Assembly: GCF_017377655.1 (NCBI RefSeq)
Contig: NZ_JAFREL010000035.1
Coordinates: 57,526 to 121,525, forward strand
DNA from: Candidatus Enterococcus ferrettii
Lineage (GTDB): Bacteria; Bacillota; Bacilli; Lactobacillales; Enterococcaceae
Direction of reading: 5' to 3'
DNA length: 64,000 nt
Part shown: in pieces, positions 1 to 64,000 of the stretch
Numbering within the stretch: position 1 is the first letter of the stretch
Layout of the letters: every line of letters begins with the position of its first letter
Translations under genes and position numbers: made by a program
Notes under the pieces: model-generated
The model's input: the letters and a program-made list of their open reading frames with translations, nothing else
What the model was told of the DNA's origin: nothing
The model's database searches: none

Positions 1-1
1 G

Positions 2-499
2 TTAGGTGGATCGAGAGAAGAGGGTCCTTCCTTAGATAGTGTTCTAATTAATTACTTGCAAAGTGCAACTAAATTAAGAGTATTGGATGAAAACAATGTT
101 GACCTAAATGATTATCAAGTTGAGCTGTCTCAGGATCGGATTATTCCAATGTCAGAAGCCAAGTTTAATGAACTGAACAAACCAGCACCAGAGCCGGGCA
201 AAGACGGCGAAGATGGAAAAGATGGTGAAAATGGACAGAACGGTCAGAATGGCCAAAAGGGGGATGAAGGCGACCAAGGAGATCCAGGAAAAACTGGCGC
301 TGGAACTGATGGGAAAACGGGAACTGACGGTAAAGAAAACCAAACAGGTGTGATTACTCACACTGCACAGCCAGTCAGCAATAAAAAGCAATACCCTAGT
401 ACGGGTGAAAAAGTTGCTGCATATGGTTTTGCAGGATTATTGGTTGTTGCTGGATCCGCAGGTACCTGGATTTGGTACAATAAGAGAAAAGCGTCGTAA
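2..499 (+). CDS. C-terminal part of a collagen-like, cell-wall-anchored surface protein (cut by window start)
   Basis: The reading frame is open from the first bases of the window, so this is the 3' end of a longer gene and its true start is not visible; a TTG at 56 is only an internal codon. A run of Gly-X-Y triplets (GKDGEDGKDG, then GQNGQNGQKG) lies at about 197-330 and resembles bacterial collagen-like stalks. It is followed by a cell wall sorting signal: a YPSTG pentapeptide (392-406), a hydrophobic stretch and a short basic tail ending KRKAS. YPSTG departs from the canonical LPXTG at the first residue but has the right geometry for a sortase A substrate. The protein is probably covalently linked to peptidoglycan with the Gly-X-Y stalk exposed. 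An intrinsic terminator follows immediately. The ligand or adhesion role cannot be told from this part. Confidence 0.85.
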   Translation, partial: LGGSREEGPSLDSVLINYLQSATKLRVLDENNVDLNDYQVELSQDRIIPMSEAKFNELNKPAPEPGKDGEDGKDGENGQNGQNGQKGDEGDQGDPGKTGAGTDGKTGTDGKENQTGVITHTAQPVSNKKQYPSTGEKVAAYGFAGLLVVAGSAGTWIWYNKRKAS

Positions 500-510
500 G
501 CAGTTCGTCT

Positions 511-554
511 AAGAGAAGAAAATACTCGTTATAGAGAGTTCTTCTCTTTTTTTT
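511..554 (+). terminator. Intrinsic terminator of the collagen-like surface protein gene
   Basis: AAGAGAAGAA at 511-520 pairs with TTCTTCTCTT at 539-548 and runs into eight T residues. It sits 12 bases after the stop codon. Confidence 0.8.
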
Positions 555-631
555 GATCTTTTGATCTCTGATGAAGTAAAAGCAGCAAATGAATTTTGAA
601 GAATAGTCTTCAGTTGTTTTTCAATGTTCCT

Positions 632-668
632 AGACCCGAACTTTCCCAAAGGTTTTGGGTCTTTTTTG
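632..668 (+). terminator. Second hairpin with T tail upstream of fumC
   Basis: AGACCC (632-637) can pair with GGGTCT (657-662), or CCCAAA (645-650) with TTTGGG (654-659). Either fold is followed by a run of T. It could be a back-up terminator or an attenuator ahead of fumC. No clear promoter was found between it and the gene. Confidence 0.5.
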
Positions 669-737
669 CAAGGAAAACTATCAAAAATACCAGAAATAGG
701 TGATAATTGAAAAAAAGTCAAAGGAGCAATGGAATTA

Positions 738-2108
738 ATGCGGACACGAATAGAACGAGATTCAATGGGAAAAATTGACGTACCGGTGGATGCGTTATGG
801 GGAGCACAGACTGAACGCAGCCGTCAAAATTTCAAAATCGGAGGCGAAAAAATGCCGCCTGAATTGCTGGAGGCCCTCGTATTAGTCAAAAAAACTGCGG
901 CTGCCGCTAATCAGGTCACTGGTAAATTATCCAATGAAAAAGCAGAAGCGATTAAAACAGCAGCGGATCAATTGTTGAAAGAACAACGCTGGGATGCGTT
1001 TCCTTTAGTTGTTTGGCAAACAGGCAGTGGAACGCAAAGTAATATGAACGCGAATGAGGTGATTGCTCATTTAGCTAGTGACAGCACATTACAGATCCAT
1101 CCGAATGATGATGTAAACATGTCACAAAGCTCCAATGATGTCTTTCCTACCGCTATTCATGTGGCAGGGACCTTATCAATTGAAAAAAAACTGCTGCCAA
1201 TGATTGAAAAGACCGTAGCTGCGCTAAAGGAGCTAGAAGAGGCGAATCGTGAAGTTATTAAGATCGGTCGCACGCATTTGCAGGATGCGACGCCGGTTAC
1301 TTTCGCTCAGGAAATCAGCGGCTGGCGGGTTGGTTTGGAACGTAACCGCAAAATGTTGATTGAAAGTCTAGCTGAATTAAAGCAGCTGGCAATTGGCGGA
1401 ACCGCTGTTGGAACGGGTCTAAATGCTTCACCAGCTTATGAGGAAGCCTTCTTAGAAGCGTTGCATGTGGAAACTGGGATTCATTTTATTGGTGAAGAAA
1501 ATAAATTCCATGCCTTAGCGAATCGTGATGCAGTTGTATTTGTCAGCGGTGCTTTGAAGGCACTCGCAGCAAATTGCATGAAAATGGCCAACGATGTTCG
1601 GTGGCTGGCTAGCGGTCCTCGCAGTGGCTTGGGAGAAATCTCGATTCCTGCCAATGAACCTGGCAGTTCAATTATGCCCGGTAAAGTGAATCCAACCCAA
1701 TGTGAAGCTTTGTCAATGGTTGCTATACAAGTGATGGGGAATGACGCCGTTATTGGGATTGCTGCTTCACAGGGGAATTTTGAACTGAACGTTTATTTAC
1801 CGGTAATAGTCTTTGATCTCTTGCAGAGTATTCGCTTATTAAGTGATGCGTTAGAATCTTTTACCGAACACTGCTTAGTCGGAATCACCGTGAATAAAGA
1901 ACGGATGGCAGAATTGCTTTCCAATTCGTTAATGCTGGTAACGGCTTTAAACAGCCACATTGGTTATGATAAAGGGGCAGAAATTGCCAAGAAAGCTTTC
2001 AATGAAGGAACTACCTTGAAGGAGGCTGCGCTGGCACTCGGCTATGTTACTGAAGAAGAATATGATCAGTGGGTACTTCCCGAAAAAATGATTGGAGAAA
2101 ACAGATGA
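738..2108 (+). CDS. fumC: Class II fumarate hydratase
   Basis: This enzyme reversibly hydrates fumarate to L-malate in the cytoplasm. The protein (about 456 residues) opens with the family pattern [20 protein letters not shown]. It carries the class II signature [11 protein letters not shown] at about residue 309, which forms the mobile substrate loop, and [14 protein letters not shown] near residue 95. The SD AAGGAG (721-726) is 12 bases from the ATG at 738 but only 2 bases from an in-frame ATG at 729, so 738 is the better start. The stop overlaps the ATG of the malic enzyme gene (ATGA), so the two are translationally coupled. Together they convert fumarate to malate to pyruvate, as expected for dicarboxylate use rather than a full TCA cycle. 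Confidence 0.95.
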
Positions 2109-3274
2109 ACATTTATGAAGAGGCCTTAGAAGTCCATAAAAAATGGCGGGGGAAAATTGGGATTGCAGCAAAGGCGAAAGTAGTAGATCGTCATGATTTA
2201 TCCTTAGCGTACACACCTGGCGTGGCTGAGCCTTGCCGCGAAATTCAAAAGGATGTTAGCAAAGCGTATGACTATACTTGGAAGGGCAATACAGTGGCTG
2301 TTGTTACCGATGGAACTGCTGTTTTAGGTTTAGGAGATATCGGACCAGAGGCTGCTTTGCCGGTAATGGAAGGCAAGGCTTTGCTGTTTAAGGAATTCGC
2401 TGATATTGATGCCGTGCCCATTTGTTTGGATACCAAGGATCCACAAGAGATCATCCAGATTGTTAAAGCGATGGCACCCACCTTTGGGGGAATCAATTTA
2501 GAGGATATCAGCGCTCCTCGCTGTGTCGAAATTGAACGGGCGCTAATTGAAGCCTTGGATATTCCTGTCTTTCATGATGACCAGCATGGAACAGCCGTAA
2601 CTGTTACTGCTGCTCTAATTAATTCCTTGAAGCTGGTGAAGAAACAGCCAGAAGACTTGAAGGTGGTTGTTTCTGGAACGGGTGCTGCAGGCAGTGCGAT
2701 TATCCATATGCTGGTTCATTTTGGGATTAAGCAGATCACTGCCTTCAATAAATTTGGTGCATTACATGAAGGAATGAAGGATGCTACCTTTGTAGAAGAA
2801 GAGATTTTAGCTTTGATTCAGCCGCAGAATTTCACCGGAACGATGGCTGAAGCCTTTGAGGGAGCAGATGTCTTTATTGGGGTGTCGGCACCTAATTTGG
2901 TGACTAAGGAAATGGTCGCCTCCATGAATCAAGGCGGTATTATCTTTTCGATGGCTAATCCTGATCCCGAAATTACTTATGATGAGGCTATTGCTGGAGG
3001 GGCAGCGATTGTAGGAACTGGCCGTTCGGACTTTCCGAACCAAATCAACAATGTCTTGGCCTTTCCAGGGATTTTCCGAGGAGCGTTTACTGCTGAAGCG
3101 AAAAAGATCACTCCGAACATGCAATTAGCAGCGGCTCATGCCATTGCTGATTCCATTGATGAAGAACGCTTGACCAGCGATTTCATCATTCCATCAGTTT
3201 TTGATAAACAGGTAGTTGAAGCGATCACTCTTAAGGTGGCTGAGGCGGCTGTTAAAGATGGTGTAATACGGTAG
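2105..3274 (+). CDS. NAD(P)-dependent malic enzyme, short form
   Basis: It oxidatively decarboxylates L-malate to pyruvate. At 389 residues it belongs to the short bacterial malic enzyme group (B. subtilis YtsJ-like), not the roughly 540-residue malolactic group. Visible motifs are the Tyr-containing [12 protein letters not shown] near the N terminus, [15 protein letters not shown], the metal-site region [11 protein letters not shown], the Rossmann loop [10 protein letters not shown] and SMANPDPEI. The start is the ATG at 2105, which overlaps the fumC stop and has GGAG at 2094-2097; a longer frame from 2069 would lie inside fumC and is not needed. It is co-transcribed with fumC. Cofactor preference (NAD or NADP) is not decided here. 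Confidence 0.9.
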
Positions 3275-3309
3275 TAACAGTAAAAACCTCCTACTGTAAA
3301 TAGAAATTG

Positions 3310-3318
3310 TGGTATACT
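3310..3318 (+). promoter_or_regulatory. Extended -10 promoter of metG
   Basis: TGGTATACT is an extended -10 element 36 bases before the metG start. The -35 region is poor, which fits an extended -10 promoter. A strong AAAGGAGG ribosome binding site follows. No T-box leader was seen. Confidence 0.5.
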
Positions 3319-3320
3319 AG

Positions 3321-5363
<2,043 letters not shown>

Positions 5364-5370
5364 TACAGTC

Positions 5371-5407
5371 AAAAAGGCTTGAAATCTTCATGATTTCAAG
5401 CCTTTTT
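5371..5407 (+). terminator. Intrinsic terminator of metG
   Basis: A perfect 16-base stem: AAAAAGGCTTGAAATC (5371-5386) pairs with its complement at 5392-5407 around a five-base loop and ends in a T run. Confidence 0.92.
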
Positions 5408-5487
5408 CTTTCTGTTGAAAAACGAGTCAAACCTAAGGCAATGCTTCCCATGGATAATCAACCGAAAAAATTTTTTTCAAAAAAATG

Positions 5488-5516
5488 TTGACAGCGTTTT
5501 CTCTCTTTGCTAAGAT
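5488..5516 (+). promoter_or_regulatory. Sigma-A promoter of the bglG-bglP operon with overlapping cre-like site
   Basis: TTGACA (5488-5493) and TAAGAT (5511-5516) are separated by 17 bases. TGACAGCGTTTTCT (5489-5502) matches 12 of 14 positions of the catabolite-response element TGNAANCGNTNNCA and overlaps the -35 box. This suggests CcpA repression during growth on preferred sugars, which is inference. Confidence 0.7.
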
Positions 5517-5542
5517 AAATATGAATTAAATAGACCACTGAT

Positions 5543-5622
5543 GGATAGTGATTGTTTAAATACAAGCTAAACCTGATGACGTAAGACAAAGTTTATTTGT
5601 CGTACGCTCATTGGGTTTTTTT
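5543..5622 (+). promoter_or_regulatory. RAT antiterminator element and overlapping terminator (BglG/LicT type)
   Basis: The stretch 5543-5573 (GGATAGTG at one end, AAACC at the other) has the layout of a ribonucleic antiterminator, the RNA bound by BglG-family proteins. The AAACC end is shared with a terminator: AAACCTGATGACGTA pairs with the segment ending CTCATTGGGTTT, closed by GACAAA/TTTGTC and followed by a T run to 5622. The two structures are mutually exclusive, so binding of the product of the next gene would permit read-through. The RAT is divergent from the E. coli bgl consensus, so its exact edges are uncertain. Confidence 0.75.
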
Positions 5623-5670
5623 GTTGTTCTCCAGGAGGTGAAAAAAGAACACTGATTATCGGAAATCAGA

Positions 5671-5699
5671 TTGACATCAATTACTTAAAACTCTATCAT
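5671..5699 (+). promoter_or_regulatory. Second promoter, downstream of the RAT terminator
   Basis: TTGACA (5671-5676) and TATCAT (5694-5699) with a 17-base spacer lie between the terminator and bglG. This could supply basal BglG and permease independently of antitermination. An imperfect inverted repeat (AGAGAAA...TTTCTCT, about 5708-5738) follows it. Confidence 0.55.
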
Positions 5700-5771
5700 T
5701 TTAGTGAGAGAAAAATTTAAAAGCTACTAAATTTCTCTGCAACGTACAGCGTAGAACGGGGGAAGCTTTAC

Positions 5772-8533
<2,762 letters not shown>

Positions 8534-8540
8534 AATAAAT

Positions 8541-8569
8541 AAAAAAGGAGGAAAACTTCCTCCTTTTTT
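8541..8569. terminator. Bidirectional terminator between bglP and the RpiR-family gene
   Basis: AAAAAAGGAGGAA (8541-8553) pairs with TTCCTCCTTTTTT. It has T runs on both strands and lies between convergent genes; the minus-strand stop codon is at its edge. Confidence 0.88.
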
Positions 8570-9494
8570 AATTCGGACGAAATGATTCCGAAAATTGCAA
8601 ACGGAATTCCGGCGATTCCTCCATGATTTCAGAACTTGTCTTTCGTGTATCGACGGTTTCTCCAATAGCAATTAAATGGTTAAGGTTGTGAGAATACTCT
8701 TCAGCAAAAATACAGCTGTACAAAACATCCAGCAAATAGGAAATTGAGGTATTGATGGTAAAGTTGCCGATTTTTGAATAGAGTCGTTCGCGTGTCGTTA
8801 AACGCAGCGTGGTATTACTTAGTTTCGCCAACGTATTATCTCCAATACTGGTTAGTCCGATAAATGGAATGTTGCCCTGTTTTAAAATTTCAGCAGTTTG
8901 TAGAATCATTTCATTTTCTCCCGTATAGGAGATAAGAATACAGCAATCATTCGGCTGGCAGTTATACGCCTCATAGGCAGTCTCATAAAGGGTTTGGCAA
9001 GGAGTAACGTTCTTACCGATACGACGCATTTTTAAAGCGAAGTCTTGCGAAATTAAAGTATTAGCATTGCTGCCAAAAACTTTGATCTGGTTGGCCTTTA
9101 ACACCAACTGTTTCGCTGCCTGCAAATTATCGTGATTCAATAGACTCAAGGTATCATCAAGGGTCGTTCGCTCCAACGTCGCAATTTTGTTGGCAATGGT
9201 CATTACGCCATCCATTGAATCAAACGGCAGATTGGCATCGACTGTATCAAAATAGGTTTGCAGATAGGTTTGTTCCTCTAGAAGGGCAGTCTTCAGTTCC
9301 ACCCAACCGGCGAAGCCAAGTTTTTTTGACACACGAATTAAGGTTGAAGGATGAACGAATGTTGCCTGAGCGATTTCTTTAATCGTCAATTCATCAATAG
9401 CAATTCCTTTATCTAAGATATAAGCGACCAAAGCTGATTCAGCAGCTGAAAAGTCAGTTTGCTTCATTTTTTCACTAATTAACATGGAAGACAC
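8568..9494 (-). CDS. MurR/RpiR-family transcriptional regulator
   Basis: A 308-residue regulator with an N-terminal helix-turn-helix of the RpiR type (residues 1-77, including TIKEIAQATFVHPSTLIRVS). A SIS sugar-phosphate-binding domain follows at about 110-250 (VFGSNANTLISQDFALKMRRI and ILISYTGENEMILQTAE). Members of this family sense phosphosugars. It is transcribed away from the GH4-GH1 operon, and two 28-base palindromes of one design sit in the shared intergenic region, one near each gene. It therefore probably represses the glycosidase operon and itself until 6-phospho-beta-glucosides arrive. The ribosome binding site AGAGGTG precedes the ATG at 9494. Confidence 0.88.
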   Translation of the reverse strand: MSSMLISEKMKQTDFSAAESALVAYILDKGIAIDELTIKEIAQATFVHPSTLIRVSKKLGFAGWVELKTALLEEQTYLQTYFDTVDANLPFDSMDGVMTIANKIATLERTTLDDTLSLLNHDNLQAAKQLVLKANQIKVFGSNANTLISQDFALKMRRIGKNVTPCQTLYETAYEAYNCQPNDCCILISYTGENEMILQTAEILKQGNIPFIGLTSIGDNTLAKLSNTTLRLTTRERLYSKIGNFTINTSISYLLDVLYSCIFAEEYSHNLNHLIAIGETVDTRKTSSEIMEESPEFRLQFSESFRPN

Positions 9495-9499
9495 CTCTT

Positions 9500-9527
9500 T
9501 TTACAATATAATTAGTCTTATTGTAAA
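9500..9527. promoter_or_regulatory. Candidate RpiR operator 1
   Basis: A 28-base palindrome with arms TTTACAATA and TATTGTAAA, just upstream of the regulator start. It has the same length and outer arms as the site at 9662-9689, so both are probably bound by the same protein. Confidence 0.55.
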
Positions 9528-9634
9528 TGAAAAAAATTCGTTTGAATAGGGTTATGGATTTTCATCCCTTAAAACAGAAACGATATTTACAAATGTATCG
9601 ACTGATTCGTGAATTTTTGTAAACGCAGATGCAA

Positions 9635-9648
9635 TCGAAGCGTTTACC
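9635..9648 (+). promoter_or_regulatory. cre-like site upstream of the GH4 promoter
   Basis: TCGAAGCGTTTACC matches 12 of 14 positions of the cre consensus and ends just before the -35 box of the glycosidase promoter. CcpA control is inferred. Confidence 0.45.
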
Positions 9649-9649
9649 A

Positions 9650-9689
9650 TTGAATAGCAGGTTTACATATCTGATAATGATATTGTAAA
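9650..9689 (+). promoter_or_regulatory. Promoter of the GH4-GH1 operon with overlapping operator 2
   Basis: TTGAAT (9650-9655), 17 bases, then GATAAT (9673-9678). A 28-base palindrome at 9662-9689 (arms TTTACATATC and GATATTGTAAA) covers the -10 box, a position that would block RNA polymerase. It matches operator 1 at 9500-9527. A looser TTTACAAA...TTTGTAAA pair at 9586-9623 may be a third site. Confidence 0.6.
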
Positions 9690-9711
9690 TAAAAACAAGG
9701 GAGACGATTCA

Positions 9712-11103
9712 ATGACTCAAGGTGTTAAAATTGCGACTATCGGTGGAGGAAGCAGCTATACTCCGGAATTAATGGAAGGTTTTATCAAACGCTATGATGA
9801 ATTACCCATTCGTGAGATTTGGTTAGTTGATATTGAAGCTGGAAAAGAAAAATTGGACATTGTTGGCAAAATGGCGCAACGGATGTGGGATGCTTCACCT
9901 TACGATGTAAAAATTTATATGACCTTGAATCGTGAAGAAGCGTTGAAGGATGCCGATTTTGTAACCACTCAATTCCGGGTTGGGTTACTAGAAGCTCGCA
10001 TTAAGGATGAACGTATTCCAGCTTACTATGGCATGCTTGGTCAAGAGACCAATGGAGCAGGCGGAATGTTCAAAGCCTTTCGAACAGTGCCAATCATCTT
10101 AGAAATTGTTGAAGATATGAAACGCTTATGTCCGGATGCGTGGTTGATTAATTTCGCTAACCCAAGCGGCATGGTGACTGAAGCGGTCGTTCGCTATGGA
10201 AAATGGGATAAAGTGATCGGTTTATGTAATGTTCCAGTAATGGCACAGATGATCGAACCTGAAATGTTGGGCAAACAACTGGATGAATTGATTTACAAGT
10301 TTGCTGGCTTGAATCATTTCCATTGGCATAAGGTAACAGATGCTCACGGGAAAGATGTGACACAGGACATCATCAATAAAATGTATGAAGGCGACGAAAC
10401 AGGGATGCCGAAAAATATTCATGATATTCCATTCCCGAGAGAGATTCTAGAACAAATGCAAATGATTCCTTGTGGTTACCATCATTATTATTACCAAGAA
10501 GAAGAAACTCTTGCTCATGCATTAGAAGAGTACCAGACGATCGGTACACGTGCCCAACAGGTGAAGAAAACAGAAACCGAATTGTTTGAATTATACAAAG
10601 ATCCAAACTTAGATTACAAACCAGAACAATTAAGTCAACGCGGCGGTGCTTACTATTCTGACGCAGCTTGTGAATCAATCGCTTCGATCTACGCGAACAA
10701 AAATACGCAATTGGTCGTTTCAACGAAAAACGATGGTGCAGTGCCAGATCTTCCGGCAGACTGCGTGGTTGAAGTTTCAGCGTATATCGGTGGACAAGGA
10801 GCCCGTAATGTTGCCTTTGGCGAATTACCAACAGCTGAACGCGGCTGGCTGCAGGTTATGAAAGCAATGGAGTTGTTAACCATTGAAGCAGCGGTAACCG
10901 GTGATTACAACACAGCCTTACAAGCATTTACTATCAATCCAATGGTTCGTTCGGGTAAAACAGCTCAACGCATCATGGATGAATTATTTATTGCACACAA
11001 AGAACATCTGCCAAACTTCAAAGAAACCATCGAACGCCTGGAAAAAGAAGGCATCGAAGTTCAGGATGAAGTGGCACGTGAATTAGACTTAGAAAAAGTA
11101 TAG
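9712..11103 (+). CDS. 6-phospho-beta-glucosidase, glycoside hydrolase family 4
   Basis: A cytoplasmic hydrolase of phosphorylated beta-glucosides such as cellobiose 6'-phosphate. GH4 enzymes use NAD+ and a divalent metal through an oxidation/elimination mechanism. The N terminus has the dinucleotide loop IGGGSSYTPEL. Further motifs are QETNGAGGMFKAFRT, INFANPSGMVTEAV, the metal-site Cys in IGLCNVP and GLNHFHWHKV. The length of 463 residues is normal. The gene lies under the RpiR-controlled promoter and is followed 17 bases later by a GH1 enzyme with the same probable substrate class. Among GH4 enzymes it resembles the CelF/LicH group rather than alpha-galactosidase MelA. Confidence 0.9.
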   Translation: MTQGVKIATIGGGSSYTPELMEGFIKRYDELPIREIWLVDIEAGKEKLDIVGKMAQRMWDASPYDVKIYMTLNREEALKDADFVTTQFRVGLLEARIKDERIPAYYGMLGQETNGAGGMFKAFRTVPIILEIVEDMKRLCPDAWLINFANPSGMVTEAVVRYGKWDKVIGLCNVPVMAQMIEPEMLGKQLDELIYKFAGLNHFHWHKVTDAHGKDVTQDIINKMYEGDETGMPKNIHDIPFPREILEQMQMIPCGYHHYYYQEEETLAHALEEYQTIGTRAQQVKKTETELFELYKDPNLDYKPEQLSQRGGAYYSDAACESIASIYANKNTQLVVSTKNDGAVPDLPADCVVEVSAYIGGQGARNVAFGELPTAERGWLQVMKAMELLTIEAAVTGDYNTALQAFTINPMVRSGKTAQRIMDELFIAHKEHLPNFKETIERLEKEGIEVQDEVARELDLEKV

Positions 11104-11117
11104 AAAGCAGGAATTGA

Positions 11118-12551
<1,434 letters not shown>

Positions 12552-12558
12552 TTTACTC

Positions 12559-12610
12559 GAATAGTCTGAGTACGGCAGCCCCCGTTGTCGCGCTCAGGCT
12601 ATTCTTTTTT
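12559..12610. terminator. Terminator after the GH1 gene
   Basis: GAATAGTCTGAG (12559-12570) pairs with CTCAGGCTATTC (12593-12604) across a long loop and is followed by a T run. It also lies at the 3' end of the convergent gene. Confidence 0.82.
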
Positions 12611-13123
12611 ACTGGCTAAATAATGACGTGCCAAAGCCAATTGAGTTTCTCTTTGCTGCCTAACCTGCAACAAATCCTTAGGAAAAAGGATATTCATTAC
12701 TTTGATACCATAATCAGCTGAAACTAAGGCATGTCCTCGCATGTGACCGCTGGCGATTGCTTGAGCAAAGACACGGGCAGCATATTTACTAAGATCAGTG
12801 GAAGATTCCTGTGCTAATTCATTTGCAGTAAAACCTGCTTGTCTCAATACGTGAGCAGAGCATTCTCCATTAATTCGTTGCTGCAGCACGTTTATACACT
12901 GAGGAACTCTAGGGTCCTTTTGAAGTGGAGGATCTAGGTATTGTAAGTAAGCTGATGCTTGTTCCAGAGCCCACTCAGCCACTAAAGCATGAGGCAGTTG
13001 TTCCAAAGTCATTTCCAGCTGCATGCGCAATTCAGGATCATCGGCCAGCTTAATCTTTGGTTTAGTTGGCAATTGCCTGTTAGTTGTCAGTTCATGCTCA
13101 TTCCAAGAATACGTGTGCTTCAT
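12599..13123 (-). CDS. Imm5-like putative immunity protein
   Basis: A 174-residue, mostly alpha-helical protein. The central part, HALVAEWALEQASAYLQYL, then DPRVPQCINVLQQRINGE, a segment rich in Ala, and GHMRGHALVSADYGIKVMNI, follows the pattern of the Imm-5-like domain (conserved HA..AA.YA motif near the C terminus). In polymorphic toxin systems this family gives immunity, but many copies are orphans. No toxin gene lies next to it here, so an immunity role is unproven. The start ATG at 13123 has a weak GAGGCT ribosome binding site. Confidence 0.6.
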   Translation of the reverse strand: MKHTYSWNEHELTTNRQLPTKPKIKLADDPELRMQLEMTLEQLPHALVAEWALEQASAYLQYLDPPLQKDPRVPQCINVLQQRINGECSAHVLRQAGFTANELAQESSTDLSKYAARVFAQAIASGHMRGHALVSADYGIKVMNILFPKDLLQVRQQRETQLALARHYLASKKE

Positions 13124-13165
13124 GTCAGCCTCCCAAAAAATCTTTTACAGGCTATTATAACAAAA

Positions 13166-13186
13166 AAGACCGGCTTCGCCAGTCTT
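13166..13186 (-). terminator. Terminator of the 28-residue peptide gene
   Basis: On the minus strand AAGACTGGC-GAA-GCCGGTCTT forms a tight hairpin (one mismatch) followed by six T. It ends the transcript from 13277. Confidence 0.8.
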
Positions 13187-13190
13187 AACA

Positions 13191-13277
13191 CTATTTATTT
13201 ATACTTCTTTTTTTTCGTAGAGCACTGACAAACAACATTGCACCCATTGCTAGTACTGTTACCATGACTTGATCCAT
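13191..13277 (-). CDS. Small membrane peptide, 28 residues
   Basis: A short frame with full expression signals. An extended -10 box TGGTATGAT lies about 45 bases upstream, and a strong AAGGAGG ribosome binding site sits nine bases before the ATG. A hairpin terminator lies directly after the stop. The product MDQVMVTVLAMGAMLFVSAL plus a basic tail RKKRSINK is one hydrophobic helix with a positive end. The size and layout recall small holin-like or type I toxin peptides, but no antisense RNA was identified, and small membrane regulators look the same. A second frame starts at an ATG six bases upstream but is too close to the SD. Confidence 0.6.
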   Translation of the reverse strand: MDQVMVTVLAMGAMLFVSALRKKRSINK

Positions 13278-13381
13278 TTTTCATTTCCTCCTTGTTGTTC
13301 TCATTTGTTGTATTTATCATACCAAGAGAATCAGGACGAAACTACTTACAGAATAGCCATGCAATCTTACAATGGTGAAAG

Positions 13382-13669
13382 TTAGCGGTCCAAGGTAATT
13401 TTTTCAAAGTGATTGTCATCTAATTGATAGTATAGTTCGAGATTTTTGGCATTCAAATAAGCTGCGGCGATTTTAAGGTCCTGTTTCGTCCACATCGTGG
13501 CAGGAGTGCCATACAAGTATTCTGCTATGTAAAACAAAGAACCATTTGTATTTTGATAGGAAGTAATTAAATGGGTACTAACCATCGTTGAAGCACAATA
13601 AAAAGATAATTCTTCTGGTGCTTTGTAGGGACTGATTGTTTTGAAAAAAGGGGTTCTGGTTGCCATCAT
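13382..13669 (-). CDS. Hypothetical protein, 95 residues
   Basis: I do not recognise this family. The start is placed at the ATG at 13669 because GGAAGGAAGTGAG lies at a suitable distance; the longer frame up to 13789 would run into the MarR promoter. The protein (MMATRTPFFKTISPY...) has no signal peptide or membrane helix, is rich in Tyr and Thr, and contains GSLFYIAEYLYGTPATMWTKQDLKIAAAYL. It is transcribed away from the MarR/MATE operon, so its promoter lies in the shared region. Confidence 0.55.
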   Translation of the reverse strand: MMATRTPFFKTISPYKAPEELSFYCASTMVSTHLITSYQNTNGSLFYIAEYLYGTPATMWTKQDLKIAAAYLNAKNLELYYQLDDNHFEKITLDR

Positions 13670-13774
13670 TTGACTCACTTCCTTCCTATAATAGTTATAA
13701 ATTAGAACTTCTTCAGCCTTATAGTAACAAATAGTCAATTTAGCGACAAAATTAATGCTTGCATGGGCGAAAAA

Positions 13775-13806
13775 TAGTTGACAACGCAACTAATTATTTC
13801 TAGTAT
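13775..13806 (+). promoter_or_regulatory. Promoter and likely self-operator of the MarR-MATE operon
   Basis: TTGACA (13778-13783), 17 bases, then TAGTAT (13801-13806). The palindrome TAGTTGACAACGCAACTA (13775-13792) overlaps the -35 box and is of the size bound by MarR dimers. Autorepression is inferred. Confidence 0.65.
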
Positions 13807-13824
13807 GAAGAGGGAGGGGAAGTC

Positions 13825-14268
13825 ATGGTACAAAGCTTAGGGCGTCTAATTTCTATTTTATATCGAAAAAATCAAGGCTATTTGAATGACGCACTGGCAC
13901 CGCATGATCTGACGGCCAGTGAACAAGCAGTCTTAATGTATTTATATAAACATAACGAAATTTCGCAAGAAGAAATTGCCCACTATCTGCAGCTGGATAA
14001 GGCATCGATCACACGCACACTGCAATCATTAATTAACAAAGAGTTTGTCACCAAGAAAAAAGATACACTGGACAAGCGGTGCAATGTGGTTTCAATTACC
14101 ATTAAAGGTGAAGCCATCAAGCAAACAATTGTCGAAAAGCTGCAGGACTGGAATCAGTTCCTGCTGGAAGATTTTGACGAAGAGCAGCAGCAGTTTATTT
14201 ATGACAGCCTGCTGGAGATCGTTGAAAAAGTAGAAAAACACGAGGGTGAAAAAAATGGACGAAAGTAA
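13825..14268 (+). CDS. MarR-family transcriptional regulator
   Basis: A 147-residue winged-helix regulator. It has the classical MarR layout: N-terminal dimerisation helix, DNA-recognition segment EIAHYLQLDKASITRTLQSL, a wing with KKDTLDKRCNVVSIT (the conserved D-x-R of the wing) and a C-terminal dimer helix. The gene overlaps the start of the efflux gene by 14 bases, so the pair is an operon. MarR proteins usually respond to small aromatic compounds and here would release the MATE transporter gene. The ligand is unknown. Confidence 0.9.
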   Translation: MVQSLGRLISILYRKNQGYLNDALAPHDLTASEQAVLMYLYKHNEISQEEIAHYLQLDKASITRTLQSLINKEFVTKKKDTLDKRCNVVSITIKGEAIKQTIVEKLQDWNQFLLEDFDEEQQQFIYDSLLEIVEKVEKHEGEKNGRK

Positions 14269-15631
14269 AAATCCGTTAGGGACAGAAAAGGTGTCAAAAT
14301 TAATTATTCAATTTTCCATTCCAGCGATTATCGGAATGATTGTCAATGCGCTGTATAATGTGGTCGATCGAATTTATATCGGTAATGCGCCCAGCCTGGG
14401 ACAAAACGGTCTGGCTGGAATTACCATTGGTTTTCCGATTATGATTATTTTGATTGCGATTGGATTGCTGTTTGGTGTAGGTGGTGCGACCTTGTTTTCC
14501 ATTCGTTTGGGTGAAAAAAAGGTGCGAGAAGCGGAAGAGGCGATGGGGAATGCCTTTAGCTTGTTAATCATCAGCGGATTGCTGTTTATGCTGCTGGGAC
14601 AGTTGTTTTTAACTCGGGTACTGACACTTTTTGGTGCGAGTGCTACTGTTCTGCCGTATTCAATTGAGTATATGCGTATCATTTTCTTTGGTGCAATTTT
14701 CCAAATTGTTAGTTTGGGCATGAATAATTTTATGCGAGCGGATGGCCAGCCTAAACTGGCAATGATCACAATGTTTATGGGGGCCGGCGTCAATATTGTT
14801 TTGGACCCTGTGTTTATTTATGTATTTGATATGGGAATGGCTGGTGCAGCTTTTGCAACAATTTTGTCCCAATTTATTTCAATGGTTTGGATTTTAGCAT
14901 ACTTTTTAGGCAAACGCAGTCATCATAAAATTCATGCCCGAAATATGCGCTTAAACTGGCAGACATCGACTCGATTAACCACACTTGGTTTGCCATCTTT
15001 CTTTATCCAATTGGCTAACAGTCTGTTAAATGTAGCTTTAAACGTAAATCTTACTACTTATGGTGGTGATATTGCTGTTTCTGGTATGGGAATTGTCAAC
15101 AGTATCCAAACGATTCTTTTAATGCCTATTACTGGTTTAGTACAAGGCACGCAGCCAATTATCAGCTTTAACCATGGTGCGAAGAAATTTCAACGGGTTT
15201 GGCAGGCGCAAAAGATCGCGATTACTTCTGCTACAGCGATCGTGGTTCTTGGCTGGATTATTACTCGAATAGCTCCTGAGCTGCTGGTATCGATGTTTAA
15301 TCGGGACCCAGAATTGATGTCCTTTAGCTCCTTTGCACTACAGGCTTGGTTCTCTTGTCTGCCAGTTATTGGTTTTCAAATCGTAGCGTCAAATTATTTT
15401 CAGGCGACTGGAAAAACAACAATCGCAATTATTTTGACACTTACTCGTCAATTTTTACTGCTGCTACCAGCAATCTTTATTTTCTCCAATGTTTGGGGAT
15501 TAGAAGGAATTTTGTACGCTGCTCCGTTTTCTGATGCGGTATCTGTTTTACTGACCGGCAGTTTGTATGTCTTAGCAATGCGAAAATTAAGACATGAAAT
15601 CCGGCTGAATGATCAGTTGGATTTTGAATAA
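14255..15631 (+). CDS. MATE-family efflux transporter
   Basis: A 12-helix inner membrane antiporter of 458 residues, similar in size and motifs to MepA-type multidrug exporters (KLIIQFSIPAIIGMIVNALY, VDRIYIGN, GMNNFMRADGQPKLAM and the matching second half QPIISFNHGAK). The start is the ATG at 14255, eight bases after GAGGG; a GTG at 14246 would leave no room for the SD. It is translationally coupled to the MarR gene and ends at a strong terminator. The probable role is Na+ or proton driven export of cationic drugs or metabolites. Confidence 0.9.
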   Translation: MDESKNPLGTEKVSKLIIQFSIPAIIGMIVNALYNVVDRIYIGNAPSLGQNGLAGITIGFPIMIILIAIGLLFGVGGATLFSIRLGEKKVREAEEAMGNAFSLLIISGLLFMLLGQLFLTRVLTLFGASATVLPYSIEYMRIIFFGAIFQIVSLGMNNFMRADGQPKLAMITMFMGAGVNIVLDPVFIYVFDMGMAGAAFATILSQFISMVWILAYFLGKRSHHKIHARNMRLNWQTSTRLTTLGLPSFFIQLANSLLNVALNVNLTTYGGDIAVSGMGIVNSIQTILLMPITGLVQGTQPIISFNHGAKKFQRVWQAQKIAITSATAIVVLGWIITRIAPELLVSMFNRDPELMSFSSFALQAWFSCLPVIGFQIVASNYFQATGKTTIAIILTLTRQFLLLLPAIFIFSNVWGLEGILYAAPFSDAVSVLLTGSLYVLAMRKLRHEIRLNDQLDFE

Positions 15632-15636
15632 TATAC

Positions 15637-15672
15637 AAAAGATCCGCAAGTTTTTTGAGCTTGCGGATCTTT
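15637..15672. terminator. Bidirectional terminator after the MATE gene
   Basis: AAAGATCCGCAAG (15638-15650) pairs with CTTGCGGATCTTT (15660-15672). It lies between convergent genes. Confidence 0.88.
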
Positions 15673-15684
15673 GTGTGTCTGTAT

Positions 15685-16299
15685 CTAAAAGCGAGTCGTT
15701 TTATGGATAGTGGGTTTCTTTTGATAGTCAGGACCCTTGAAACGATTTTTGAAGCGTTTTGGCAATAATAAAGCCAATAGCTCAAAAGGGGTGGCCAGAA
15801 TGGTCCAAGCAACCTGACGAGCATTTGGATGATACCTGTAGACTTTCGTAAGACTGACATGCAGAATAATTAGACCTGGAACCAGCAGCAAGGCGGTTTG
15901 CCAATGCTCGTTCCACCCAGTGAAGTGCTGCAAAATACTAAGACCTAACGGATACAGATAAAAAAGTGTGGTAATCATATTTACGCGCCAGCTTCTAGTT
16001 AACAAACGAATGTTTAGCAAGAAAAAGATTGCTGACAAAACAATCCCTAATGGCGGGAAAAGACTTACCAGAAAAGAATAAGCGATGCCCCAAATGATTA
16101 ATCCCGGGCCCTTGATTAAAGCTGTGACTAATATCAATAAGCCGATTGTCCATAATTGATTCTGGATCGTGGCGACACTCAGAAAACTAAAAATCGCTAA
16201 AACCACCCAATGCCAGATACTGCTTAACGGCGCTTTTTCCGGGAATTTTTGCTTCAAAGCTTTGGCCGCATTCGGATAATCTCGTTGAAAATTATGCAT
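15685..16299 (-). CDS. Hypothetical multi-pass membrane protein
   Basis: A 204-residue protein with about five hydrophobic helices (WHWVVLAIFSFLSVAT, LWTIGLLILVTALI, LIIWGIAYSFLVSL and others). It has a charged N terminus (FQRDYPNAAKALKQKFPEK) and a basic C-terminal tail. I do not recognise a characterised family. It has its own ribosome binding site (GGAGGC before the ATG at 16299) and no obvious operon partner. Confidence 0.65.
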   Translation of the reverse strand: MHNFQRDYPNAAKALKQKFPEKAPLSSIWHWVVLAIFSFLSVATIQNQLWTIGLLILVTALIKGPGLIIWGIAYSFLVSLFPPLGIVLSAIFFLLNIRLLTRSWRVNMITTLFYLYPLGLSILQHFTGWNEHWQTALLLVPGLIILHVSLTKVYRYHPNARQVAWTILATPFELLALLLPKRFKNRFKGPDYQKKPTIHKTTRF

Positions 16300-16582
16300 A
16301 AAAAGCCTCCAATTCAGATAGTTGAAATAAATGGCCAGTTTTTAAACGAACGAACTGACATTCTATATCATTATAGAAACTTTCTGCTCAACTTACATCC
16401 GACTAAAGACTGAGCACCAGTTAATCCTCTTCACGAGTACTGATTGATCCACCATAAGTTAAAACTACCTATAGAAATCGGCCATTTCTGCATTTACTAG
16501 AAGATTGTAGTAAAATGGTAAACGGACAAGAAACTACTACTTGGATAACAAGACATAGATAAAATATAAGGAGCGAATATGT

Positions 16583-17351
16583 ATGCTTTTTGATTCACAC
16601 ACACATTTAAATGCGGAACAATTTAAAGATGAAATTCCTGAAACTGTAGAGCGAGCTAAAGAGCTTGGTGTTACAGAGATGGCTGTTGTAGGCTTTGAAA
16701 CACCAACGATTGAAAAAAGCTTAGAGCTTAGCCAAACCTATGAAGGCATCTACTCAATTATTGGCTGGCATCCTACTGAGGCGGGCAGCTATACAAAAGC
16801 GATAGAGGAAAAGCTGATCCAGCAATTAACCTTGCCAAAGGTAGTTGCTTTAGGTGAAATCGGTTTGGATTATCATTGGATGGAAGACCCAAAAGAAGTA
16901 CAAGACAAGGTTTTTCGTCGTCAAATTGCTATTGCAAAAGAAATGAACTTGCCTATCAGCATCCACACTCGGGAAGCTTTGGAGGATACTTACAACGTAT
17001 TGAAGGAAGAAGACATCCGGTCTATCGGCGGGATTATGCACAGCTTCAGTGGCGATGATGAATGGGCCAAGCGTTTCCTAGATTTAGGAATGCACATTTC
17101 TTTTTCTGGTGTTGTTACCTTTAAGAATGCGCCAGAAGTCCAAGCGGCTGCCAAGGCAGTGCCTTTAGATAAGCTGTTAGTAGAAACAGATGCGCCTTAT
17201 TTGGCACCGATGCCTTACCGAGGCAAACGTAATGAACCTGGGTATACTCGTTACGTAGCAGAGAAGATAGCTGAACTGCGGGAACTATCGTTAGCAGACG
17301 TTGCGCAGCAGACAACCGAAAATGCCCATCGCTTGTTTAGGATTGGTGCCC

Positions 17352-17359
<8 letters not shown>
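16583..17359 (+). CDS. tatD: TatD-family metal-dependent DNase
   Basis: A 258-residue TIM-barrel metallohydrolase. The metal ligands are visible: DSHTHLN at the N terminus (HxH), GEIGLDYHW, the His in SIHTRE, MHSFSG and the Asp in [10 protein letters not shown]. Family members act as 3'-5' exonucleases or DNases. AGGAG lies 10 bases before the ATG. The gene overlaps rnmV by eight bases and begins the conserved Firmicutes unit tatD-rnmV-rsmA, which links rRNA processing and modification. Confidence 0.93.
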
Positions 17360-18819
<1,460 letters not shown>

Positions 18820-18888
18820 ATTAAAAACGAGAAGTAGCTCTGCTATCTTATCTAGAAATTAATTATACTGTTTGCAAGGAGGCATCAC

Positions 18889-20007
18889 ATGAAGAAATTA
18901 ATTTACGGCTCTATGGTCGGGCTGTTGGCCTTGGGATTGCTGTCGGCCTGCAGTCAAAAAGAGAAAAAAGAAGAAACCAAACAATCAGCGGCAGTGGAAA
19001 CACCTGCAAAAAAAGGGGACACCATTGAAGCATCGGACTACAATGATGTGGATAACTGGTTAGCTAAAACAACAGATCCTACTGATCCAGCTGATGTATT
19101 CATTTTATATCCGACTGCTTATCAAAAGCAGGGGAATCAATCACCCGTTTCAAAAATAGACAACTTAAGCATGAGAGCGGGAGCACAGGTTTTCTTGGCC
19201 AACCAAGGATCAGCTTTTGAAAGCAGCGGGAATGTCTTTGCACCCTATTACCGTCAGCTAGACGCGAATTGGTTATTAACTCAATCAAAAGAAAAACAAG
19301 AAGAATATGTCAATGGAGTGCCTAAAGCAGATGTTTTGGCAGCTTTTCACTACTATATTGAGAATTACAACAATGGCCGGCCATTCATTTTAGTCGGACA
19401 CTCTCAAGGAGCGGCGATGGTCAAAGAAATTTTGTTTGACTATTTGAAAAAGAATCCTGAAGTAAATGACCGTATGGTGGCAGCTTATGTTCTAGGACAA
19501 TCTGTCACACAAGCAGAGCTGGACGCCAATCCGCAAGCGAAATTTGCCAGCGGTTCGGACGATACTGGCGTAATTGTTTCTTACAATACCGTCTCTGAGA
19601 ACTTCACAGGAGAGCTGTCTACCAGCGCTCCTGGAGCGATTGCCATTAATCCAATCACTTGGACCAGAGATGAAACACCCGCACCAGTAGAGGCGAATTT
19701 AGGCTCTTATGTACGTAACGATGAAGGTAACTATGAAAAAGCAATGGGGATTGCAGATGCACGAGTAGATACGGCTCGAGGGCTAGTCATTTGCTCAACT
19801 GCTGATGTTTCTCGTTATGCGATGCCAGAGAGTACACGGAAAATATTCCCGGAAGGCTCCTTCCACAACAATGATATTAGCTTTTATTACTACAATCTGC
19901 AGCAAAATGCTGAAAATCGAGTGGCTCAATATTTAGCTGCTCATCCGCAAGCGCCAGCTGCCGAAGAGTCTATCCCCACAGAAACGACGGGCGAGCCAGT
20001 CCAATAA
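18889..20007 (+). CDS. DUF3089 alpha/beta-hydrolase-like lipoprotein
   Basis: A 372-residue secreted lipoprotein. The signal peptide ends in the lipobox LLSAC (Cys at about residue 21). The domain then begins with ADVFILYPTAYQKQGN and has the nucleophile elbow VGHSQGAAMV (Ser about 168), both typical of the DUF3089 family, which has an alpha/beta-hydrolase fold. The C-terminal tail is Pro/Glu/Thr-rich. AAGGAGG precedes the ATG, and an -10-like TATACT lies about 25 bases upstream. It is monocistronic between two terminators. The natural substrate is unknown; an esterase or acyl-hydrolase at the cell surface is the likely activity. Confidence 0.82.
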   Translation: MKKLIYGSMVGLLALGLLSACSQKEKKEETKQSAAVETPAKKGDTIEASDYNDVDNWLAKTTDPTDPADVFILYPTAYQKQGNQSPVSKIDNLSMRAGAQVFLANQGSAFESSGNVFAPYYRQLDANWLLTQSKEKQEEYVNGVPKADVLAAFHYYIENYNNGRPFILVGHSQGAAMVKEILFDYLKKNPEVNDRMVAAYVLGQSVTQAELDANPQAKFASGSDDTGVIVSYNTVSENFTGELSTSAPGAIAINPITWTRDETPAPVEANLGSYVRNDEGNYEKAMGIADARVDTARGLVICSTADVSRYAMPESTRKIFPEGSFHNNDISFYYYNLQQNAENRVAQYLAAHPQAPAAEESIPTETTGEPVQ

Positions 20008-20013
20008 TTGATT

Positions 20014-20062
20014 AGAACTAATCTAACGCCGCTTTATTGCCACTTAGATTAGTTCTTTTTTT
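20014..20062 (+). terminator. Terminator of the DUF3089 lipoprotein gene
   Basis: AGAACTAATCTAA (20014-20026) pairs perfectly with TTAGATTAGTTCT (20044-20056), followed by T residues. Confidence 0.88.
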
Positions 20063-20149
20063 GATGAGTTTGTACATCACTAAACAAGCAAAGGAGTCGT
20101 CAATTTTCTAAACTTTTCGTATAGTAAATGGAGAAAGTGGGGAATTAGT

Positions 20150-21094
20150 ATGGATTATCGTGTTTTACTTTATTACCAATATACACCAATTGCAGATCCT
20201 GAGCAGTTTGCTAAGGAGCACTTGGCTTTTTGTCGCGCGTTGAATTTAAAAGGACGTATCTTAGTGGCCGAAGAAGGCATCAACGGAACCTTGTCAGGAA
20301 CCAAGGAAGCAACCGACCGATACATGGATTTCATGCATCAAGATGAACGCTTCAAGGATACCTTTTTCAAGATGGACGAAAGCGAAGAACATGCCTTCAA
20401 AAAGATGTTTGTTCGGCCTCGCAAGGAATTGGTTTCTTTAAATCTAGAAGAGGATATCAATCCTAAGAAGTTAACCGGAAAGTATTTAGAGCCGAAAGAT
20501 TTTAAAGCAGCATTATTAGATGAAAATACTGTAGTTATTGATGCGAGAAACGATTACGAATATGATTTGGGACATTTTCGTGGAGCCGTTCGACCAGATA
20601 TTCGAGCCTTTCGCGAGTTGCCTGAATGGATTCGTGCAAATAAAGAACAGTTTATGGACAAAAAAGTAGTGACCTACTGCACTGGCGGGATTCGTTGTGA
20701 GAAATTTTCTGGTTGGATGCTGCGGGAAGGATTTGAAGATGTGGCCCAGCTCCATGGCGGAATTGCTAACTACGGAAAAGATCCGGCTACCAAGGGTGAA
20801 CTTTGGGATGGTCAAATGTATGTCTTTGATGAACGAATCAGTGTAGAAATCAATCAGGTCGATAAGCAAATTGTAGGCAAAGAGTGGTTTGATGGAACTC
20901 CTTGTGAACGGTATATCAACTGCAGCAACCCCGAATGCAATCGCCAAATTTTAGTTTCCGAAGAAAATGAAGCACGCTATTTAGGCGCTTGTTGCTATGA
21001 CTGTGCAAGTCATGAGCATAATCGATATGAAGCGGAGCACGGATTATCTGAGGCTGAAAAACAAAGCCGTTTGGAAAAAATACTGAATCGTTAG
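20150..21094 (+). CDS. trhO: tRNA uridine(34) hydroxylase, rhodanese family
   Basis: TrhO adds the oxygen of 5-hydroxyuridine at the wobble position of several tRNAs. The 314-residue protein has the N-terminal acylphosphatase-like domain ([17 protein letters not shown]) and a central rhodanese domain with the catalytic Cys in [15 protein letters not shown] (about residue 177). Its C-terminal part is Cys-rich ([11 protein letters not shown] and [10 protein letters not shown]), as usual in the Gram-positive branch. It starts at the ATG at 20150 after a GGGGAAT site and ends at a hairpin terminator. Confidence 0.93.
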
Positions 21095-21121
21095 AAGCAT
21101 GAGCATCATGCTTCTTTTTTT
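21093..21121 (+). terminator. Terminator of trhO
   Basis: AGAAGCATGA and TCATGCTTCT form a ten-base stem with a three-base loop and a T run. Confidence 0.88.
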
Positions 21122-21182
21122 GTGTCTTGACACATCCGGTAGTTTCAACTAAACTAGAACACAGTCATATATGTCAAGACAC
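21121..21182 (+). promoter_or_regulatory. Promoter flanked by two TGTC-NN-GACA operators (NiaR-like)
   Basis: The palindrome TGTGTCTTGACACA (21121-21134) overlaps the -35 box TTGACA (21127-21132). TAAACT (21150-21155) is 17 bases downstream. A second palindrome TGTCAAGACA (21172-21181) lies just before the ribosome binding site. The 11-base arms GTGTCTTGACA and TGTCAAGACAC are exact inverted copies. TGTC-WW-GACA resembles the site of the niacin repressor NiaR (from memory), which fits the gene behind it. Confidence 0.6.
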
Positions 21183-21194
21183 TTGGAGGAAATA

Positions 21195-21806
21195 ATGAAA
21201 AATAATTCTGTTAAGCATTTAACGATTTCAGCTTTACTAATTGGGTTAGGGGTGCTGATTCCAATGATTATGCCGAAGGTGGTAATCCCGCCAGCTTCCT
21301 TCACCTTAGCCAGTCATGTACCCGTCTTTATTGCGATGTTCTTTTCACCAGGAATGGCTGTGGCGGTGGTCTTAGGAACGGCATTTGGTTTCTTCATTTC
21401 GACTTCACCAATTATTGCTTTACGCGCACTGTCCCATTTAGTATTCGCCGTAATAGGCGCATACTATTTGCAAAAGCATCCCGAGATTGTATTCAAAAAA
21501 GGCCAATTCACTTTAGCCAACGGCAAATTTCAACTATTTAATCTAATTATCGCTATCATTCATTCTGCGGTTGAAATGGTTGTGGTCAGTGTTTTCTACT
21601 TTATGGGGAACATGCCGGATACTTACTACTCACAAGGATACATCTATACCGTTTTTGTACTGATGGGAATTGGCGGTGTGGTCCACAGCTTGGTGGATTA
21701 CAATATTGCCTACTTTATTTCCGGCACGTTATACAAGCATTTCAACTTACCAATCTTTGATAAAGCAATCAAGCATGAGAAAGAATTGAAGAAAGTAATC
21801 GCCTAA
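21195..21806 (+). CDS. niaX: ECF transporter substrate-binding (S) component, probable niacin transporter
   Basis: A 203-residue integral membrane protein with about six helices. The opening LTISALLIGLGVLIPMIMPK, followed by ASFTLASHVPVFIAMFFSPG, matches the NiaX-like group of energy-coupling-factor S components. These capture a vitamin and dock on a shared EcfAAT module coded elsewhere. TTGGAGGAAA before the ATG at 21195 decides the start against an in-frame ATG at 21171, which would lie inside the operator. The NiaR-like sites in the promoter support niacin or nicotinamide as substrate. The specificity remains inference. Confidence 0.75.
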   Translation: MKNNSVKHLTISALLIGLGVLIPMIMPKVVIPPASFTLASHVPVFIAMFFSPGMAVAVVLGTAFGFFISTSPIIALRALSHLVFAVIGAYYLQKHPEIVFKKGQFTLANGKFQLFNLIIAIIHSAVEMVVVSVFYFMGNMPDTYYSQGYIYTVFVLMGIGGVVHSLVDYNIAYFISGTLYKHFNLPIFDKAIKHEKELKKVIA

Positions 21807-21807
21807 T

Positions 21808-21830
21808 CGCAGTTTTTACTGCGGTTTTTT
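21808..21830 (+). terminator. Terminator of the ECF S component gene
   Basis: CGCAGT (21808-21813) pairs with ACTGCG (21818-21823), followed by six T. Confidence 0.8.
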
Positions 21831-21975
21831 GCATTTTAGAGGTCGTAAAAACAACTAAATATTTTTTGTTTTATAAAAAATATGAAAAAAGAAGACAAAA
21901 ACCGCGTGTTTAAAGGGGTTAGAGCACTTTAATAACAAACATTGGACAAAAAAGAATTTTCTAAAAAAGCAAGAC

Positions 21976-21981
21976 TATAAT
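21976..21981 (+). promoter_or_regulatory. -10 box ahead of the receiver-like regulator gene
   Basis: A consensus TATAAT lies 65 bases before the gene in an A+T-rich stretch. No good -35 was found, so an activator or an A-tract upstream element may assist. Confidence 0.4.
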
Positions 21982-22045
21982 ATTATTTTATTGTATAGTA
22001 ATAGAAAGTTTAATTTTTACAAAATTAATAAAAAAGAGGGAAAGC

Positions 22046-22729
22046 ATGATTAGAATACTACTACTAAGCAAAAATGTCTTGTCTGAGCAAGAACTGTTAC
22101 AGAAGCTGCAACGTTTGAACTTCGAAGTGTTTACATCTTCAAGTACGCTGCACTCGTTGATTGCTGGAGATCCTGGGGCTGATTTAGCCGATTATTTTTC
22201 CGTTGTGATTCTAAGTGAAACCATCTCCTGTCGAGAAGTCCAAACCGTTTTGCCGCGATTAGTAAAAGAAGGACGCCTAATTTTCCGTAAAGCGGACCGT
22301 TCATTTGTCGAGGAAGAGAAGTCTATCTTAAGTCAGGAACAAATTACTGACTGGATGTATTCTGAAGCCTCTACAGAAGAAATACGTGAATTGATTGCTT
22401 CTCCTTTTTACACTATGGGGGCAGAGAATCCAGTAACCCATACTTTTACGCAGGATCAATTCTCAAAAGTTGACAACAAGCAAATGGAAAATGTACTGGC
22501 TTCTTTATCAGCCAGCGAATTCAAGATTTTCCAAAAGTTAAAGCAGGAACGAGGGCATACTGTTGCTCGAGAAGAACTGTGTCAACTATTGTGGGCAGAA
22601 TCAACTCAATCAAGAATGGTTCAATTGTCCTCATTAATAAAAAATATGCGGGTAAAATTCAAAGCCAATGACATTGATGGTGAAATCATCCAAACTGTCT
22701 GGCGCAAGGGCTATATTTTAAAACAATAA
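22046..22729 (+). CDS. Orphan regulator: atypical receiver domain plus winged helix
   Basis: A 227-residue protein with two parts. Residues 1-115 look like a response-regulator receiver fold (IRILLLSKNVLSEQELLQKL, then the central strand FSVVILSETISCREV). The position of the phospho-acceptor Asp after the third strand is Ser/Glu (ILSET), so phosphorylation in the usual way is unlikely. Residues 150-227 form an OmpR-type winged helix (LSASEFKIFQKLKQERGHTV, then WRKGYIL). A paralogue with the same SETIS motif lies in the polysaccharide cluster at 38788-39495. There is no sensor kinase nearby. It probably binds DNA under a signal other than phosphorylation. The target genes are unknown; the neighbouring GH3 gene has its own promoter region. 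Confidence 0.75.
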   Translation: MIRILLLSKNVLSEQELLQKLQRLNFEVFTSSSTLHSLIAGDPGADLADYFSVVILSETISCREVQTVLPRLVKEGRLIFRKADRSFVEEEKSILSQEQITDWMYSEASTEEIRELIASPFYTMGAENPVTHTFTQDQFSKVDNKQMENVLASLSASEFKIFQKLKQERGHTVAREELCQLLWAESTQSRMVQLSSLIKNMRVKFKANDIDGEIIQTVWRKGYILKQ

Positions 22730-22733
22730 GTAG

Positions 22734-22766
22734 AAAGGTTCGGCTCCCAACAGCCGGACCTTTTTT
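22734..22766 (+). terminator. Terminator of the receiver-like regulator gene
   Basis: AAAGGTTCGGCT (22734-22745) pairs with AGCCGGACCTTT (one G-G mismatch), followed by T. Confidence 0.85.
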
Positions 22767-22867
22767 GGTAGAAACAGTTTTCAAAACTCCTGATGCCATG
22801 AAGTGAGTCTTTTTTTCGTAAAAGTTAAAAACTTCGTGTTAAAATGAAACGGTTGAAGGAGGCACTC

Positions 22868-24016
22868 ATGGCAAAAAATAGAGTTTATTTAGTATTCGCT
22901 GCATTGTTGGGACTTGCTTTAAGTGCATGCAGTACCAATTCTGGAACCGACAATACCAAAGAAAATCAGCAGTCATCTACTGCAGCACCAACTGCAGCAC
23001 CAAGTGTATCAGAAAAAGGACAGGTAAAGGACATGTTGGATCAAATGACAATCGAAGAAAAGGTAGGTCAGCTGTTCCTTGTCCGGGTTCCGTCAGAAAA
23101 CCAGTTGGAAGATATTCAAACCTATCATTTAGGCGGCTATTTGCTTTTTGATCGGGATATGCAGGGGGAAACAACTGATTCTCTGCAAAAGAAAATCAAA
23201 AGCTATCAGGAAACGAGCAAATACCCTATGCTGATTGGTTCTGATGAGGAAGGCGGGCTGGTTACTCGGCTGAGCCGCAACCAATTAATTGACCCGCCAT
23301 TTTCTAGCCCACAGGAACTCTACCAGGCTGGTGGATGGCAGGCAATCGTAGATGATATTACTCGTAAGGGCACCATTTTTCACGAATTAGGCATTCAAGT
23401 AGGGATGGCCCCAGATGCTGATGTTTCTACTGATCCTGAATCATTCATCTACGATCGTACTATTGGTATGGATGCTGCTGGTACCAGTGAATATGTGACA
23501 AAAAGCGTAGAAGCAATGAAGCAGGCTCAAATAGGTTCAACGTTAAAACACTTTCCTGGATATGGTAATAATCGGGATTCCCATGTGGAAATTGTCACCG
23601 ATGATCGTTCATTGGAAGAATTGCGCGGTAATGATTTCATACCTTTCAAGGCAGGGATTCAGGCTGGCGCAGACAGTATCATGGTTTCTCATAATATTGT
23701 GAATGCCCTTGATTCAGAACGACCAGCGTCTATTTCACCCAAAGTTCATGAAGTGATTCGCCAAGAATTAGGCTTTGATGGTGTGGTAATGACCGACGAT
23801 ATGGATATGGCAGGATTAGCGGCCTTCACCTCTCAAGAAGAAGCCGGGCTTCAAGCCTTGCAGGCTGGCAATGACTTGATTCTATCCTCAAGCTATAGCA
23901 GTCAAATACCTTACATTCTACAGGCAATTCAAAAGGGTGACTATAGCGAAGAGCAGCTGAATCAATCAGTTGAACGAGTGCTGCAATGGAAAGCTGAGTT
24001 GGGTTTAATAAAATAA
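22868..24016 (+). CDS. Glycoside hydrolase family 3 lipoprotein, NagZ-like beta-N-acetylhexosaminidase
   Basis: A 382-residue surface lipoprotein with lipobox LALSAC and a Ser/Thr/Ala linker. A single GH3 TIM-barrel follows. The NagZ signature is present as KHFPGYGNNRDSHVE (canonical KHFPGHG, here with Tyr at one position), with the catalytic Asp in VVMTDDMDMAG. The probable role is removal of N-acetylglucosamine from muropeptides or other glycans at the cell surface. The start is the ATG at 22868, five bases after AAGGAGGCA; an in-frame ATG at 22844 lies before the SD. It is monocistronic and convergent with the ABC exporter genes. Confidence 0.87.
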   Translation: MAKNRVYLVFAALLGLALSACSTNSGTDNTKENQQSSTAAPTAAPSVSEKGQVKDMLDQMTIEEKVGQLFLVRVPSENQLEDIQTYHLGGYLLFDRDMQGETTDSLQKKIKSYQETSKYPMLIGSDEEGGLVTRLSRNQLIDPPFSSPQELYQAGGWQAIVDDITRKGTIFHELGIQVGMAPDADVSTDPESFIYDRTIGMDAAGTSEYVTKSVEAMKQAQIGSTLKHFPGYGNNRDSHVEIVTDDRSLEELRGNDFIPFKAGIQAGADSIMVSHNIVNALDSERPASISPKVHEVIRQELGFDGVVMTDDMDMAGLAAFTSQEEAGLQALQAGNDLILSSSYSSQIPYILQAIQKGDYSEEQLNQSVERVLQWKAELGLIK

Positions 24017-24089
24017 AAAAATCTGCGCCTCTTGTAAGCAGCTCGACTAATTTAGCAGAGCTTGCTTCTTGCAAGAGGGCAGATTTTTT
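24015..24089. terminator. Large bidirectional terminator between the GH3 and ABC exporter genes
   Basis: AAAAAATCTGCGCCTCTTG pairs with CAAGAGGGCAGATTTTTT near 24072-24089. An inner stem (AAGCAGCTC with GAGCTTGCTT) lies inside the loop. A and T tracts on both sides serve both strands. Confidence 0.85.
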
Positions 24090-25851
24090 ATACTCCTTGA
24101 TTAGAAAATTGTGCTTGGTACAGACGTTTATAGTAACCGCCAGCCTGCAGCAGTTCATCATGTGTTCCAACTTCCACAATCTGTCCTTGATCTAAAACTA
24201 AGATTTGATCAGCATTTTGGATGGTGGATAACCGATGAGCAATGACAAAGCTAGTGTGTCCAGACATCATTTTTAAGAAAGCATTTTGAATATTTTTCTC
24301 AGTTAAGGTATCAACTGAACTAGTTGCTTCATCCAAGATCAGCATGGGAGGACGACTAATCATTGTCCGAGCAATCGTCAACAGTTGCCGTTGCCCATCC
24401 GAAAGTTTTAGACCAGCTTCGCCAATTACGGTATCCAATTTCTTCGGCAGACGCATAACAAATTCATACATATAAGCATCTTTCAATGCGGCATAAATTT
24501 CTTCATCCGTTGCTTCTTTTCGACCGTAACGCAAATTGGCTCTTAGACTGCTGTCCATCAACCAAGTTTCCTGTAAGACCATTCCGAAATGTTTTCGTAG
24601 ACTTTCTCGCTGGATTTCGCGAATATCGGTACCATCAATTTTGATACTTCCCTGATCAACCTCATAAAAACGCATCAGCAAATTTACTAAGGTAGACTTG
24701 CCAGCCCCAGTTTTACCAACAATTGCGATCGTTTCACCCGGTTTTACCATCAAGTTAAAGTCTTCGATTAGTTTTTGACCAGGACGGTAACTGAAGTATA
24801 CATGATCAAATGTTACTTCACCCTTTACTTGATCCAAAGTGATTGCCTCAACAAGATCCGGTTTTTCAACCGGCTGATTCAGTAAATCAAAGGAACGATC
24901 CAAACCAGCGATCGCGGTTTGCAGCTGAATGGTAATTCCTGACAGCTCGATGAACGGTTTGGTAAACTGACTGGAATAAATCGTGAAACTGGAGATCATG
25001 CCAATGGTAATGCCATGAGAGCCCTGCAATGCCAACAAACCGCCGACTAAGCCGACCATTAGATAGCCTAAGTGATCAACAAAACGTGAAGACGGATTGG
25101 TGAGGGAAGAGGCGAATTGCGCCTTTTGCCCACGTACATACAACTCTTGATTGATCCGCTCAAAATTTTGCTGGTTAACCTCTTCACGTTGGAAGGACTT
25201 CACGATCTTTTGATTGCCCACCATTTCGGTAATGAAACCGGAAATTTGTCCAACGATCCGTTGTTGACTCGTAAAGTATTTTTGCGAAGTCCGAGCTACA
25301 ATATAAGTAATTAAGAATATAATCGGCGTTGCTACCAATACGACTAAAGTGAGTAATGGGCTAAGATACAACATGAAAACCAGTGCAACCAGCACGACTG
25401 ACATGCCCGAAAAGACTTGGTTAAATACTGCCGAAACAGCTATGGATATATTATCCATGTCATTCGTAAAGCGACTCACGATGTCTCCCTGAGAGGACTG
25501 GTCGTAATAGCTTAGCGGCAACTGATTCAAATGGCGGAAGGTTCTATCCCGCAAGCTGGCAACTGAATCAAAGGCTACCTTATTTCCAATTCGTTGAATC
25601 AAATATTGACTGACTACAGTAACTAAGAATAGACCGATAAATAGACGCAAAATATAGAAAAGGTGGTTAAAATCGACTTGTCCAGCACTCACCATTTGAT
25701 TAATACCTACACCAATGTAGTAGGTCATCATAACCGAAGTAATACCATTGGCAAATCCTAAGATAACCGCAGCAGTTAATTCTTTCGGATATGCGGCTAG
25801 ATAAGGACCAAATAACTTAAGCGAACGAAAGAAGCTTTTCTTATTATTCAT
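24088..25851 (-). CDS. efrB: Heterodimeric ABC multidrug exporter, EfrB-like subunit
   Basis: A 587-residue half-transporter with six N-terminal membrane helices and a C-terminal nucleotide-binding domain. It has Walker A (IVGKTGAGKSTLVNLL) and a signature motif LSDGQ in place of LSGGQ. Walker B is followed by the catalytic Glu (MLILDEATSSVD), and the switch His is in FVIAHRLST. The canonical Glu makes this the catalytically competent subunit of a mixed pair. It overlaps the upstream partner by eight bases. Order and lengths (575 and 587) fit enterococcal EfrA/EfrB, which export fluoroquinolones and dyes. LmrCD-like pairs are close relatives, so the name is tentative. Confidence 0.82.
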   Translation of the reverse strand: MNNKKSFFRSLKLFGPYLAAYPKELTAAVILGFANGITSVMMTYYIGVGINQMVSAGQVDFNHLFYILRLFIGLFLVTVVSQYLIQRIGNKVAFDSVASLRDRTFRHLNQLPLSYYDQSSQGDIVSRFTNDMDNISIAVSAVFNQVFSGMSVVLVALVFMLYLSPLLTLVVLVATPIIFLITYIVARTSQKYFTSQQRIVGQISGFITEMVGNQKIVKSFQREEVNQQNFERINQELYVRGQKAQFASSLTNPSSRFVDHLGYLMVGLVGGLLALQGSHGITIGMISSFTIYSSQFTKPFIELSGITIQLQTAIAGLDRSFDLLNQPVEKPDLVEAITLDQVKGEVTFDHVYFSYRPGQKLIEDFNLMVKPGETIAIVGKTGAGKSTLVNLLMRFYEVDQGSIKIDGTDIREIQRESLRKHFGMVLQETWLMDSSLRANLRYGRKEATDEEIYAALKDAYMYEFVMRLPKKLDTVIGEAGLKLSDGQRQLLTIARTMISRPPMLILDEATSSVDTLTEKNIQNAFLKMMSGHTSFVIAHRLSTIQNADQILVLDQGQIVEVGTHDELLQAGGYYKRLYQAQFSNQGV

Positions 25852-27571
25852 GAGATTCGCCTCCTTCAGCCTGTGAGTCCGCCAATTCTTGATACATTTC
25901 GGAGTCCTGCATCAATTGCATATGGCTGCCCTTTGCTACCAGCTTGCCATTGTCTAGCAACAGAATAGTCGGTGCATCCTGAATTGACCGTAAACGCTGA
26001 GAAATGATAATGACAGAAGCATTCAACTCTTTTTTCAAGGCAGTTCGCAAATCCAAATCGGTTTGATAATCCAAAGCAGAGAGAGAATCATCCAAAATCA
26101 GCAGCTTAGGTTTACGAATTAGCGCTCTAGCAATCGTTAAACGTTGTCGTTGACCGCCAGAAAAGTTTTTTCCGTTTTCAAAAATCGGCGTGTCTAAACC
26201 TTCAGGTAAGCCTTTAACAAATTCCGTTGCCTGAGCAGTATCCAGCGCCTGCCAACATTCTTCGTCAGTGGCATCCGGTTTTCCCCACTGCAAGTTTTCC
26301 CGAATTGTTCCAGTAAACAAGACAGCCGTTTGAGGAACCATGGCGATTTCGTAACGCAATTGCTTCAAAGGCCAATCCTTTACATCATTGCCCTCAACGA
26401 ATACCTGTCCATTAGAAGCGTCATAAAAGCGTGGAATCAATTGAATCAAGGTCGATTTTCCACTACCAGTGGCGCCAGTAATTCCCAAGATTTCATTTTC
26501 CGGCAAATCAAAGGTAATATCCTCCAGAGCCAAGCCTGAATCTTCTGTGTAACGAAAATCTACATGGTCAAAACGAACCAGTGGAGCAGAGGTATCCGGC
26601 TCTACAGCTTTGGATTCCTCAACTAAAGAAGGCTCGGTATCAAAGACTTCATTGATCCGGTTGGCTGAGGCAGCTGCTCGAGTAAATAGCACTACTAGGT
26701 TAGAGACAACAATCAATGCCAGCAGCATTTGATTCATGTAATTGATTAATGCTAAAACCTGCCCTTGTTCTAAGTTTCCAATATTTACTTTAAAGCCGCC
26801 AAAATAAAGCAGTGCAACGACACCAATATTCATAATTAAGGTAGTGCTAGGTGACAGCAAAGCCGAGATGTTCGCAACTTTCTGGTTTAGATCCGATAGT
26901 TCAACGGTCTTCTCGCTGAAATGACCAGTTTCTGTCTTGGTACGAGCAAAGGCGCGAATGACTCTTACTCCACTTAAATTTTGCGTAACTAATTGGTTTA
27001 ATTGATCCAGTTGATGCTGAACCTTTCGATACAAAGGAACAGAATAGTGAATAATGAAATACAAAATTAAACAGAAAAAAGGCAATAGAATCAAAAAAAT
27101 AAGCCCCATTTGCCAATCAATATAGAAGGCCATAATGACTGAACCAATGCTTAAGAAAGGCGCTCGTACTACCAAGCGAATCAGCATAGCCAAAGCCTGC
27201 TGCATTTGATTGATATCGTTGGTCATTCGAGTAATTAAAGTATCTGTCCCGAAACGGTTCAATTCTTTGTGAGCAAAGCGGTTGATGTGGGTCATCAGTT
27301 GATTTCTCAGTACAGTGCCGAAGCCCTGCGAAGCAATCGAGGCATAATATTGACAAACCAGAGCACAAAGCAGACCGAGAATAGACAATCCGAACATCCA
27401 CAAAGCCATTTCAATGACCTTTCCTTGATTGTTTTTGGCAATTCCTTCATCAACTAAGCGAGCCATAAACAAAGGTAAAACCAGTTCGAAGACAGCCTCT
27501 AAAAATTTAAAAAAGGGGCCAAGAATCATTTGTTTTCGATATTCTTTGGCGTAACGTAATAGCCGAACCAT
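25844..27571 (-). CDS. efrA: Heterodimeric ABC multidrug exporter, EfrA-like subunit
   Basis: A 575-residue half-transporter, first gene of the pair. It has six membrane helices, then the ATPase domain with Walker A (ITGATGSGKSTLIQLI), a canonical signature FSGGQRQRL and Walker B ending LLILDDSLSALD, where Asp replaces the catalytic Glu. The switch region reads IIISQRLRS, with Gln where His is expected. These losses mark the degenerate nucleotide site known from heterodimeric exporters such as BmrCD, TM287/288 and EfrAB. TAAGGAGGG precedes the ATG at 27571. The 123-base gap to the next gene is divergent. Confidence 0.82.
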   Translation of the reverse strand: MVRLLRYAKEYRKQMILGPFFKFLEAVFELVLPLFMARLVDEGIAKNNQGKVIEMALWMFGLSILGLLCALVCQYYASIASQGFGTVLRNQLMTHINRFAHKELNRFGTDTLITRMTNDINQMQQALAMLIRLVVRAPFLSIGSVIMAFYIDWQMGLIFLILLPFFCLILYFIIHYSVPLYRKVQHQLDQLNQLVTQNLSGVRVIRAFARTKTETGHFSEKTVELSDLNQKVANISALLSPSTTLIMNIGVVALLYFGGFKVNIGNLEQGQVLALINYMNQMLLALIVVSNLVVLFTRAAASANRINEVFDTEPSLVEESKAVEPDTSAPLVRFDHVDFRYTEDSGLALEDITFDLPENEILGITGATGSGKSTLIQLIPRFYDASNGQVFVEGNDVKDWPLKQLRYEIAMVPQTAVLFTGTIRENLQWGKPDATDEECWQALDTAQATEFVKGLPEGLDTPIFENGKNFSGGQRQRLTIARALIRKPKLLILDDSLSALDYQTDLDLRTALKKELNASVIIISQRLRSIQDAPTILLLDNGKLVAKGSHMQLMQDSEMYQELADSQAEGGESHE

Positions 27572-27694
27572 AGTAAAATTCCCTCCTTAAAAATAGGGTT
27601 CTCTCCCATTGTAGCTCATTTTGTTAGAAAACGGACGAAATTTGATACGAGATTTTGCAGAAATCTGGTAGAATCAAACAGAAGGAGGGGAACG

Positions 27695-28510
27695 ATGGAA
27701 CGAGAATTTTCAATTGTTGTGCTTTTATTTTTTTGTTATTCCTTGATTGGCTGGGTGTGGGAGACCATTTATTGTTCGATTAAAGCCAAGAAATTTGTGT
27801 ATCGAGGCTTTCTGTTAGGACCAATCACACCTATTTACGGCTTTGGTGTACTGGGGGTTTTATACTTTATTGCACCTTATCAGAACAATGAGCTTGTGGT
27901 TTTTTGTCTGGCATTCATTCTAATATCCGCATTAGAATACGTTACCAGCTTTTTATTGGAGAGACTATTCCATGCCAGTCTTTGGGATTATAACCAAGTC
28001 CCCCTTAACATTAATGGTCGAGTGGCTGTACCGGTTTCGATTTTCTGGGGGCTCTGCTGTTTACTAATTGTTGAAGTAGTAAATCCGCGGTTGATGCTGC
28101 TGGCAGCTAACTGGAGCGACCGCTTTGGCATTTTTCTGCCGATTGGATTACTGATGCTGATCAGCTTTGACTTAGGCTTTACCCTGAGCAGTGTGCCAGC
28201 TTTCCGTCGCGGATTAAATGAGTTAAATGAAGCCATCCAAGAAAAGAAGGACCAGCTGCAACAGACAGTGGAGGAAAACAAGGACCTTTCCAGTTTGCGG
28301 CTGTCAGAAATCAAGCAGCAAGTTTCCGATCGCTACGATTGGCTGACAGAGCTGCGTCAGCAAAAAGAAGGCAGCCGTCGCTTGCCTCGTTTGAATTTGC
28401 AGGAGCGCCGCTTCCTGTCCGGCTTTCCTAATATGCAGTCCAAGGATTTTAGCAGTTCAATCGAAGAAATTCGAAAATTAGTGAAGGAACTGCGCAAAGA
28501 CAGCAAATAG
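27695..28510 (+). CDS. CmpB-family (ABC_trans_CmpB) membrane protein with C-terminal coiled coil
   Basis: A 271-residue protein whose first 170 residues hold about five membrane helices. The block YSLIGWVWETIYCSIKAKKF, then RGFLLGPITPIYGFG, is the hallmark of the family called putative ABC transporter permease type IV (ABC_trans_CmpB). No ABC ATPase is adjacent, so the transport name is doubtful. Residues 175-270 are charged and predicted to be coiled coil (NELNEAIQEKKDQLQQTVEE). AGAAGGAGGGG precedes the ATG. It is followed 15 bases later by a phosphatase gene, so the two form an operon. Confidence 0.75.
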   Translation: MEREFSIVVLLFFCYSLIGWVWETIYCSIKAKKFVYRGFLLGPITPIYGFGVLGVLYFIAPYQNNELVVFCLAFILISALEYVTSFLLERLFHASLWDYNQVPLNINGRVAVPVSIFWGLCCLLIVEVVNPRLMLLAANWSDRFGIFLPIGLLMLISFDLGFTLSSVPAFRRGLNELNEAIQEKKDQLQQTVEENKDLSSLRLSEIKQQVSDRYDWLTELRQQKEGSRRLPRLNLQERRFLSGFPNMQSKDFSSSIEEIRKLVKELRKDSK

Positions 28511-28525
28511 TTAGGAGTGATACGT

Positions 28526-29284
28526 ATGATTGATTTACATTGTCATATTCTTCCTGGTATGGATGATGGTCCGCAAACCCTCGATGAAAGTATAGCTATG
28601 GCTCACGAAGCAATTCGGCAAGGGATTACACATATTCTATGTACGCCCCATCATAACAACGGCCGTTACGATAACCCAGCTTCAAAAATAATTCCTGCTG
28701 TTCAAAATCTGCAGCAGGAATTAGACCGGCGAGGAATTGAATTGACGTTGTTTGAAGGACAAGAAGTACGGATAACGGGGGAACTGATGGAGGCAATCCA
28801 GCAACAAGAGATCCTGTTTACTGACTTGGACAATCAGTACTTGTTAATAGAATTTCCAACATTGGAAGTACCAGCATATGCTGAGCAGCTCTTTTTCCAA
28901 TTGATTGGGCAAGGCTACACGCCAGTGATTGTACATCCAGAGCGAAATGCCTTCTTTGGTCAAGATCCGAATCGTCTACTGCCTTATTTAGAAATGGGCG
29001 CGTTGACTCAGTTGACAGCGCCCAGTATCACAGGCTTCTTTGGTAGAAAGATTCAAAAAACGGCTAAAACGATGCTGGAGAACAAACTTGTTTACATGGT
29101 TGCTTCGGATGCCCACAGTATTCAGCATCGCGGTTTCTATTTAAAAGAGGCCTATCAAGAAATTGAAAAGAATGTTGGAATGGATTATGCGCAGGCCATG
29201 GAACAGATGGCAAAAGACTTGCTGAATGGAGATCCAGTTCAGCGACCGGATTTTCAAAAGATAAAAAGAAGTCGCTTTTTCTAA
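28526..29284 (+). CDS. CpsB/YwqE-type tyrosine-protein phosphatase (PHP fold), stand-alone copy
   Basis: A 252-residue metal-dependent phosphatase of the PHP superfamily. The motifs are IDLHCHILPGMDDGP, CTPHHNN, EGQEVR, VHPERN and VASDAHS, the metal ligands of the Wzb/CpsB group that dephosphorylates bacterial tyrosine kinases. A clear paralogue lies at 55131-55871 next to its kinase. This copy instead follows a membrane protein and is 2 kb before the first polysaccharide cluster. It may serve the kinase at 41278. The start is the ATG at 28526 with TTAGGAGTGA nine bases upstream; the in-frame GTG at 28517 lies within the SD. Confidence 0.85.
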   Translation: MIDLHCHILPGMDDGPQTLDESIAMAHEAIRQGITHILCTPHHNNGRYDNPASKIIPAVQNLQQELDRRGIELTLFEGQEVRITGELMEAIQQQEILFTDLDNQYLLIEFPTLEVPAYAEQLFFQLIGQGYTPVIVHPERNAFFGQDPNRLLPYLEMGALTQLTAPSITGFFGRKIQKTAKTMLENKLVYMVASDAHSIQHRGFYLKEAYQEIEKNVGMDYAQAMEQMAKDLLNGDPVQRPDFQKIKRSRFF

Positions 29285-29301
29285 AAAATGCGATGCGCAA
29301 G

Positions 29302-29344
29302 AAGAGCTTATTTCCGTCAAAGTTAGAGGGAAATAAGCTCTTTT
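29302..29344. terminator. Terminator between the phosphatase and the Mga-like regulator
   Basis: AAGAGCTTATTTCC (29302-29315) pairs with GGAAATAAGCTCTT (29329-29342) and ends in T. The convergent minus-strand gene stops inside the hairpin. Confidence 0.82.
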
Positions 29345-30852
29345 GGTTCCCTTTGCACATACATTTTATGTAATTTAGTCTCTAGATTATAAAAATCAAG
29401 TTTCGAGGGCTCTTTTGGAATAGCCACGTTTGGAATTTTTGAATGCCCACTTGCAATCGTTCGTTTCGTGGAGAGAACTAAATCAATCGTTTGAAAATCA
29501 ATTAAACAATCATGATGGGTATAGATTTCCAAATTTATATGTCCTAAAAATTCAGTTTTAATCCGATTAATCAGCCGATGCTCTTCCAGATTTGATAAGT
29601 CTGACACAAAAAAAATGCGTAACGGTTCTTCCATTTTAGGGATAGGAGTAATCACTTCAAATAATAATGGATAAATACTCAATAAATAATCTGTTTCTTT
29701 AAAAAGAGAAAACCCCGTTTCGTGATAGAGCAGGTGAATCAATTCTTTGGTTTTCATTATTAGATGCGGTGAAACCATCGTATTGAACTGGAACATAGAT
29801 TCGGCAGAGGCGGATTGTTCTCTGTTTTGAAAAAGCTGGCAATATAAGTGAGCACTGTACAAGCACTTATTAATCAGCTGGAGCTCGTCTTTTGGGACAA
29901 TAAAGCTATGATTTAGAGATAAATGATTTTTTAGTGTATGCACGGATTGAGATAATTGCGTATTTTTTTCTTGATGAAAGTTAAGAAAAAGCTTACGAAT
30001 GTAGGTATCATTGAAGGCTTCATCTCTAGTGAAAATATATAGAAATAGAAAACCTACTTCGTCTCTTCGATGTGCCTGTTTAGGTAAAACATCCCTCAAT
30101 TCACTAGCAAAACGAGTAAACAGCTCGTTGTTGTCGATGTTCTCCAATAACTCCTTGGTTAAAACGACATACTTCTCCTGTTTCGCCCGCTCAAGACAAA
30201 CCGCGACCATGCAAAATACTTTCATGTATTCATAATCAGACAGACATAGATGGAAGAAGCCGATAATCTTTTTGACGAGTCTTTCAGTTAACAGCTTTGT
30301 TGTACTGGTATAAGGCCAGTACCCTTTTGCATAAGAATTAACTAGCAGAAAATAGCTTAATTTACGAATTTGAATTTCGTTCCCTAATAAATTTAACGAT
30401 CGCCGCTCGATAGCAATGCCCATCGGCAGCAGTTTTTTACGGAATTTATTAATCATTCGCCATAAGGAAGATTCACTAACGTAAAAATTATGGGAAAACT
30501 GAATAATTGAATGTATCTTTCCGAAAAAAATATCCATTAACAACTTATAGTTAATCGTTTGCTCGATCATGAAGAAAACTAGATCACTTAACGTTGGATC
30601 AAAATCATAAGATAAAAAAAATCCTTTGCGTTCATGCTTCTCTAAACAAATATCCGCATTCATGGAAAAAGCAGAGATATCTTCTTCGATAAAAGCAAGA
30701 TATTTTAAAACCGTGCGCTGGTTGATACCTAATTGTGAAGACAATTCATCAATGGACAACCAGGTTTTCCTCTCCTTTAGTAAATAAACAATTCTAATCT
30801 TCGTAATCGTTTCCTTATCGAACAATGAAGCTAAATAATCAATTGAAAACAT
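29323..30852 (-). CDS. Mga-like helix-turn-helix transcriptional regulator
   Basis: A 509-residue protein. The N terminus (residues 10-75) holds a helix-turn-helix (LSIDELSSQLGINQRTVLKYLAFIEEDI) and a second one near residues 110-140 (FYVSESSLWRMINKFRKKLLPMG), as in the Mga/AtxA family. The long helical middle corresponds to the PRD-like region of that family, and a C-terminal EIIB-like fold is possible (RIFFVSDLSNLEEHRLINRI). Such proteins control surface and capsule genes in streptococci and enterococci. The gene is divergent from the first polysaccharide cluster across a 331-base A+T-rich region, which makes that cluster the obvious candidate target. This is inference. Confidence 0.78.
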   Translation of the reverse strand: MFSIDYLASLFDKETITKIRIVYLLKERKTWLSIDELSSQLGINQRTVLKYLAFIEEDISAFSMNADICLEKHERKGFFLSYDFDPTLSDLVFFMIEQTINYKLLMDIFFGKIHSIIQFSHNFYVSESSLWRMINKFRKKLLPMGIAIERRSLNLLGNEIQIRKLSYFLLVNSYAKGYWPYTSTTKLLTERLVKKIIGFFHLCLSDYEYMKVFCMVAVCLERAKQEKYVVLTKELLENIDNNELFTRFASELRDVLPKQAHRRDEVGFLFLYIFTRDEAFNDTYIRKLFLNFHQEKNTQLSQSVHTLKNHLSLNHSFIVPKDELQLINKCLYSAHLYCQLFQNREQSASAESMFQFNTMVSPHLIMKTKELIHLLYHETGFSLFKETDYLLSIYPLLFEVITPIPKMEEPLRIFFVSDLSNLEEHRLINRIKTEFLGHINLEIYTHHDCLIDFQTIDLVLSTKRTIASGHSKIPNVAIPKEPSKLDFYNLETKLHKMYVQREPKELISL

Positions 30853-31183
30853 CCTTATAGACTAACCCCTTTCCTACCTAACAAACCAAACCTGCAGTAA
30901 AATCTCCTATCGAATGTTTAACCCATAAAATAATTAATTAAAAAATGAAAACATGATTTTCTGTATGACTGCAGGATTTTTAACTGAATAGAAACAAAAA
31001 ATTCTGTTTTGAACTATTTAAATATTATTTTATACTTTCAAATCCTGTTTGATCGGTCAAAAAAAGACGCTAAACGAACAAAATTAGACGTTTAATCGGT
31101 TAATAGTTAGCTTATTATTAACCGTGCTTAAGGGAACATCGAGCGCTAGTGAGGCGTTCAGTTTATAAAAGAGGGGAAATAGT
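30853..31183. promoter_or_regulatory. A+T-rich control region between the Mga-like regulator and the first polysaccharide cluster
   Basis: This 331-base stretch has no gene. It holds a palindrome with nine-base arms, CGGTTAATA (31097-31105) and TATTAACCG (31116-31124), and a TTTGATCGGTCAAA palindrome near 31048-31061. Two AGACGYTWAAYSR-like repeats (about 31068 and 31086) lie between them. Several TATA-like boxes are present but no single promoter is convincing. The site probably binds one or more regulators. Confidence 0.45.
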
Positions 31184-32431
31184 TTGGGTGATCGTATAAG
31201 AAGTTATTTTTTTTTGATATTACTAATGATTTTTCCGTTGATAGATATTTTCAATGGCGTTTTTATCACATATGGGCATGAAGTTCCTCTAGGGATTGCA
31301 TACAGACTGTTGTTTATCTGCTTTATTCTGTACAGTGTGCTGCTGCAAGGAATCAGGCGATCAGGAATCTTTTTTCTATTACTTCTTTCATTGGTCTCAC
31401 TGATTTTGGTCTGTGTGATTCAGTCCTTTTACTTCAGTACGGGGATACCGGCTTTGATCAAGGAGCTTTCATACATTATCCGTTTTTCCTTATGTTTATT
31501 GATTCCTTTTTTTGCTAAGCAGTATCAGGAACAGTTTTCGCTGAAAAAAATGGCGTGGTTAACAATTGTATTAGACAGTTTCTTGGTTGGCGGGTTAGTA
31601 ATCCCTTATCTCTTGGGGATTGGCAATAATACCTATGACGAAACAGCTGGCTTTAAAGGCTTCTACTTTGCAACAAACGATATTGCCTATGCCTTTTTGA
31701 TTCTGTTGTTTTTAATTGGCTGGTTTTTAATCCGCCGGGAGAAACCCTTCCCATCCATAGTATTATTGGTTCTTTATTTTTCTAATCTGTATTGTCTAGT
31801 GATTTTGGGCACGAAATCCGGGTTGCTGGCAGGTGTTTTGTATTCCCTTTATTTGGTCATTTATTTTATTTCCCACTATCGGAGCCGAACCCTCTACGAA
31901 CAATTCTTTGTGTTTGAGTTTTTGCTGCTGCTGTTTTTATTGCTAGTAGTGAAAGGAAAAGAATTTTTACTGAAGTCTTTGTCTAGTGTAATTACCCGAT
32001 TTGTTTACTTCAAAACGTTGTATCAGGACGATTGGCTGCGCCTGTTTCTGAGTTCTAGAAATGTTTATTTAAGGGATGCTTATGAACAATTTTTACAAAC
32101 ACCCAATAATCAGGCCATATTTTGGTTTGGCAGCGGCTTTGAGAATCGGTGGGATTGGTATGGACGAAAGGGCGGACTTATCGAAATGGATTTCTTCGAT
32201 ATGTTTTTCTCCTATGGAATGATTGGTTTAGTTGTGCTTGTCCTAGTAGTGAGCTATTTCTGGTTCATTATTCTTAATAAAGGCACCAGTAAATTTGGGT
32301 TATTCCTGTTACTCTTCACAATTATTTACAGTTTCTTAGTGGGTCATGTGTTCTTTTCGGCACTATCGGCGACGGTATTTGGCGTTATGGCCATGTTTAT
32401 TCAAGAAATAAAGAAGGAGCAGCTAGGCTGA
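31184..32431 (+). CDS. O-antigen ligase/Wzy-type polysaccharide polymerase
   Basis: A 415-residue membrane protein with 10-12 helices and one longer extracytoplasmic loop in the second half (after SVITRFVYFKTLYQDDWLRLFL, with ENRWDWYGRKGGLIEMDFFD). This is the layout of Wzy polymerases and O-antigen ligases; sequence alone rarely separates the two. As first gene of a cluster with flippase, Wzz and priming transferase, polymerisation of repeat units is the likely job. The start is a TTG at 31184 with GAGGGG upstream, which is unusual. It is followed two bases later by a glycosyltransferase. Confidence 0.78.
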   Translation: MGDRIRSYFFLILLMIFPLIDIFNGVFITYGHEVPLGIAYRLLFICFILYSVLLQGIRRSGIFFLLLLSLVSLILVCVIQSFYFSTGIPALIKELSYIIRFSLCLLIPFFAKQYQEQFSLKKMAWLTIVLDSFLVGGLVIPYLLGIGNNTYDETAGFKGFYFATNDIAYAFLILLFLIGWFLIRREKPFPSIVLLVLYFSNLYCLVILGTKSGLLAGVLYSLYLVIYFISHYRSRTLYEQFFVFEFLLLLFLLLVVKGKEFLLKSLSSVITRFVYFKTLYQDDWLRLFLSSRNVYLRDAYEQFLQTPNNQAIFWFGSGFENRWDWYGRKGGLIEMDFFDMFFSYGMIGLVVLVLVVSYFWFIILNKGTSKFGLFLLLFTIIYSFLVGHVFFSALSATVFGVMAMFIQEIKKEQLG

Positions 32432-32433
32432 AT

Positions 32434-33468
32434 ATGAAAAAAATTATTATGGTTGGACCAGACAGCAAGGGAAAAGGGGGCATCTCAACCGTTATTCACA
32501 ATTTTATCCATTCCTTCAAGCAGGAGGAATGGCAGGTTTCGTATGTATGCTCCTGGAAAGCGAATGCTAAGCTTCTTTACAGTTTGCGCGCCTGGTGTCA
32601 GCTGTTTTTTCTTACTCATACACAGCAAATTGAGATTGTTCATATCCATGTTTCTCAAGATGCCAGTTTCTATCGAAAGGCCTTACTTCTGACAGCGATT
32701 AAAAAAAACGCCAAGGTAATTTTTCATATGCACGCGCCTCAATTTGATCTCTTTTATCAAAGGAAGAGTACCAGAGGTCAGAACAGAATTGAAAAAATTT
32801 TTAATCGTGTAGATTTGGTAGTTGCTCTTAGTGAAGAATGGGCTCAATTTTACCAGCAGCTTACGACTACCAAGGTGCAGGTGATTGAGAACGCAGTAAA
32901 TGTACCTGAAGCTTTTCACTATCAGGTGCACTCGAAGAATATATTAACCTTCGGACGTATATGTGAACGAAAAGGCAGCCAAGATATCGTAACGCTTGCT
33001 AAGAGAATTGAGAAAAAACTGCCGGATTTACGTTTCAGTTTATACGGAGATACTGATGAGACAACAGTCAAGATTATTCAGCAAATCAAGGATTTAGATT
33101 GTCACAATGTTGAACTACATGGTTGGACCGATCAACAAGAAGAGTTATTAAAGGATTGTGCTTTACATTTGCTGCCTTCTTATCATGAAGGAGTCCCCAT
33201 GGCAATTTTGGAAACTATGGCAAATGGTGTTCCCAATCTGGCAACCGAAGTAGGAGGAATAAATCAGGTGGTTAAGCATCAAATAAATGGGTATTTAGTT
33301 TCTCCTGGAAGTATTGATGAGATGGAACACTATCTATTGGCGTTCTTCAATGATCCTGAAATGCGTTGTCGTTTTTCAAATCAGGCAAGAATGATGATCG
33401 ACGAGCATTTTTCTATTCCAAACTATCTTCAGAGCTGGAATAGGGTCTATCAATCTTTAACTAAATAA
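32434..33468 (+). CDS. Glycosyltransferase family 4
   Basis: A GT-B glycosyltransferase of 344 residues. The N-terminal domain has the loop GKGGISTVIHNFI. The C-terminal domain has ILTFGRICERKGSQDI and the E-x7-E donor site LLPSYHEGVPMAILETMANG, followed by NLATEVGGINQVV. It acts in the cytoplasm on lipid-linked sugar intermediates. The gene follows the polymerase gene by two bases and is surely in the same operon. Donor and acceptor are not predictable. Confidence 0.87.
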   Translation: MKKIIMVGPDSKGKGGISTVIHNFIHSFKQEEWQVSYVCSWKANAKLLYSLRAWCQLFFLTHTQQIEIVHIHVSQDASFYRKALLLTAIKKNAKVIFHMHAPQFDLFYQRKSTRGQNRIEKIFNRVDLVVALSEEWAQFYQQLTTTKVQVIENAVNVPEAFHYQVHSKNILTFGRICERKGSQDIVTLAKRIEKKLPDLRFSLYGDTDETTVKIIQQIKDLDCHNVELHGWTDQQEELLKDCALHLLPSYHEGVPMAILETMANGVPNLATEVGGINQVVKHQINGYLVSPGSIDEMEHYLLAFFNDPEMRCRFSNQARMMIDEHFSIPNYLQSWNRVYQSLTK

Positions 33469-33480
33469 GAGGAGAACGGC

Positions 33481-34167
33481 ATGGTGTATTCATTCAAAGA
33501 TTTTTTGTTTTTTTTGTGGCTACGTAAAAAGTGGTTGAGTATCGCAACGTTGGCAGCTATCGCCGCTGTTTTCAGCAGCCTAGTCTTACTAAAAGGATTT
33601 GATTATTCAAAAAAGGCTTCATTTTTATTACCAGTGACAGAAGTCCAAACTGCAAAAAATGTTGAGAATGAACAAGAATTGGAGAATCGAATCATCGCCA
33701 GCAACATTAAGCTAGTCGAAACTTACAAAGAAATGGTGAAAAGTGACCAAGTAATGGAGGAATTACAGAAAAAATTTCCGAATCAAACAAAATCAGACCT
33801 GACAAATGCACTGACCGTAACCAGTAGTATCAATTCTCAAATCTTTACGGTTGTCATTACAACAGACAATCCCAAAATCAGTCAAAAGCTGGCCGCTGAT
33901 TTAAGTGAGATTTATCCGCAAGTCGTAAAAGACAGCCAATTACCAAGAGAAGTTTTTCCGCTAACGGCTGAAGCAAACGATTTTTATCGTTCGCCAAGCA
34001 TAGCAAAGGTTCTGACGTGCACAGTTCTTTTCAGTCTATTTTTAAGTACGACCTGCTGTTTTATCTGGGTCTCCTTACGTGAGCGGAAGTTTTTGCGAAG
34101 TCCAGAAGCTGTCTCCAGTTTAGTTAAAGTGGACGTACTCGGTGTAGTAAACAGGTACGAAATATAA
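33481..34167 (+). CDS. Wzz/YveK-type chain length determinant protein
   Basis: A 228-residue protein with two membrane helices flanking an extracytoplasmic domain. TM1 lies at about 18-38 (WLSIATLAAIAAVFSSLVLL) and TM2 at about 177-200. It is one of three Wzz proteins in the window. It lacks the long cytoplasmic tail that activates a tyrosine kinase, ending shortly after TM2 with SLVKVDVLGVVNRYEI. No kinase follows it; the next gene is a pyruvyl transferase. It may tune chain length or export of this polysaccharide. GAGGAGA precedes the ATG. Confidence 0.8.
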   Translation: MVYSFKDFLFFLWLRKKWLSIATLAAIAAVFSSLVLLKGFDYSKKASFLLPVTEVQTAKNVENEQELENRIIASNIKLVETYKEMVKSDQVMEELQKKFPNQTKSDLTNALTVTSSINSQIFTVVITTDNPKISQKLAADLSEIYPQVVKDSQLPREVFPLTAEANDFYRSPSIAKVLTCTVLFSLFLSTTCCFIWVSLRERKFLRSPEAVSSLVKVDVLGVVNRYEI

Positions 34168-34183
34168 GAGAGGAGGTAGGGCA

Positions 34184-35392
34184 ATGAAGGCACTACTGGT
34201 TAGTTTTATTGACAGTTCAAATATTGGGGATCGCTTAATTGCAGAAACCTTGGATAAGCAGCTGTTAACTGACTGTGAAACGAAAAAGTACAGTTACAAA
34301 TTGATTGAAGAATCGCAAGTAGTTATAAAACAGGCAGTTGTTCCTCGTTCAAAGCTTCATGAAATTTATTACAAGTATTTTCGAAGTATTCCGTTTTTAA
34401 GCAACGTTGTGACAAAGGGGAAATGGCTTCGCGGCAGACATAGAATGTATGACTCGAAGGACATCGCAAATTTTGAGCAAGCGTTGACTCAAGCGGATCT
34501 GTTAGTAATAGGCGGTGGAAATGCCATTTTTGATTTATCATCGGCTACCTTGTCTGCTCAAAGATTTGATCAGGTGGTTTCATTAGCTAAAAAACATCAA
34601 GTCCCCATTTTCGTCAGCTCCATTGGAATTGGACCATTTTGTACAAACAAGCAAGAAGCTGCAGCAGTTGAAACACTAAAAAAATGTGAGTACGTCACGT
34701 TTCGGGATCAACGATCATTGAATTATTTACCAGAGGATCAGCACTCTACAGCTTATGGTTCAGTAGATCCAGTTTTTTTACTGCCAGCTACATTGCCTTT
34801 TGAACAATTAAAGGCTAAAAAGCGGCTGAATCAGCGAATTGGCATTTGTGTGATTGATTATCGGATTACCGGATGTTCTCACAAAGAGTATCTAAGCTAC
34901 TTAACCAAAATGAAGCAATTGATTCAGCGGTTGGCTCAAATGAACAGTGAAATTATTTTGTTTTCATCTGAAATTCAAGATTATGAAACGCTCGAAGCGA
35001 TTTACGCCAGTTTTGAAAACTATTCGCAGGTCACTTCTGTCTTAATCAAAGACAAGGAAGCCTTGCTGAAGTTGTACGAAGAGTTGAATTTAGTGATCGG
35101 AACGCGAATGCACTCAATGATTGTTGCAGTGTCTCAATATATACCGATTATTGGTTTATCTTGGCAGCAAAAGGTGAAGGAAATGTTTCGAAATCTCAAT
35201 TTAGAGGATGATGTGCTGCCAATTGAAGAACTGGCTCCAAATCTGGATTTGTTAATTGAGAAGGTTCAAACGAAGCTGACAAATAATCCCCAGGAGCTGG
35301 TGAAAATGAAAGAGTGTAAAGAAGACATGCAGGAAAAATTTGCGATCAATCATCAGATTATGCATACGTTAGAGCAGCGTTTCCAGGAATGA
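34184..35392 (+). CDS. Polysaccharide pyruvyl transferase family protein
   Basis: A 402-residue protein of the CsaB/WcaK superfamily. The family features are the N-terminal SFIDSSNIGDRLIAETL, the glycine-rich LLVIGGGNAIFDL, VFVSSIGIGPF-like strand, ITFRDQRSL-like segment and the C-terminal IGTRMHSMIVAVSQYIPIIGLSW. Family members transfer pyruvate from phosphoenolpyruvate to a sugar, adding an acidic ketal. The polysaccharide made by this cluster may thus be pyruvylated. AGGAGGT lies before the ATG, and the stop overlaps the flippase start (ATGA). Confidence 0.85.
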   Translation: MKALLVSFIDSSNIGDRLIAETLDKQLLTDCETKKYSYKLIEESQVVIKQAVVPRSKLHEIYYKYFRSIPFLSNVVTKGKWLRGRHRMYDSKDIANFEQALTQADLLVIGGGNAIFDLSSATLSAQRFDQVVSLAKKHQVPIFVSSIGIGPFCTNKQEAAAVETLKKCEYVTFRDQRSLNYLPEDQHSTAYGSVDPVFLLPATLPFEQLKAKKRLNQRIGICVIDYRITGCSHKEYLSYLTKMKQLIQRLAQMNSEIILFSSEIQDYETLEAIYASFENYSQVTSVLIKDKEALLKLYEELNLVIGTRMHSMIVAVSQYIPIIGLSWQQKVKEMFRNLNLEDDVLPIEELAPNLDLLIEKVQTKLTNNPQELVKMKECKEDMQEKFAINHQIMHTLEQRFQE

Positions 35393-36795
35393 TGAATCAA
35401 TATAAAAAATTAGTCAATGATTCGCTCATTCTGGCTATCGGCAGCTTTGGCAGCAAGCTGATTACGTTTTTCTTAGTAGGGTTTTATACCTACTATTTAA
35501 CAACCGCTGAGTATGGAATGGCTGATCTGCTCCTTAACAGCATAAATCTAGCTCTGCCAATTGTCAGTCTCAGTATATCAGAGGGAGTGCTGCGTTTTAC
35601 ATTAGATAGCAACCAGCAGCAGGAAAAGGAAAAACTATTACATACTGCTTTAAAGATTAATAGCTGGGGAATTGGAATGATTGGAGTCATCTTGCTTGGC
35701 AGCTATTTTCTTATCGGATCTGGTGGACTTTCGTCGGAAATCTGGCTGTTCAGCTTTTGTTTACTGGTTTTGCAATCCTTTCAGCTTATCCTTATGCAAT
35801 ACATCAAAGGAATGGGGAAATTAAAGGTTTATGCTGCAAATGGTATTTTATTGTCCCTATTAACGTTGTTGTTTGGATTTCTACTTTTTCGTCGAATGCA
35901 GGATAAGTTAACTGCCTACTTTTGTTCCTTAGCATTGGCTAATGGACTATCACTAATCTTTTTGCTGGGAAATGCTTCGTTGCGTACCTGGCCGACGAAA
36001 GCGAATTGTTTGAATAAAGATCAAACTAGACAGCTGATTAAATATAGCCTGCCCTTAATTCCTAATTCTGCTATGTGGTGGGTATTGACGACCTCCAGCC
36101 GTTTCATAATGACCTTCTTTTTAGGAGTAGCCAGTAATGGAATGTATGCAGCTGCCAGCAAAGTTCCCAACCTATTATCAGTAGTCGGTTCCATTTTTTT
36201 GCAGGCTTGGCAGCTGTCAGCGGTGGAAAACCATCGAAAAAAGAATGCTTCCGTCTTTGCTCAAAGAGTTTTTAATTACTACAGCACCTTGCTGATTGTA
36301 TTTTCCAGCTGTATTTTGTTGTTCTTAGATCCGCTAGCTTCTATTCTGCTGTCAAAAGATTTTTATTATGCGAAAGCATATATACCGTTGCTGTTGATTA
36401 GCAACTTCTTCTCCTGTATCTCAGGCTTTTTCGGCACTACTTATATAGTAGTAAAAAAAACACACGGCGTTTTAACCACTTCTTTGGTGGGAGCAGGAAT
36501 TAATTTGATTGCCAGCTGGTTGCTTATTCCGTTTATCGGAATTAATGGAGCTTCCTTGGCTTCTGCGTTAGGTTTCTTTGTAATTTTTTATCTTAGAAAG
36601 CGCCAAACTCGTCAGCTAACGAAAAGCCAATTGTCTACCAAGCGAATGAATGGGCAGGTGATCTTGCTGCTCCTTCAGATCGGGCTGCTTTACTGGTCCC
36701 CTGTGACAAAGGGAGCGACAGTCCTGCTGCAAGTCTTGTTGCTAATTTTTATGGGGTTGATAGGGATCGTGTATCAGCCTGTTAGAAAGGAATAA
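35389..36795 (+). CDS. Wzx-type flippase (polysaccharide biosynthesis membrane protein)
   Basis: A 468-residue protein with about 12-14 membrane helices, opening with DSLILAIGSFGSKLITFFLVGFY. This is typical of the MOP/MVF flippases that move undecaprenyl-linked repeat units across the membrane. The middle contains YSLPLIPNSAMWWVLTTSSRF, a frequent Wzx motif. The ATG at 35389 overlaps the preceding stop by four bases. Together with the polymerase and Wzz proteins it makes the cluster a Wzx/Wzy-dependent one. Confidence 0.88.
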   Translation: MMNQYKKLVNDSLILAIGSFGSKLITFFLVGFYTYYLTTAEYGMADLLLNSINLALPIVSLSISEGVLRFTLDSNQQQEKEKLLHTALKINSWGIGMIGVILLGSYFLIGSGGLSSEIWLFSFCLLVLQSFQLILMQYIKGMGKLKVYAANGILLSLLTLLFGFLLFRRMQDKLTAYFCSLALANGLSLIFLLGNASLRTWPTKANCLNKDQTRQLIKYSLPLIPNSAMWWVLTTSSRFIMTFFLGVASNGMYAAASKVPNLLSVVGSIFLQAWQLSAVENHRKKNASVFAQRVFNYYSTLLIVFSSCILLFLDPLASILLSKDFYYAKAYIPLLLISNFFSCISGFFGTTYIVVKKTHGVLTTSLVGAGINLIASWLLIPFIGINGASLASALGFFVIFYLRKRQTRQLTKSQLSTKRMNGQVILLLLQIGLLYWSPVTKGATVLLQVLLLIFMGLIGIVYQPVRKE

Positions 36796-36799
36796 TCCG

Positions 36800-37525
36800 A
36801 TGAATAAAATAGAACTGTTTGGCTTACCGATTGACGATGCCACTCTTACAGAAACGGTGGAGGAGATTGTCACCCGGATTCGAAGAAATGAAGTAATAGA
36901 GCACGTCGGAGTTAATTCAAATAAAGTCGTGTTAAGTCAACGAAATGCACATATTAAACAAATCATTCAGCAAGCGGATATGGTGAGTGCCGACGGTTAT
37001 TCAGTTGTCAGAGCCTGTCACTGGATTAACAAGACAAAAATTGAACGAGTGACCGGAATTGATACGATGCAGGCGCTCTTAAAACGAGCAGAGGAAGAAG
37101 CGTTTAGCGTGTATTTCTTAGGAACAAAGGAAAGTACATTAGAAAAGCTAGTGACGGCAGTGCAAAAACAGTACCCCAAATTACGAATTGCAGGCGCGCA
37201 TCATGGCTATTTTAAAGACGCAGAACAGGTGGTCGAGGAGATTGCGGCCTGTCAGCCACAATTATTGTTTGTTGGTATTACTTCTCCTTATAAAGAAGAA
37301 TTCGTCAATAAATACAAGTATCAGCTAAAAGCCAACTTGATCATGGGGGTCGGCGGAAGCTTTGATGTTTTGGCCGGGGAGATCTCACGAGCGCCAAGAT
37401 GGATGCAGCGCAGCGGACTAGAGTGGCTTCACCGGTTTATGAAAGAACCGTTGCGTCTATACAAACGCTACATTTTTGAAAATTTGTACTTCGTTTATTT
37501 AACACTACGGGAGAAGGCGAAATGA
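36800..37525 (+). CDS. WecG/TagA/CpsF family glycosyltransferase (GT26)
   Basis: A 241-residue membrane-associated transferase. The conserved elements are GVNSNKVVLSQRN, the acidic site MVSADGYSVVRA, RVTGIDTMQALL, VYFLGTKE and VGITSPYKEEF, followed by the C-terminal LEWLHRFMKEPLRLYKRYI that binds the membrane. WecG and TagA add N-acetylmannosamine or N-acetylmannosaminuronate to the lipid-linked GlcNAc. Since wecB (UDP-GlcNAc 2-epimerase, making UDP-ManNAc) lies at 45578, ManNAc is a plausible donor here. It overlaps the next gene by four bases. Confidence 0.88.
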   Translation: MNKIELFGLPIDDATLTETVEEIVTRIRRNEVIEHVGVNSNKVVLSQRNAHIKQIIQQADMVSADGYSVVRACHWINKTKIERVTGIDTMQALLKRAEEEAFSVYFLGTKESTLEKLVTAVQKQYPKLRIAGAHHGYFKDAEQVVEEIAACQPQLLFVGITSPYKEEFVNKYKYQLKANLIMGVGGSFDVLAGEISRAPRWMQRSGLEWLHRFMKEPLRLYKRYIFENLYFVYLTLREKAK

Positions 37526-38745
37526 AGAAAAAGCGTGTGTTACTGCTGACTTACGGTAAATTGCCTGTTCCAGCTGTTCGTGGCGGCGCGATTGAAACCT
37601 TAATAGATACATTAATTGAAGAAAACGAGCGGCATCAATTAGTGGAACTATTCGTGATTTCTCGAGAGAATCCGGCAATTGAACATTTTAATCAGCAACA
37701 CCAATTTACTAAGGTTATTTCAGTAGAAATGAAGGAACATCCGATATGGTGGTTTTTTCAAAAGTGCATGAATAAGTTTCTTGCTGCGTTTGATGGAAAA
37801 AAGCGTACGTTAATCCCCTATCCGGTTCTTATAGCCGAGACCAAGTATGTTTTGCAGGAGCAACCAATGGATTGTGTAATTGATCTAAATTGTCCAGAAC
37901 GAGTTCTAAGCTTGAGAGAGTTTTATCCCGGAAAATTAGCTGTTTATTTGCATAATGACTATTTGAATCAACAGACATCACATGGGAAAAGCATATTCCA
38001 ACAGTTGGATGGCATAATTTCAGTTTGCGACTTTTTAAATCAGCAAGCAAAAACGATTCCTGTTACTGGAACTGAACCACAATTCTTTCGAGTGAACAAT
38101 GGCATTGATTTAGCTAGCTATCGCCCGCCTGAAATGGAGGAGCGCAAAAGCTGGCGCGAGAAATTCAATATGGAAGAGAAAGATTGTGTAATTGTTTTTT
38201 TCGGCAGAATCACGGAAACGAAGGGGGTTCACCTGCTACTGAACGCATTGAGCCAAATTGAATGTAAAACCAATGTGAAGGTGTTGATTATAGGAGGAAA
38301 TACCTACAGTTCGGCTCAGCAGGATAGCTATGTCAAAAAGGTCAAGTTGCAAGCTGAGAGACTTCCTATCGACGTTGTCTTTACTGGGTATGTTGACAAG
38401 GAACAAATTCCCAACTATTTGAAAGCTGCGGATATCTGTGCAGTGCCATCAATTTTTCATGAGACTTGCTGTCTATCCGCTGTAGAAGCGCAAGCGATGG
38501 GGATTCCGGTTATCGCGACAAAAATTGGCGGTATTCCTGAATACATCAGTCAGGATAGTGCTCTACTAATTGATTACGATAAAAACTTTGTCGAAAATTT
38601 TGCTAAGGGTCTTGATCAGCTGATTCATCATCCTGAGTTCAGACATCAATTACAGGAGCAAGCGATTAAGCAACGGAATCGGCACTCGAAGGAGCGTTAC
38701 TACCAGGAATTTGTTGCAAGTATCGAAGCCTTACTCTCGGATTAA
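37522..38745 (+). CDS. Glycosyltransferase family 4
   Basis: A GT-B transferase of 407 residues. The N-terminal domain has VPAVRGGAIETLIDTLIEEN. The C-terminal donor domain has VIVFFGRITETKGVHLLLNAL and the acidic pair in VPSIFHETCCLSAVEAQAMG, followed by IPVIATKIGGIPEYI. The ATG overlaps the previous stop (ATGA). It is the last sugar transferase before the regulator at 38788. Sugar specificity is unknown. Confidence 0.87.
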   Translation: MKKKRVLLLTYGKLPVPAVRGGAIETLIDTLIEENERHQLVELFVISRENPAIEHFNQQHQFTKVISVEMKEHPIWWFFQKCMNKFLAAFDGKKRTLIPYPVLIAETKYVLQEQPMDCVIDLNCPERVLSLREFYPGKLAVYLHNDYLNQQTSHGKSIFQQLDGIISVCDFLNQQAKTIPVTGTEPQFFRVNNGIDLASYRPPEMEERKSWREKFNMEEKDCVIVFFGRITETKGVHLLLNALSQIECKTNVKVLIIGGNTYSSAQQDSYVKKVKLQAERLPIDVVFTGYVDKEQIPNYLKAADICAVPSIFHETCCLSAVEAQAMGIPVIATKIGGIPEYISQDSALLIDYDKNFVENFAKGLDQLIHHPEFRHQLQEQAIKQRNRHSKERYYQEFVASIEALLSD

Positions 38746-38787
38746 TACAAAAGAAATCCCAATTATAAAGGAAATGAGGACTATTCA

Positions 38788-39495
38788 ATGAAAATTTTAA
38801 TTTTAACCAAGAACTTATTGGCCGAAACGGAATGTCAAAACAAGCTACAGCAATTAAATAATGAGGTGTTGTGCAGTACCAGTCTAGTGGAGGATAGTTA
38901 CATGATGCCAGGAAAAACAGAAGGGATTCTTTCCTATTTTAGCTTAGTTATCTTGAGTGAGACTATCTCTTACCAGGAAATAAAGGCGGTCGTTCCAATC
39001 ATTCGAAAACATGCGACAGCAATCGTTCGAAAGTTTGAAAGTGACTATACTAAAGACTTCGAGGAAGAGCAAACGGAATATGTTATTGATCAATGGATAA
39101 GAAAAGACGCTTCATTAGAAGAAGTGAGAGAGCTTTGTCAGGCTATTACTCAAAGAGAAAGTGACAACCAAGTAGAGATTTTATTCTCTAATGGGAAGGG
39201 TGTATTTAATAAAGGGCAGTATCATTTTTACGATATTGGTTTTTCTAAACGTGAAAGTGCTTTGCTGCTGTCTTTGTACGAATGCCGAGGATCCTATCTT
39301 TCTCGTGAAGAATTGTGCGGGAAAATTTGGAAGGAAAAGCTGGTTTCAAATTCGCAGCGTTCAGCATTGTCGACTTGTGTACGAAACATTAAGTCTAAGG
39401 TGCGCAAGATTGGCATTCCATGTGAACCGATTGAAACAGCTTGGGGTAAGGGGTACCAAATTTCAGATGAATTCTATCAATTAATTAAGGTATAA
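38788..39495 (+). CDS. Orphan regulator: atypical receiver plus winged helix, in the polysaccharide cluster
   Basis: A 235-residue paralogue of the protein at 22046-22729. The N-terminal receiver-like half shares the strand and loop FSLVILSETISYQEIKAVVP. The phospho-acceptor Asp is again missing at the end of the third strand. The C-terminal half is an OmpR-like winged helix (FSKRESALLLSLYECRGSYL, then AWGKGYQI). It lies between a GT4 gene and the priming transferase, 42 bases after the former and preceded by GAGGAC. It may control the priming transferase, Wzz and kinase genes downstream, where a fresh promoter is likely at 39541. No sensor kinase of the two-component kind is near. Confidence 0.75.
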   Translation: MKILILTKNLLAETECQNKLQQLNNEVLCSTSLVEDSYMMPGKTEGILSYFSLVILSETISYQEIKAVVPIIRKHATAIVRKFESDYTKDFEEEQTEYVIDQWIRKDASLEEVRELCQAITQRESDNQVEILFSNGKGVFNKGQYHFYDIGFSKRESALLLSLYECRGSYLSREELCGKIWKEKLVSNSQRSALSTCVRNIKSKVRKIGIPCEPIETAWGKGYQISDEFYQLIKV

Positions 39496-39540
39496 ACGTA
39501 TAGTCCATTTGACAACGACTTATAAATAAAAAGTCCGTAA

Positions 39541-39570
39541 TTGAACAAAAAATGAATGGACCTGTACGAT
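39541..39570 (+). promoter_or_regulatory. Candidate promoter ahead of the priming transferase operon
   Basis: TTGAAC (39541-39546), 18 bases, then TACGAT (39565-39570). It lies in the 270-base gap behind the receiver-like regulator gene. A GTCCATT...AATGGAC inverted pair (about 39503 and 39556) surrounds the region and could be an operator. Confidence 0.4.
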
Positions 39571-39637
39571 AATTCTGCTTTTATTCAGATTTAAAGCGAC
39601 TTTTAATAAAAAATAGTAAAAAACGGGTAATTAATTG

Positions 39638-39769
39638 ATGGTTCAAAAAAACGAAAGTGTTCTACTATTGGATTGTTGCTTTGAATCAGTTGAAAAAACA
39701 ATAGTCAGTATTTTGGGAGTAAAAAATAAATCGGCTCAGGTTGTCGATCTGTTGGAAGTGAAAGAATGA
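39638..39769 (+). CDS. Small ORF, 43 residues, coupled to the priming transferase
   Basis: An ATG at 39638 opens a frame coding MVQKNESVLLLDCCFESVEK and ending VVDLLEVKE. Its TGA overlaps the ATG of the next gene (ATGA), the arrangement of translational coupling. The ribosome binding site is poor. The product is soluble with two adjacent Cys and matches no family I know. It may be a leader frame that sets expression of the priming transferase, or the 3' remnant of a lost gene. Confidence 0.4.
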   Translation: MVQKNESVLLLDCCFESVEKTIVSILGVKNKSAQVVDLLEVKE

Positions 39770-40449
39770 ATAATATTTATGAAAAGAACTCCACAGCAGA
39801 ACGAGTTGAATTAGTACAGCAGTCTGTTTCTGATGATTCGGCTTATTTCTTTAGCAAAACGAAACGCACAGTGGATGTTATGGTGAGCCTTTTGGGGTTG
39901 GTTGTTTTGTTCATTCCCTTTGTGCTGGTTGCCGTATTAATAAAACTAGAAGATCCGAAAGGGCCGATTTTCTTCAGCCAGACTCGTGTGGGAGCAAAGG
40001 GGCAGCCTTTTATTTTGTACAAATTTCGTACGATGTCGGTGGATGCGGAAGAAAGACTGAATGAATTAATGGATAAAAATGAGATTCAAGGATATATGTT
40101 CAAAATGAAATATGATCCGCGGATCACCCGTACTGGCCGGTTTTTGAGAAAATTTAGTATTGATGAATTTCCTCAGCTATTTAATGTTTTAAAAGGAGAC
40201 ATGTCACTTGTTGGGCCTAGACCAGCTTTACCGTGTGAAGTAGAAAAGTACTCCAATTATCATCGGCTAAGATTACGAATCAAGCCAGGCTGTACCGGAC
40301 TTTGGCAAGTCAGTGGGCGCAACAAATTGCATTTTGAAGAAATGATCAGATTGGATCTAGCCTATATAAATAAAGGAGATTTGTTTTTTGATTTGAAAAT
40401 CATCGCTAAAACATTGTGGGTAATCCTCACACATGACGGCGCATATTGA
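39766..40449 (+). CDS. Undecaprenyl-phosphate sugar phosphotransferase (priming glycosyltransferase), copy 1
   Basis: It starts a repeat unit by moving a sugar-1-phosphate onto undecaprenyl phosphate. The 227-residue protein is the short form with one membrane helix (VDVMVSLLGLVVLFIPFVLV) and the catalytic PF02397 domain. Motifs are FSQTRVGAKGQPFILYKFR, FLRKFSIDEFPQLFNVLKGD, MSLVGPRPALP and IKPGCTGLWQVSGR. A second copy lies at 55885-56577 with the same layout but clear divergence. The first sugar (glucose, galactose or an N-acetyl sugar) is not predictable. Confidence 0.9.
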   Translation: MNNIYEKNSTAERVELVQQSVSDDSAYFFSKTKRTVDVMVSLLGLVVLFIPFVLVAVLIKLEDPKGPIFFSQTRVGAKGQPFILYKFRTMSVDAEERLNELMDKNEIQGYMFKMKYDPRITRTGRFLRKFSIDEFPQLFNVLKGDMSLVGPRPALPCEVEKYSNYHRLRLRIKPGCTGLWQVSGRNKLHFEEMIRLDLAYINKGDLFFDLKIIAKTLWVILTHDGAY

Positions 40450-40484
40450 GCAAGTACATAAATAATCGGGAGCTGTAAATCATT

Positions 40485-41258
40485 ATGGATGAATCGTTGA
40501 ATTTCTCTTTTCTATTCAGAATAGTAAGAGAAAAATTAGCAACAATTATATTTTGTAGTATCGCAGGCCTGTTAATTGGCGGCTACATTTCTTTTTTTTG
40601 GATTACCCCGCAATATAGCTCTCAAACGCAAATGATTGCTGCTACTAAAGCAAATGAGGAGGACTTATCGAGTGAAATCACAGCTAATTTGCAATTAGTT
40701 AAGACCTACAAGGAATTGGTGCTAAGTGATTTAGTGCTAGGGAGAGTCCAAGCAAAATTAAAGGCCGAAGAAAATACTTCCATGTCTTTAGGAGAATTAA
40801 GAACAGCGATCACCCTGGAACAGCAACAAGAATCACTTTTTTTCTCAATTCGAGCAATAAGTGACAGACCAAGGTTATCTGCCTATCTAGCGAATACCAC
40901 CTCTGAAGTTTTTCAAGAGGCTTTAGCTGAAAGTCAAATTCCGGGTGAAATATCGATTACGACTGAAGCAGCTGCTAGTCAGTCACCAGTTTCACCAAAT
41001 CACAAATTGAATTTGGTCTTAAGCTTGTTTGTGGGTGGAATGCTCGGCTTTATTTTTGTACTGCTGCGTGCCAGTCTGGATCAGACAATTAAGTCTGAAC
41101 AGGTCATTTACGATATCTTTGGCTGCAATTCATTGGGGATTATTCCTTTTACCAGCAATACGGATATGAAAATGACTTCTAAAGATAAAGAATTATTGAG
41201 CAGAAATCTTTCTGATAAATCAATCACTGTTTCACGGCGTCAAAGAAAAAGAATCTAA
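40485..41258 (+). CDS. Wzz/CpsC-type tyrosine kinase modulator, copy 1
   Basis: A 257-residue polysaccharide co-polymerase. TM1 lies near residues 18-38, an extracytoplasmic region follows (SSQTQMIAATKANEEDLSSE), then VSPNHKLNLVLSLFVGGMLG enters TM2. A cytoplasmic tail carries the kinase-activating segment (SLDQTIKSEQVIYDIFG). In the known system such proteins anchor and switch on the cytoplasmic BY-kinase coded by the next gene (19 bases away). It is equivalent to CpsC/Wzd. Confidence 0.88.
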   Translation: MDESLNFSFLFRIVREKLATIIFCSIAGLLIGGYISFFWITPQYSSQTQMIAATKANEEDLSSEITANLQLVKTYKELVLSDLVLGRVQAKLKAEENTSMSLGELRTAITLEQQQESLFFSIRAISDRPRLSAYLANTTSEVFQEALAESQIPGEISITTEAAASQSPVSPNHKLNLVLSLFVGGMLGFIFVLLRASLDQTIKSEQVIYDIFGCNSLGIIPFTSNTDMKMTSKDKELLSRNLSDKSITVSRRQRKRI

Positions 41259-41277
41259 ATAAGGAAGAAAAACCAAC

Positions 41278-41961
41278 ATGAAAGAAACCGAAACACGTTT
41301 AATTTCGATTGAAAACCGATTCTCTCCCATCACGGAGCAGTATCGTAATGTCCGTACCAGTATTCAATTTGCCGCAACTTCTGGCAATCCATTGAAGCTG
41401 CTGCTGATTACTTCGACAGAACAAGAAGAGGGAAAAACGACCTTGGCTGCTAACTTAGCAGTTGTAATGGCTGAAACCAATAAAAAGGTTTTGCTGATTG
41501 ATGGGGATTTGCGACGAGCCACTGCTGGAAAGTATTTTAATGTATTGTCCTCACCAACACAGGGCTTTAGCACACTGCTAAGCAATTATCGACAATTACC
41601 AGAAGAGGTTATTCAAAAGACCCAAATTAAAAATTTAGATTTTCTTCCGGCGGGACCGATACCGCCGAATCCGTCAGAGCTGTTGAATTCGAATCGATTA
41701 AATCAACTCTTCGTTATGCTGGAGGAGCAATACGACTTAATCATTATTGATTCACCGCCGTTGCTGGTAGTAACGGATGCTCAGCTGTTTTCTTCGAAGG
41801 TGGACGGTGTGGTTCTAGTAGTAAGAGAAAATCGCACCAAAAGAAATAATTTAGTCAAATGCAAAAATTTATTAGAACGCTCAAATGCTCGCCTGATCGG
41901 GGTTGTGTACAACGGAGCTAAGGCAATGAATGATGGGCACTATAAATACTATAAGTATTAG
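41278..41961 (+). CDS. Bacterial tyrosine kinase CpsD/Wze, copy 1
   Basis: A 227-residue BY-kinase that controls polysaccharide assembly. Walker A is TEQEEGKTTLAANLA, Walker A' is VLLIDGDLRR and Walker B is LIIIDSPPLLV. The C terminus ends in a tyrosine cluster (GHYKYYKY) that is autophosphorylated in this family. The preceding Wzz gene gives the activating partner. No phosphatase gene follows directly; the CpsB-type genes at 28526 and 55131 could act on it. The stop codon overlaps a strong TAGGAGGT site that serves a frame in the next region. Confidence 0.9.
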   Translation: MKETETRLISIENRFSPITEQYRNVRTSIQFAATSGNPLKLLLITSTEQEEGKTTLAANLAVVMAETNKKVLLIDGDLRRATAGKYFNVLSSPTQGFSTLLSNYRQLPEEVIQKTQIKNLDFLPAGPIPPNPSELLNSNRLNQLFVMLEEQYDLIIIDSPPLLVVTDAQLFSSKVDGVVLVVRENRTKRNNLVKCKNLLERSNARLIGVVYNGAKAMNDGHYKYYKY

Positions 41962-42026
41962 GAGGTGGTTGATGGATAGGACAAGGTTTCATCTCAAAAA
42001 AAGGGAAGAAGAAAGGGGAAAAAGAA

Positions 42027-44915
42027 GTGAAGAAAAAGAAATTATTAACTATTGGGGCCAGCAGTTTGATGCTGCTAAACGCCGGGCTATTGCCTGTAGT
42101 GTCATTAGCAGAAGAGAATACTGCACCAACAACTGAGGAGGCAGCACCTTTACCAGAAGGAAACCTTCCGGAAGAATCTACTGCTGCTACTAGCGAGTCA
42201 ACTTCAGAAGCACCTACATTAGAGGTGCCGACAGATACCAGTGAAGAGGTTGCACCGGCACCAGAAGAAAGTGCTGAAGCACCGACTGCTGATACGACAG
42301 AGCAAGAAGAACAGGCAGCGCCTGGCAGACAAACTCGTGATATTGGTTTGGTTGCATGGGGAGAAATTAGCCTAAAGACTTCAACAGGTAAAGGGTTAGT
42401 GATTAACAACAAAAAAACAGAAGGAGTTTTGAGTGTAGGCTTAACCGTTAAGCAATTGGCTAATTTAGGTATTTCTGATAAAACATTTTATCAAATCAAG
42501 TTACCAAACGAGTTTAAACCTTTACTGCAGGATCCACGTTTTATTAACTATCTTTCTGGCCAAATGAAGGCTTGGAATATGGGAATTCCAATTAAGTCTT
42601 ATTCTTATAAATGGTCTGATATGAAGGTTGATCCTGATAGCTGCTCATTAATTTTTCAAAATCCAAGAGTTTCAACGGTTATTGGAATTGTTCCAACGGT
42701 TTATTGTGAAGTAAACATCGACTTAGGCGGATTTGTTTCAGATACTGAAATCCGGATTCCTAATTCATTGGACGGTAAATACCACTTTACTACAGCTTTG
42801 GCTCAAGACAATAACGTAATCGACTGGACAGTCGGTGGCGCGAAAGAATCGAGTGGATTCTTAGAATATGCTAAATTGGATCCTGCCTATGGAACAGAAA
42901 AACCTGTTTTAACAGCCTCTGATCGTAAAATTGTTTTAGGCGATAATTTTAGCGGAGCCTTTGCAATGAAGGGCGTTTCTGCTGTAGATAAAGAAGACGG
43001 TGATCTTACTAAGGATGTCGTATTACTTGATAATCAAGTTCAGTCAAATGTTCCTGGTACGTATCCTGTCACTTATAAAATCACAGATAGTGACGGCCTA
43101 ACAGCGACTAAAACAATCAACGTAACCGTCGCGGCTAATTCACTGCCGGTAATCCATGCAGAAAATAAAGTGATTGAAAAGGGCGCACCGTTTAATCCAT
43201 TAGAAGGTGTTACGGCTAGTGATGAAGAAGATGGAGATTTAACTTCCAAAGTAACAATTCGATCGAACTCAGTGAATACCAATGTTACTGGTAAATACTA
43301 CATTACTTATGCAGTAGAAGACAGCCACAAAGGTGTAACCACTAAAGATATTGAAGTAGAAGTGAAGAACACAATTAACAGTATTACTCCTAAAGATTAT
43401 ACAGTTGGCCAAGGCTTAATTACTGGTACGTATGAAGGGGATGTCTCTTACCTTGAATTTTATGTAGACGATAACCTTGTTTCTAGTGGCGGTACCTTGA
43501 AAGACGGTAAATTTACTTATGAAGTAAACACTGGTTTAATCAAGAAAAATTCAAAGGTTACTTTGGTTGCCTATGATAAAAATAAAAAGAAATTAGACGA
43601 GAAACCAGTTAAGGTATTGTCAAACTATACTGGTACTGTTTCAGCGTACGATTATACAGTTGGTGATGAATATATTCGCGGTACTTATACTGGCGATGTG
43701 AAGAAAGCCAAAGTGATCGTGAATGGAAAAGCCTTAGCTTTAGGCGGCTCATTTAGAGATGGTGAATTCAGCTATTGGGTTGGTAAAAATGCAATCAAAA
43801 AGGGCGACAGTGTCTTAATCAACGGCTATGACGTAGATGGTGATGTCTTAACCCAAAATAACAAAGTAACTATTATTGCTGCTCCAGCCGCAACAGGTAC
43901 AATTTCACCGAATCCTTTCCCATTAGGTTCAGAACAAATTACAGGAACTTATACCGGCGATGTGAAAAAAGCTCGTTTATATGTCAATGATCAACTCATC
44001 TCACAAGGCGGAAGCTTTAAAAACGGTACTTTTACTTATTATGTAGGTAAAAATGCGTTGTCTAAAAATTCAAAAGTACGTTTGGTGGCTCTTTCAGCGG
44101 ATAACAAAGAATTAGACAGCAAAGTGGTACAAGTAGAATCTACAACTTCAGGAGCATTGTTAGCGGAAGCTTACACAGTTGGTGATGAATACATTACTGG
44201 ATCATATAGTGGTGATGTGAAAAAAGCTAAAGTTATAGTAAATGGCACTGTTCTTTCATTAGGCGGTTCATTCACTAATGGACGTTTCTCTTACTGGGTA
44301 GGCGCTAATAAGATTAAAGCTGGTGACAGCGTGTTAATCAACGGCTACGATCAAAACAATGTTTTACTAACACAAAACAATAAAGTAACGATTAAACCAG
44401 CGCCTTCTTTAAAAGGAACAATTACACCAGATTCTTATACAGTAGGCAATGGTGAAATTTCTGGTAAGTATACAGGCGATGTACGTAAAGCACGTTTAAG
44501 TATTAACGGAAATGTTATTTCTTGGGGCGGAAGCTTCAAAAACGGTCGTTTCACTTATTACGTTGGAGACTCAATTAAAAAGGGTGATGTTGTTACCTTA
44601 AATGCTTATGGAACAAATGATGTTCTCTTGCAGGAAAATGTCAAAGTACCATTCGCGAATGCTTCGTATACTGGCAGCATTTCTCCCAATAGCTATACTG
44701 TAGGTTCTGCTGAACTTACCGGCAGTTATTTAGGAGATGTTCAACAGGCACGACTATACGTAAATGGCGGATTAGTTTCAATTGGCGGAAATTTCAAAAG
44801 CGGTTCATTCACCTATTACGTAGGGAGTTCAATTAAGAAGGGCGATACAGCGTATTTGATTGCCTATGCTCCAGACGGAAAGGAATTAGATCGTAAAACA
44901 ATTTTAGTAAACTAG
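42027..44915 (+). CDS. Large secreted protein with DUF5011-like and six bacterial Ig-like repeats
   Basis: A 962-residue secreted protein. A basic, hydrophobic signal peptide (KKKKLLTIGASSLMLLNAG) ends before a Glu/Pro/Thr/Ser-rich region (about 30-100). Then comes a unique domain (100-285), two Ig-like repeats of the DUF5011 type (about 287-450, with DKEDGDLTKDV and DEEDGDLTSKV), and six repeats of about 82 residues to the C terminus. Each repeat has the pattern YTVG...I.GTY.GDV..A...VN...GG.F..G.F.Y.VG. Repeats 2 and 4 are nearly identical, a sign of recent duplication of a two-repeat unit. There is no LPXTG, membrane anchor or lipobox, so it must be held by another contact or released. The start is a GTG at 42027 with AAGGGG upstream. 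It sits directly behind the kinase gene, so it may interact with the polysaccharide. Confidence 0.82.
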   Translation: MKKKKLLTIGASSLMLLNAGLLPVVSLAEENTAPTTEEAAPLPEGNLPEESTAATSESTSEAPTLEVPTDTSEEVAPAPEESAEAPTADTTEQEEQAAPGRQTRDIGLVAWGEISLKTSTGKGLVINNKKTEGVLSVGLTVKQLANLGISDKTFYQIKLPNEFKPLLQDPRFINYLSGQMKAWNMGIPIKSYSYKWSDMKVDPDSCSLIFQNPRVSTVIGIVPTVYCEVNIDLGGFVSDTEIRIPNSLDGKYHFTTALAQDNNVIDWTVGGAKESSGFLEYAKLDPAYGTEKPVLTASDRKIVLGDNFSGAFAMKGVSAVDKEDGDLTKDVVLLDNQVQSNVPGTYPVTYKITDSDGLTATKTINVTVAANSLPVIHAENKVIEKGAPFNPLEGVTASDEEDGDLTSKVTIRSNSVNTNVTGKYYITYAVEDSHKGVTTKDIEVEVKNTINSITPKDYTVGQGLITGTYEGDVSYLEFYVDDNLVSSGGTLKDGKFTYEVNTGLIKKNSKVTLVAYDKNKKKLDEKPVKVLSNYTGTVSAYDYTVGDEYIRGTYTGDVKKAKVIVNGKALALGGSFRDGEFSYWVGKNAIKKGDSVLINGYDVDGDVLTQNNKVTIIAAPAATGTISPNPFPLGSEQITGTYTGDVKKARLYVNDQLISQGGSFKNGTFTYYVGKNALSKNSKVRLVALSADNKELDSKVVQVESTTSGALLAEAYTVGDEYITGSYSGDVKKAKVIVNGTVLSLGGSFTNGRFSYWVGANKIKAGDSVLINGYDQNNVLLTQNNKVTIKPAPSLKGTITPDSYTVGNGEISGKYTGDVRKARLSINGNVISWGGSFKNGRFTYYVGDSIKKGDVVTLNAYGTNDVLLQENVKVPFANASYTGSISPNSYTVGSAELTGSYLGDVQQARLYVNGGLVSIGGNFKSGSFTYYVGSSIKKGDTAYLIAYAPDGKELDRKTILVN

Positions 44916-44931
44916 CGAACGGAGATTTTGA

Positions 44932-45417
44932 ATGAAAAAATTAGTATTGAGCATTCTTGCAATTTGCTTTCTTCTGACTGGATGCAGTACGGCAAACGAT
45001 AAAAAAACAGCCAACAGCGATGGAGACGGAGCTGCGCCAGCAGCAGAGGTTGCAGTAAAAGATGGGTTGAATACACCTTTTACAGCTGATGGCATTGAGA
45101 TGAAGCTTACAGAAGTATCCAGCAGTGAGTCAGTTGATCAGGCAGACAAGCCTAAGCAGTTGATTACCTTTACAGTAGAAAACAAAAATATTGGAACTGA
45201 GGATAAAGGAATTGGCGCCATCGATTTTCGATTAGTTACAGATAAAAAGGATAAAACCTATCCTGTGACGGAAGAAATGGAGGCATTTGGCGGTGTGCTG
45301 AAGCCAGACGAATCTGCAAAAGGCAAGCTTTATTATCTGATTGAACCCGGTGAAAAACCAACAAAATTGGAATACGCACCCGCAGACAAAGCCTTGAAAA
45401 CTTGGGACCTGCAATAA
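44932..45417 (+). CDS. Small lipoprotein with DUF4352-like Ig domain
   Basis: A 161-residue lipoprotein: signal peptide with lipobox LLTGC (Cys about residue 20), a short Asp/Ala linker, then an immunoglobulin-like beta domain of the DUF4352 type (TADGIEMKLTEVSSS, LITFTVENKNIG and LKPDESAKGKLYYLIEPG). It is 16 bases behind the Ig-repeat protein and shares its operon. The role is unknown; a cell-surface chaperone or binding partner of the secreted protein is possible but not shown. Confidence 0.8.
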   Translation: MKKLVLSILAICFLLTGCSTANDKKTANSDGDGAAPAAEVAVKDGLNTPFTADGIEMKLTEVSSSESVDQADKPKQLITFTVENKNIGTEDKGIGAIDFRLVTDKKDKTYPVTEEMEAFGGVLKPDESAKGKLYYLIEPGEKPTKLEYAPADKALKTWDLQ

Positions 45418-45505
45418 TCGATTTTTTCATCCTCTTACTTTCGCAAATAATCATCGATCTTTTATTGCTTAGCTCCATCTTTCGCAGCTTCTGCGAACAA
45501 TTTGA

Positions 45506-45549
45506 GAATCTTGGAAGAGGAGTATCCAACTGCTCTTCCAAGATTCTTT
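45506..45549 (+). terminator. Probable terminator after the DUF4352-like lipoprotein gene
   Basis: GAATCTTGGAAGAG (45506-45519) pairs perfectly with CTCTTCCAAGATTC (45533-45546), but the T tail is short. A smaller hairpin TTCGCAG-CTT-CTGCGAA (45481-45497) comes before. The pair may be a terminator or attenuator ahead of wecB. Confidence 0.6.
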
Positions 45550-45577
45550 GCTATAAGAAATGAAAAGGAGATACATA

Positions 45578-46690
45578 ATGCCGATAAAAGTAATGTCTGT
45601 TTTCGGAACCCGACCGGAAGCAATCAAAATGGCACCAGTAGTAAAAGCATTGGAAGCAGATGCTCGTTTTCAATCACAGGTAGTAGTTTCTGGACAGCAT
45701 CGAGCTATGCTGGATCAGGTTCTGGCGTTCTTTGAAATCACACCTGATATTGATTTGGCTATCATGAAGGAGAAGCAAAATTTAACGGATGTGACCACTC
45801 GAATTATTAGTCGGTTAACTCCGGTTCTAGAGACGGAAAGACCCGATATTGTGCTGGTGCACGGCGATACTACAACTACTATGGCAGCAGCGTTAGCCGC
45901 ATTTTACCAAAAGATTACCATTGGACATGTCGAGGCAGGTTTGCGAACCTGGAATAAATATTCGCCCTTCCCCGAAGAAATGAATCGTCAGCTAGTTGAT
46001 AACCTGGCAGACCTTTGCTTTGCCCCTACCCAGGAGAGTGCTGAAAATCTAATCAAGGAGAATCAAGCGGCAGATAAAATTTTTGTGACAGGCAATACGG
46101 CAATTGATGCGATGAGCTATACCATCAGCCCAAAGTATACACATAACTATCTACCTGATAATGGCAAGCAACGACTATTGGTAACCATGCACCGCAGAGA
46201 AAATCTTGGAGAGCCTATGAGAGAGGTCTTTCAAGCGCTCGCTCGAATCGCAGCCGAAAAACCAGCAATTGAAATCATTTTTCCTATGCATAAAAACCCC
46301 TTAGTTCGAGAGCTGGCACGAAAGGAATTAGGAAATTTCCCTAATATCAACTTAATTGAACCGCTAGATATCTTTGATTTCCATAATTTTGCCCAGCGCT
46401 GTGACATCATTTTGACCGATTCAGGTGGCGTTCAAGAAGAAGCCCCTTCTTTAGGTGTTCCCGTACTTGTTTTACGTGATACCACAGAACGACCAGAGGG
46501 AGTGAAGGCGGGAACCTTGAAGTTAGTTGGTACTGACGAGGAAACTGTTTACCAGGAAACGATCAGACTTCTAACGGATGAAGCAGTCTATTCTAAGATG
46601 GCCAATGCTGTGAATCCCTATGGTGATGGGCATGCTAGTCAACGGATTGTTGATATTTTAGCCACATATCAAGAAATTAGTTTTACATAG
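45578..46690 (+). CDS. wecB: UDP-N-acetylglucosamine 2-epimerase (non-hydrolysing)
   Basis: It interconverts UDP-GlcNAc and UDP-ManNAc, giving precursor for capsule or wall teichoic acid sugars. The 370-residue protein has FGTRPEAIKMAPVVKALE, VHGDTTTTMAAALAAF, GHVEAGLRTW, FPMHKNP and the substrate loop DSGGVQEEAP. AAAGGAGA before the ATG at 45578 decides the start against an ATG 18 bases upstream. Its product would suit the WecG/TagA-like transferase at 36800. It is followed by an LCP protein gene. Confidence 0.95.
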   Translation: MPIKVMSVFGTRPEAIKMAPVVKALEADARFQSQVVVSGQHRAMLDQVLAFFEITPDIDLAIMKEKQNLTDVTTRIISRLTPVLETERPDIVLVHGDTTTTMAAALAAFYQKITIGHVEAGLRTWNKYSPFPEEMNRQLVDNLADLCFAPTQESAENLIKENQAADKIFVTGNTAIDAMSYTISPKYTHNYLPDNGKQRLLVTMHRRENLGEPMREVFQALARIAAEKPAIEIIFPMHKNPLVRELARKELGNFPNINLIEPLDIFDFHNFAQRCDIILTDSGGVQEEAPSLGVPVLVLRDTTERPEGVKAGTLKLVGTDEETVYQETIRLLTDEAVYSKMANAVNPYGDGHASQRIVDILATYQEISFT

Positions 46691-46733
46691 TTGCCAATAG
46701 ACGACTGCAAGAGAATAAAAATGGAGTGGACAA

Positions 46734-47675
46734 ATGGGAAAAAAGCAAAGAGCTTTTCGGCGAACGAGAAAACTTAAAAAAATATTGCGGATATCAGCTA
46801 CCAGTTTATTGATGATTTTATTACTAATCATTGCAGTCGGTGGAAAGGTACTATATGACGTAAAAGGAACAACAGACGCTGCTTACGAATCTGTTGCACG
46901 AACGCAGAAAGCAAAACCAATTGACTTGAAACGCAAGGAGCCCTTTAGTGTTTTACTGCTTGGTGTAGATACCGGTGCATTAGGTCGTACTGAACAGGGA
47001 CGTTCAGACACGATTATGGTGGCAACAGTTAATCCAACAACAGAACAAACAACGTTAGTCAGTTTGCCTCGAGATACGTATGCTGAAATTGTTGGGCAGG
47101 GTTCATTTGATAAAATTAATCACGCCTATGCCTTTGGCGGAACAGCTATGACCATTGCTACCGTTGAAAAATTACTGGATATACCGATCAATTATTATGT
47201 AACGATTAATATGGAAGGAATCGAGTCTCTTGTTGATGCAGTAGGAGGTATTGAAGTATCCAATCCCTTTGCTTTCACGTATGAAGAAACCGAGTTTCCA
47301 ATCGGCTTGCAGTATTTAAATGGAAGCAACGCATTAAAATACGTTCGCATGCGCTATGATGATCCAGATGGAGATTATGGCCGACAGGCAAGACAACGAC
47401 AGGTCATCGAAGGAATCATGAAGCAAGCGGTTAGCATTAGAGGGTTAACCGGTTATCAAGAAATACTTGCGAGTTTAGGTGACAATATTAAGACAGACAT
47501 CCGTTTTAAGGATGCGGAATCAATAATCAGAAACTATCGTGGGGCTTTTAGTAAAGTAGAATCTGAACAGGCTAAAGGAGAAGGATTCATGCAGGATGAC
47601 ATTTCTTACCAGCGGCTTTTACCAGACGAATTAGCGAGAATTCAAGGGCTGCTGAAGAAACAGCTAGCCAAATAA
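46734..47675 (+). CDS. LytR-CpsA-Psr (LCP) family glycopolymer transferase
   Basis: A 313-residue membrane-anchored enzyme with a short basic N terminus, one membrane helix (LLMILLLIIAVGGKVLYDV) and the extracytoplasmic LCP domain. Motifs are FSVLLLGVDTG, GRSDTIMVATVNP, LVSLPRDTYAE, DKINHAYAFGG and the Arg pair in YGRQARQRQ. LCP proteins transfer undecaprenyl-linked glycopolymers onto peptidoglycan. In this context it probably attaches the polysaccharide of the first cluster (or wall teichoic acid) to the wall. GGAGTGG precedes the ATG. Confidence 0.92.
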   Translation: MGKKQRAFRRTRKLKKILRISATSLLMILLLIIAVGGKVLYDVKGTTDAAYESVARTQKAKPIDLKRKEPFSVLLLGVDTGALGRTEQGRSDTIMVATVNPTTEQTTLVSLPRDTYAEIVGQGSFDKINHAYAFGGTAMTIATVEKLLDIPINYYVTINMEGIESLVDAVGGIEVSNPFAFTYEETEFPIGLQYLNGSNALKYVRMRYDDPDGDYGRQARQRQVIEGIMKQAVSIRGLTGYQEILASLGDNIKTDIRFKDAESIIRNYRGAFSKVESEQAKGEGFMQDDISYQRLLPDELARIQGLLKKQLAK

Positions 47676-47773
47676 CGGAGCAAGCGAAAAAGAAACAACC
47701 GTATTTTGTCAAATATGATACATTTTGTAATAAACTGTAACCTTCATGCAACATCGTTGTCCTTTTTTTTGCG

Positions 47774-47779
47774 TATAAT
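47774..47779 (+). promoter_or_regulatory. -10 box of the 3D-domain protein gene
   Basis: TATAAT lies 33 bases before the GTG start. The -35 region is weak. A T-rich tract precedes it. Confidence 0.4.
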
Positions 47780-47811
47780 AACCACAGGGAAGACAGAAAG
47801 GTGGAAATGCA

Positions 47812-48993
47812 GTGAAGGGGAAGATGTTTGGTATTTTTGCGACAGTTTTATTAAGCACAAATATGCTTACACCAGTGTTCGTTCAAGCCGAATCAATGGA
47901 TAAGCTAGATGAAAAAGCAACGACTATCGCACGCCAAAGTGACAAAATCAGTGCAGAACTACAGCTCGCATTAAACGATGTGAACAAAACCTATCAAGAG
48001 GTAAACGGAATCCGCAGCGAGATTGAAGCCAATCAGCAAACAATCGAAAAGACTAAGTCAGAGATTGCGGAAACGGAAAAGAATATAGCACAACGCAAAG
48101 AAGTCATAGCAGAACGAATGAAGGAAGTGCAGCTTAACAGCACAACCGATCGAACCATTACAGCTCTGCTTGAGGCAAAAGACTTCAATGACTTTTTGAA
48201 TCGAGCTTACGCAATGTCAGTGATTCAAAAGGCCGAAAAAGAAAAAGTAACTAGTTTAAATGAGGCGAAAGCTAAGTTAGATGAATTGAAGACAACTCAA
48301 GAGACTACTCAAGCGAAGCTGGTAGCTAACGAAGAGAGCTTGAAGACAGAGTCTTCTCAACTAGATAATAAAATGGAAAATCTGAAGACTGAGCTGGCAG
48401 ATAAGAAATCAAGCCTTGAAGAAATCAGTCAAGCCAAAGAAGTAGAGCAGGCGCGTCTAACCGCAGAAAAAGCTCAAAAAGAAAAAGCGGAAAAAGAAGC
48501 GAAACAAGCAGCGAAACAAGCAGCGGAGAAAGCTGAAGTGCAAAAGGCTGCTGAAGCAAAAGCGCAACAAGAACAAGCAGCTGCTGCACAAGCACAACAA
48601 AGTGCATCGTCCAGCGCAACTTCAGAAACACAAACGCAAGAATCAGTACAACAACCGGCTGCTCCGGAACAACCAGCAGCACCGGCACCAAGTACACCGA
48701 CAACATCTGGACGTACAATTCAGATGCAGTCAACAGCGTACTCTTGTGCTGAGTCAGTAAACACCTTTTACACTGCACTAGGAATTGACCTTCGTCAAAA
48801 TCCGCAGGTAGTCGCAGTGGATCCTTCCGTAGTTCCACTGGGATCAATGGTAGAAGTTTCCGGTTATGGAATTGCGATTGCCGGTGATACTGGTGGAGCA
48901 ATCAAAGGAAATATTGTAGATGTCCACTTCCCAACTGTTGAACAATGTATTCAATGGGGACGTCGGTCTGTAACCTTAACCATCATTAGCTAA
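47812..48993 (+). CDS. Secreted protein with PcsB-like coiled coil and C-terminal 3D domain
   Basis: A 393-residue secreted protein. The signal peptide ends at FVQAES. Residues 30-230 are long coiled coil (QSDKISAELQLALNDVNKTY, and so on), as in PcsB/CwlO-type cell-wall proteins activated by FtsEX. A low-complexity Ala/Gln/Lys and Pro/Ala/Ser linker follows. The last 90 residues are a 3D domain (three conserved Asp: VAVDPSVVPLGSMV, IAGDTGGAIKG, IVDVHF, then WGRRSV), related to lytic transglycosylases MltA and Rpf-like enzymes. It is likely a peptidoglycan hydrolase. The start is a GTG at 47812 with GAAAGGTGG upstream. It has its own promoter and terminator. Confidence 0.88.
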   Translation: MKGKMFGIFATVLLSTNMLTPVFVQAESMDKLDEKATTIARQSDKISAELQLALNDVNKTYQEVNGIRSEIEANQQTIEKTKSEIAETEKNIAQRKEVIAERMKEVQLNSTTDRTITALLEAKDFNDFLNRAYAMSVIQKAEKEKVTSLNEAKAKLDELKTTQETTQAKLVANEESLKTESSQLDNKMENLKTELADKKSSLEEISQAKEVEQARLTAEKAQKEKAEKEAKQAAKQAAEKAEVQKAAEAKAQQEQAAAAQAQQSASSSATSETQTQESVQQPAAPEQPAAPAPSTPTTSGRTIQMQSTAYSCAESVNTFYTALGIDLRQNPQVVAVDPSVVPLGSMVEVSGYGIAIAGDTGGAIKGNIVDVHFPTVEQCIQWGRRSVTLTIIS

Positions 48994-49001
48994 AATGATC
49001 G

Positions 49002-49037
49002 AAGACTGAAGAGTGTATTCTCTTCAGTCTTTTTTTT
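49002..49037 (+). terminator. Terminator of the 3D-domain protein gene
   Basis: AAGACTGAAGAG (49002-49013) pairs with CTCTTCAGTCTT (49020-49031), followed by T residues. Confidence 0.9.
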
Positions 49038-49250
49038 GTTCCTTAAAAGTAAGATCTACAGTGGACCTCTGAAAGGTAGCGAATGCAACTGGATAAAAAA
49101 AGCTGTGAAATAGGCAAGAACGTTTTAAAAATCTAAGAGTTCAAAGCGGCATTGATAGTTTAGTGAAACAATTATTTAGTTTTCAAGGAAACAAGGACGT
49201 CATTTACAGCTGTACCTAACCAGAATAATTATATTCCAGCACTAAGATCA

Positions 49251-49826
49251 TTAACTAGGGGAATCCGGCGGAATATCCCGTCGTTGCTCTTTGGCCTTTC
49301 TGCGCTGCTTCCGTCTGAACATTTCTTTGACTATGTTGTAAGGTTTCTCTGATGGATCAGGATTTTTTTCCTCGCTTTTTGTAGCTATTTCAACAGATAA
49401 ATTATGGTGGTTAATTGTTTCAGTTGGTACATTTATATGAACTTCCTCTTTAATGAAGGAAGATAAGGACACCTTTGGGACTTGTGGTAACTCGCGCCAA
49501 GAGCTTTTGGCTTTCAACTCTTCAAGACTGGCGATACCAACCTTTTTTGGTAAGGTTGTTTCTCCTTCAGATTTTTCTTCAATCGGCGCTGGCTCACCGA
49601 ACAATTCATTCTCCTCAAAAATTGTTCGTTCGATAGTTTCTACATATTTGGCCTTCACGACTTCTTGGAATAGGCCGACACCATCTTTTTCAAACAACTC
49701 TAGACTGCTTAGTAATTCCAATGATGCTTTGATTTCTTCTGGACTTTTCGTAGTGTCAGGATCTTTAAAAGTAAAATTGTGTTGCTTACCTTCGCTGTTT
49801 AGGAAGGTGGAGACTAGTTTGATCAT
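49251..49826 (-). CDS. DUF2922-like protein with charged C-terminal extension
   Basis: A 191-residue protein. Residues 1-70 (KLVSTFLNSEGKQHNFTFKD, then KSPEEIKASLELLSSLELFE) follow the short DUF2922 domain found in Firmicutes. In most genomes DUF2922 is a protein of about 70-75 residues paired with DUF1659. Here it carries a charged, low-complexity extension of about 120 residues ending in a basic stretch (FRRKQRRKAKEQRR). GAGTT-type ribosome binding site AAAGGAGTT precedes the ATG at 49826. The gene is followed in the same direction after the unknown gene at 49888-50277. No function is known for the domain. Confidence 0.6.
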   Translation of the reverse strand: MIKLVSTFLNSEGKQHNFTFKDPDTTKSPEEIKASLELLSSLELFEKDGVGLFQEVVKAKYVETIERTIFEENELFGEPAPIEEKSEGETTLPKKVGIASLEELKAKSSWRELPQVPKVSLSSFIKEEVHINVPTETINHHNLSVEIATKSEEKNPDPSEKPYNIVKEMFRRKQRRKAKEQRRDIPPDSPS

Positions 49827-49887
49827 TTTTGTAACTCCTTTCGGCTTTTATTTGCGTAAGTGAGACGGACAAGCGTTTTAGCCATTC

Positions 49888-50277
49888 TCAGGTAATTTCA
49901 GTTTCAGACTCAATTGGAAAAATTTTAGCTATTTGCAACTTGATAAAAGACTTGGCACCTTCAATAAAATTGCGAACAGGTTTCAATTTTAAACCCAATA
50001 ATCGTAATTCACTGGTTTCAAAATAATCTGCAAAATACCAAAAGAAGCGTTTCATGGTTTTCGTCACTTTTGTATTCATAAATAAGTAACGAACTAAGTC
50101 TTGCAATACCAGAGCGAACTCCTTCGCTCCAAGTTGGTAGCGTACACGTAGAGCAAGCAATAGCTTAATAGTCATAGTGCTATTTTGGGTCTCCTGATAA
50201 TATTCCATGAGTCTTTGCTCGATCGTTTCAAGTTTGAGAGTAAACAGTTGTTGGTGCGTGAAGGGGTGTTCTGACAT
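49888..50277 (-). CDS. Hypothetical protein, 129 residues
   Basis: I do not recognise a family. The protein is helical, positively charged, with a hydrophobic middle (MTIKLLLALRVRYQLGAKEF, then RYLFMNTKVTKTMKRFFWYF). It has no signal peptide or clear membrane helix. It lies 61 bases upstream of the DUF2922-like gene on the same strand, so the two may be cotranscribed. DUF2922 genes elsewhere often sit behind a small sigma factor or YvrJ gene, and a divergent regulator is conceivable here, but nothing in the sequence shows it. Confidence 0.5.
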   Translation of the reverse strand: MSEHPFTHQQLFTLKLETIEQRLMEYYQETQNSTMTIKLLLALRVRYQLGAKEFALVLQDLVRYLFMNTKVTKTMKRFFWYFADYFETSELRLLGLKLKPVRNFIEGAKSFIKLQIAKIFPIESETEIT

Positions 50278-51304
50278 AATGGCTTCCTCATTTCTTCATT
50301 TAAGTAATAGATAAGTCGTGTAAGTGAAAGAAGAGCTGCTGCAACTCTTCAAGAGTCAATTATCATGTAAAAAATTTATAGGTAGTTCGACATTTTTTCA
50401 TACGAAGTTGTCTAAGAAGCCGCTATTCTTAGCACTCGTAGTTTGTAACTAATTTTAAGAGCGTCCATTCTTTTTCTGTTTAGAGTTGTTTACCAGCTGG
50501 TAACTTAACCATACTTGAATAACACGGATTTGAAAAACGACGAAAGTGGTTGGGCATGTCCCAAATTGACAGACATATTTTTGAAGAATCCTAATTTGAT
50601 AGGGTTTTACTAATTTTTATCCCTATTCAAGCTAAAAAAACCACCGTTTTGGGACATATAGAAAAATTTCCCCATGTCCCAAAATGACCGGAGTACTTTG
50701 TGAATAAAGCTCTTGGATAGATTGATAAAAAGCTGTTTTTGTTAGTGAATGACCAGTGAAAGAGACTTGGGAAAGTTTGGTTTTGGCTTCCAGATCAGAA
50801 ATTAGATAACAAAGAATCTTTATTACGGGAACTGATGTGATTGTTTACTTGGCAAAAAATATATCAACTAGCACAAACATACTCAGAAAAGTATACCGCT
50901 TATTTAGTTTCTAAATAGTTTGGCATTCAAAATGAACCATTTTTCTTCATTTTGAGTATAGATAATCAGTTAGCGGTACAAATGTAAGACAAATATGAGA
51001 GCCAGATTAGATGACAGATATTACAAAACAGTAGATCAACGAGAACTATTTCTTTGCTTATTGTTTTTTTATGAAAAAGCACCGATTCTTTCAGAAAAAC
51101 AAAAAAAGTTATCTGTCTGAAATTGTTGTTATTTTCAAGTTTCTTTGGCCGAAAAAGAAATATTTTTTCTTATTAGAACGAACCTAATAATCTTTGGTGG
51201 GTGAAATTACATAAATAATATATAAAATAATAAATACAACTGGAATAACCCGGTCGAGATAGCTTTTTGCGATGTTTTTTAATCTGAAAGTTATAATAGT
51301 GTTG
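50278..51304. other. Gene-free, A+T-rich stretch with palindromes and repeats
   Basis: About 1 kb without a credible coding region on either strand. It holds a perfect palindrome TTACCAGCTGGTAA (50490-50503) and a hairpin TCAAAATGAA/TTCATTTTGA (50927-50936 and 50946-50955). A small hairpin ATTTAG-TTT-CTAAAT lies near 50903-50917, and the ATGTCCC repeats are listed separately. It may contain the promoter of the minus-strand pair near 50290-50330, or an untranslated RNA, or be decayed sequence. Confidence 0.5.
50555..50688. repeat. Repeated CATGTCCCAAAWTGAC motif with inverted copy
   Basis: CATGTCCCAAATTGAC (50555-50570) recurs as CATGTCCCAAAATGAC (50673-50688). An inverted partial copy TTTTGGGACAT (50647-50657) forms an 11-base stem with the second. 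Between them GATAGGG and CCCTATT (about 50598 and 50629) can also pair. The function is unknown. Confidence 0.6.
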
Positions 51305-51333
51305 TTGTATTTTTGTGTAGATGAAAGTATAAT
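51305..51333 (+). promoter_or_regulatory. Promoter of the sortase module and second polysaccharide operon
   Basis: TTGTAT (51305-51310), 17 bases, then consensus TATAAT (51328-51333). The transcript would have a leader of about 135 bases before the ATG at 51476. No terminator was seen between here and 63249, so this may drive the whole operon. Confidence 0.6.
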
Positions 51334-51475
51334 GTGAACAGTGATTAATTAAAATGGCGTAGTTTGGCCTGTGTTCATTTTGGTCAGGCGGTTATTTTTA
51401 GTTAGTTGCTCATTAAATCACGGGATTCAGAGTCTAACTCTTTTCCAAATAAATCTAAAAAAGGAGGTCTGTCGA

Positions 51476-52084
51476 ATGAAAAAACTTGTTAGTGTTGTTT
51501 TAGCAGTAATGGCAGTGTTCTTATTAGCTGCTCCTTCTGCACACGCGGATGGCGCGATCACAGCAGACGAGCAACGTATTTTAACAGAGATGGACAAAGG
51601 CGTTACTGTAAGTGGCAAGAATTTTGCTTTTGCAAGTTCAGATCGTGCACAAGCAGAAAACTACTTGAAGCAACACGATGTCTCTACTGCACAGGTTGAT
51701 GCGGTTGTTGGATACATCCAACAAGCACGCGCAATTGCAGCTGCTCAAAACGTGAATGTTTCAAACATCAATTCATTACCTGAATTGATCAAAGCATTCC
51801 CACGTAATGTAATCAATGATTTGAAGAACATTGTTTCTTCAGCAGCGAACGTGCTAGGCTTAACTGCAACTTACGGTCCGGGTTCAGTAACTATTACTGA
51901 AAGAACTGGGAACAACGGTGCAGCTAATGTTAAAACTGTAACTCCAGGCAAAAACACTGTTTATGCTTCTGGTGGCGCAGTAAAACAAACTGGTGCTAAT
52001 TACGCGGTTAGTTTTGCATCATTCGGAAGTTTATTGGTACTCGCAGCAGGTGCGTTTGTCGTAGCTAAAAAGCGTGTTGCCTAA
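51476..52084 (+). CDS. Small secreted surface protein with non-canonical VKQTG sorting signal
   Basis: A 202-residue secreted protein. The signal peptide (MKKLVSVVLAVMAVFLLAAP, cleavage after AHA) is followed by a helical domain of about 120 residues (ITADEQRILTEMDKGVTVSG, then DVSTAQVDAVVGYIQQARAI) and a short Gly/Asn/Thr linker. The C terminus has a sorting-signal layout: VKQTG (residues 169-173), a hydrophobic stretch (FASFGSLLVLAAGAFVV) and a basic end KKRVA. The pentapeptide keeps Thr-Gly but replaces Leu-Pro by Val-Lys. AAAGGAGGT fixes the start at 51476, not the longer frame from 51371. A sortase gene overlaps its 3' end, so this is almost certainly the cognate substrate. Its function is unknown. 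Confidence 0.82.
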   Translation: MKKLVSVVLAVMAVFLLAAPSAHADGAITADEQRILTEMDKGVTVSGKNFAFASSDRAQAENYLKQHDVSTAQVDAVVGYIQQARAIAAAQNVNVSNINSLPELIKAFPRNVINDLKNIVSSAANVLGLTATYGPGSVTITERTGNNGAANVKTVTPGKNTVYASGGAVKQTGANYAVSFASFGSLLVLAAGAFVVAKKRVA

Positions 52085-52772
52085 GAAAACTTCTTGGCTA
52101 AAGAGACTTGGGGCGGCAATCGTTGCCCCAGTTGTTTTTTTAGTAATCGGATACTCTCTCATGTACGTAATCGGAAAACCTGTCATTCAATTCGTGACAT
52201 CAACGATAGAATTATTCTTACTAACAGATGCACCAACATTTGATGCTCAAGCAGCGGAGGATTTCACTGCTATAAAGGAAGAAGAAGTTCAAGAGAAGGT
52301 TAATGAAAACAACGAGCTTCCATCTAGCGAACTAACTTATCCAGTTGGCGGACAACAGTATGGAAAGATTCTTGTTTCACCAATCGGATTGGATGTTCCG
52401 TTGTATTTTGGAGATACTGATGAAATGTTACGTTTAGGTGCGGGACAATTTATGGGCTCGGTTTACCCTGGTGAACAGGGAACAAGCTTAATTGGCGGAC
52501 ACAATGTTGATGGTTTTGGAAAATTAGCGATGATCAATATCGGTGATGAGATCCAAATTCAGACAACCTATGGCAATTATGTATTTACTGTTTCCAATAA
52601 AGAAGTCGCAAATAAAGACGATAAAGCAATCAACGATTTGATCTATCAGCGAGATAAACGGATTGCACTTTTATATACCTGCTATCCAATTGATAGCTTG
52701 GGGATGACTGATGAGCGGTTATTTGTTACTGCTGATTACACATCAGGACCAATGATTAATGAGAATGAATAG
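52074..52772 (+). CDS. Dedicated sortase next to its probable substrate
   Basis: A 232-residue membrane-bound transpeptidase. One N-terminal helix (LGAAIVAPVVFLVIGYSLMY) is followed by an acidic linker and the sortase beta-barrel. The catalytic triad is visible: His143 in SLIGGHNVDGFG, Cys203 in LLYTCYPID and Arg215 in MTDERLFV. The single-domain form with N-terminal anchor resembles class D or E rather than the housekeeping class A. The start is a GTG at 52074 that overlaps the substrate gene by 11 bases and has no clear SD, so translation is probably coupled to it. It would recognise VKQTG. Confidence 0.87.
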   Translation: MLPKKTSWLKRLGAAIVAPVVFLVIGYSLMYVIGKPVIQFVTSTIELFLLTDAPTFDAQAAEDFTAIKEEEVQEKVNENNELPSSELTYPVGGQQYGKILVSPIGLDVPLYFGDTDEMLRLGAGQFMGSVYPGEQGTSLIGGHNVDGFGKLAMINIGDEIQIQTTYGNYVFTVSNKEVANKDDKAINDLIYQRDKRIALLYTCYPIDSLGMTDERLFVTADYTSGPMINENE

Positions 52773-52781
52773 GAGAGAAGC

Positions 52782-53630
52782 ATGAGCACATCGAAAAAAT
52801 TTGCCCGTTGGCTGTTAGCCTTCATTAGTTCTCTGTTACTATTCTCATTGCTGACCCTGACCTGTGTTAAGTCCACCTTGTTCAATCAAGAATTCATGGT
52901 TGATCAGATTCATCAAGCAGATTATGTAACAAGAGTACAAAAAGACGTTACCCAGCGCATTCAAGACTTTGGACGAGGAAGTAATATTCCGCCGGAAGAG
53001 TTAGCTGAAGTGGTTCCAAGAGAAGTTGTCGAAGAAAATGTTGATAACTACATTCGTGGTATCTACACAGGTGTTCCTTTTAATATAGTTGGTAAAGATA
53101 AACTTAGTAAGAACATTCAAACAGCCGTTGATCGTTATGCAGCAGAAAAAGGAATCGATATTGACGAAGCAACGCAAGCGAATATTGATCAGTTGAACGA
53201 TACCGCTGCTGGAGCATTCGAATCCTACATCGCAATTCCTTACCTATTAGAATACGGACAAAAAGTGATGGCCTACAATCAAACATTGACGCTGTTAATG
53301 ATCATTGTTGGGGTGGCCTTTTTACTTGTCTTTATTGGCTTAATGATTACTACTAAATGGCTGCATCGTCGTCTCCGTTTTGCCGGAGCTGTTATTGGTG
53401 GTGCGGGCTTAATGTTAACAGCTTTACCATTATACATTTATTTCAGCGGAGTGATTGACCGTTTAGGAATCACATCTGAAGGAATGTATCACTTCATCAC
53501 TAATTACTTAAAGGCTTTTGATTTAACCTTCGTTAAGGCAGGAATTATTAGTTTAGTCTTAGCAGTGATCTTAGTGCTGATTAGTGAAGTTTTACGTCGC
53601 AAAAATGTTAGTCGGGTAAAGGGAGAATAA
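52782..53630 (+). CDS. Membrane protein of the sortase module, unknown function
   Basis: A 282-residue protein. One N-terminal helix (WLLAFISSLLLFSLLTLTC) precedes an extracytoplasmic domain of about 120 residues, rich in Gln and Asp (VQKDVTQRIQDFGRGSNIPP, ENVDNYIRGIYTGVPFNI). Three further helices follow (LTLLMIIVGVAFLLVFIGLM, GAVIGGAGLMLTALPLYIYF, IISLVLAVILVLISEVL) and a basic tail. No characterised family was recognised. GGAGAG lies before the ATG, 10 bases after the sortase gene, and the next gene (wzz) starts one base after the stop. It might help present the substrate or link the sortase to the polysaccharide machinery. Confidence 0.72.
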   Translation: MSTSKKFARWLLAFISSLLLFSLLTLTCVKSTLFNQEFMVDQIHQADYVTRVQKDVTQRIQDFGRGSNIPPEELAEVVPREVVEENVDNYIRGIYTGVPFNIVGKDKLSKNIQTAVDRYAAEKGIDIDEATQANIDQLNDTAAGAFESYIAIPYLLEYGQKVMAYNQTLTLLMIIVGVAFLLVFIGLMITTKWLHRRLRFAGAVIGGAGLMLTALPLYIYFSGVIDRLGITSEGMYHFITNYLKAFDLTFVKAGIISLVLAVILVLISEVLRRKNVSRVKGE

Positions 53631-53631
53631 A

Positions 53632-54423
53632 ATGGAAGAAACAATTAGCTTAGGGGAAATCTTTGACATCTTAAAGAAACGCATCGGCATGATACTTGTT
53701 ACTACACTAGCAAGTATCTTAATCGCGGGTGCTGTTACATTTTTCATCATTACCCCTAAATACAGTGCCTCAACACAAATGATTGTCCAGTCGAGTACAG
53801 CTGAAAATCCAAATACCAATTTACAAAATGATATCAATGGTAATGTTCTGCTGATTAATACATATAAAGATATGATTACTGGTGACTTGGTTATCGACAC
53901 TGCTCGAGATCAGCTGCAGGCAGAAAATAATTACAGTTTGACGAGCGAAAACTTGAGAGCAATGGTGGAAGTCGAACAATCACAAAATTCTCAAATGTTT
54001 CAGGTGATTGCGACTGCTGAGCATCCACAGGAAGCAGCAGTTATTGCAAACAAAGTATCACAAATTTTTCAAGAAAAGGCACAAGAAGTATTAGCTGTTA
54101 ATAAGGTAACCATTACTTCAAACGCTCAAACACCTACAAAGCCTGTTTCGCCGAATAACAAGTTGAACTTGGCAATTGGTGCAGCTTTAGGAATTATGCT
54201 TGGAGTAGGTATCGCTTTTCTATTAGAACTAGTAGATAAGACAGTCAAGGACGAACGTTTTGTGATAGAAACCTTGGATTTACCTATTTTAGGACAAGTA
54301 ACTGAAATGAACAAAAAAGAATTAAGTTATAGTCGGAATGCACAAAGTCCAAAAGCAACTCACAAAACGCCGGCTAAAGCCGCCACATCTGCTGGCAGCC
54401 GCCAATCTAGGAAACGTGTGTAG
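53632..54423 (+). CDS. Wzz/CpsC-type tyrosine kinase modulator, copy 2
   Basis: A 263-residue polysaccharide co-polymerase. It begins with SLGEIFDILKKRIGMILVTT, has TM1 at about 18-40, an extracytoplasmic domain and PTKPVSPNNKLNLAIGAALG leading into TM2, then a cytoplasmic tail (ELVDKTVKDERFVIETLDLP). The tail is the usual activator of the BY-kinase in the next gene. It is clearly related to the copy at 40485. One base separates it from the membrane protein gene before it, so the sortase module and this cluster share a transcript. Confidence 0.9.
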   Translation: MEETISLGEIFDILKKRIGMILVTTLASILIAGAVTFFIITPKYSASTQMIVQSSTAENPNTNLQNDINGNVLLINTYKDMITGDLVIDTARDQLQAENNYSLTSENLRAMVEVEQSQNSQMFQVIATAEHPQEAAVIANKVSQIFQEKAQEVLAVNKVTITSNAQTPTKPVSPNNKLNLAIGAALGIMLGVGIAFLLELVDKTVKDERFVIETLDLPILGQVTEMNKKELSYSRNAQSPKATHKTPAKAATSAGSRQSRKRV

Positions 54424-54432
54424 GAGGAAGTT

Positions 54433-55119
54433 ATGGCAAAGAAAAAGAATGAAATACTACCAGTTGCCTTAGTCGCAGCAACCGATAACTTCTCAACTAC
54501 TACCGAGCAATATCGGACCATTCGAACAAACATCAGTTTTTCATCTGCTGACAAAGAAATTAAGACCTTGGTCATTACTTCATCTGGTCCCTCAGAAGGG
54601 AAATCGACGACTTCAGCGAATCTGGCGATCGTTTTTGCAAATGCTGGAAGCAAAGTGTTACTGGTTGATGCCGATTTAAGAAAGCCCAGTGTAGCAATTA
54701 GTTTCCGTTTGCCAAATGCAACCGGATTAAGCAATTTATTGACAAACCGTGAAGCATCAATCGATCGGTATTACCAGGCAAGCTCAGTGGATAATTTGTA
54801 TGTAATGACTAGTGGACCCAAACCACCAAATCCATCAGAATTACTAGGTTCACAAAGAATGCTGGATATTATGAATGTGATGCGAGAAGAATTTGATGTG
54901 ATTATTTTCGATATGCCACCAGTGGCAACTGTTACAGATGCACAGATTTTAGCAGCACATACCGATGGAACACTATTGGTTATCCGTGAGCGGAAAACAA
55001 AGAAACAAGATGTCATTAAGGCAAAAGAATTACTAACATTAGCAAAAGCTAATATCTTAGGCGTTGTTTACAATGGCAAGAAAAAAGGCGACTCAGCTGG
55101 TTACTATTATTACGGTTAG
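54433..55119 (+). CDS. Bacterial tyrosine kinase CpsD/Wze, copy 2
   Basis: A 228-residue BY-kinase. Walker A is SSGPSEGKSTTSANLA, Walker A' is VLLVDADLRKP and Walker B is VIIFDMPPVATV. The tail ends with a tyrosine cluster AGYYYYG. It lies nine bases after its Wzz activator and 11 bases before a CpsB phosphatase, so the regulatory triad kinase, activator and phosphatase is complete here, unlike in the first cluster. It sits in the cytoplasm on the Wzz protein. Confidence 0.93.
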   Translation: MAKKKNEILPVALVAATDNFSTTTEQYRTIRTNISFSSADKEIKTLVITSSGPSEGKSTTSANLAIVFANAGSKVLLVDADLRKPSVAISFRLPNATGLSNLLTNREASIDRYYQASSVDNLYVMTSGPKPPNPSELLGSQRMLDIMNVMREEFDVIIFDMPPVATVTDAQILAAHTDGTLLVIRERKTKKQDVIKAKELLTLAKANILGVVYNGKKKGDSAGYYYYG

Positions 55120-55130
55120 GAGGAACAAGG

Positions 55131-55871
55131 ATGTTGGATTTGCATTGTCATATTTTACCGGGAGTTGATGACGGCGCCCAAACAATTGACGATAGTATAA
55201 AAATGGCGAAGAAAGCCGTGAAGCAAGGTATCACCCACATCCTTTGTACTCCGCACCATAACAGACATTATCAAAATCCCAAAGATGAAGTGATTCCTGC
55301 GGTTGAAGAATTGCAAGCAGTCTTTGATGATAAAGGAATTCCTTTAACATTATTTGAAGGACAAGAAGTACGGATACATGATCAACTAGTTCAAGAGATA
55401 GAAGAGGATCGTATCCTTTTTGCAGATGTATATGATCAATACGTATTAATCGAGTTTCCGACAGCAGAGATTCCACATTATGCAGAAACAGTGCTTTATG
55501 ATTTACGTCAGATGGATAAGATACCAATCATTGTACACCCAGAAAGAAACCTTGGTTTTCAAGAAGAACCAAATCAGTTATTAAATTTTTTGAATATGGG
55601 CTGTTTGGCTCAACTAACTGCACCAAGTATTGTTGGTATATTTGGGAAAACGGTTCAGAAATTGAGTCATCAATTAGTCGAAAATGGACTAGTACAAATG
55701 GTGGCATCAGATGCTCACCGCTTGAAGCAGCGGGACTTCTATTTAAAAGAAGCTTCGGAGTACATAGTAAAACATTTTGGGGAAACACATTGGGAACAAA
55801 TGGATCAGATGTGCCGTGATATCATCAATGGCGATCCAGTAGCACCTTTTAATTATCAGGAGTTAATGTGA
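55131..55871 (+). CDS. cpsB: CpsB-type tyrosine-protein phosphatase (PHP fold), copy 2
   Basis: A 246-residue manganese-type phosphatase that removes phosphate from the kinase tail. Motifs are LDLHCHILPGVDDGA, CTPHHNR, EGQEVR, VHPERN and VASDAHR. It is strongly similar to the stand-alone copy at 28526 over the whole length. TTAGGAGG precedes the ATG at 55131. It is followed by the priming transferase. Confidence 0.92.
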   Translation: MLDLHCHILPGVDDGAQTIDDSIKMAKKAVKQGITHILCTPHHNRHYQNPKDEVIPAVEELQAVFDDKGIPLTLFEGQEVRIHDQLVQEIEEDRILFADVYDQYVLIEFPTAEIPHYAETVLYDLRQMDKIPIIVHPERNLGFQEEPNQLLNFLNMGCLAQLTAPSIVGIFGKTVQKLSHQLVENGLVQMVASDAHRLKQRDFYLKEASEYIVKHFGETHWEQMDQMCRDIINGDPVAPFNYQELM

Positions 55872-55884
55872 GGGAGCGGAGAAG

Positions 55885-56577
55885 ATGGAAAAGCACGTAG
55901 TAAAAGACGACGTTCCGCCTGTTGAGAAAGTAGAGACGGTTTGGTTGGATGCAGATAAGATTAATAACCGTATTGGATTCCAATGCGTGAAACGAATAAT
56001 AGATATTACATTAAGTGCCGTAGGGCTGATTTTTCTAACCCCTGTCTTCATTGTTGTTGCTATTTTGATGAAGAAGGAAGAGCCAGGTGGACCAGTCTTT
56101 TTTAAACAGGTACGGGTAGGCAAGAATGGTAAAGAATTTACCATGTATAAATTCCGTTCGATGTGCATTGATGCAGAAGAGAAATTGGCCGATTTGCTTG
56201 ATGAAAATGAAATTAAGGGTGCGATGTTTAAGATTAAGGACGATCCAAGAGTAACAAAAATTGGAAAAGCAATTAGACGAAATAGCATTGATGAACTACC
56301 ACAATTGCTTAATGTGCTTAAAGGAGATATGAGTTTAATAGGCCCTCGGCCGCCTTTGCCAAGAGAAGTTAGAGAGTACAGTCGGCATGACATGCAACGT
56401 CTGCTAGTTAAGCCAGGTTGCTCTGGTTTATGGCAAATTAGTGGAAGGAATGACATGAACTTTGCAGAAATGGTGGAGTTAGATATTCAGTATATCAGAG
56501 AGCAAAGTTTGATTAATGATATTAAGATTATTTGGAAGACTGTCAGAATTATGATTGTTCCAAATGGTGCATATTAG
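55885..56577 (+). CDS. Undecaprenyl-phosphate sugar phosphotransferase (priming glycosyltransferase), copy 2
   Basis: A 230-residue priming transferase, single membrane helix (IIDITLSAVGLIFLTPVFIV) and PF02397 domain with FKQVRVGKNGKEFTMYKFRS, RRNSIDELPQLLNVLKGD, MSLIGPRPPLP and VKPGCSGLWQISGR. It starts the repeat unit of the second polysaccharide. It differs from copy 1 at many positions, so the two could place different first sugars. It is 13 bases after cpsB. Confidence 0.9.
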   Translation: MEKHVVKDDVPPVEKVETVWLDADKINNRIGFQCVKRIIDITLSAVGLIFLTPVFIVVAILMKKEEPGGPVFFKQVRVGKNGKEFTMYKFRSMCIDAEEKLADLLDENEIKGAMFKIKDDPRVTKIGKAIRRNSIDELPQLLNVLKGDMSLIGPRPPLPREVREYSRHDMQRLLVKPGCSGLWQISGRNDMNFAEMVELDIQYIREQSLINDIKIIWKTVRIMIVPNGAY

Positions 56578-56590
56578 GGGAGTATAAGAT

Positions 56591-57775
56591 GTGAGTAATG
56601 AAGCAACTAGACACGTATATATAATAGGATCTAAAGGAATACCGGCGAAATACGGCGGATTTGAGACTTTTGTTGAAAAATTAACCGAATATCAGGAAGA
56701 CATACAAATTCAATACCATGTCGCTTGTATGACTGAAAACTCAGCTAAATCTGGAATTACTGACAAGCACTTTGAGCATAATGGCGCAAAGTGCTTTAAT
56801 ATTGATGTCCCTAATGTCGGGCCTGCTAAAGCAATTTATTATGATGTTGCAGCCTTAAAGTACGCAATTAACTTTTCCAAAAGTAATGAGGATAGAGCAC
56901 CAATATTTTATGTGTTAGCCTGCAGAATTGGTCCGTTTATTGAGAAATACAAAAAGCAAATTCAAAATCTTGGTGGTAAGCTATTTGTTAATCCTGATGG
57001 ACATGAGTGGATGAGAGCCAAGTGGAGTTACCCAGTTCGTAAATATTGGAAATATTCTGAAGGTCTAATGGTAAAACATGCAGATTTACTTGTATGTGAT
57101 AGTAAAAATATTGAAAAATATATTCAGAACAATTATAAAAGATATCATCCTAAAACTACATATATTGCTTACGGAACCGATACTAGTTTTTCGATATTGA
57201 CTGAAAATAGCCCTGAAGTAATTGAGTGGTTTAAAATGAAAGAAATTCATGAAAATAATTATTACCTTGTAGTCGGAAGATTTGTTCCCGAAAATAATTA
57301 CGAAGCAATGATCGAAAGTTTTATGAAATCAGATTCGAAAAAAGATTTAATTTTTATTACAAACGTTGAGATGAATAAATTTTACGAAAAATTACGGCGA
57401 ACAACTAATTTCGAAAAAGATTCAAGAATAAAATTTGTAGGTACTGTATATAATCAAGATTTATTGAAATATATTAGAGAAAAAGCTTTTGCTTATTTAC
57501 ATGGACATGAAGTAGGAGGAACTAACCCTTCTCTTCTAGAAGCCTTGGCATCTACTAAGCTTAACTTATTGTTAAATGTTGGTTTTAATTATGAAGTAGG
57601 GGATAATACAGCCATTTACTGGGAGAAAGATAGTCTTACCGAAGTAATAAATTCATCTGAAAAATTAAGTGAAAACCAAATTTGTAAGTATGATTCAAGT
57701 TCTACAAAACGTGTAGTAGAAATTTTTTCTTGGTCGAGAATAATTTATTCTTATGAAAAACTGTTTGTTGAATAA
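56591..57775 (+). CDS. DUF1972-containing glycosyltransferase, rhamnosyltransferase-like
   Basis: A 394-residue GT-B enzyme. The N-terminal block YIIGSKGIPAKYGGFETFVE is the DUF1972 signature, found in streptococcal Cps2T-like beta-1,4-rhamnosyltransferases that add the second sugar of capsule repeat units. The C-terminal GT4 domain has YYLVVGRFVPENNY, and the donor-site region HGHEVGGTNPSLLEALAS. The gene directly follows the priming transferase, as in many capsule loci. The start is a GTG at 56591 with GGGGAG upstream. From here on the sequence becomes visibly A+T-richer with many AGA and ATA codons. Confidence 0.87.
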   Translation: MSNEATRHVYIIGSKGIPAKYGGFETFVEKLTEYQEDIQIQYHVACMTENSAKSGITDKHFEHNGAKCFNIDVPNVGPAKAIYYDVAALKYAINFSKSNEDRAPIFYVLACRIGPFIEKYKKQIQNLGGKLFVNPDGHEWMRAKWSYPVRKYWKYSEGLMVKHADLLVCDSKNIEKYIQNNYKRYHPKTTYIAYGTDTSFSILTENSPEVIEWFKMKEIHENNYYLVVGRFVPENNYEAMIESFMKSDSKKDLIFITNVEMNKFYEKLRRTTNFEKDSRIKFVGTVYNQDLLKYIREKAFAYLHGHEVGGTNPSLLEALASTKLNLLLNVGFNYEVGDNTAIYWEKDSLTEVINSSEKLSENQICKYDSSSTKRVVEIFSWSRIIYSYEKLFVE

Positions 57776-57820
57776 TAAAGATTATGAATTTGAAAAGTAA
57801 GGCTAAGGATGTGTTTATAT

Positions 57821-58777
57821 ATGAATGTATTATTTTTAGGAGCAGCAGGATTTATTGGGAAAAACTTAGCAATTGAATTCGCTGAGAATAAAAAAAATTA
57901 TGTTACTTTAGTTGACAAGGAGTTGCATTATTTTGACGATGTTGACTTTGAAAGTTACCCCAATATACGTATAATTACTTCAAAATTAGATGTTGATACA
58001 AGATTTGATGAATTAGTAAGTAACCAACAAATCGTTTTTCATTTAATTAGTACAACTGTTCCAACAACTTCTAACCAGCATATATCATTAGAATTGACAT
58101 CTAATATTTCTTTAACAACGAATTTGTTGGACTCTTGTGTCAGATGTAATGTACATAAGGTTGTCTTTTTATCTTCTGGAGGTACTGTTTATGGAAAAGA
58201 ATCCTCATGTCCGTTACAAGAAGATATGCCAACAAATCCGATTAATGCCTACGGTGTTCAAAAGTTGACTATTGAAAAGCTATTGTATTTATATTATTAC
58301 CTACATGGTTTAGATTATAGAATAGTAAGGTTAGCTAATCCTTATGGTCCATATCAGCGTCCAAATGGTTTATTAGGTGCAGTGACCACTTTTACCTATA
58401 GAGCTTTAAGAAATGAAAAAATTGAGGTTTATGGTGATGGGGCTGTTATTAGAGACTTTATTTATATTAAGGATGCCGTAAAAGGAATTATGAAAATTGT
58501 AGATGGAGATAGTCAGTTTAAAATATTTAATTTAGGGTCTGGCCACGGAAAGAGCATCAGACAAGTTTTGGAGACTATTGAAGAAGTATTAGATATTCCT
58601 CTTGATGTCATGTATACTCCGACAAGAAAAGTGGATGTTCCAATCAATTTTTTAGATATTTCAAGGTTTGAAAAAGAGCATGGTAGACTTGAAACTATCG
58701 GATTGAAAAAAGGGATAATTGAGACAGTTTCCTTCATGAAAGAAAAGTATAATTTGAATTTTTTCGATAGAGTTTAA
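57821..58777 (+). CDS. NAD-dependent epimerase/dehydratase (GalE-like SDR)
   Basis: An extended short-chain dehydrogenase of about 318 residues. It has the dinucleotide loop FLGAAGFIGKNLA, the Ser region VVFLSSGGTVYG and the catalytic YGVQK (Tyr-x-x-x-Lys). The C-terminal part has FNLGSGHGKSIRQVL. Such enzymes make UDP-galactose, UDP-GalNAc or related precursors; which one cannot be said. Its start is placed at the ATG at 57821 to match the family N terminus, but the in-frame ATG at 57809 is possible. The codon use is A+T-rich. Confidence 0.83.
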   Translation: MNVLFLGAAGFIGKNLAIEFAENKKNYVTLVDKELHYFDDVDFESYPNIRIITSKLDVDTRFDELVSNQQIVFHLISTTVPTTSNQHISLELTSNISLTTNLLDSCVRCNVHKVVFLSSGGTVYGKESSCPLQEDMPTNPINAYGVQKLTIEKLLYLYYYLHGLDYRIVRLANPYGPYQRPNGLLGAVTTFTYRALRNEKIEVYGDGAVIRDFIYIKDAVKGIMKIVDGDSQFKIFNLGSGHGKSIRQVLETIEEVLDIPLDVMYTPTRKVDVPINFLDISRFEKEHGRLETIGLKKGIIETVSFMKEKYNLNFFDRV

Positions 58778-58824
58778 AATAAATCACTATATTCATTGGA
58801 TTTTATTAAGGAGGAATGGTGGTA

Positions 58825-59979
58825 ATGATCAATATACTTTTTTTGCATGCTGGTGCTGAAATGTATGGGGCAGATAAGGTTCTCTTAGATTTAATACGAA
58901 ATTTAGATAAAAAAAAATATAAGCCATATGTTATTTTACCAACAAGTGGGATTTTAGTTAATTATTTTGAGAGGAATAATATAGATGTTGAAGTGATTCC
59001 CTATCCGATTATTAGAAGAAAGTATTTTAATCCGCGGGGAATAATAAAGTATGCAAGAGATTTGTTTATCTATTCTAAAAAACTAGCTTACATTAGTAGA
59101 AAAAAAAAAATTGATATAGTCCACACAAATACAGCAGCTGTGTTGGAAGGTAGTTATGTCAGTTGGAGACTCAAAATCCCTCAACTGTGGAGTATCCATG
59201 AAATTATTGTTAGTCCTAAATTGATGTTTAAATTCACTAGCAAACTAATAAGTTCTTTTTCAGATATTACAATAACGGACTCGATAGCAGTGAAGCAACA
59301 TCTCAAATCATCCGGTTTTTTTAATAAAAAAAGTATTAAAGTTATTTACAATGGAGTTGATAACAAGCGATTCTCACCTAATGTGGATTTTTCTTATTTA
59401 AAAGAAGAATGGGGTATTCCAAAAGATGCTAAAGTTATTGGAATGATGGGACGTGTGAACAGTTGGAAGGGACAAAATGACTTTTTGAAGGCAGCCAACA
59501 TAGTAATGGAAAAAAATTTAGATGTCTATACAGTGTTTATCGGGTCTGCATTTGAGGGTGAGGAATGGAGAGAACGAGAATTAGAAAATAGTATTAATCA
59601 ATCTCCATTTAAAAAAAGAATTATTAATGTTGGTTACCGTACTGATAGCGAAGCCATCTACAATCTTTATGATGTGTTTGTTTTGCCAAGTACTAATCCA
59701 GATCCGTTACCAACAGTAGTTTTAGAAGCGATGTCTACCGGAAAGCCTATTATAGGTTATCGTCATGGTGGGGTATGCGAAATGGTTGAAGATGGCGTGA
59801 ATGGAATTCTTGCAGATGTTGGTAATCCCGAAAATCTTGCTCAAAAAATAGATTTGCTTATTACTGATGACGATTTACGATTGAGGATGGGTAAGGAGTC
59901 TAGAAAAAGATTATTAGATAACTTTTCAATTGAAGCTTATATAAGAAATTATTCTAATGAATATGATCATCTGATTTAA
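58825..59979 (+). CDS. Glycosyltransferase family 4
   Basis: A 384-residue GT-B enzyme. The N terminus ILFLHAGAEMYGADKVLLDL is a widespread GT4 pattern. The donor domain has VIGMMGRVNSWKGQNDFLKA and the acidic motif LPSTNPDPLPTVVLEAMSTG, followed by IIGYRHGGVCEMVEDG. AAGGAGGA (58808-58815) gives good spacing to the ATG at 58825; an ATG at 58816 is too close. The sugar is unknown. It is A+T-rich and probably acquired with its neighbours. Confidence 0.87.
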   Translation: MINILFLHAGAEMYGADKVLLDLIRNLDKKKYKPYVILPTSGILVNYFERNNIDVEVIPYPIIRRKYFNPRGIIKYARDLFIYSKKLAYISRKKKIDIVHTNTAAVLEGSYVSWRLKIPQLWSIHEIIVSPKLMFKFTSKLISSFSDITITDSIAVKQHLKSSGFFNKKSIKVIYNGVDNKRFSPNVDFSYLKEEWGIPKDAKVIGMMGRVNSWKGQNDFLKAANIVMEKNLDVYTVFIGSAFEGEEWRERELENSINQSPFKKRIINVGYRTDSEAIYNLYDVFVLPSTNPDPLPTVVLEAMSTGKPIIGYRHGGVCEMVEDGVNGILADVGNPENLAQKIDLLITDDDLRLRMGKESRKRLLDNFSIEAYIRNYSNEYDHLI

Positions 59980-60094
59980 GCTAAAAGTTTGTTTAAGAAG
60001 TGTGTAAATAGAGATTACGTATTCACTTGATTGTGTTTATTTCCTTGAAACTAAGGAATGAATATAGATTGTAAAAGATAAAAGGATGATACGC

Positions 60095-60236
60095 GTGAAA
60101 AAAGTGGATCCAAAAAATGTAGAATTTGCGCAATGAAGAAGGACAAGCAAACTTAGAAAGACAGCGTGAGGTATTCAATGTTAATAGATACCATGAGGAA
60201 TTCATGCGTATTTATGATGTACTTTTAACAGATTGA
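60095..60236 (+). pseudogene. Remnant of a glycosyltransferase C terminus
   Basis: Within the roughly 300-base gap after the GT4 gene, two short frames joined by a frameshift can be read. GTG at 60095 (after AAAGGATGA) gives VKKVDPKNVEFAQ and stops at 60136. The other frame continues NEEGQANLERQREVFNVNRY and HEEFMRIYDVLL to a TGA at 60234-60236. The second part resembles the last helix of GT4 transferases. It looks like the tail of a deleted gene. The evidence is short, so chance similarity is possible. Confidence 0.4.
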
Positions 60237-60283
60237 GTAAAGTATCTTTTTTAAGGCTATATTGAAAGAATGGTGTGACTTTA

Positions 60284-60931
60284 ATGGAGTTCAATGAAGA
60301 TATTAGAAAAATTGATAAGCTTATTATTTTGAAAAATGCTGGAATAAAATTTATTAGAGGTTTTTTGCTAAGGCTATTTCTTAAAAAATCTAAAGGGTTT
60401 TTATGGGTTGGAAAACGTGTGACAGTTACTCATGGTAGACTTATCAACTGCGGAAAAAATGTTAAATTCGAAGATTATTCAGAAATACACGGACTGAGTA
60501 AAGATGGTCTTTTTTTTGAAGACAACGTTACTATTAGTAGAGGTGTTATGATACGACCTTCAAGTTATTATGGTGGAGATCTTGGAGAAGGTCTATTAAT
60601 CGGAGAAAACTCTTCAATAGGACCACTTGGCTATATCGGATGTTCTGGGAAAATTAAGATTGGAAAAAATGTTATGTTTGGACCAAAATGTAGCTTGTTC
60701 GCTGAAAACCACGTTTTTTCAGATGTTACTAGTGAAATTAAAAATCAGGGTGTCAGCAATAAAGGAATAGTAGTAGAAGACGATTGCTGGATTGGTAGTG
60801 GAGTAACTATCTTAGATGGAGTAACCATAGGTAGAGGCAGTGTTATCGGAGCTGGAACGTTAGTAACTAAAAACGTCCCAAGCGGTAGTGTAATTATTGA
60901 TAAAAGAAGCAAAGTGATGAGATTAAGGTAG
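60284..60931 (+). CDS. Acyltransferase with left-handed beta-helix (hexapeptide) repeats
   Basis: A 215-residue transferase of the LbH/NeuD-WbbJ type. Hexapeptide turns are seen as VKFEDYSEIHG, VTISRGVMIRPS, LLIGENSSIGPLGYIG and CSGKIKIGKNVMFGPKC. The C terminus has VVEDDCWIGSGVTILDGVTI, then RGSVIGAGTLVTKNVP, typical of O-acetyltransferases with acetyl-CoA. The His in AENHVFSD is probably catalytic. It would O-acetylate a sugar of the second polysaccharide. The start is the ATG at 60284; an in-frame GTG at 60275 is an alternative. Codon use is A+T-rich. Confidence 0.85.
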   Translation: MEFNEDIRKIDKLIILKNAGIKFIRGFLLRLFLKKSKGFLWVGKRVTVTHGRLINCGKNVKFEDYSEIHGLSKDGLFFEDNVTISRGVMIRPSSYYGGDLGEGLLIGENSSIGPLGYIGCSGKIKIGKNVMFGPKCSLFAENHVFSDVTSEIKNQGVSNKGIVVEDDCWIGSGVTILDGVTIGRGSVIGAGTLVTKNVPSGSVIIDKRSKVMRLR

Positions 60932-60941
60932 GGTGACACTT

Positions 60942-62336
60942 ATGAAGATAGTATCTTTTACGATGGTCAATAATGAAAGTGAGATTATTGAATCATTTAT
61001 CCGCTATAATCATAATTTTGTTGATGAAATGGTCATTATCGATAATGGTTGTACTGATAGCACAATCAGGATAATAAACAGTTTAGTCAATGAAGGGGTT
61101 AACATAACGGTTTATGATGAATCTCTAGAAGCATATAATCAATTCAGACTAGACAACAAGTACATTGAAAAAATCATAAATGAGAAAAAACCAGATATTA
61201 TAATACCGTTAGATGCTGATGAATTTTTAACTAGTGAAAGAAACCCTAGACTTATTTTAGAGTCTTTGTCATTAGAGAAGATATACTATGTGAATTGGAA
61301 ATGGTATGTGATGTCAAATAGGGATGAGCTTGATGAATCTTTCATACCGAATAGAATGCAATATAGGCTGAGGAAAACTGCATGGAATTATTCTGATGGT
61401 ACTTCAGTTACTAAAACAATCATACCAGCAAAATATTATAAACGCATGGGGTTAAAATTGTCCATGGGCCATCACACAGTATACGGAAATGAAAAGGTGG
61501 AAATAATTCAACTAGATGACTTAATGTTGGCGCATTATCGCGCGATTAGTGAGCAACAATTAATTTATAAAACAAGTTGCTATACAATAAGAGATATAGC
61601 AACAATGGAAAATAATTTCGAGACTGCCCAACGGACTAATCATATGGCATTAATTGAAGCAGGTGTTGATATGTGGGCGGCATCCGAAGAAGCATCTTAT
61701 GGGGGATATAGCAGAGATATTGTGCATGACCCACTAAGCCTAGAATTCTGTGATAATTCGACATCAATTATGAAATATACAACGTTTTCTAGAGAAAGCT
61801 TGGCAAAACGGTTATTAAATACCGGAAGAGAAATGGCTATTAAAGTCTATAATGTAGAAAGAGAAAGAAGAGAAAAAGTCTTGTTACAGCCCATTATATT
61901 ATGGTTAGACGGAGTTCATGGTGAAGAATGTATTTTCCCCGATCCATCAAACAGGATTACTATCTTAACTGAATTGTACAATGTACGTGGCTTGCTTACG
62001 ACGAATGAAGAGATTAAATTTTTAAAAGCTAATTACCGACTTATAGTAACATCAGATTTCATCAAATTTTTACCTCATCAATATATTGTAATACCGAATA
62101 CTGTGGATATCAACGAAGTAAGACAACAGTTGATAGAATTAGGGATTGATGGTAGTAAGATAATATCTGAACGAGATTATCAAAAAGAGTTGGGTCTGTT
62201 TCTGAGGTTCTACTGTGCTGTCAGGTTTATCCCAAGTATGTCGAAAAGAATATACTCTTATATTAGTAGGAATGGTATAAGGAGTACAACTAGAAAAATC
62301 AAAGATAGATTAAAAATTAGAAACAATAAGGGGTAA
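60942..62336 (+). CDS. Glycosyltransferase family 2, long form
   Basis: A 464-residue GT-A enzyme. The N-terminal nucleotide-binding part has FTMVNNESEIIESFIRYNHN, VIIDNGCTDSTIRI and the DxD-like IIPLDADEFLT. Residues 250-460 have no clear domain but contain ILWLDGVHGEECIFPDPSNR, a possible second function. The lengthy C-terminal half is unusual for a simple GT2. AGGTAGGGTG precedes the ATG at 60942, 13 bases after the acyltransferase stop. Specificity is unknown. Confidence 0.8.
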   Translation: MKIVSFTMVNNESEIIESFIRYNHNFVDEMVIIDNGCTDSTIRIINSLVNEGVNITVYDESLEAYNQFRLDNKYIEKIINEKKPDIIIPLDADEFLTSERNPRLILESLSLEKIYYVNWKWYVMSNRDELDESFIPNRMQYRLRKTAWNYSDGTSVTKTIIPAKYYKRMGLKLSMGHHTVYGNEKVEIIQLDDLMLAHYRAISEQQLIYKTSCYTIRDIATMENNFETAQRTNHMALIEAGVDMWAASEEASYGGYSRDIVHDPLSLEFCDNSTSIMKYTTFSRESLAKRLLNTGREMAIKVYNVERERREKVLLQPIILWLDGVHGEECIFPDPSNRITILTELYNVRGLLTTNEEIKFLKANYRLIVTSDFIKFLPHQYIVIPNTVDINEVRQQLIELGIDGSKIISERDYQKELGLFLRFYCAVRFIPSMSKRIYSYISRNGIRSTTRKIKDRLKIRNNKG

Positions 62337-62343
62337 AATGTTT

Positions 62344-63249
62344 ATGATTTGCTATTTAGTTCTACACTATAAAAATTTGTCTGATACAAAAAAGTGTATA
62401 CAGTCAATAATGAATATATCTACGAGTGAAGATAAAATACTAATTGTAGATAATGGCTCTGGAGATCATAGTGGATCAGAATTAAAAGAAATTTATAAAA
62501 ATAATCAAAAAGTTAGTATTTTGATATTGGAGCAAAATCTAGGCTTTTCGAAGGGCAACAATATTGGATATGAATTTTTACGTAGCAACTATGATCCTGA
62601 TTTTATAGTAGTTACAAATAATGACGTTGTCTTTCATCAAGAAACATTCCAAAAGAAAATTCGTGAAATCTATAATAAGAAACATTTTTATATTCTAGGT
62701 CCAGATGTTTACATACCTAGGAATGATGATCATCAAAATCCGCTATTTAAAAAGGGGATTTCTATTCCAGAATTAGAAAAAGAGATATTAGAATATGAAA
62801 ATTACGAAAAAAAGCCTAAAACTTTTAAGAGACGTTTGTTCCTTCATAAGCTAAAAAGGAGGATATATTCTAATTTTGAGTTTGCTCGAAAATTGGATTC
62901 CTTAGTTAGAAATAAAGATGAGATAGACTATAACCTAGGATATGAAAATGTAGGACTGCAAGGTTCTTGTCTGATTATTTCCGCTGATTATATAACTAAG
63001 GAGGTAAAGTTGTTTGACCCAGAACCGTTTCTCTATTGTGAGGAGATATTTTTATATTATAAGTGTTTGAAAAAGAAATACAAAACAGTTTATTCGCCTG
63101 AAATAGCAATTAGACATGAAGAAGCCGCGTCTTTTAAGAAATCTAATAAGAATGAATTGGATAGGATCAGGTTCATGTTGAAACATCACGTATTAGCTCG
63201 TAAGATGCTTTTAGAGTACTTACAAAATGATACAAAGCAGTCCACATGA
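62344..63249 (+). CDS. Glycosyltransferase family 2, rhamnosyltransferase-like
   Basis: A GT-A enzyme of about 301 residues. It has CYLVLHYKNLSDTKKCIQSI, ILIVDNGSGDHSGSEL, NLGFSKGNNIGYEFL and the metal site VVTNNDVVFH, as in WbbL-like rhamnosyltransferases. The later acceptor region has YENVGLQGSCLIISADYI and EEIFLYYKCLKK. AAGGGG precedes two in-frame ATG codons at 62338 and 62344; the second has better spacing. It is the last complete glycosyltransferase in the window. Confidence 0.85.
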   Translation: MICYLVLHYKNLSDTKKCIQSIMNISTSEDKILIVDNGSGDHSGSELKEIYKNNQKVSILILEQNLGFSKGNNIGYEFLRSNYDPDFIVVTNNDVVFHQETFQKKIREIYNKKHFYILGPDVYIPRNDDHQNPLFKKGISIPELEKEILEYENYEKKPKTFKRRLFLHKLKRRIYSNFEFARKLDSLVRNKDEIDYNLGYENVGLQGSCLIISADYITKEVKLFDPEPFLYCEEIFLYYKCLKKKYKTVYSPEIAIRHEEAASFKKSNKNELDRIRFMLKHHVLARKMLLEYLQNDTKQST

Positions 63250-63326
63250 TCCAGCGATCGTGTTTTGCGTCTATATCTTGTTATAGTGGAATCGTAGTTA
63301 ATCTTTAAAAGGAGAGGGTTGGGACA

Positions 63327-64000
63327 GTGGAAAAAGTAAGAACTCTAAATTTCAATTGGTTGATATGGTTAATGATAGTATCATCTTCAATGATAGTAAT
63401 CCAATTCTCTGGAAGGACCCTATTCCTATTCCTTCAAATTATTTTTTGTTTGGTTGTAGCTATAGGGACGAGTAAGATAGCTTTTTTTAGATTTAAAGAG
63501 ATTAATCTTATTTTTATTTTTATGCTGGTAACAGCGTTGTCTGCTTGGATTGGAGATTTACCAGATTCTTATAAAAAGGCAGCTTTAGTAGTTACAGTTT
63601 ACATGATTCCCATGTATTTTTCAGCGGCTTATGTGTATATGCTGATGAAGAGAGACAATAAGATGTTATCTGTCATTGTTAGAGCTATAAAATTGATGTG
63701 CCTTATACAGATTGTTTGGGTGCTCATTCAATATGTGTTACATACGTTCTTTGGAATCGATATCAATCAGATATTATTTACTGATGTATTTCGTTTTGTC
63801 GAAAATGCTTCATTTTATCGTAATTGGGTTTATTATCCTTCAGGGTTGACATGGCATTCTGCAGTTTTGGCGCCGGCCTTTGTATTAGCTATTGTCTTAT
63901 TTGATAGTCTGCCTATTCGCTTCCTAGCATTAGTAGCGGTGTTTTTATGTGGGAACTCTACTGCAGTTGTAGGCGCCGTAATTGCTATTCTATTATTAAT
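63327..64000 (+). CDS. O-antigen ligase/Wzy-type polymerase, N-terminal part (cut by window end)
   Basis: A frame opens at a GTG at 63327, with GGAGAGGG eight bases upstream, and stays open to the last base of the window (224 codons). The product has at least six hydrophobic helices (WLIWLMIVSSSMIVIQF, LFLFLQIIFCLVVAIG, INLIFIFMLVTALSAWIG, VTVYMIPMYFSAAYVYML and others). A short loop has YRNWVYYPSGLTWHSAV, a layout typical of Wzy and O-antigen ligases. It would polymerise the repeat unit of the second polysaccharide. Its 3' end lies outside the window, and codon use is A+T-rich like its neighbours. Confidence 0.75.
   Translation, partial: MEKVRTLNFNWLIWLMIVSSSMIVIQFSGRTLFLFLQIIFCLVVAIGTSKIAFFRFKEINLIFIFMLVTALSAWIGDLPDSYKKAALVVTVYMIPMYFSAAYVYMLMKRDNKMLSVIVRAIKLMCLIQIVWVLIQYVLHTFFGIDINQILFTDVFRFVENASFYRNWVYYPSGLTWHSAVLAPAFVLAIVLFDSLPIRFLALVAVFLCGNSTAVVGAVIAILLL

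Follow-up and report, generated by a model that had tools for sequence, protein, structure and literature searches.

A conserved three-gene sortase module with a proline-free sorting signal and a terminator-like hairpin at the head of an enterococcal polysaccharide operon

The locus and its three proteins

In the window analysed, i.e. the whole stretch of 64,000 nt, three tightly packed genes, here called P1, P2 and P3 like their products, lie on the forward strand. P1 (51476..52084, +) encodes a secreted protein of 202 aa, the putative substrate, P2 (52074..52772, +) a class-D-like sortase with its start at either GTG 52074 or TTG 52077, and P3 (52782..53630, +) a membrane protein. They are followed by wzz, the gene of a chain length determinant (53632..54423, +; Pfam Wzz), and by genes for a wze-type tyrosine autokinase (54433..55119, +; TIGR01007 above cut-off), a CpsB/CapC-type PHP protein (55131..55871, +; PF19567) and an initiating sugar transferase (55885..56577, +; PF02397). 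The three open reading frames (secreted protein, sortase, membrane protein) lie where a preliminary description of this DNA had placed them, and its account of their packing holds with one correction: P1 and P2 overlap by 11 bases from GTG 52074 (by 8 bases from TTG 52077, the position where most homologues begin), a single base separates P3 from wzz, and the P2-P3 gap is 9 bases and not 10. A P2 start at GTG or TTG that overlaps P1 is found in most Enterococcus loci.

An LCP-family gene and a gene for a PcsB-coiled-coil/3D-domain protein are present upstream of the module (window 46734-48993), and in L075, L076, L079 and L080 the first gene upstream of P1 encodes an LCP protein. At the beginning of the window we observed a C-terminal YPSTG anchor (371-490, +), which belongs to a long open frame of 1312 aa.

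P1 is 97% identical to its counterpart in E. pallens, the host being an Enterococcus near that species. Its signal peptide is followed by a body of some 120 residues, a linker of low complexity, the motif VKQTG, a membrane stretch and the end KKRVA. The signal peptide covers residues 1-24 (51476..51547, +), with a hydrophobic stretch at residues 4-22 and a putative cleavage site at A-H-A before D, and the membrane-spanning tail with its basic end occupies 51995..52081 (+; hydrophobic stretch 178-196). Apart from the motif, Lys65 (51668..51670, +), in A-x-N-x-L-K, is among the few positions that are invariant from Enterococcus to Clostridia in alignments of 19 and 16 P1s. P1 did not reach the cut-off of any Pfam or NCBIfam family, the surface-anchor models included (13.7 vs 20 for PF00746, 10.8 vs 15.9 for TIGR01167); the clostridial P1 of L119 exceeds the second of these (20.2). 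Its predicted structure is weak (mean pLDDT 56.2, with residues 1-25 and 145-202 below 50) and this weak model matched none of the PDB structures; by sequence, neither P1 nor P3 gave a PDB match below E 0.15. No P1 was found in the plasmids searched.

P2 belongs to the Pfam Sortase family (PF04203, 61.9 bits vs a cut-off of 26.6), and the catalytic positions His143, Cys203 and Arg215, placed by alignment with solved sortases, are invariant among 19 P2s. Among the NCBIfam models, SrtD and class D score best, with neither cut-off reached (NF033746, 80.4 vs 165; NF058671, 84.1 vs 140), followed by class C (48.3), class E (41.5, cut-off 160) and class F (22.6). We rejected class E on this score, which is far below those of class D. 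In the clostridial loci L118 and L119, P2 exceeds the cut-off of NF058671 (158.1 and 156.2) and fails NF033746. Sortase systems are unusually abundant in the genome as a whole (G000), which has dozens of LPXTG-type tails and gave 16 sortase matches.

P3 has four hydrophobic segments, as expected of the four-helix membrane protein first described: an N-terminal membrane helix, ~135 aa that are probably outside, and three further helices. Its predicted structure is good (mean pLDDT 86.0); Pfam and NCBIfam searches gave no family, and Foldseek gave no informative match. We also considered the lipoprotein transacylase Lit, in which two conserved catalytic histidines lie outside the membrane (PMC8275575), and rejected it for P3 on the basis of the absence of both a PF07314 match at E <= 1 and the His pattern. 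Histidine is frequent in a single column of the P3 alignment, namely in 19 of 22 rows at residue 195, which lies between the second and third helices and is probably inside; the next-best column has it in 8 of 22. The Lit-like topology is a lead only.

Conservation of the module and of its sorting signal

A first search, covering 60 relatives, found P1 and P3 in 18 genomes each and P2, at high score, in those same genomes. Among 105 Enterococcaceae genomes, 47 had P1, 47 had P2 (E <= 1e-25) and 48 had P3, and the order P1, P2, P3 was found for 51 of the 52 P1 matches, the 52nd being a weak match of 63 residues to the tail alone. The order was the same in all 28 loci of a search in named genomes, including two loci of Vagococcus and three clostridial ones (L117 and L118 from metagenome assemblies, L119 from Oceanirhabdus); L099 and L112 have an interrupted P2, L115 an interrupted P3. 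Since the triplet is conserved across genomes, a chance arrangement of three genes is excluded, and the existence of a conserved three-gene sortase module, as first proposed, is strongly supported. Interrupted copies of P2 or P3 were observed in L080 and L099 (E. avium ATCC 14025), L112 (E. crotali) and L115 (Vagococcus bubulae).

The preliminary description had named the occurrence of the three genes apart from one another as a point against it. They are mostly together, the exceptions being one P2-P3 pair without P1 (genome G006, locus L078 14354-19801) and 11 lone P3 relatives, one each in 11 of the 105 Enterococcaceae genomes, all but one in a single genus. The former is a second locus of its genome, with sortase, P3 and wzz, and has a gene for an unrelated membrane protein upstream; the latter, without P1 or sortase, include L090 8314-9192 and L091 7322-8206. 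These lone relatives hint that the P3 family is also used without a sortase. As the triplet is unsplit in 51 loci, P3 belongs with the P1-P2 pair.

Outside Enterococcaceae the module is rare: P1 matches were 5 in 299 genomes of a class sample, one of them a spurious tail match, and 1 in 299 of a phylum sample, namely the own genome itself. These samples being nearly empty, the spread to clostridia is drawn from the named-genome search alone. One other class gave 0 of 82, a count that is uninformative because the sample held no genome known to match.

The sorting signal of P1, V-K-Q-T-G (residues 169-173; 51980..51994, +), came from the comparison of P1 tails. The C-terminus has the order of the LPXTG type (motif, membrane stretch 178-196, KK tail), with a motif that lacks proline. 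This signal had been called degenerate, a view that we rejected: 39 of 40 distinct P1 tails carry the conserved variant [VI]-K-[QNTA]-T-G, with K at the proline position, and the remaining one reads VNQTG. Within the own genome, proline is second in 54 of 55 other readable anchor tails, the 55th being doubtful. Precisely, 61 of the 78 other matches were inspected, of which 55 could be read at the tail and 6 could not, and the script counted proline in 50 of 55, four more being one frame off and showing proline when read by eye. The search used an LPXTG model, which disfavours proline-free tails; therefore other tails of this kind could be missed in the own genome. With a signal that sets it apart and a sortase gene next door, P1 looks like one half of a dedicated pair, in which P2 would cut at the motif.

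Expression signals and the hairpin inside the sortase gene

Upstream of P1 we read from the sequence a probable promoter (TTGTAT, 17, TATAAT; 51305..51333, +) and, at 51463..51468 (+), a strong Shine-Dalgarno sequence, GGAGG, conserved in L092 and L093. The promoter had been part of the preliminary description. In its favour, two relatives, namely E. pallens (L092) and Enterococcus sp. 669A (L093), have kept TATAAT and a flanking block; against it, the site is missing from the list of a consensus scan and its -35 hexamer matches the consensus at 3 of 6 positions. The whole block 51275-51350, including GTTTTTTAATCTGAAAGTTATAATA upstream of the promoter, is nearly unchanged in these two loci and its flanks diverge; it is possibly the site of a regulator.

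For the share of C-ending codons for N, F, Y and I, P1 ranks first among the 58 open reading frames of the window (with its frame taken together with a 35-codon upstream extension). The share was higher in P1 than in P2 in 18 of 19 loci, and P1 had the highest CGT, GGT and AAC shares among the genes compared; pooled over loci, however, the C-ending share was 0.47 for wzz vs 0.44 for P1. Such a codon bias is taken as a sign of high expression.

Just past the P1 stop, the coding sequence of P2 contains a hairpin (52105..52133, +; core stem 52108-52131), supported by terminator scan, folding and covariation. It has 10 pairs, 6 of them G-C, and a loop of 4, and is followed by the T-run TTGTTTTTTT (52132..52141, +; terminator scan), so that the element has the make-up of an intrinsic terminator, i.e. 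a G+C-rich stem and then a T-run. Terminator-like sites in the window region were 7 vs 4.3 expected (sd 2.1), which is not above chance, and the count alone is therefore uninformative. A hairpin with a T-rich tract is found at the same place in other loci, with a different sequence and stem register.

We folded the stretch after the P1 stop (72 bases; 110 bases for L118 and L119) and compared it with synonymous-codon shuffles in which protein and codon usage were kept fixed. The minimum free energy was below that of the shuffles at z < -2 in 34 of the 40 distinct junctions, which are not independent of one another (mean z -3.0; window -2.6), the six others being L003, L006, L012, L015, L019 and L103. 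The terminator score was reached by at most 4 of 150 shuffles in 36 of the 40. At gene starts, the mean z was -2.61 for the sortase (n=20), and for five other genes of the operon it was 0.15 (P3, n=22), 0.59 (wzz, n=16), 0.10 (wze, n=16), -0.23 (wzb, n=13) and 0.16 (sugar transferase, n=12).

For covariation we used 36 of the 40 junctions, which gave 28 distinct pieces of 48 bases in two groups of stem register; L019, L117, L118 and L119 do not align and were omitted. Stem changes on both sides were found in 24 cells vs 10.0 in shuffles for the first group, and in 10 cells vs 4.0 for the second, whose register was picked after a table of slides and is two columns off the first one tried (67.8% paired, no covariation). 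In both groups, more cells were paired, and more were changed on both sides, than in shuffles, and the covariation score was higher; the number of pair types was not above shuffles in either group, nor were the pairs changed on both sides in the first. The hairpin is gone in the P1-less sortase copy (L078 16635; z -0.68), which has its own AGGAGG before the start, and is also missing in L019/L085, where P1 is kept. An Rfam search gave no match. Taken together, these comparisons point to a hairpin kept by selection, which may act as an actual terminator.

The hairpin could instead be an element of RNA stability or processing, or a brake on sortase translation, in which case an excess of P1 would come from differential decay or from weak translation of the sortase. 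The interrupted T-run of the avium group (5 of 8 T) fits this reading, as does the sortase start, which in most Enterococcus loci is a TTG or GTG within the overlap with P1. We nevertheless consider it unlikely: a T-rich tract lies directly behind the stem in most loci, the stem leads straight into the T-run in Vagococcus and L117, and it is placed past the sortase start without covering it.

Proposed working of the module

We consider as the best reading, with a probability of about 0.65, a dedicated sortase-substrate unit with P1 produced in excess and with the sortase, P3 and any downstream polysaccharide genes expressed by read-through. RNA polymerase would begin near 51340, and promoter and strong ribosome site would give much P1 mRNA and protein; the intrinsic terminator in the first sortase codons would then end most transcripts after P1. 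Part of them would read through, perhaps upon re-initiation of ribosomes at the nearby sortase start, giving little sortase and P3 and, at this locus, the polysaccharide enzymes too. P1 would be exported to the membrane, where P2 would recognise the proline-free [VI]-K-x-T-G, cut between Thr and Gly and join P1 to the wall, with P3 as an obligate membrane partner of the pair. The first suggestion, that a single promoter serves the module together with the polysaccharide genes, is weakened, because a conserved terminator-like hairpin separates P1 from the later genes, and read-through is the likely route.

In fimbrial and pilus operons a hairpin after the gene of the major subunit results in more subunit than assembly enzyme. 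The module would share this logic, with the difference that here the hairpin is inside the coding sequence of the enzyme and would be selected jointly with the encoded peptide. In a further alternative, P1 is polymerised into a thin fibre, the Thr of one P1 being joined to Lys65 of the next. The invariance of Lys65 in A-x-N-x-L-K from Enterococcus to Clostridia speaks for it, and so does a gene layout that favours substrate excess. A fibre is improbable, however, since the best models of P2 are of class D and not of the pilin-building class C, P1 has no pilin domain recognised by Pfam or structure searches, and the invariance of Lys65 may be structural. Equally speculative is an extended form, i.e. 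a minimal fibre with K-x-T-G as donor and Lys65 as acceptor, the chain being held by P3, and a terminator gated by re-initiation that would set the ratio of subunit to enzyme and throttle the polysaccharide operon.

The proposed dedicated unit can also be considered in relation to the polysaccharide genes. One set has wzz behind P3 at 15 of its 19 triplet loci, and the named-genome set, which overlaps with it, at 16 of 28. The triplet expected next to wzz in other enterococci is conserved, with wzz adjacent in part, and the position at the head of a polysaccharide operon holds here and at those 16 loci. In the other 12 of the 28, among them the E. plantarum-type group, Vagococcus and the clostridia, wzz is absent behind P3, as it is in one second copy (L085). 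The neighbours looked up in loci without wzz, such as ABC ATPase, CBS/ACT protein, acetyltransferases, signal peptidase and transposases, are of a general kind; L109, a locus of the E. plantarum type, has genes for an ABC ATPase, a CBS/ACT protein and a CoA-enzyme activase beside the module. The module is therefore independent of wzz. It is a unit of its own, which came to head a polysaccharide operon and was not built for it, and we rejected its being a part of the polysaccharide machinery by nature on account of these 12 loci. A tie between polysaccharide and protein, with P1 joined to the glycan or serving as a capsule scaffold, draws on the single base between P3 and wzz and on the loci in which wzz follows; it is improbable, given the loci without wzz behind P3, and sortases are not known to use sugar acceptors. 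For the joining of protein to glycan itself, put forward in the preliminary description, we found nothing in favour.

Two components of the unit are already known from other systems, namely a class-D-type sortase with a neighbouring substrate and, for class E, proline-free signals (PMC4498605, PMC5148588). In Clostridium perfringens, SrtD is in one operon with CPE_RS01465, a hypothetical wall-anchored protein and likely substrate, and prefers LPQTGS, with proline (PMC4498605). P2 and P1 have in common with this pair, CPE_RS01465 being likened by its description, a class-D-type sortase beside its likely substrate; a third membrane gene and an internal terminator, the latter proposed here, are not mentioned for that operon in the account cited (PMC4498605). 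Streptomyces SrtE1, of class E, acts on LAXTG substrates, which similarly present a proline-free signal to a suited sortase, with alanine where the P1 signal has lysine (PMC5148588). In the open-access literature searched we found no paper on the P1-P2-P3 module or the lysine motif, and neither the third gene nor a terminator inside the coding sequence of the enzyme.

The module offers a regulatory RNA hairpin that appears to be selected inside a coding sequence from Enterococcus to Clostridia, with stem registers specific to the lineage. At this locus, it would be a simple way for a surface-protein gene and a polysaccharide operon to share a promoter yet differ in output. If the proposed pairing is true, it adds to the substrates of sortases a proline-free, lysine-bearing signal with an enzyme of its own, present in 47 of 105 Enterococcaceae genomes.
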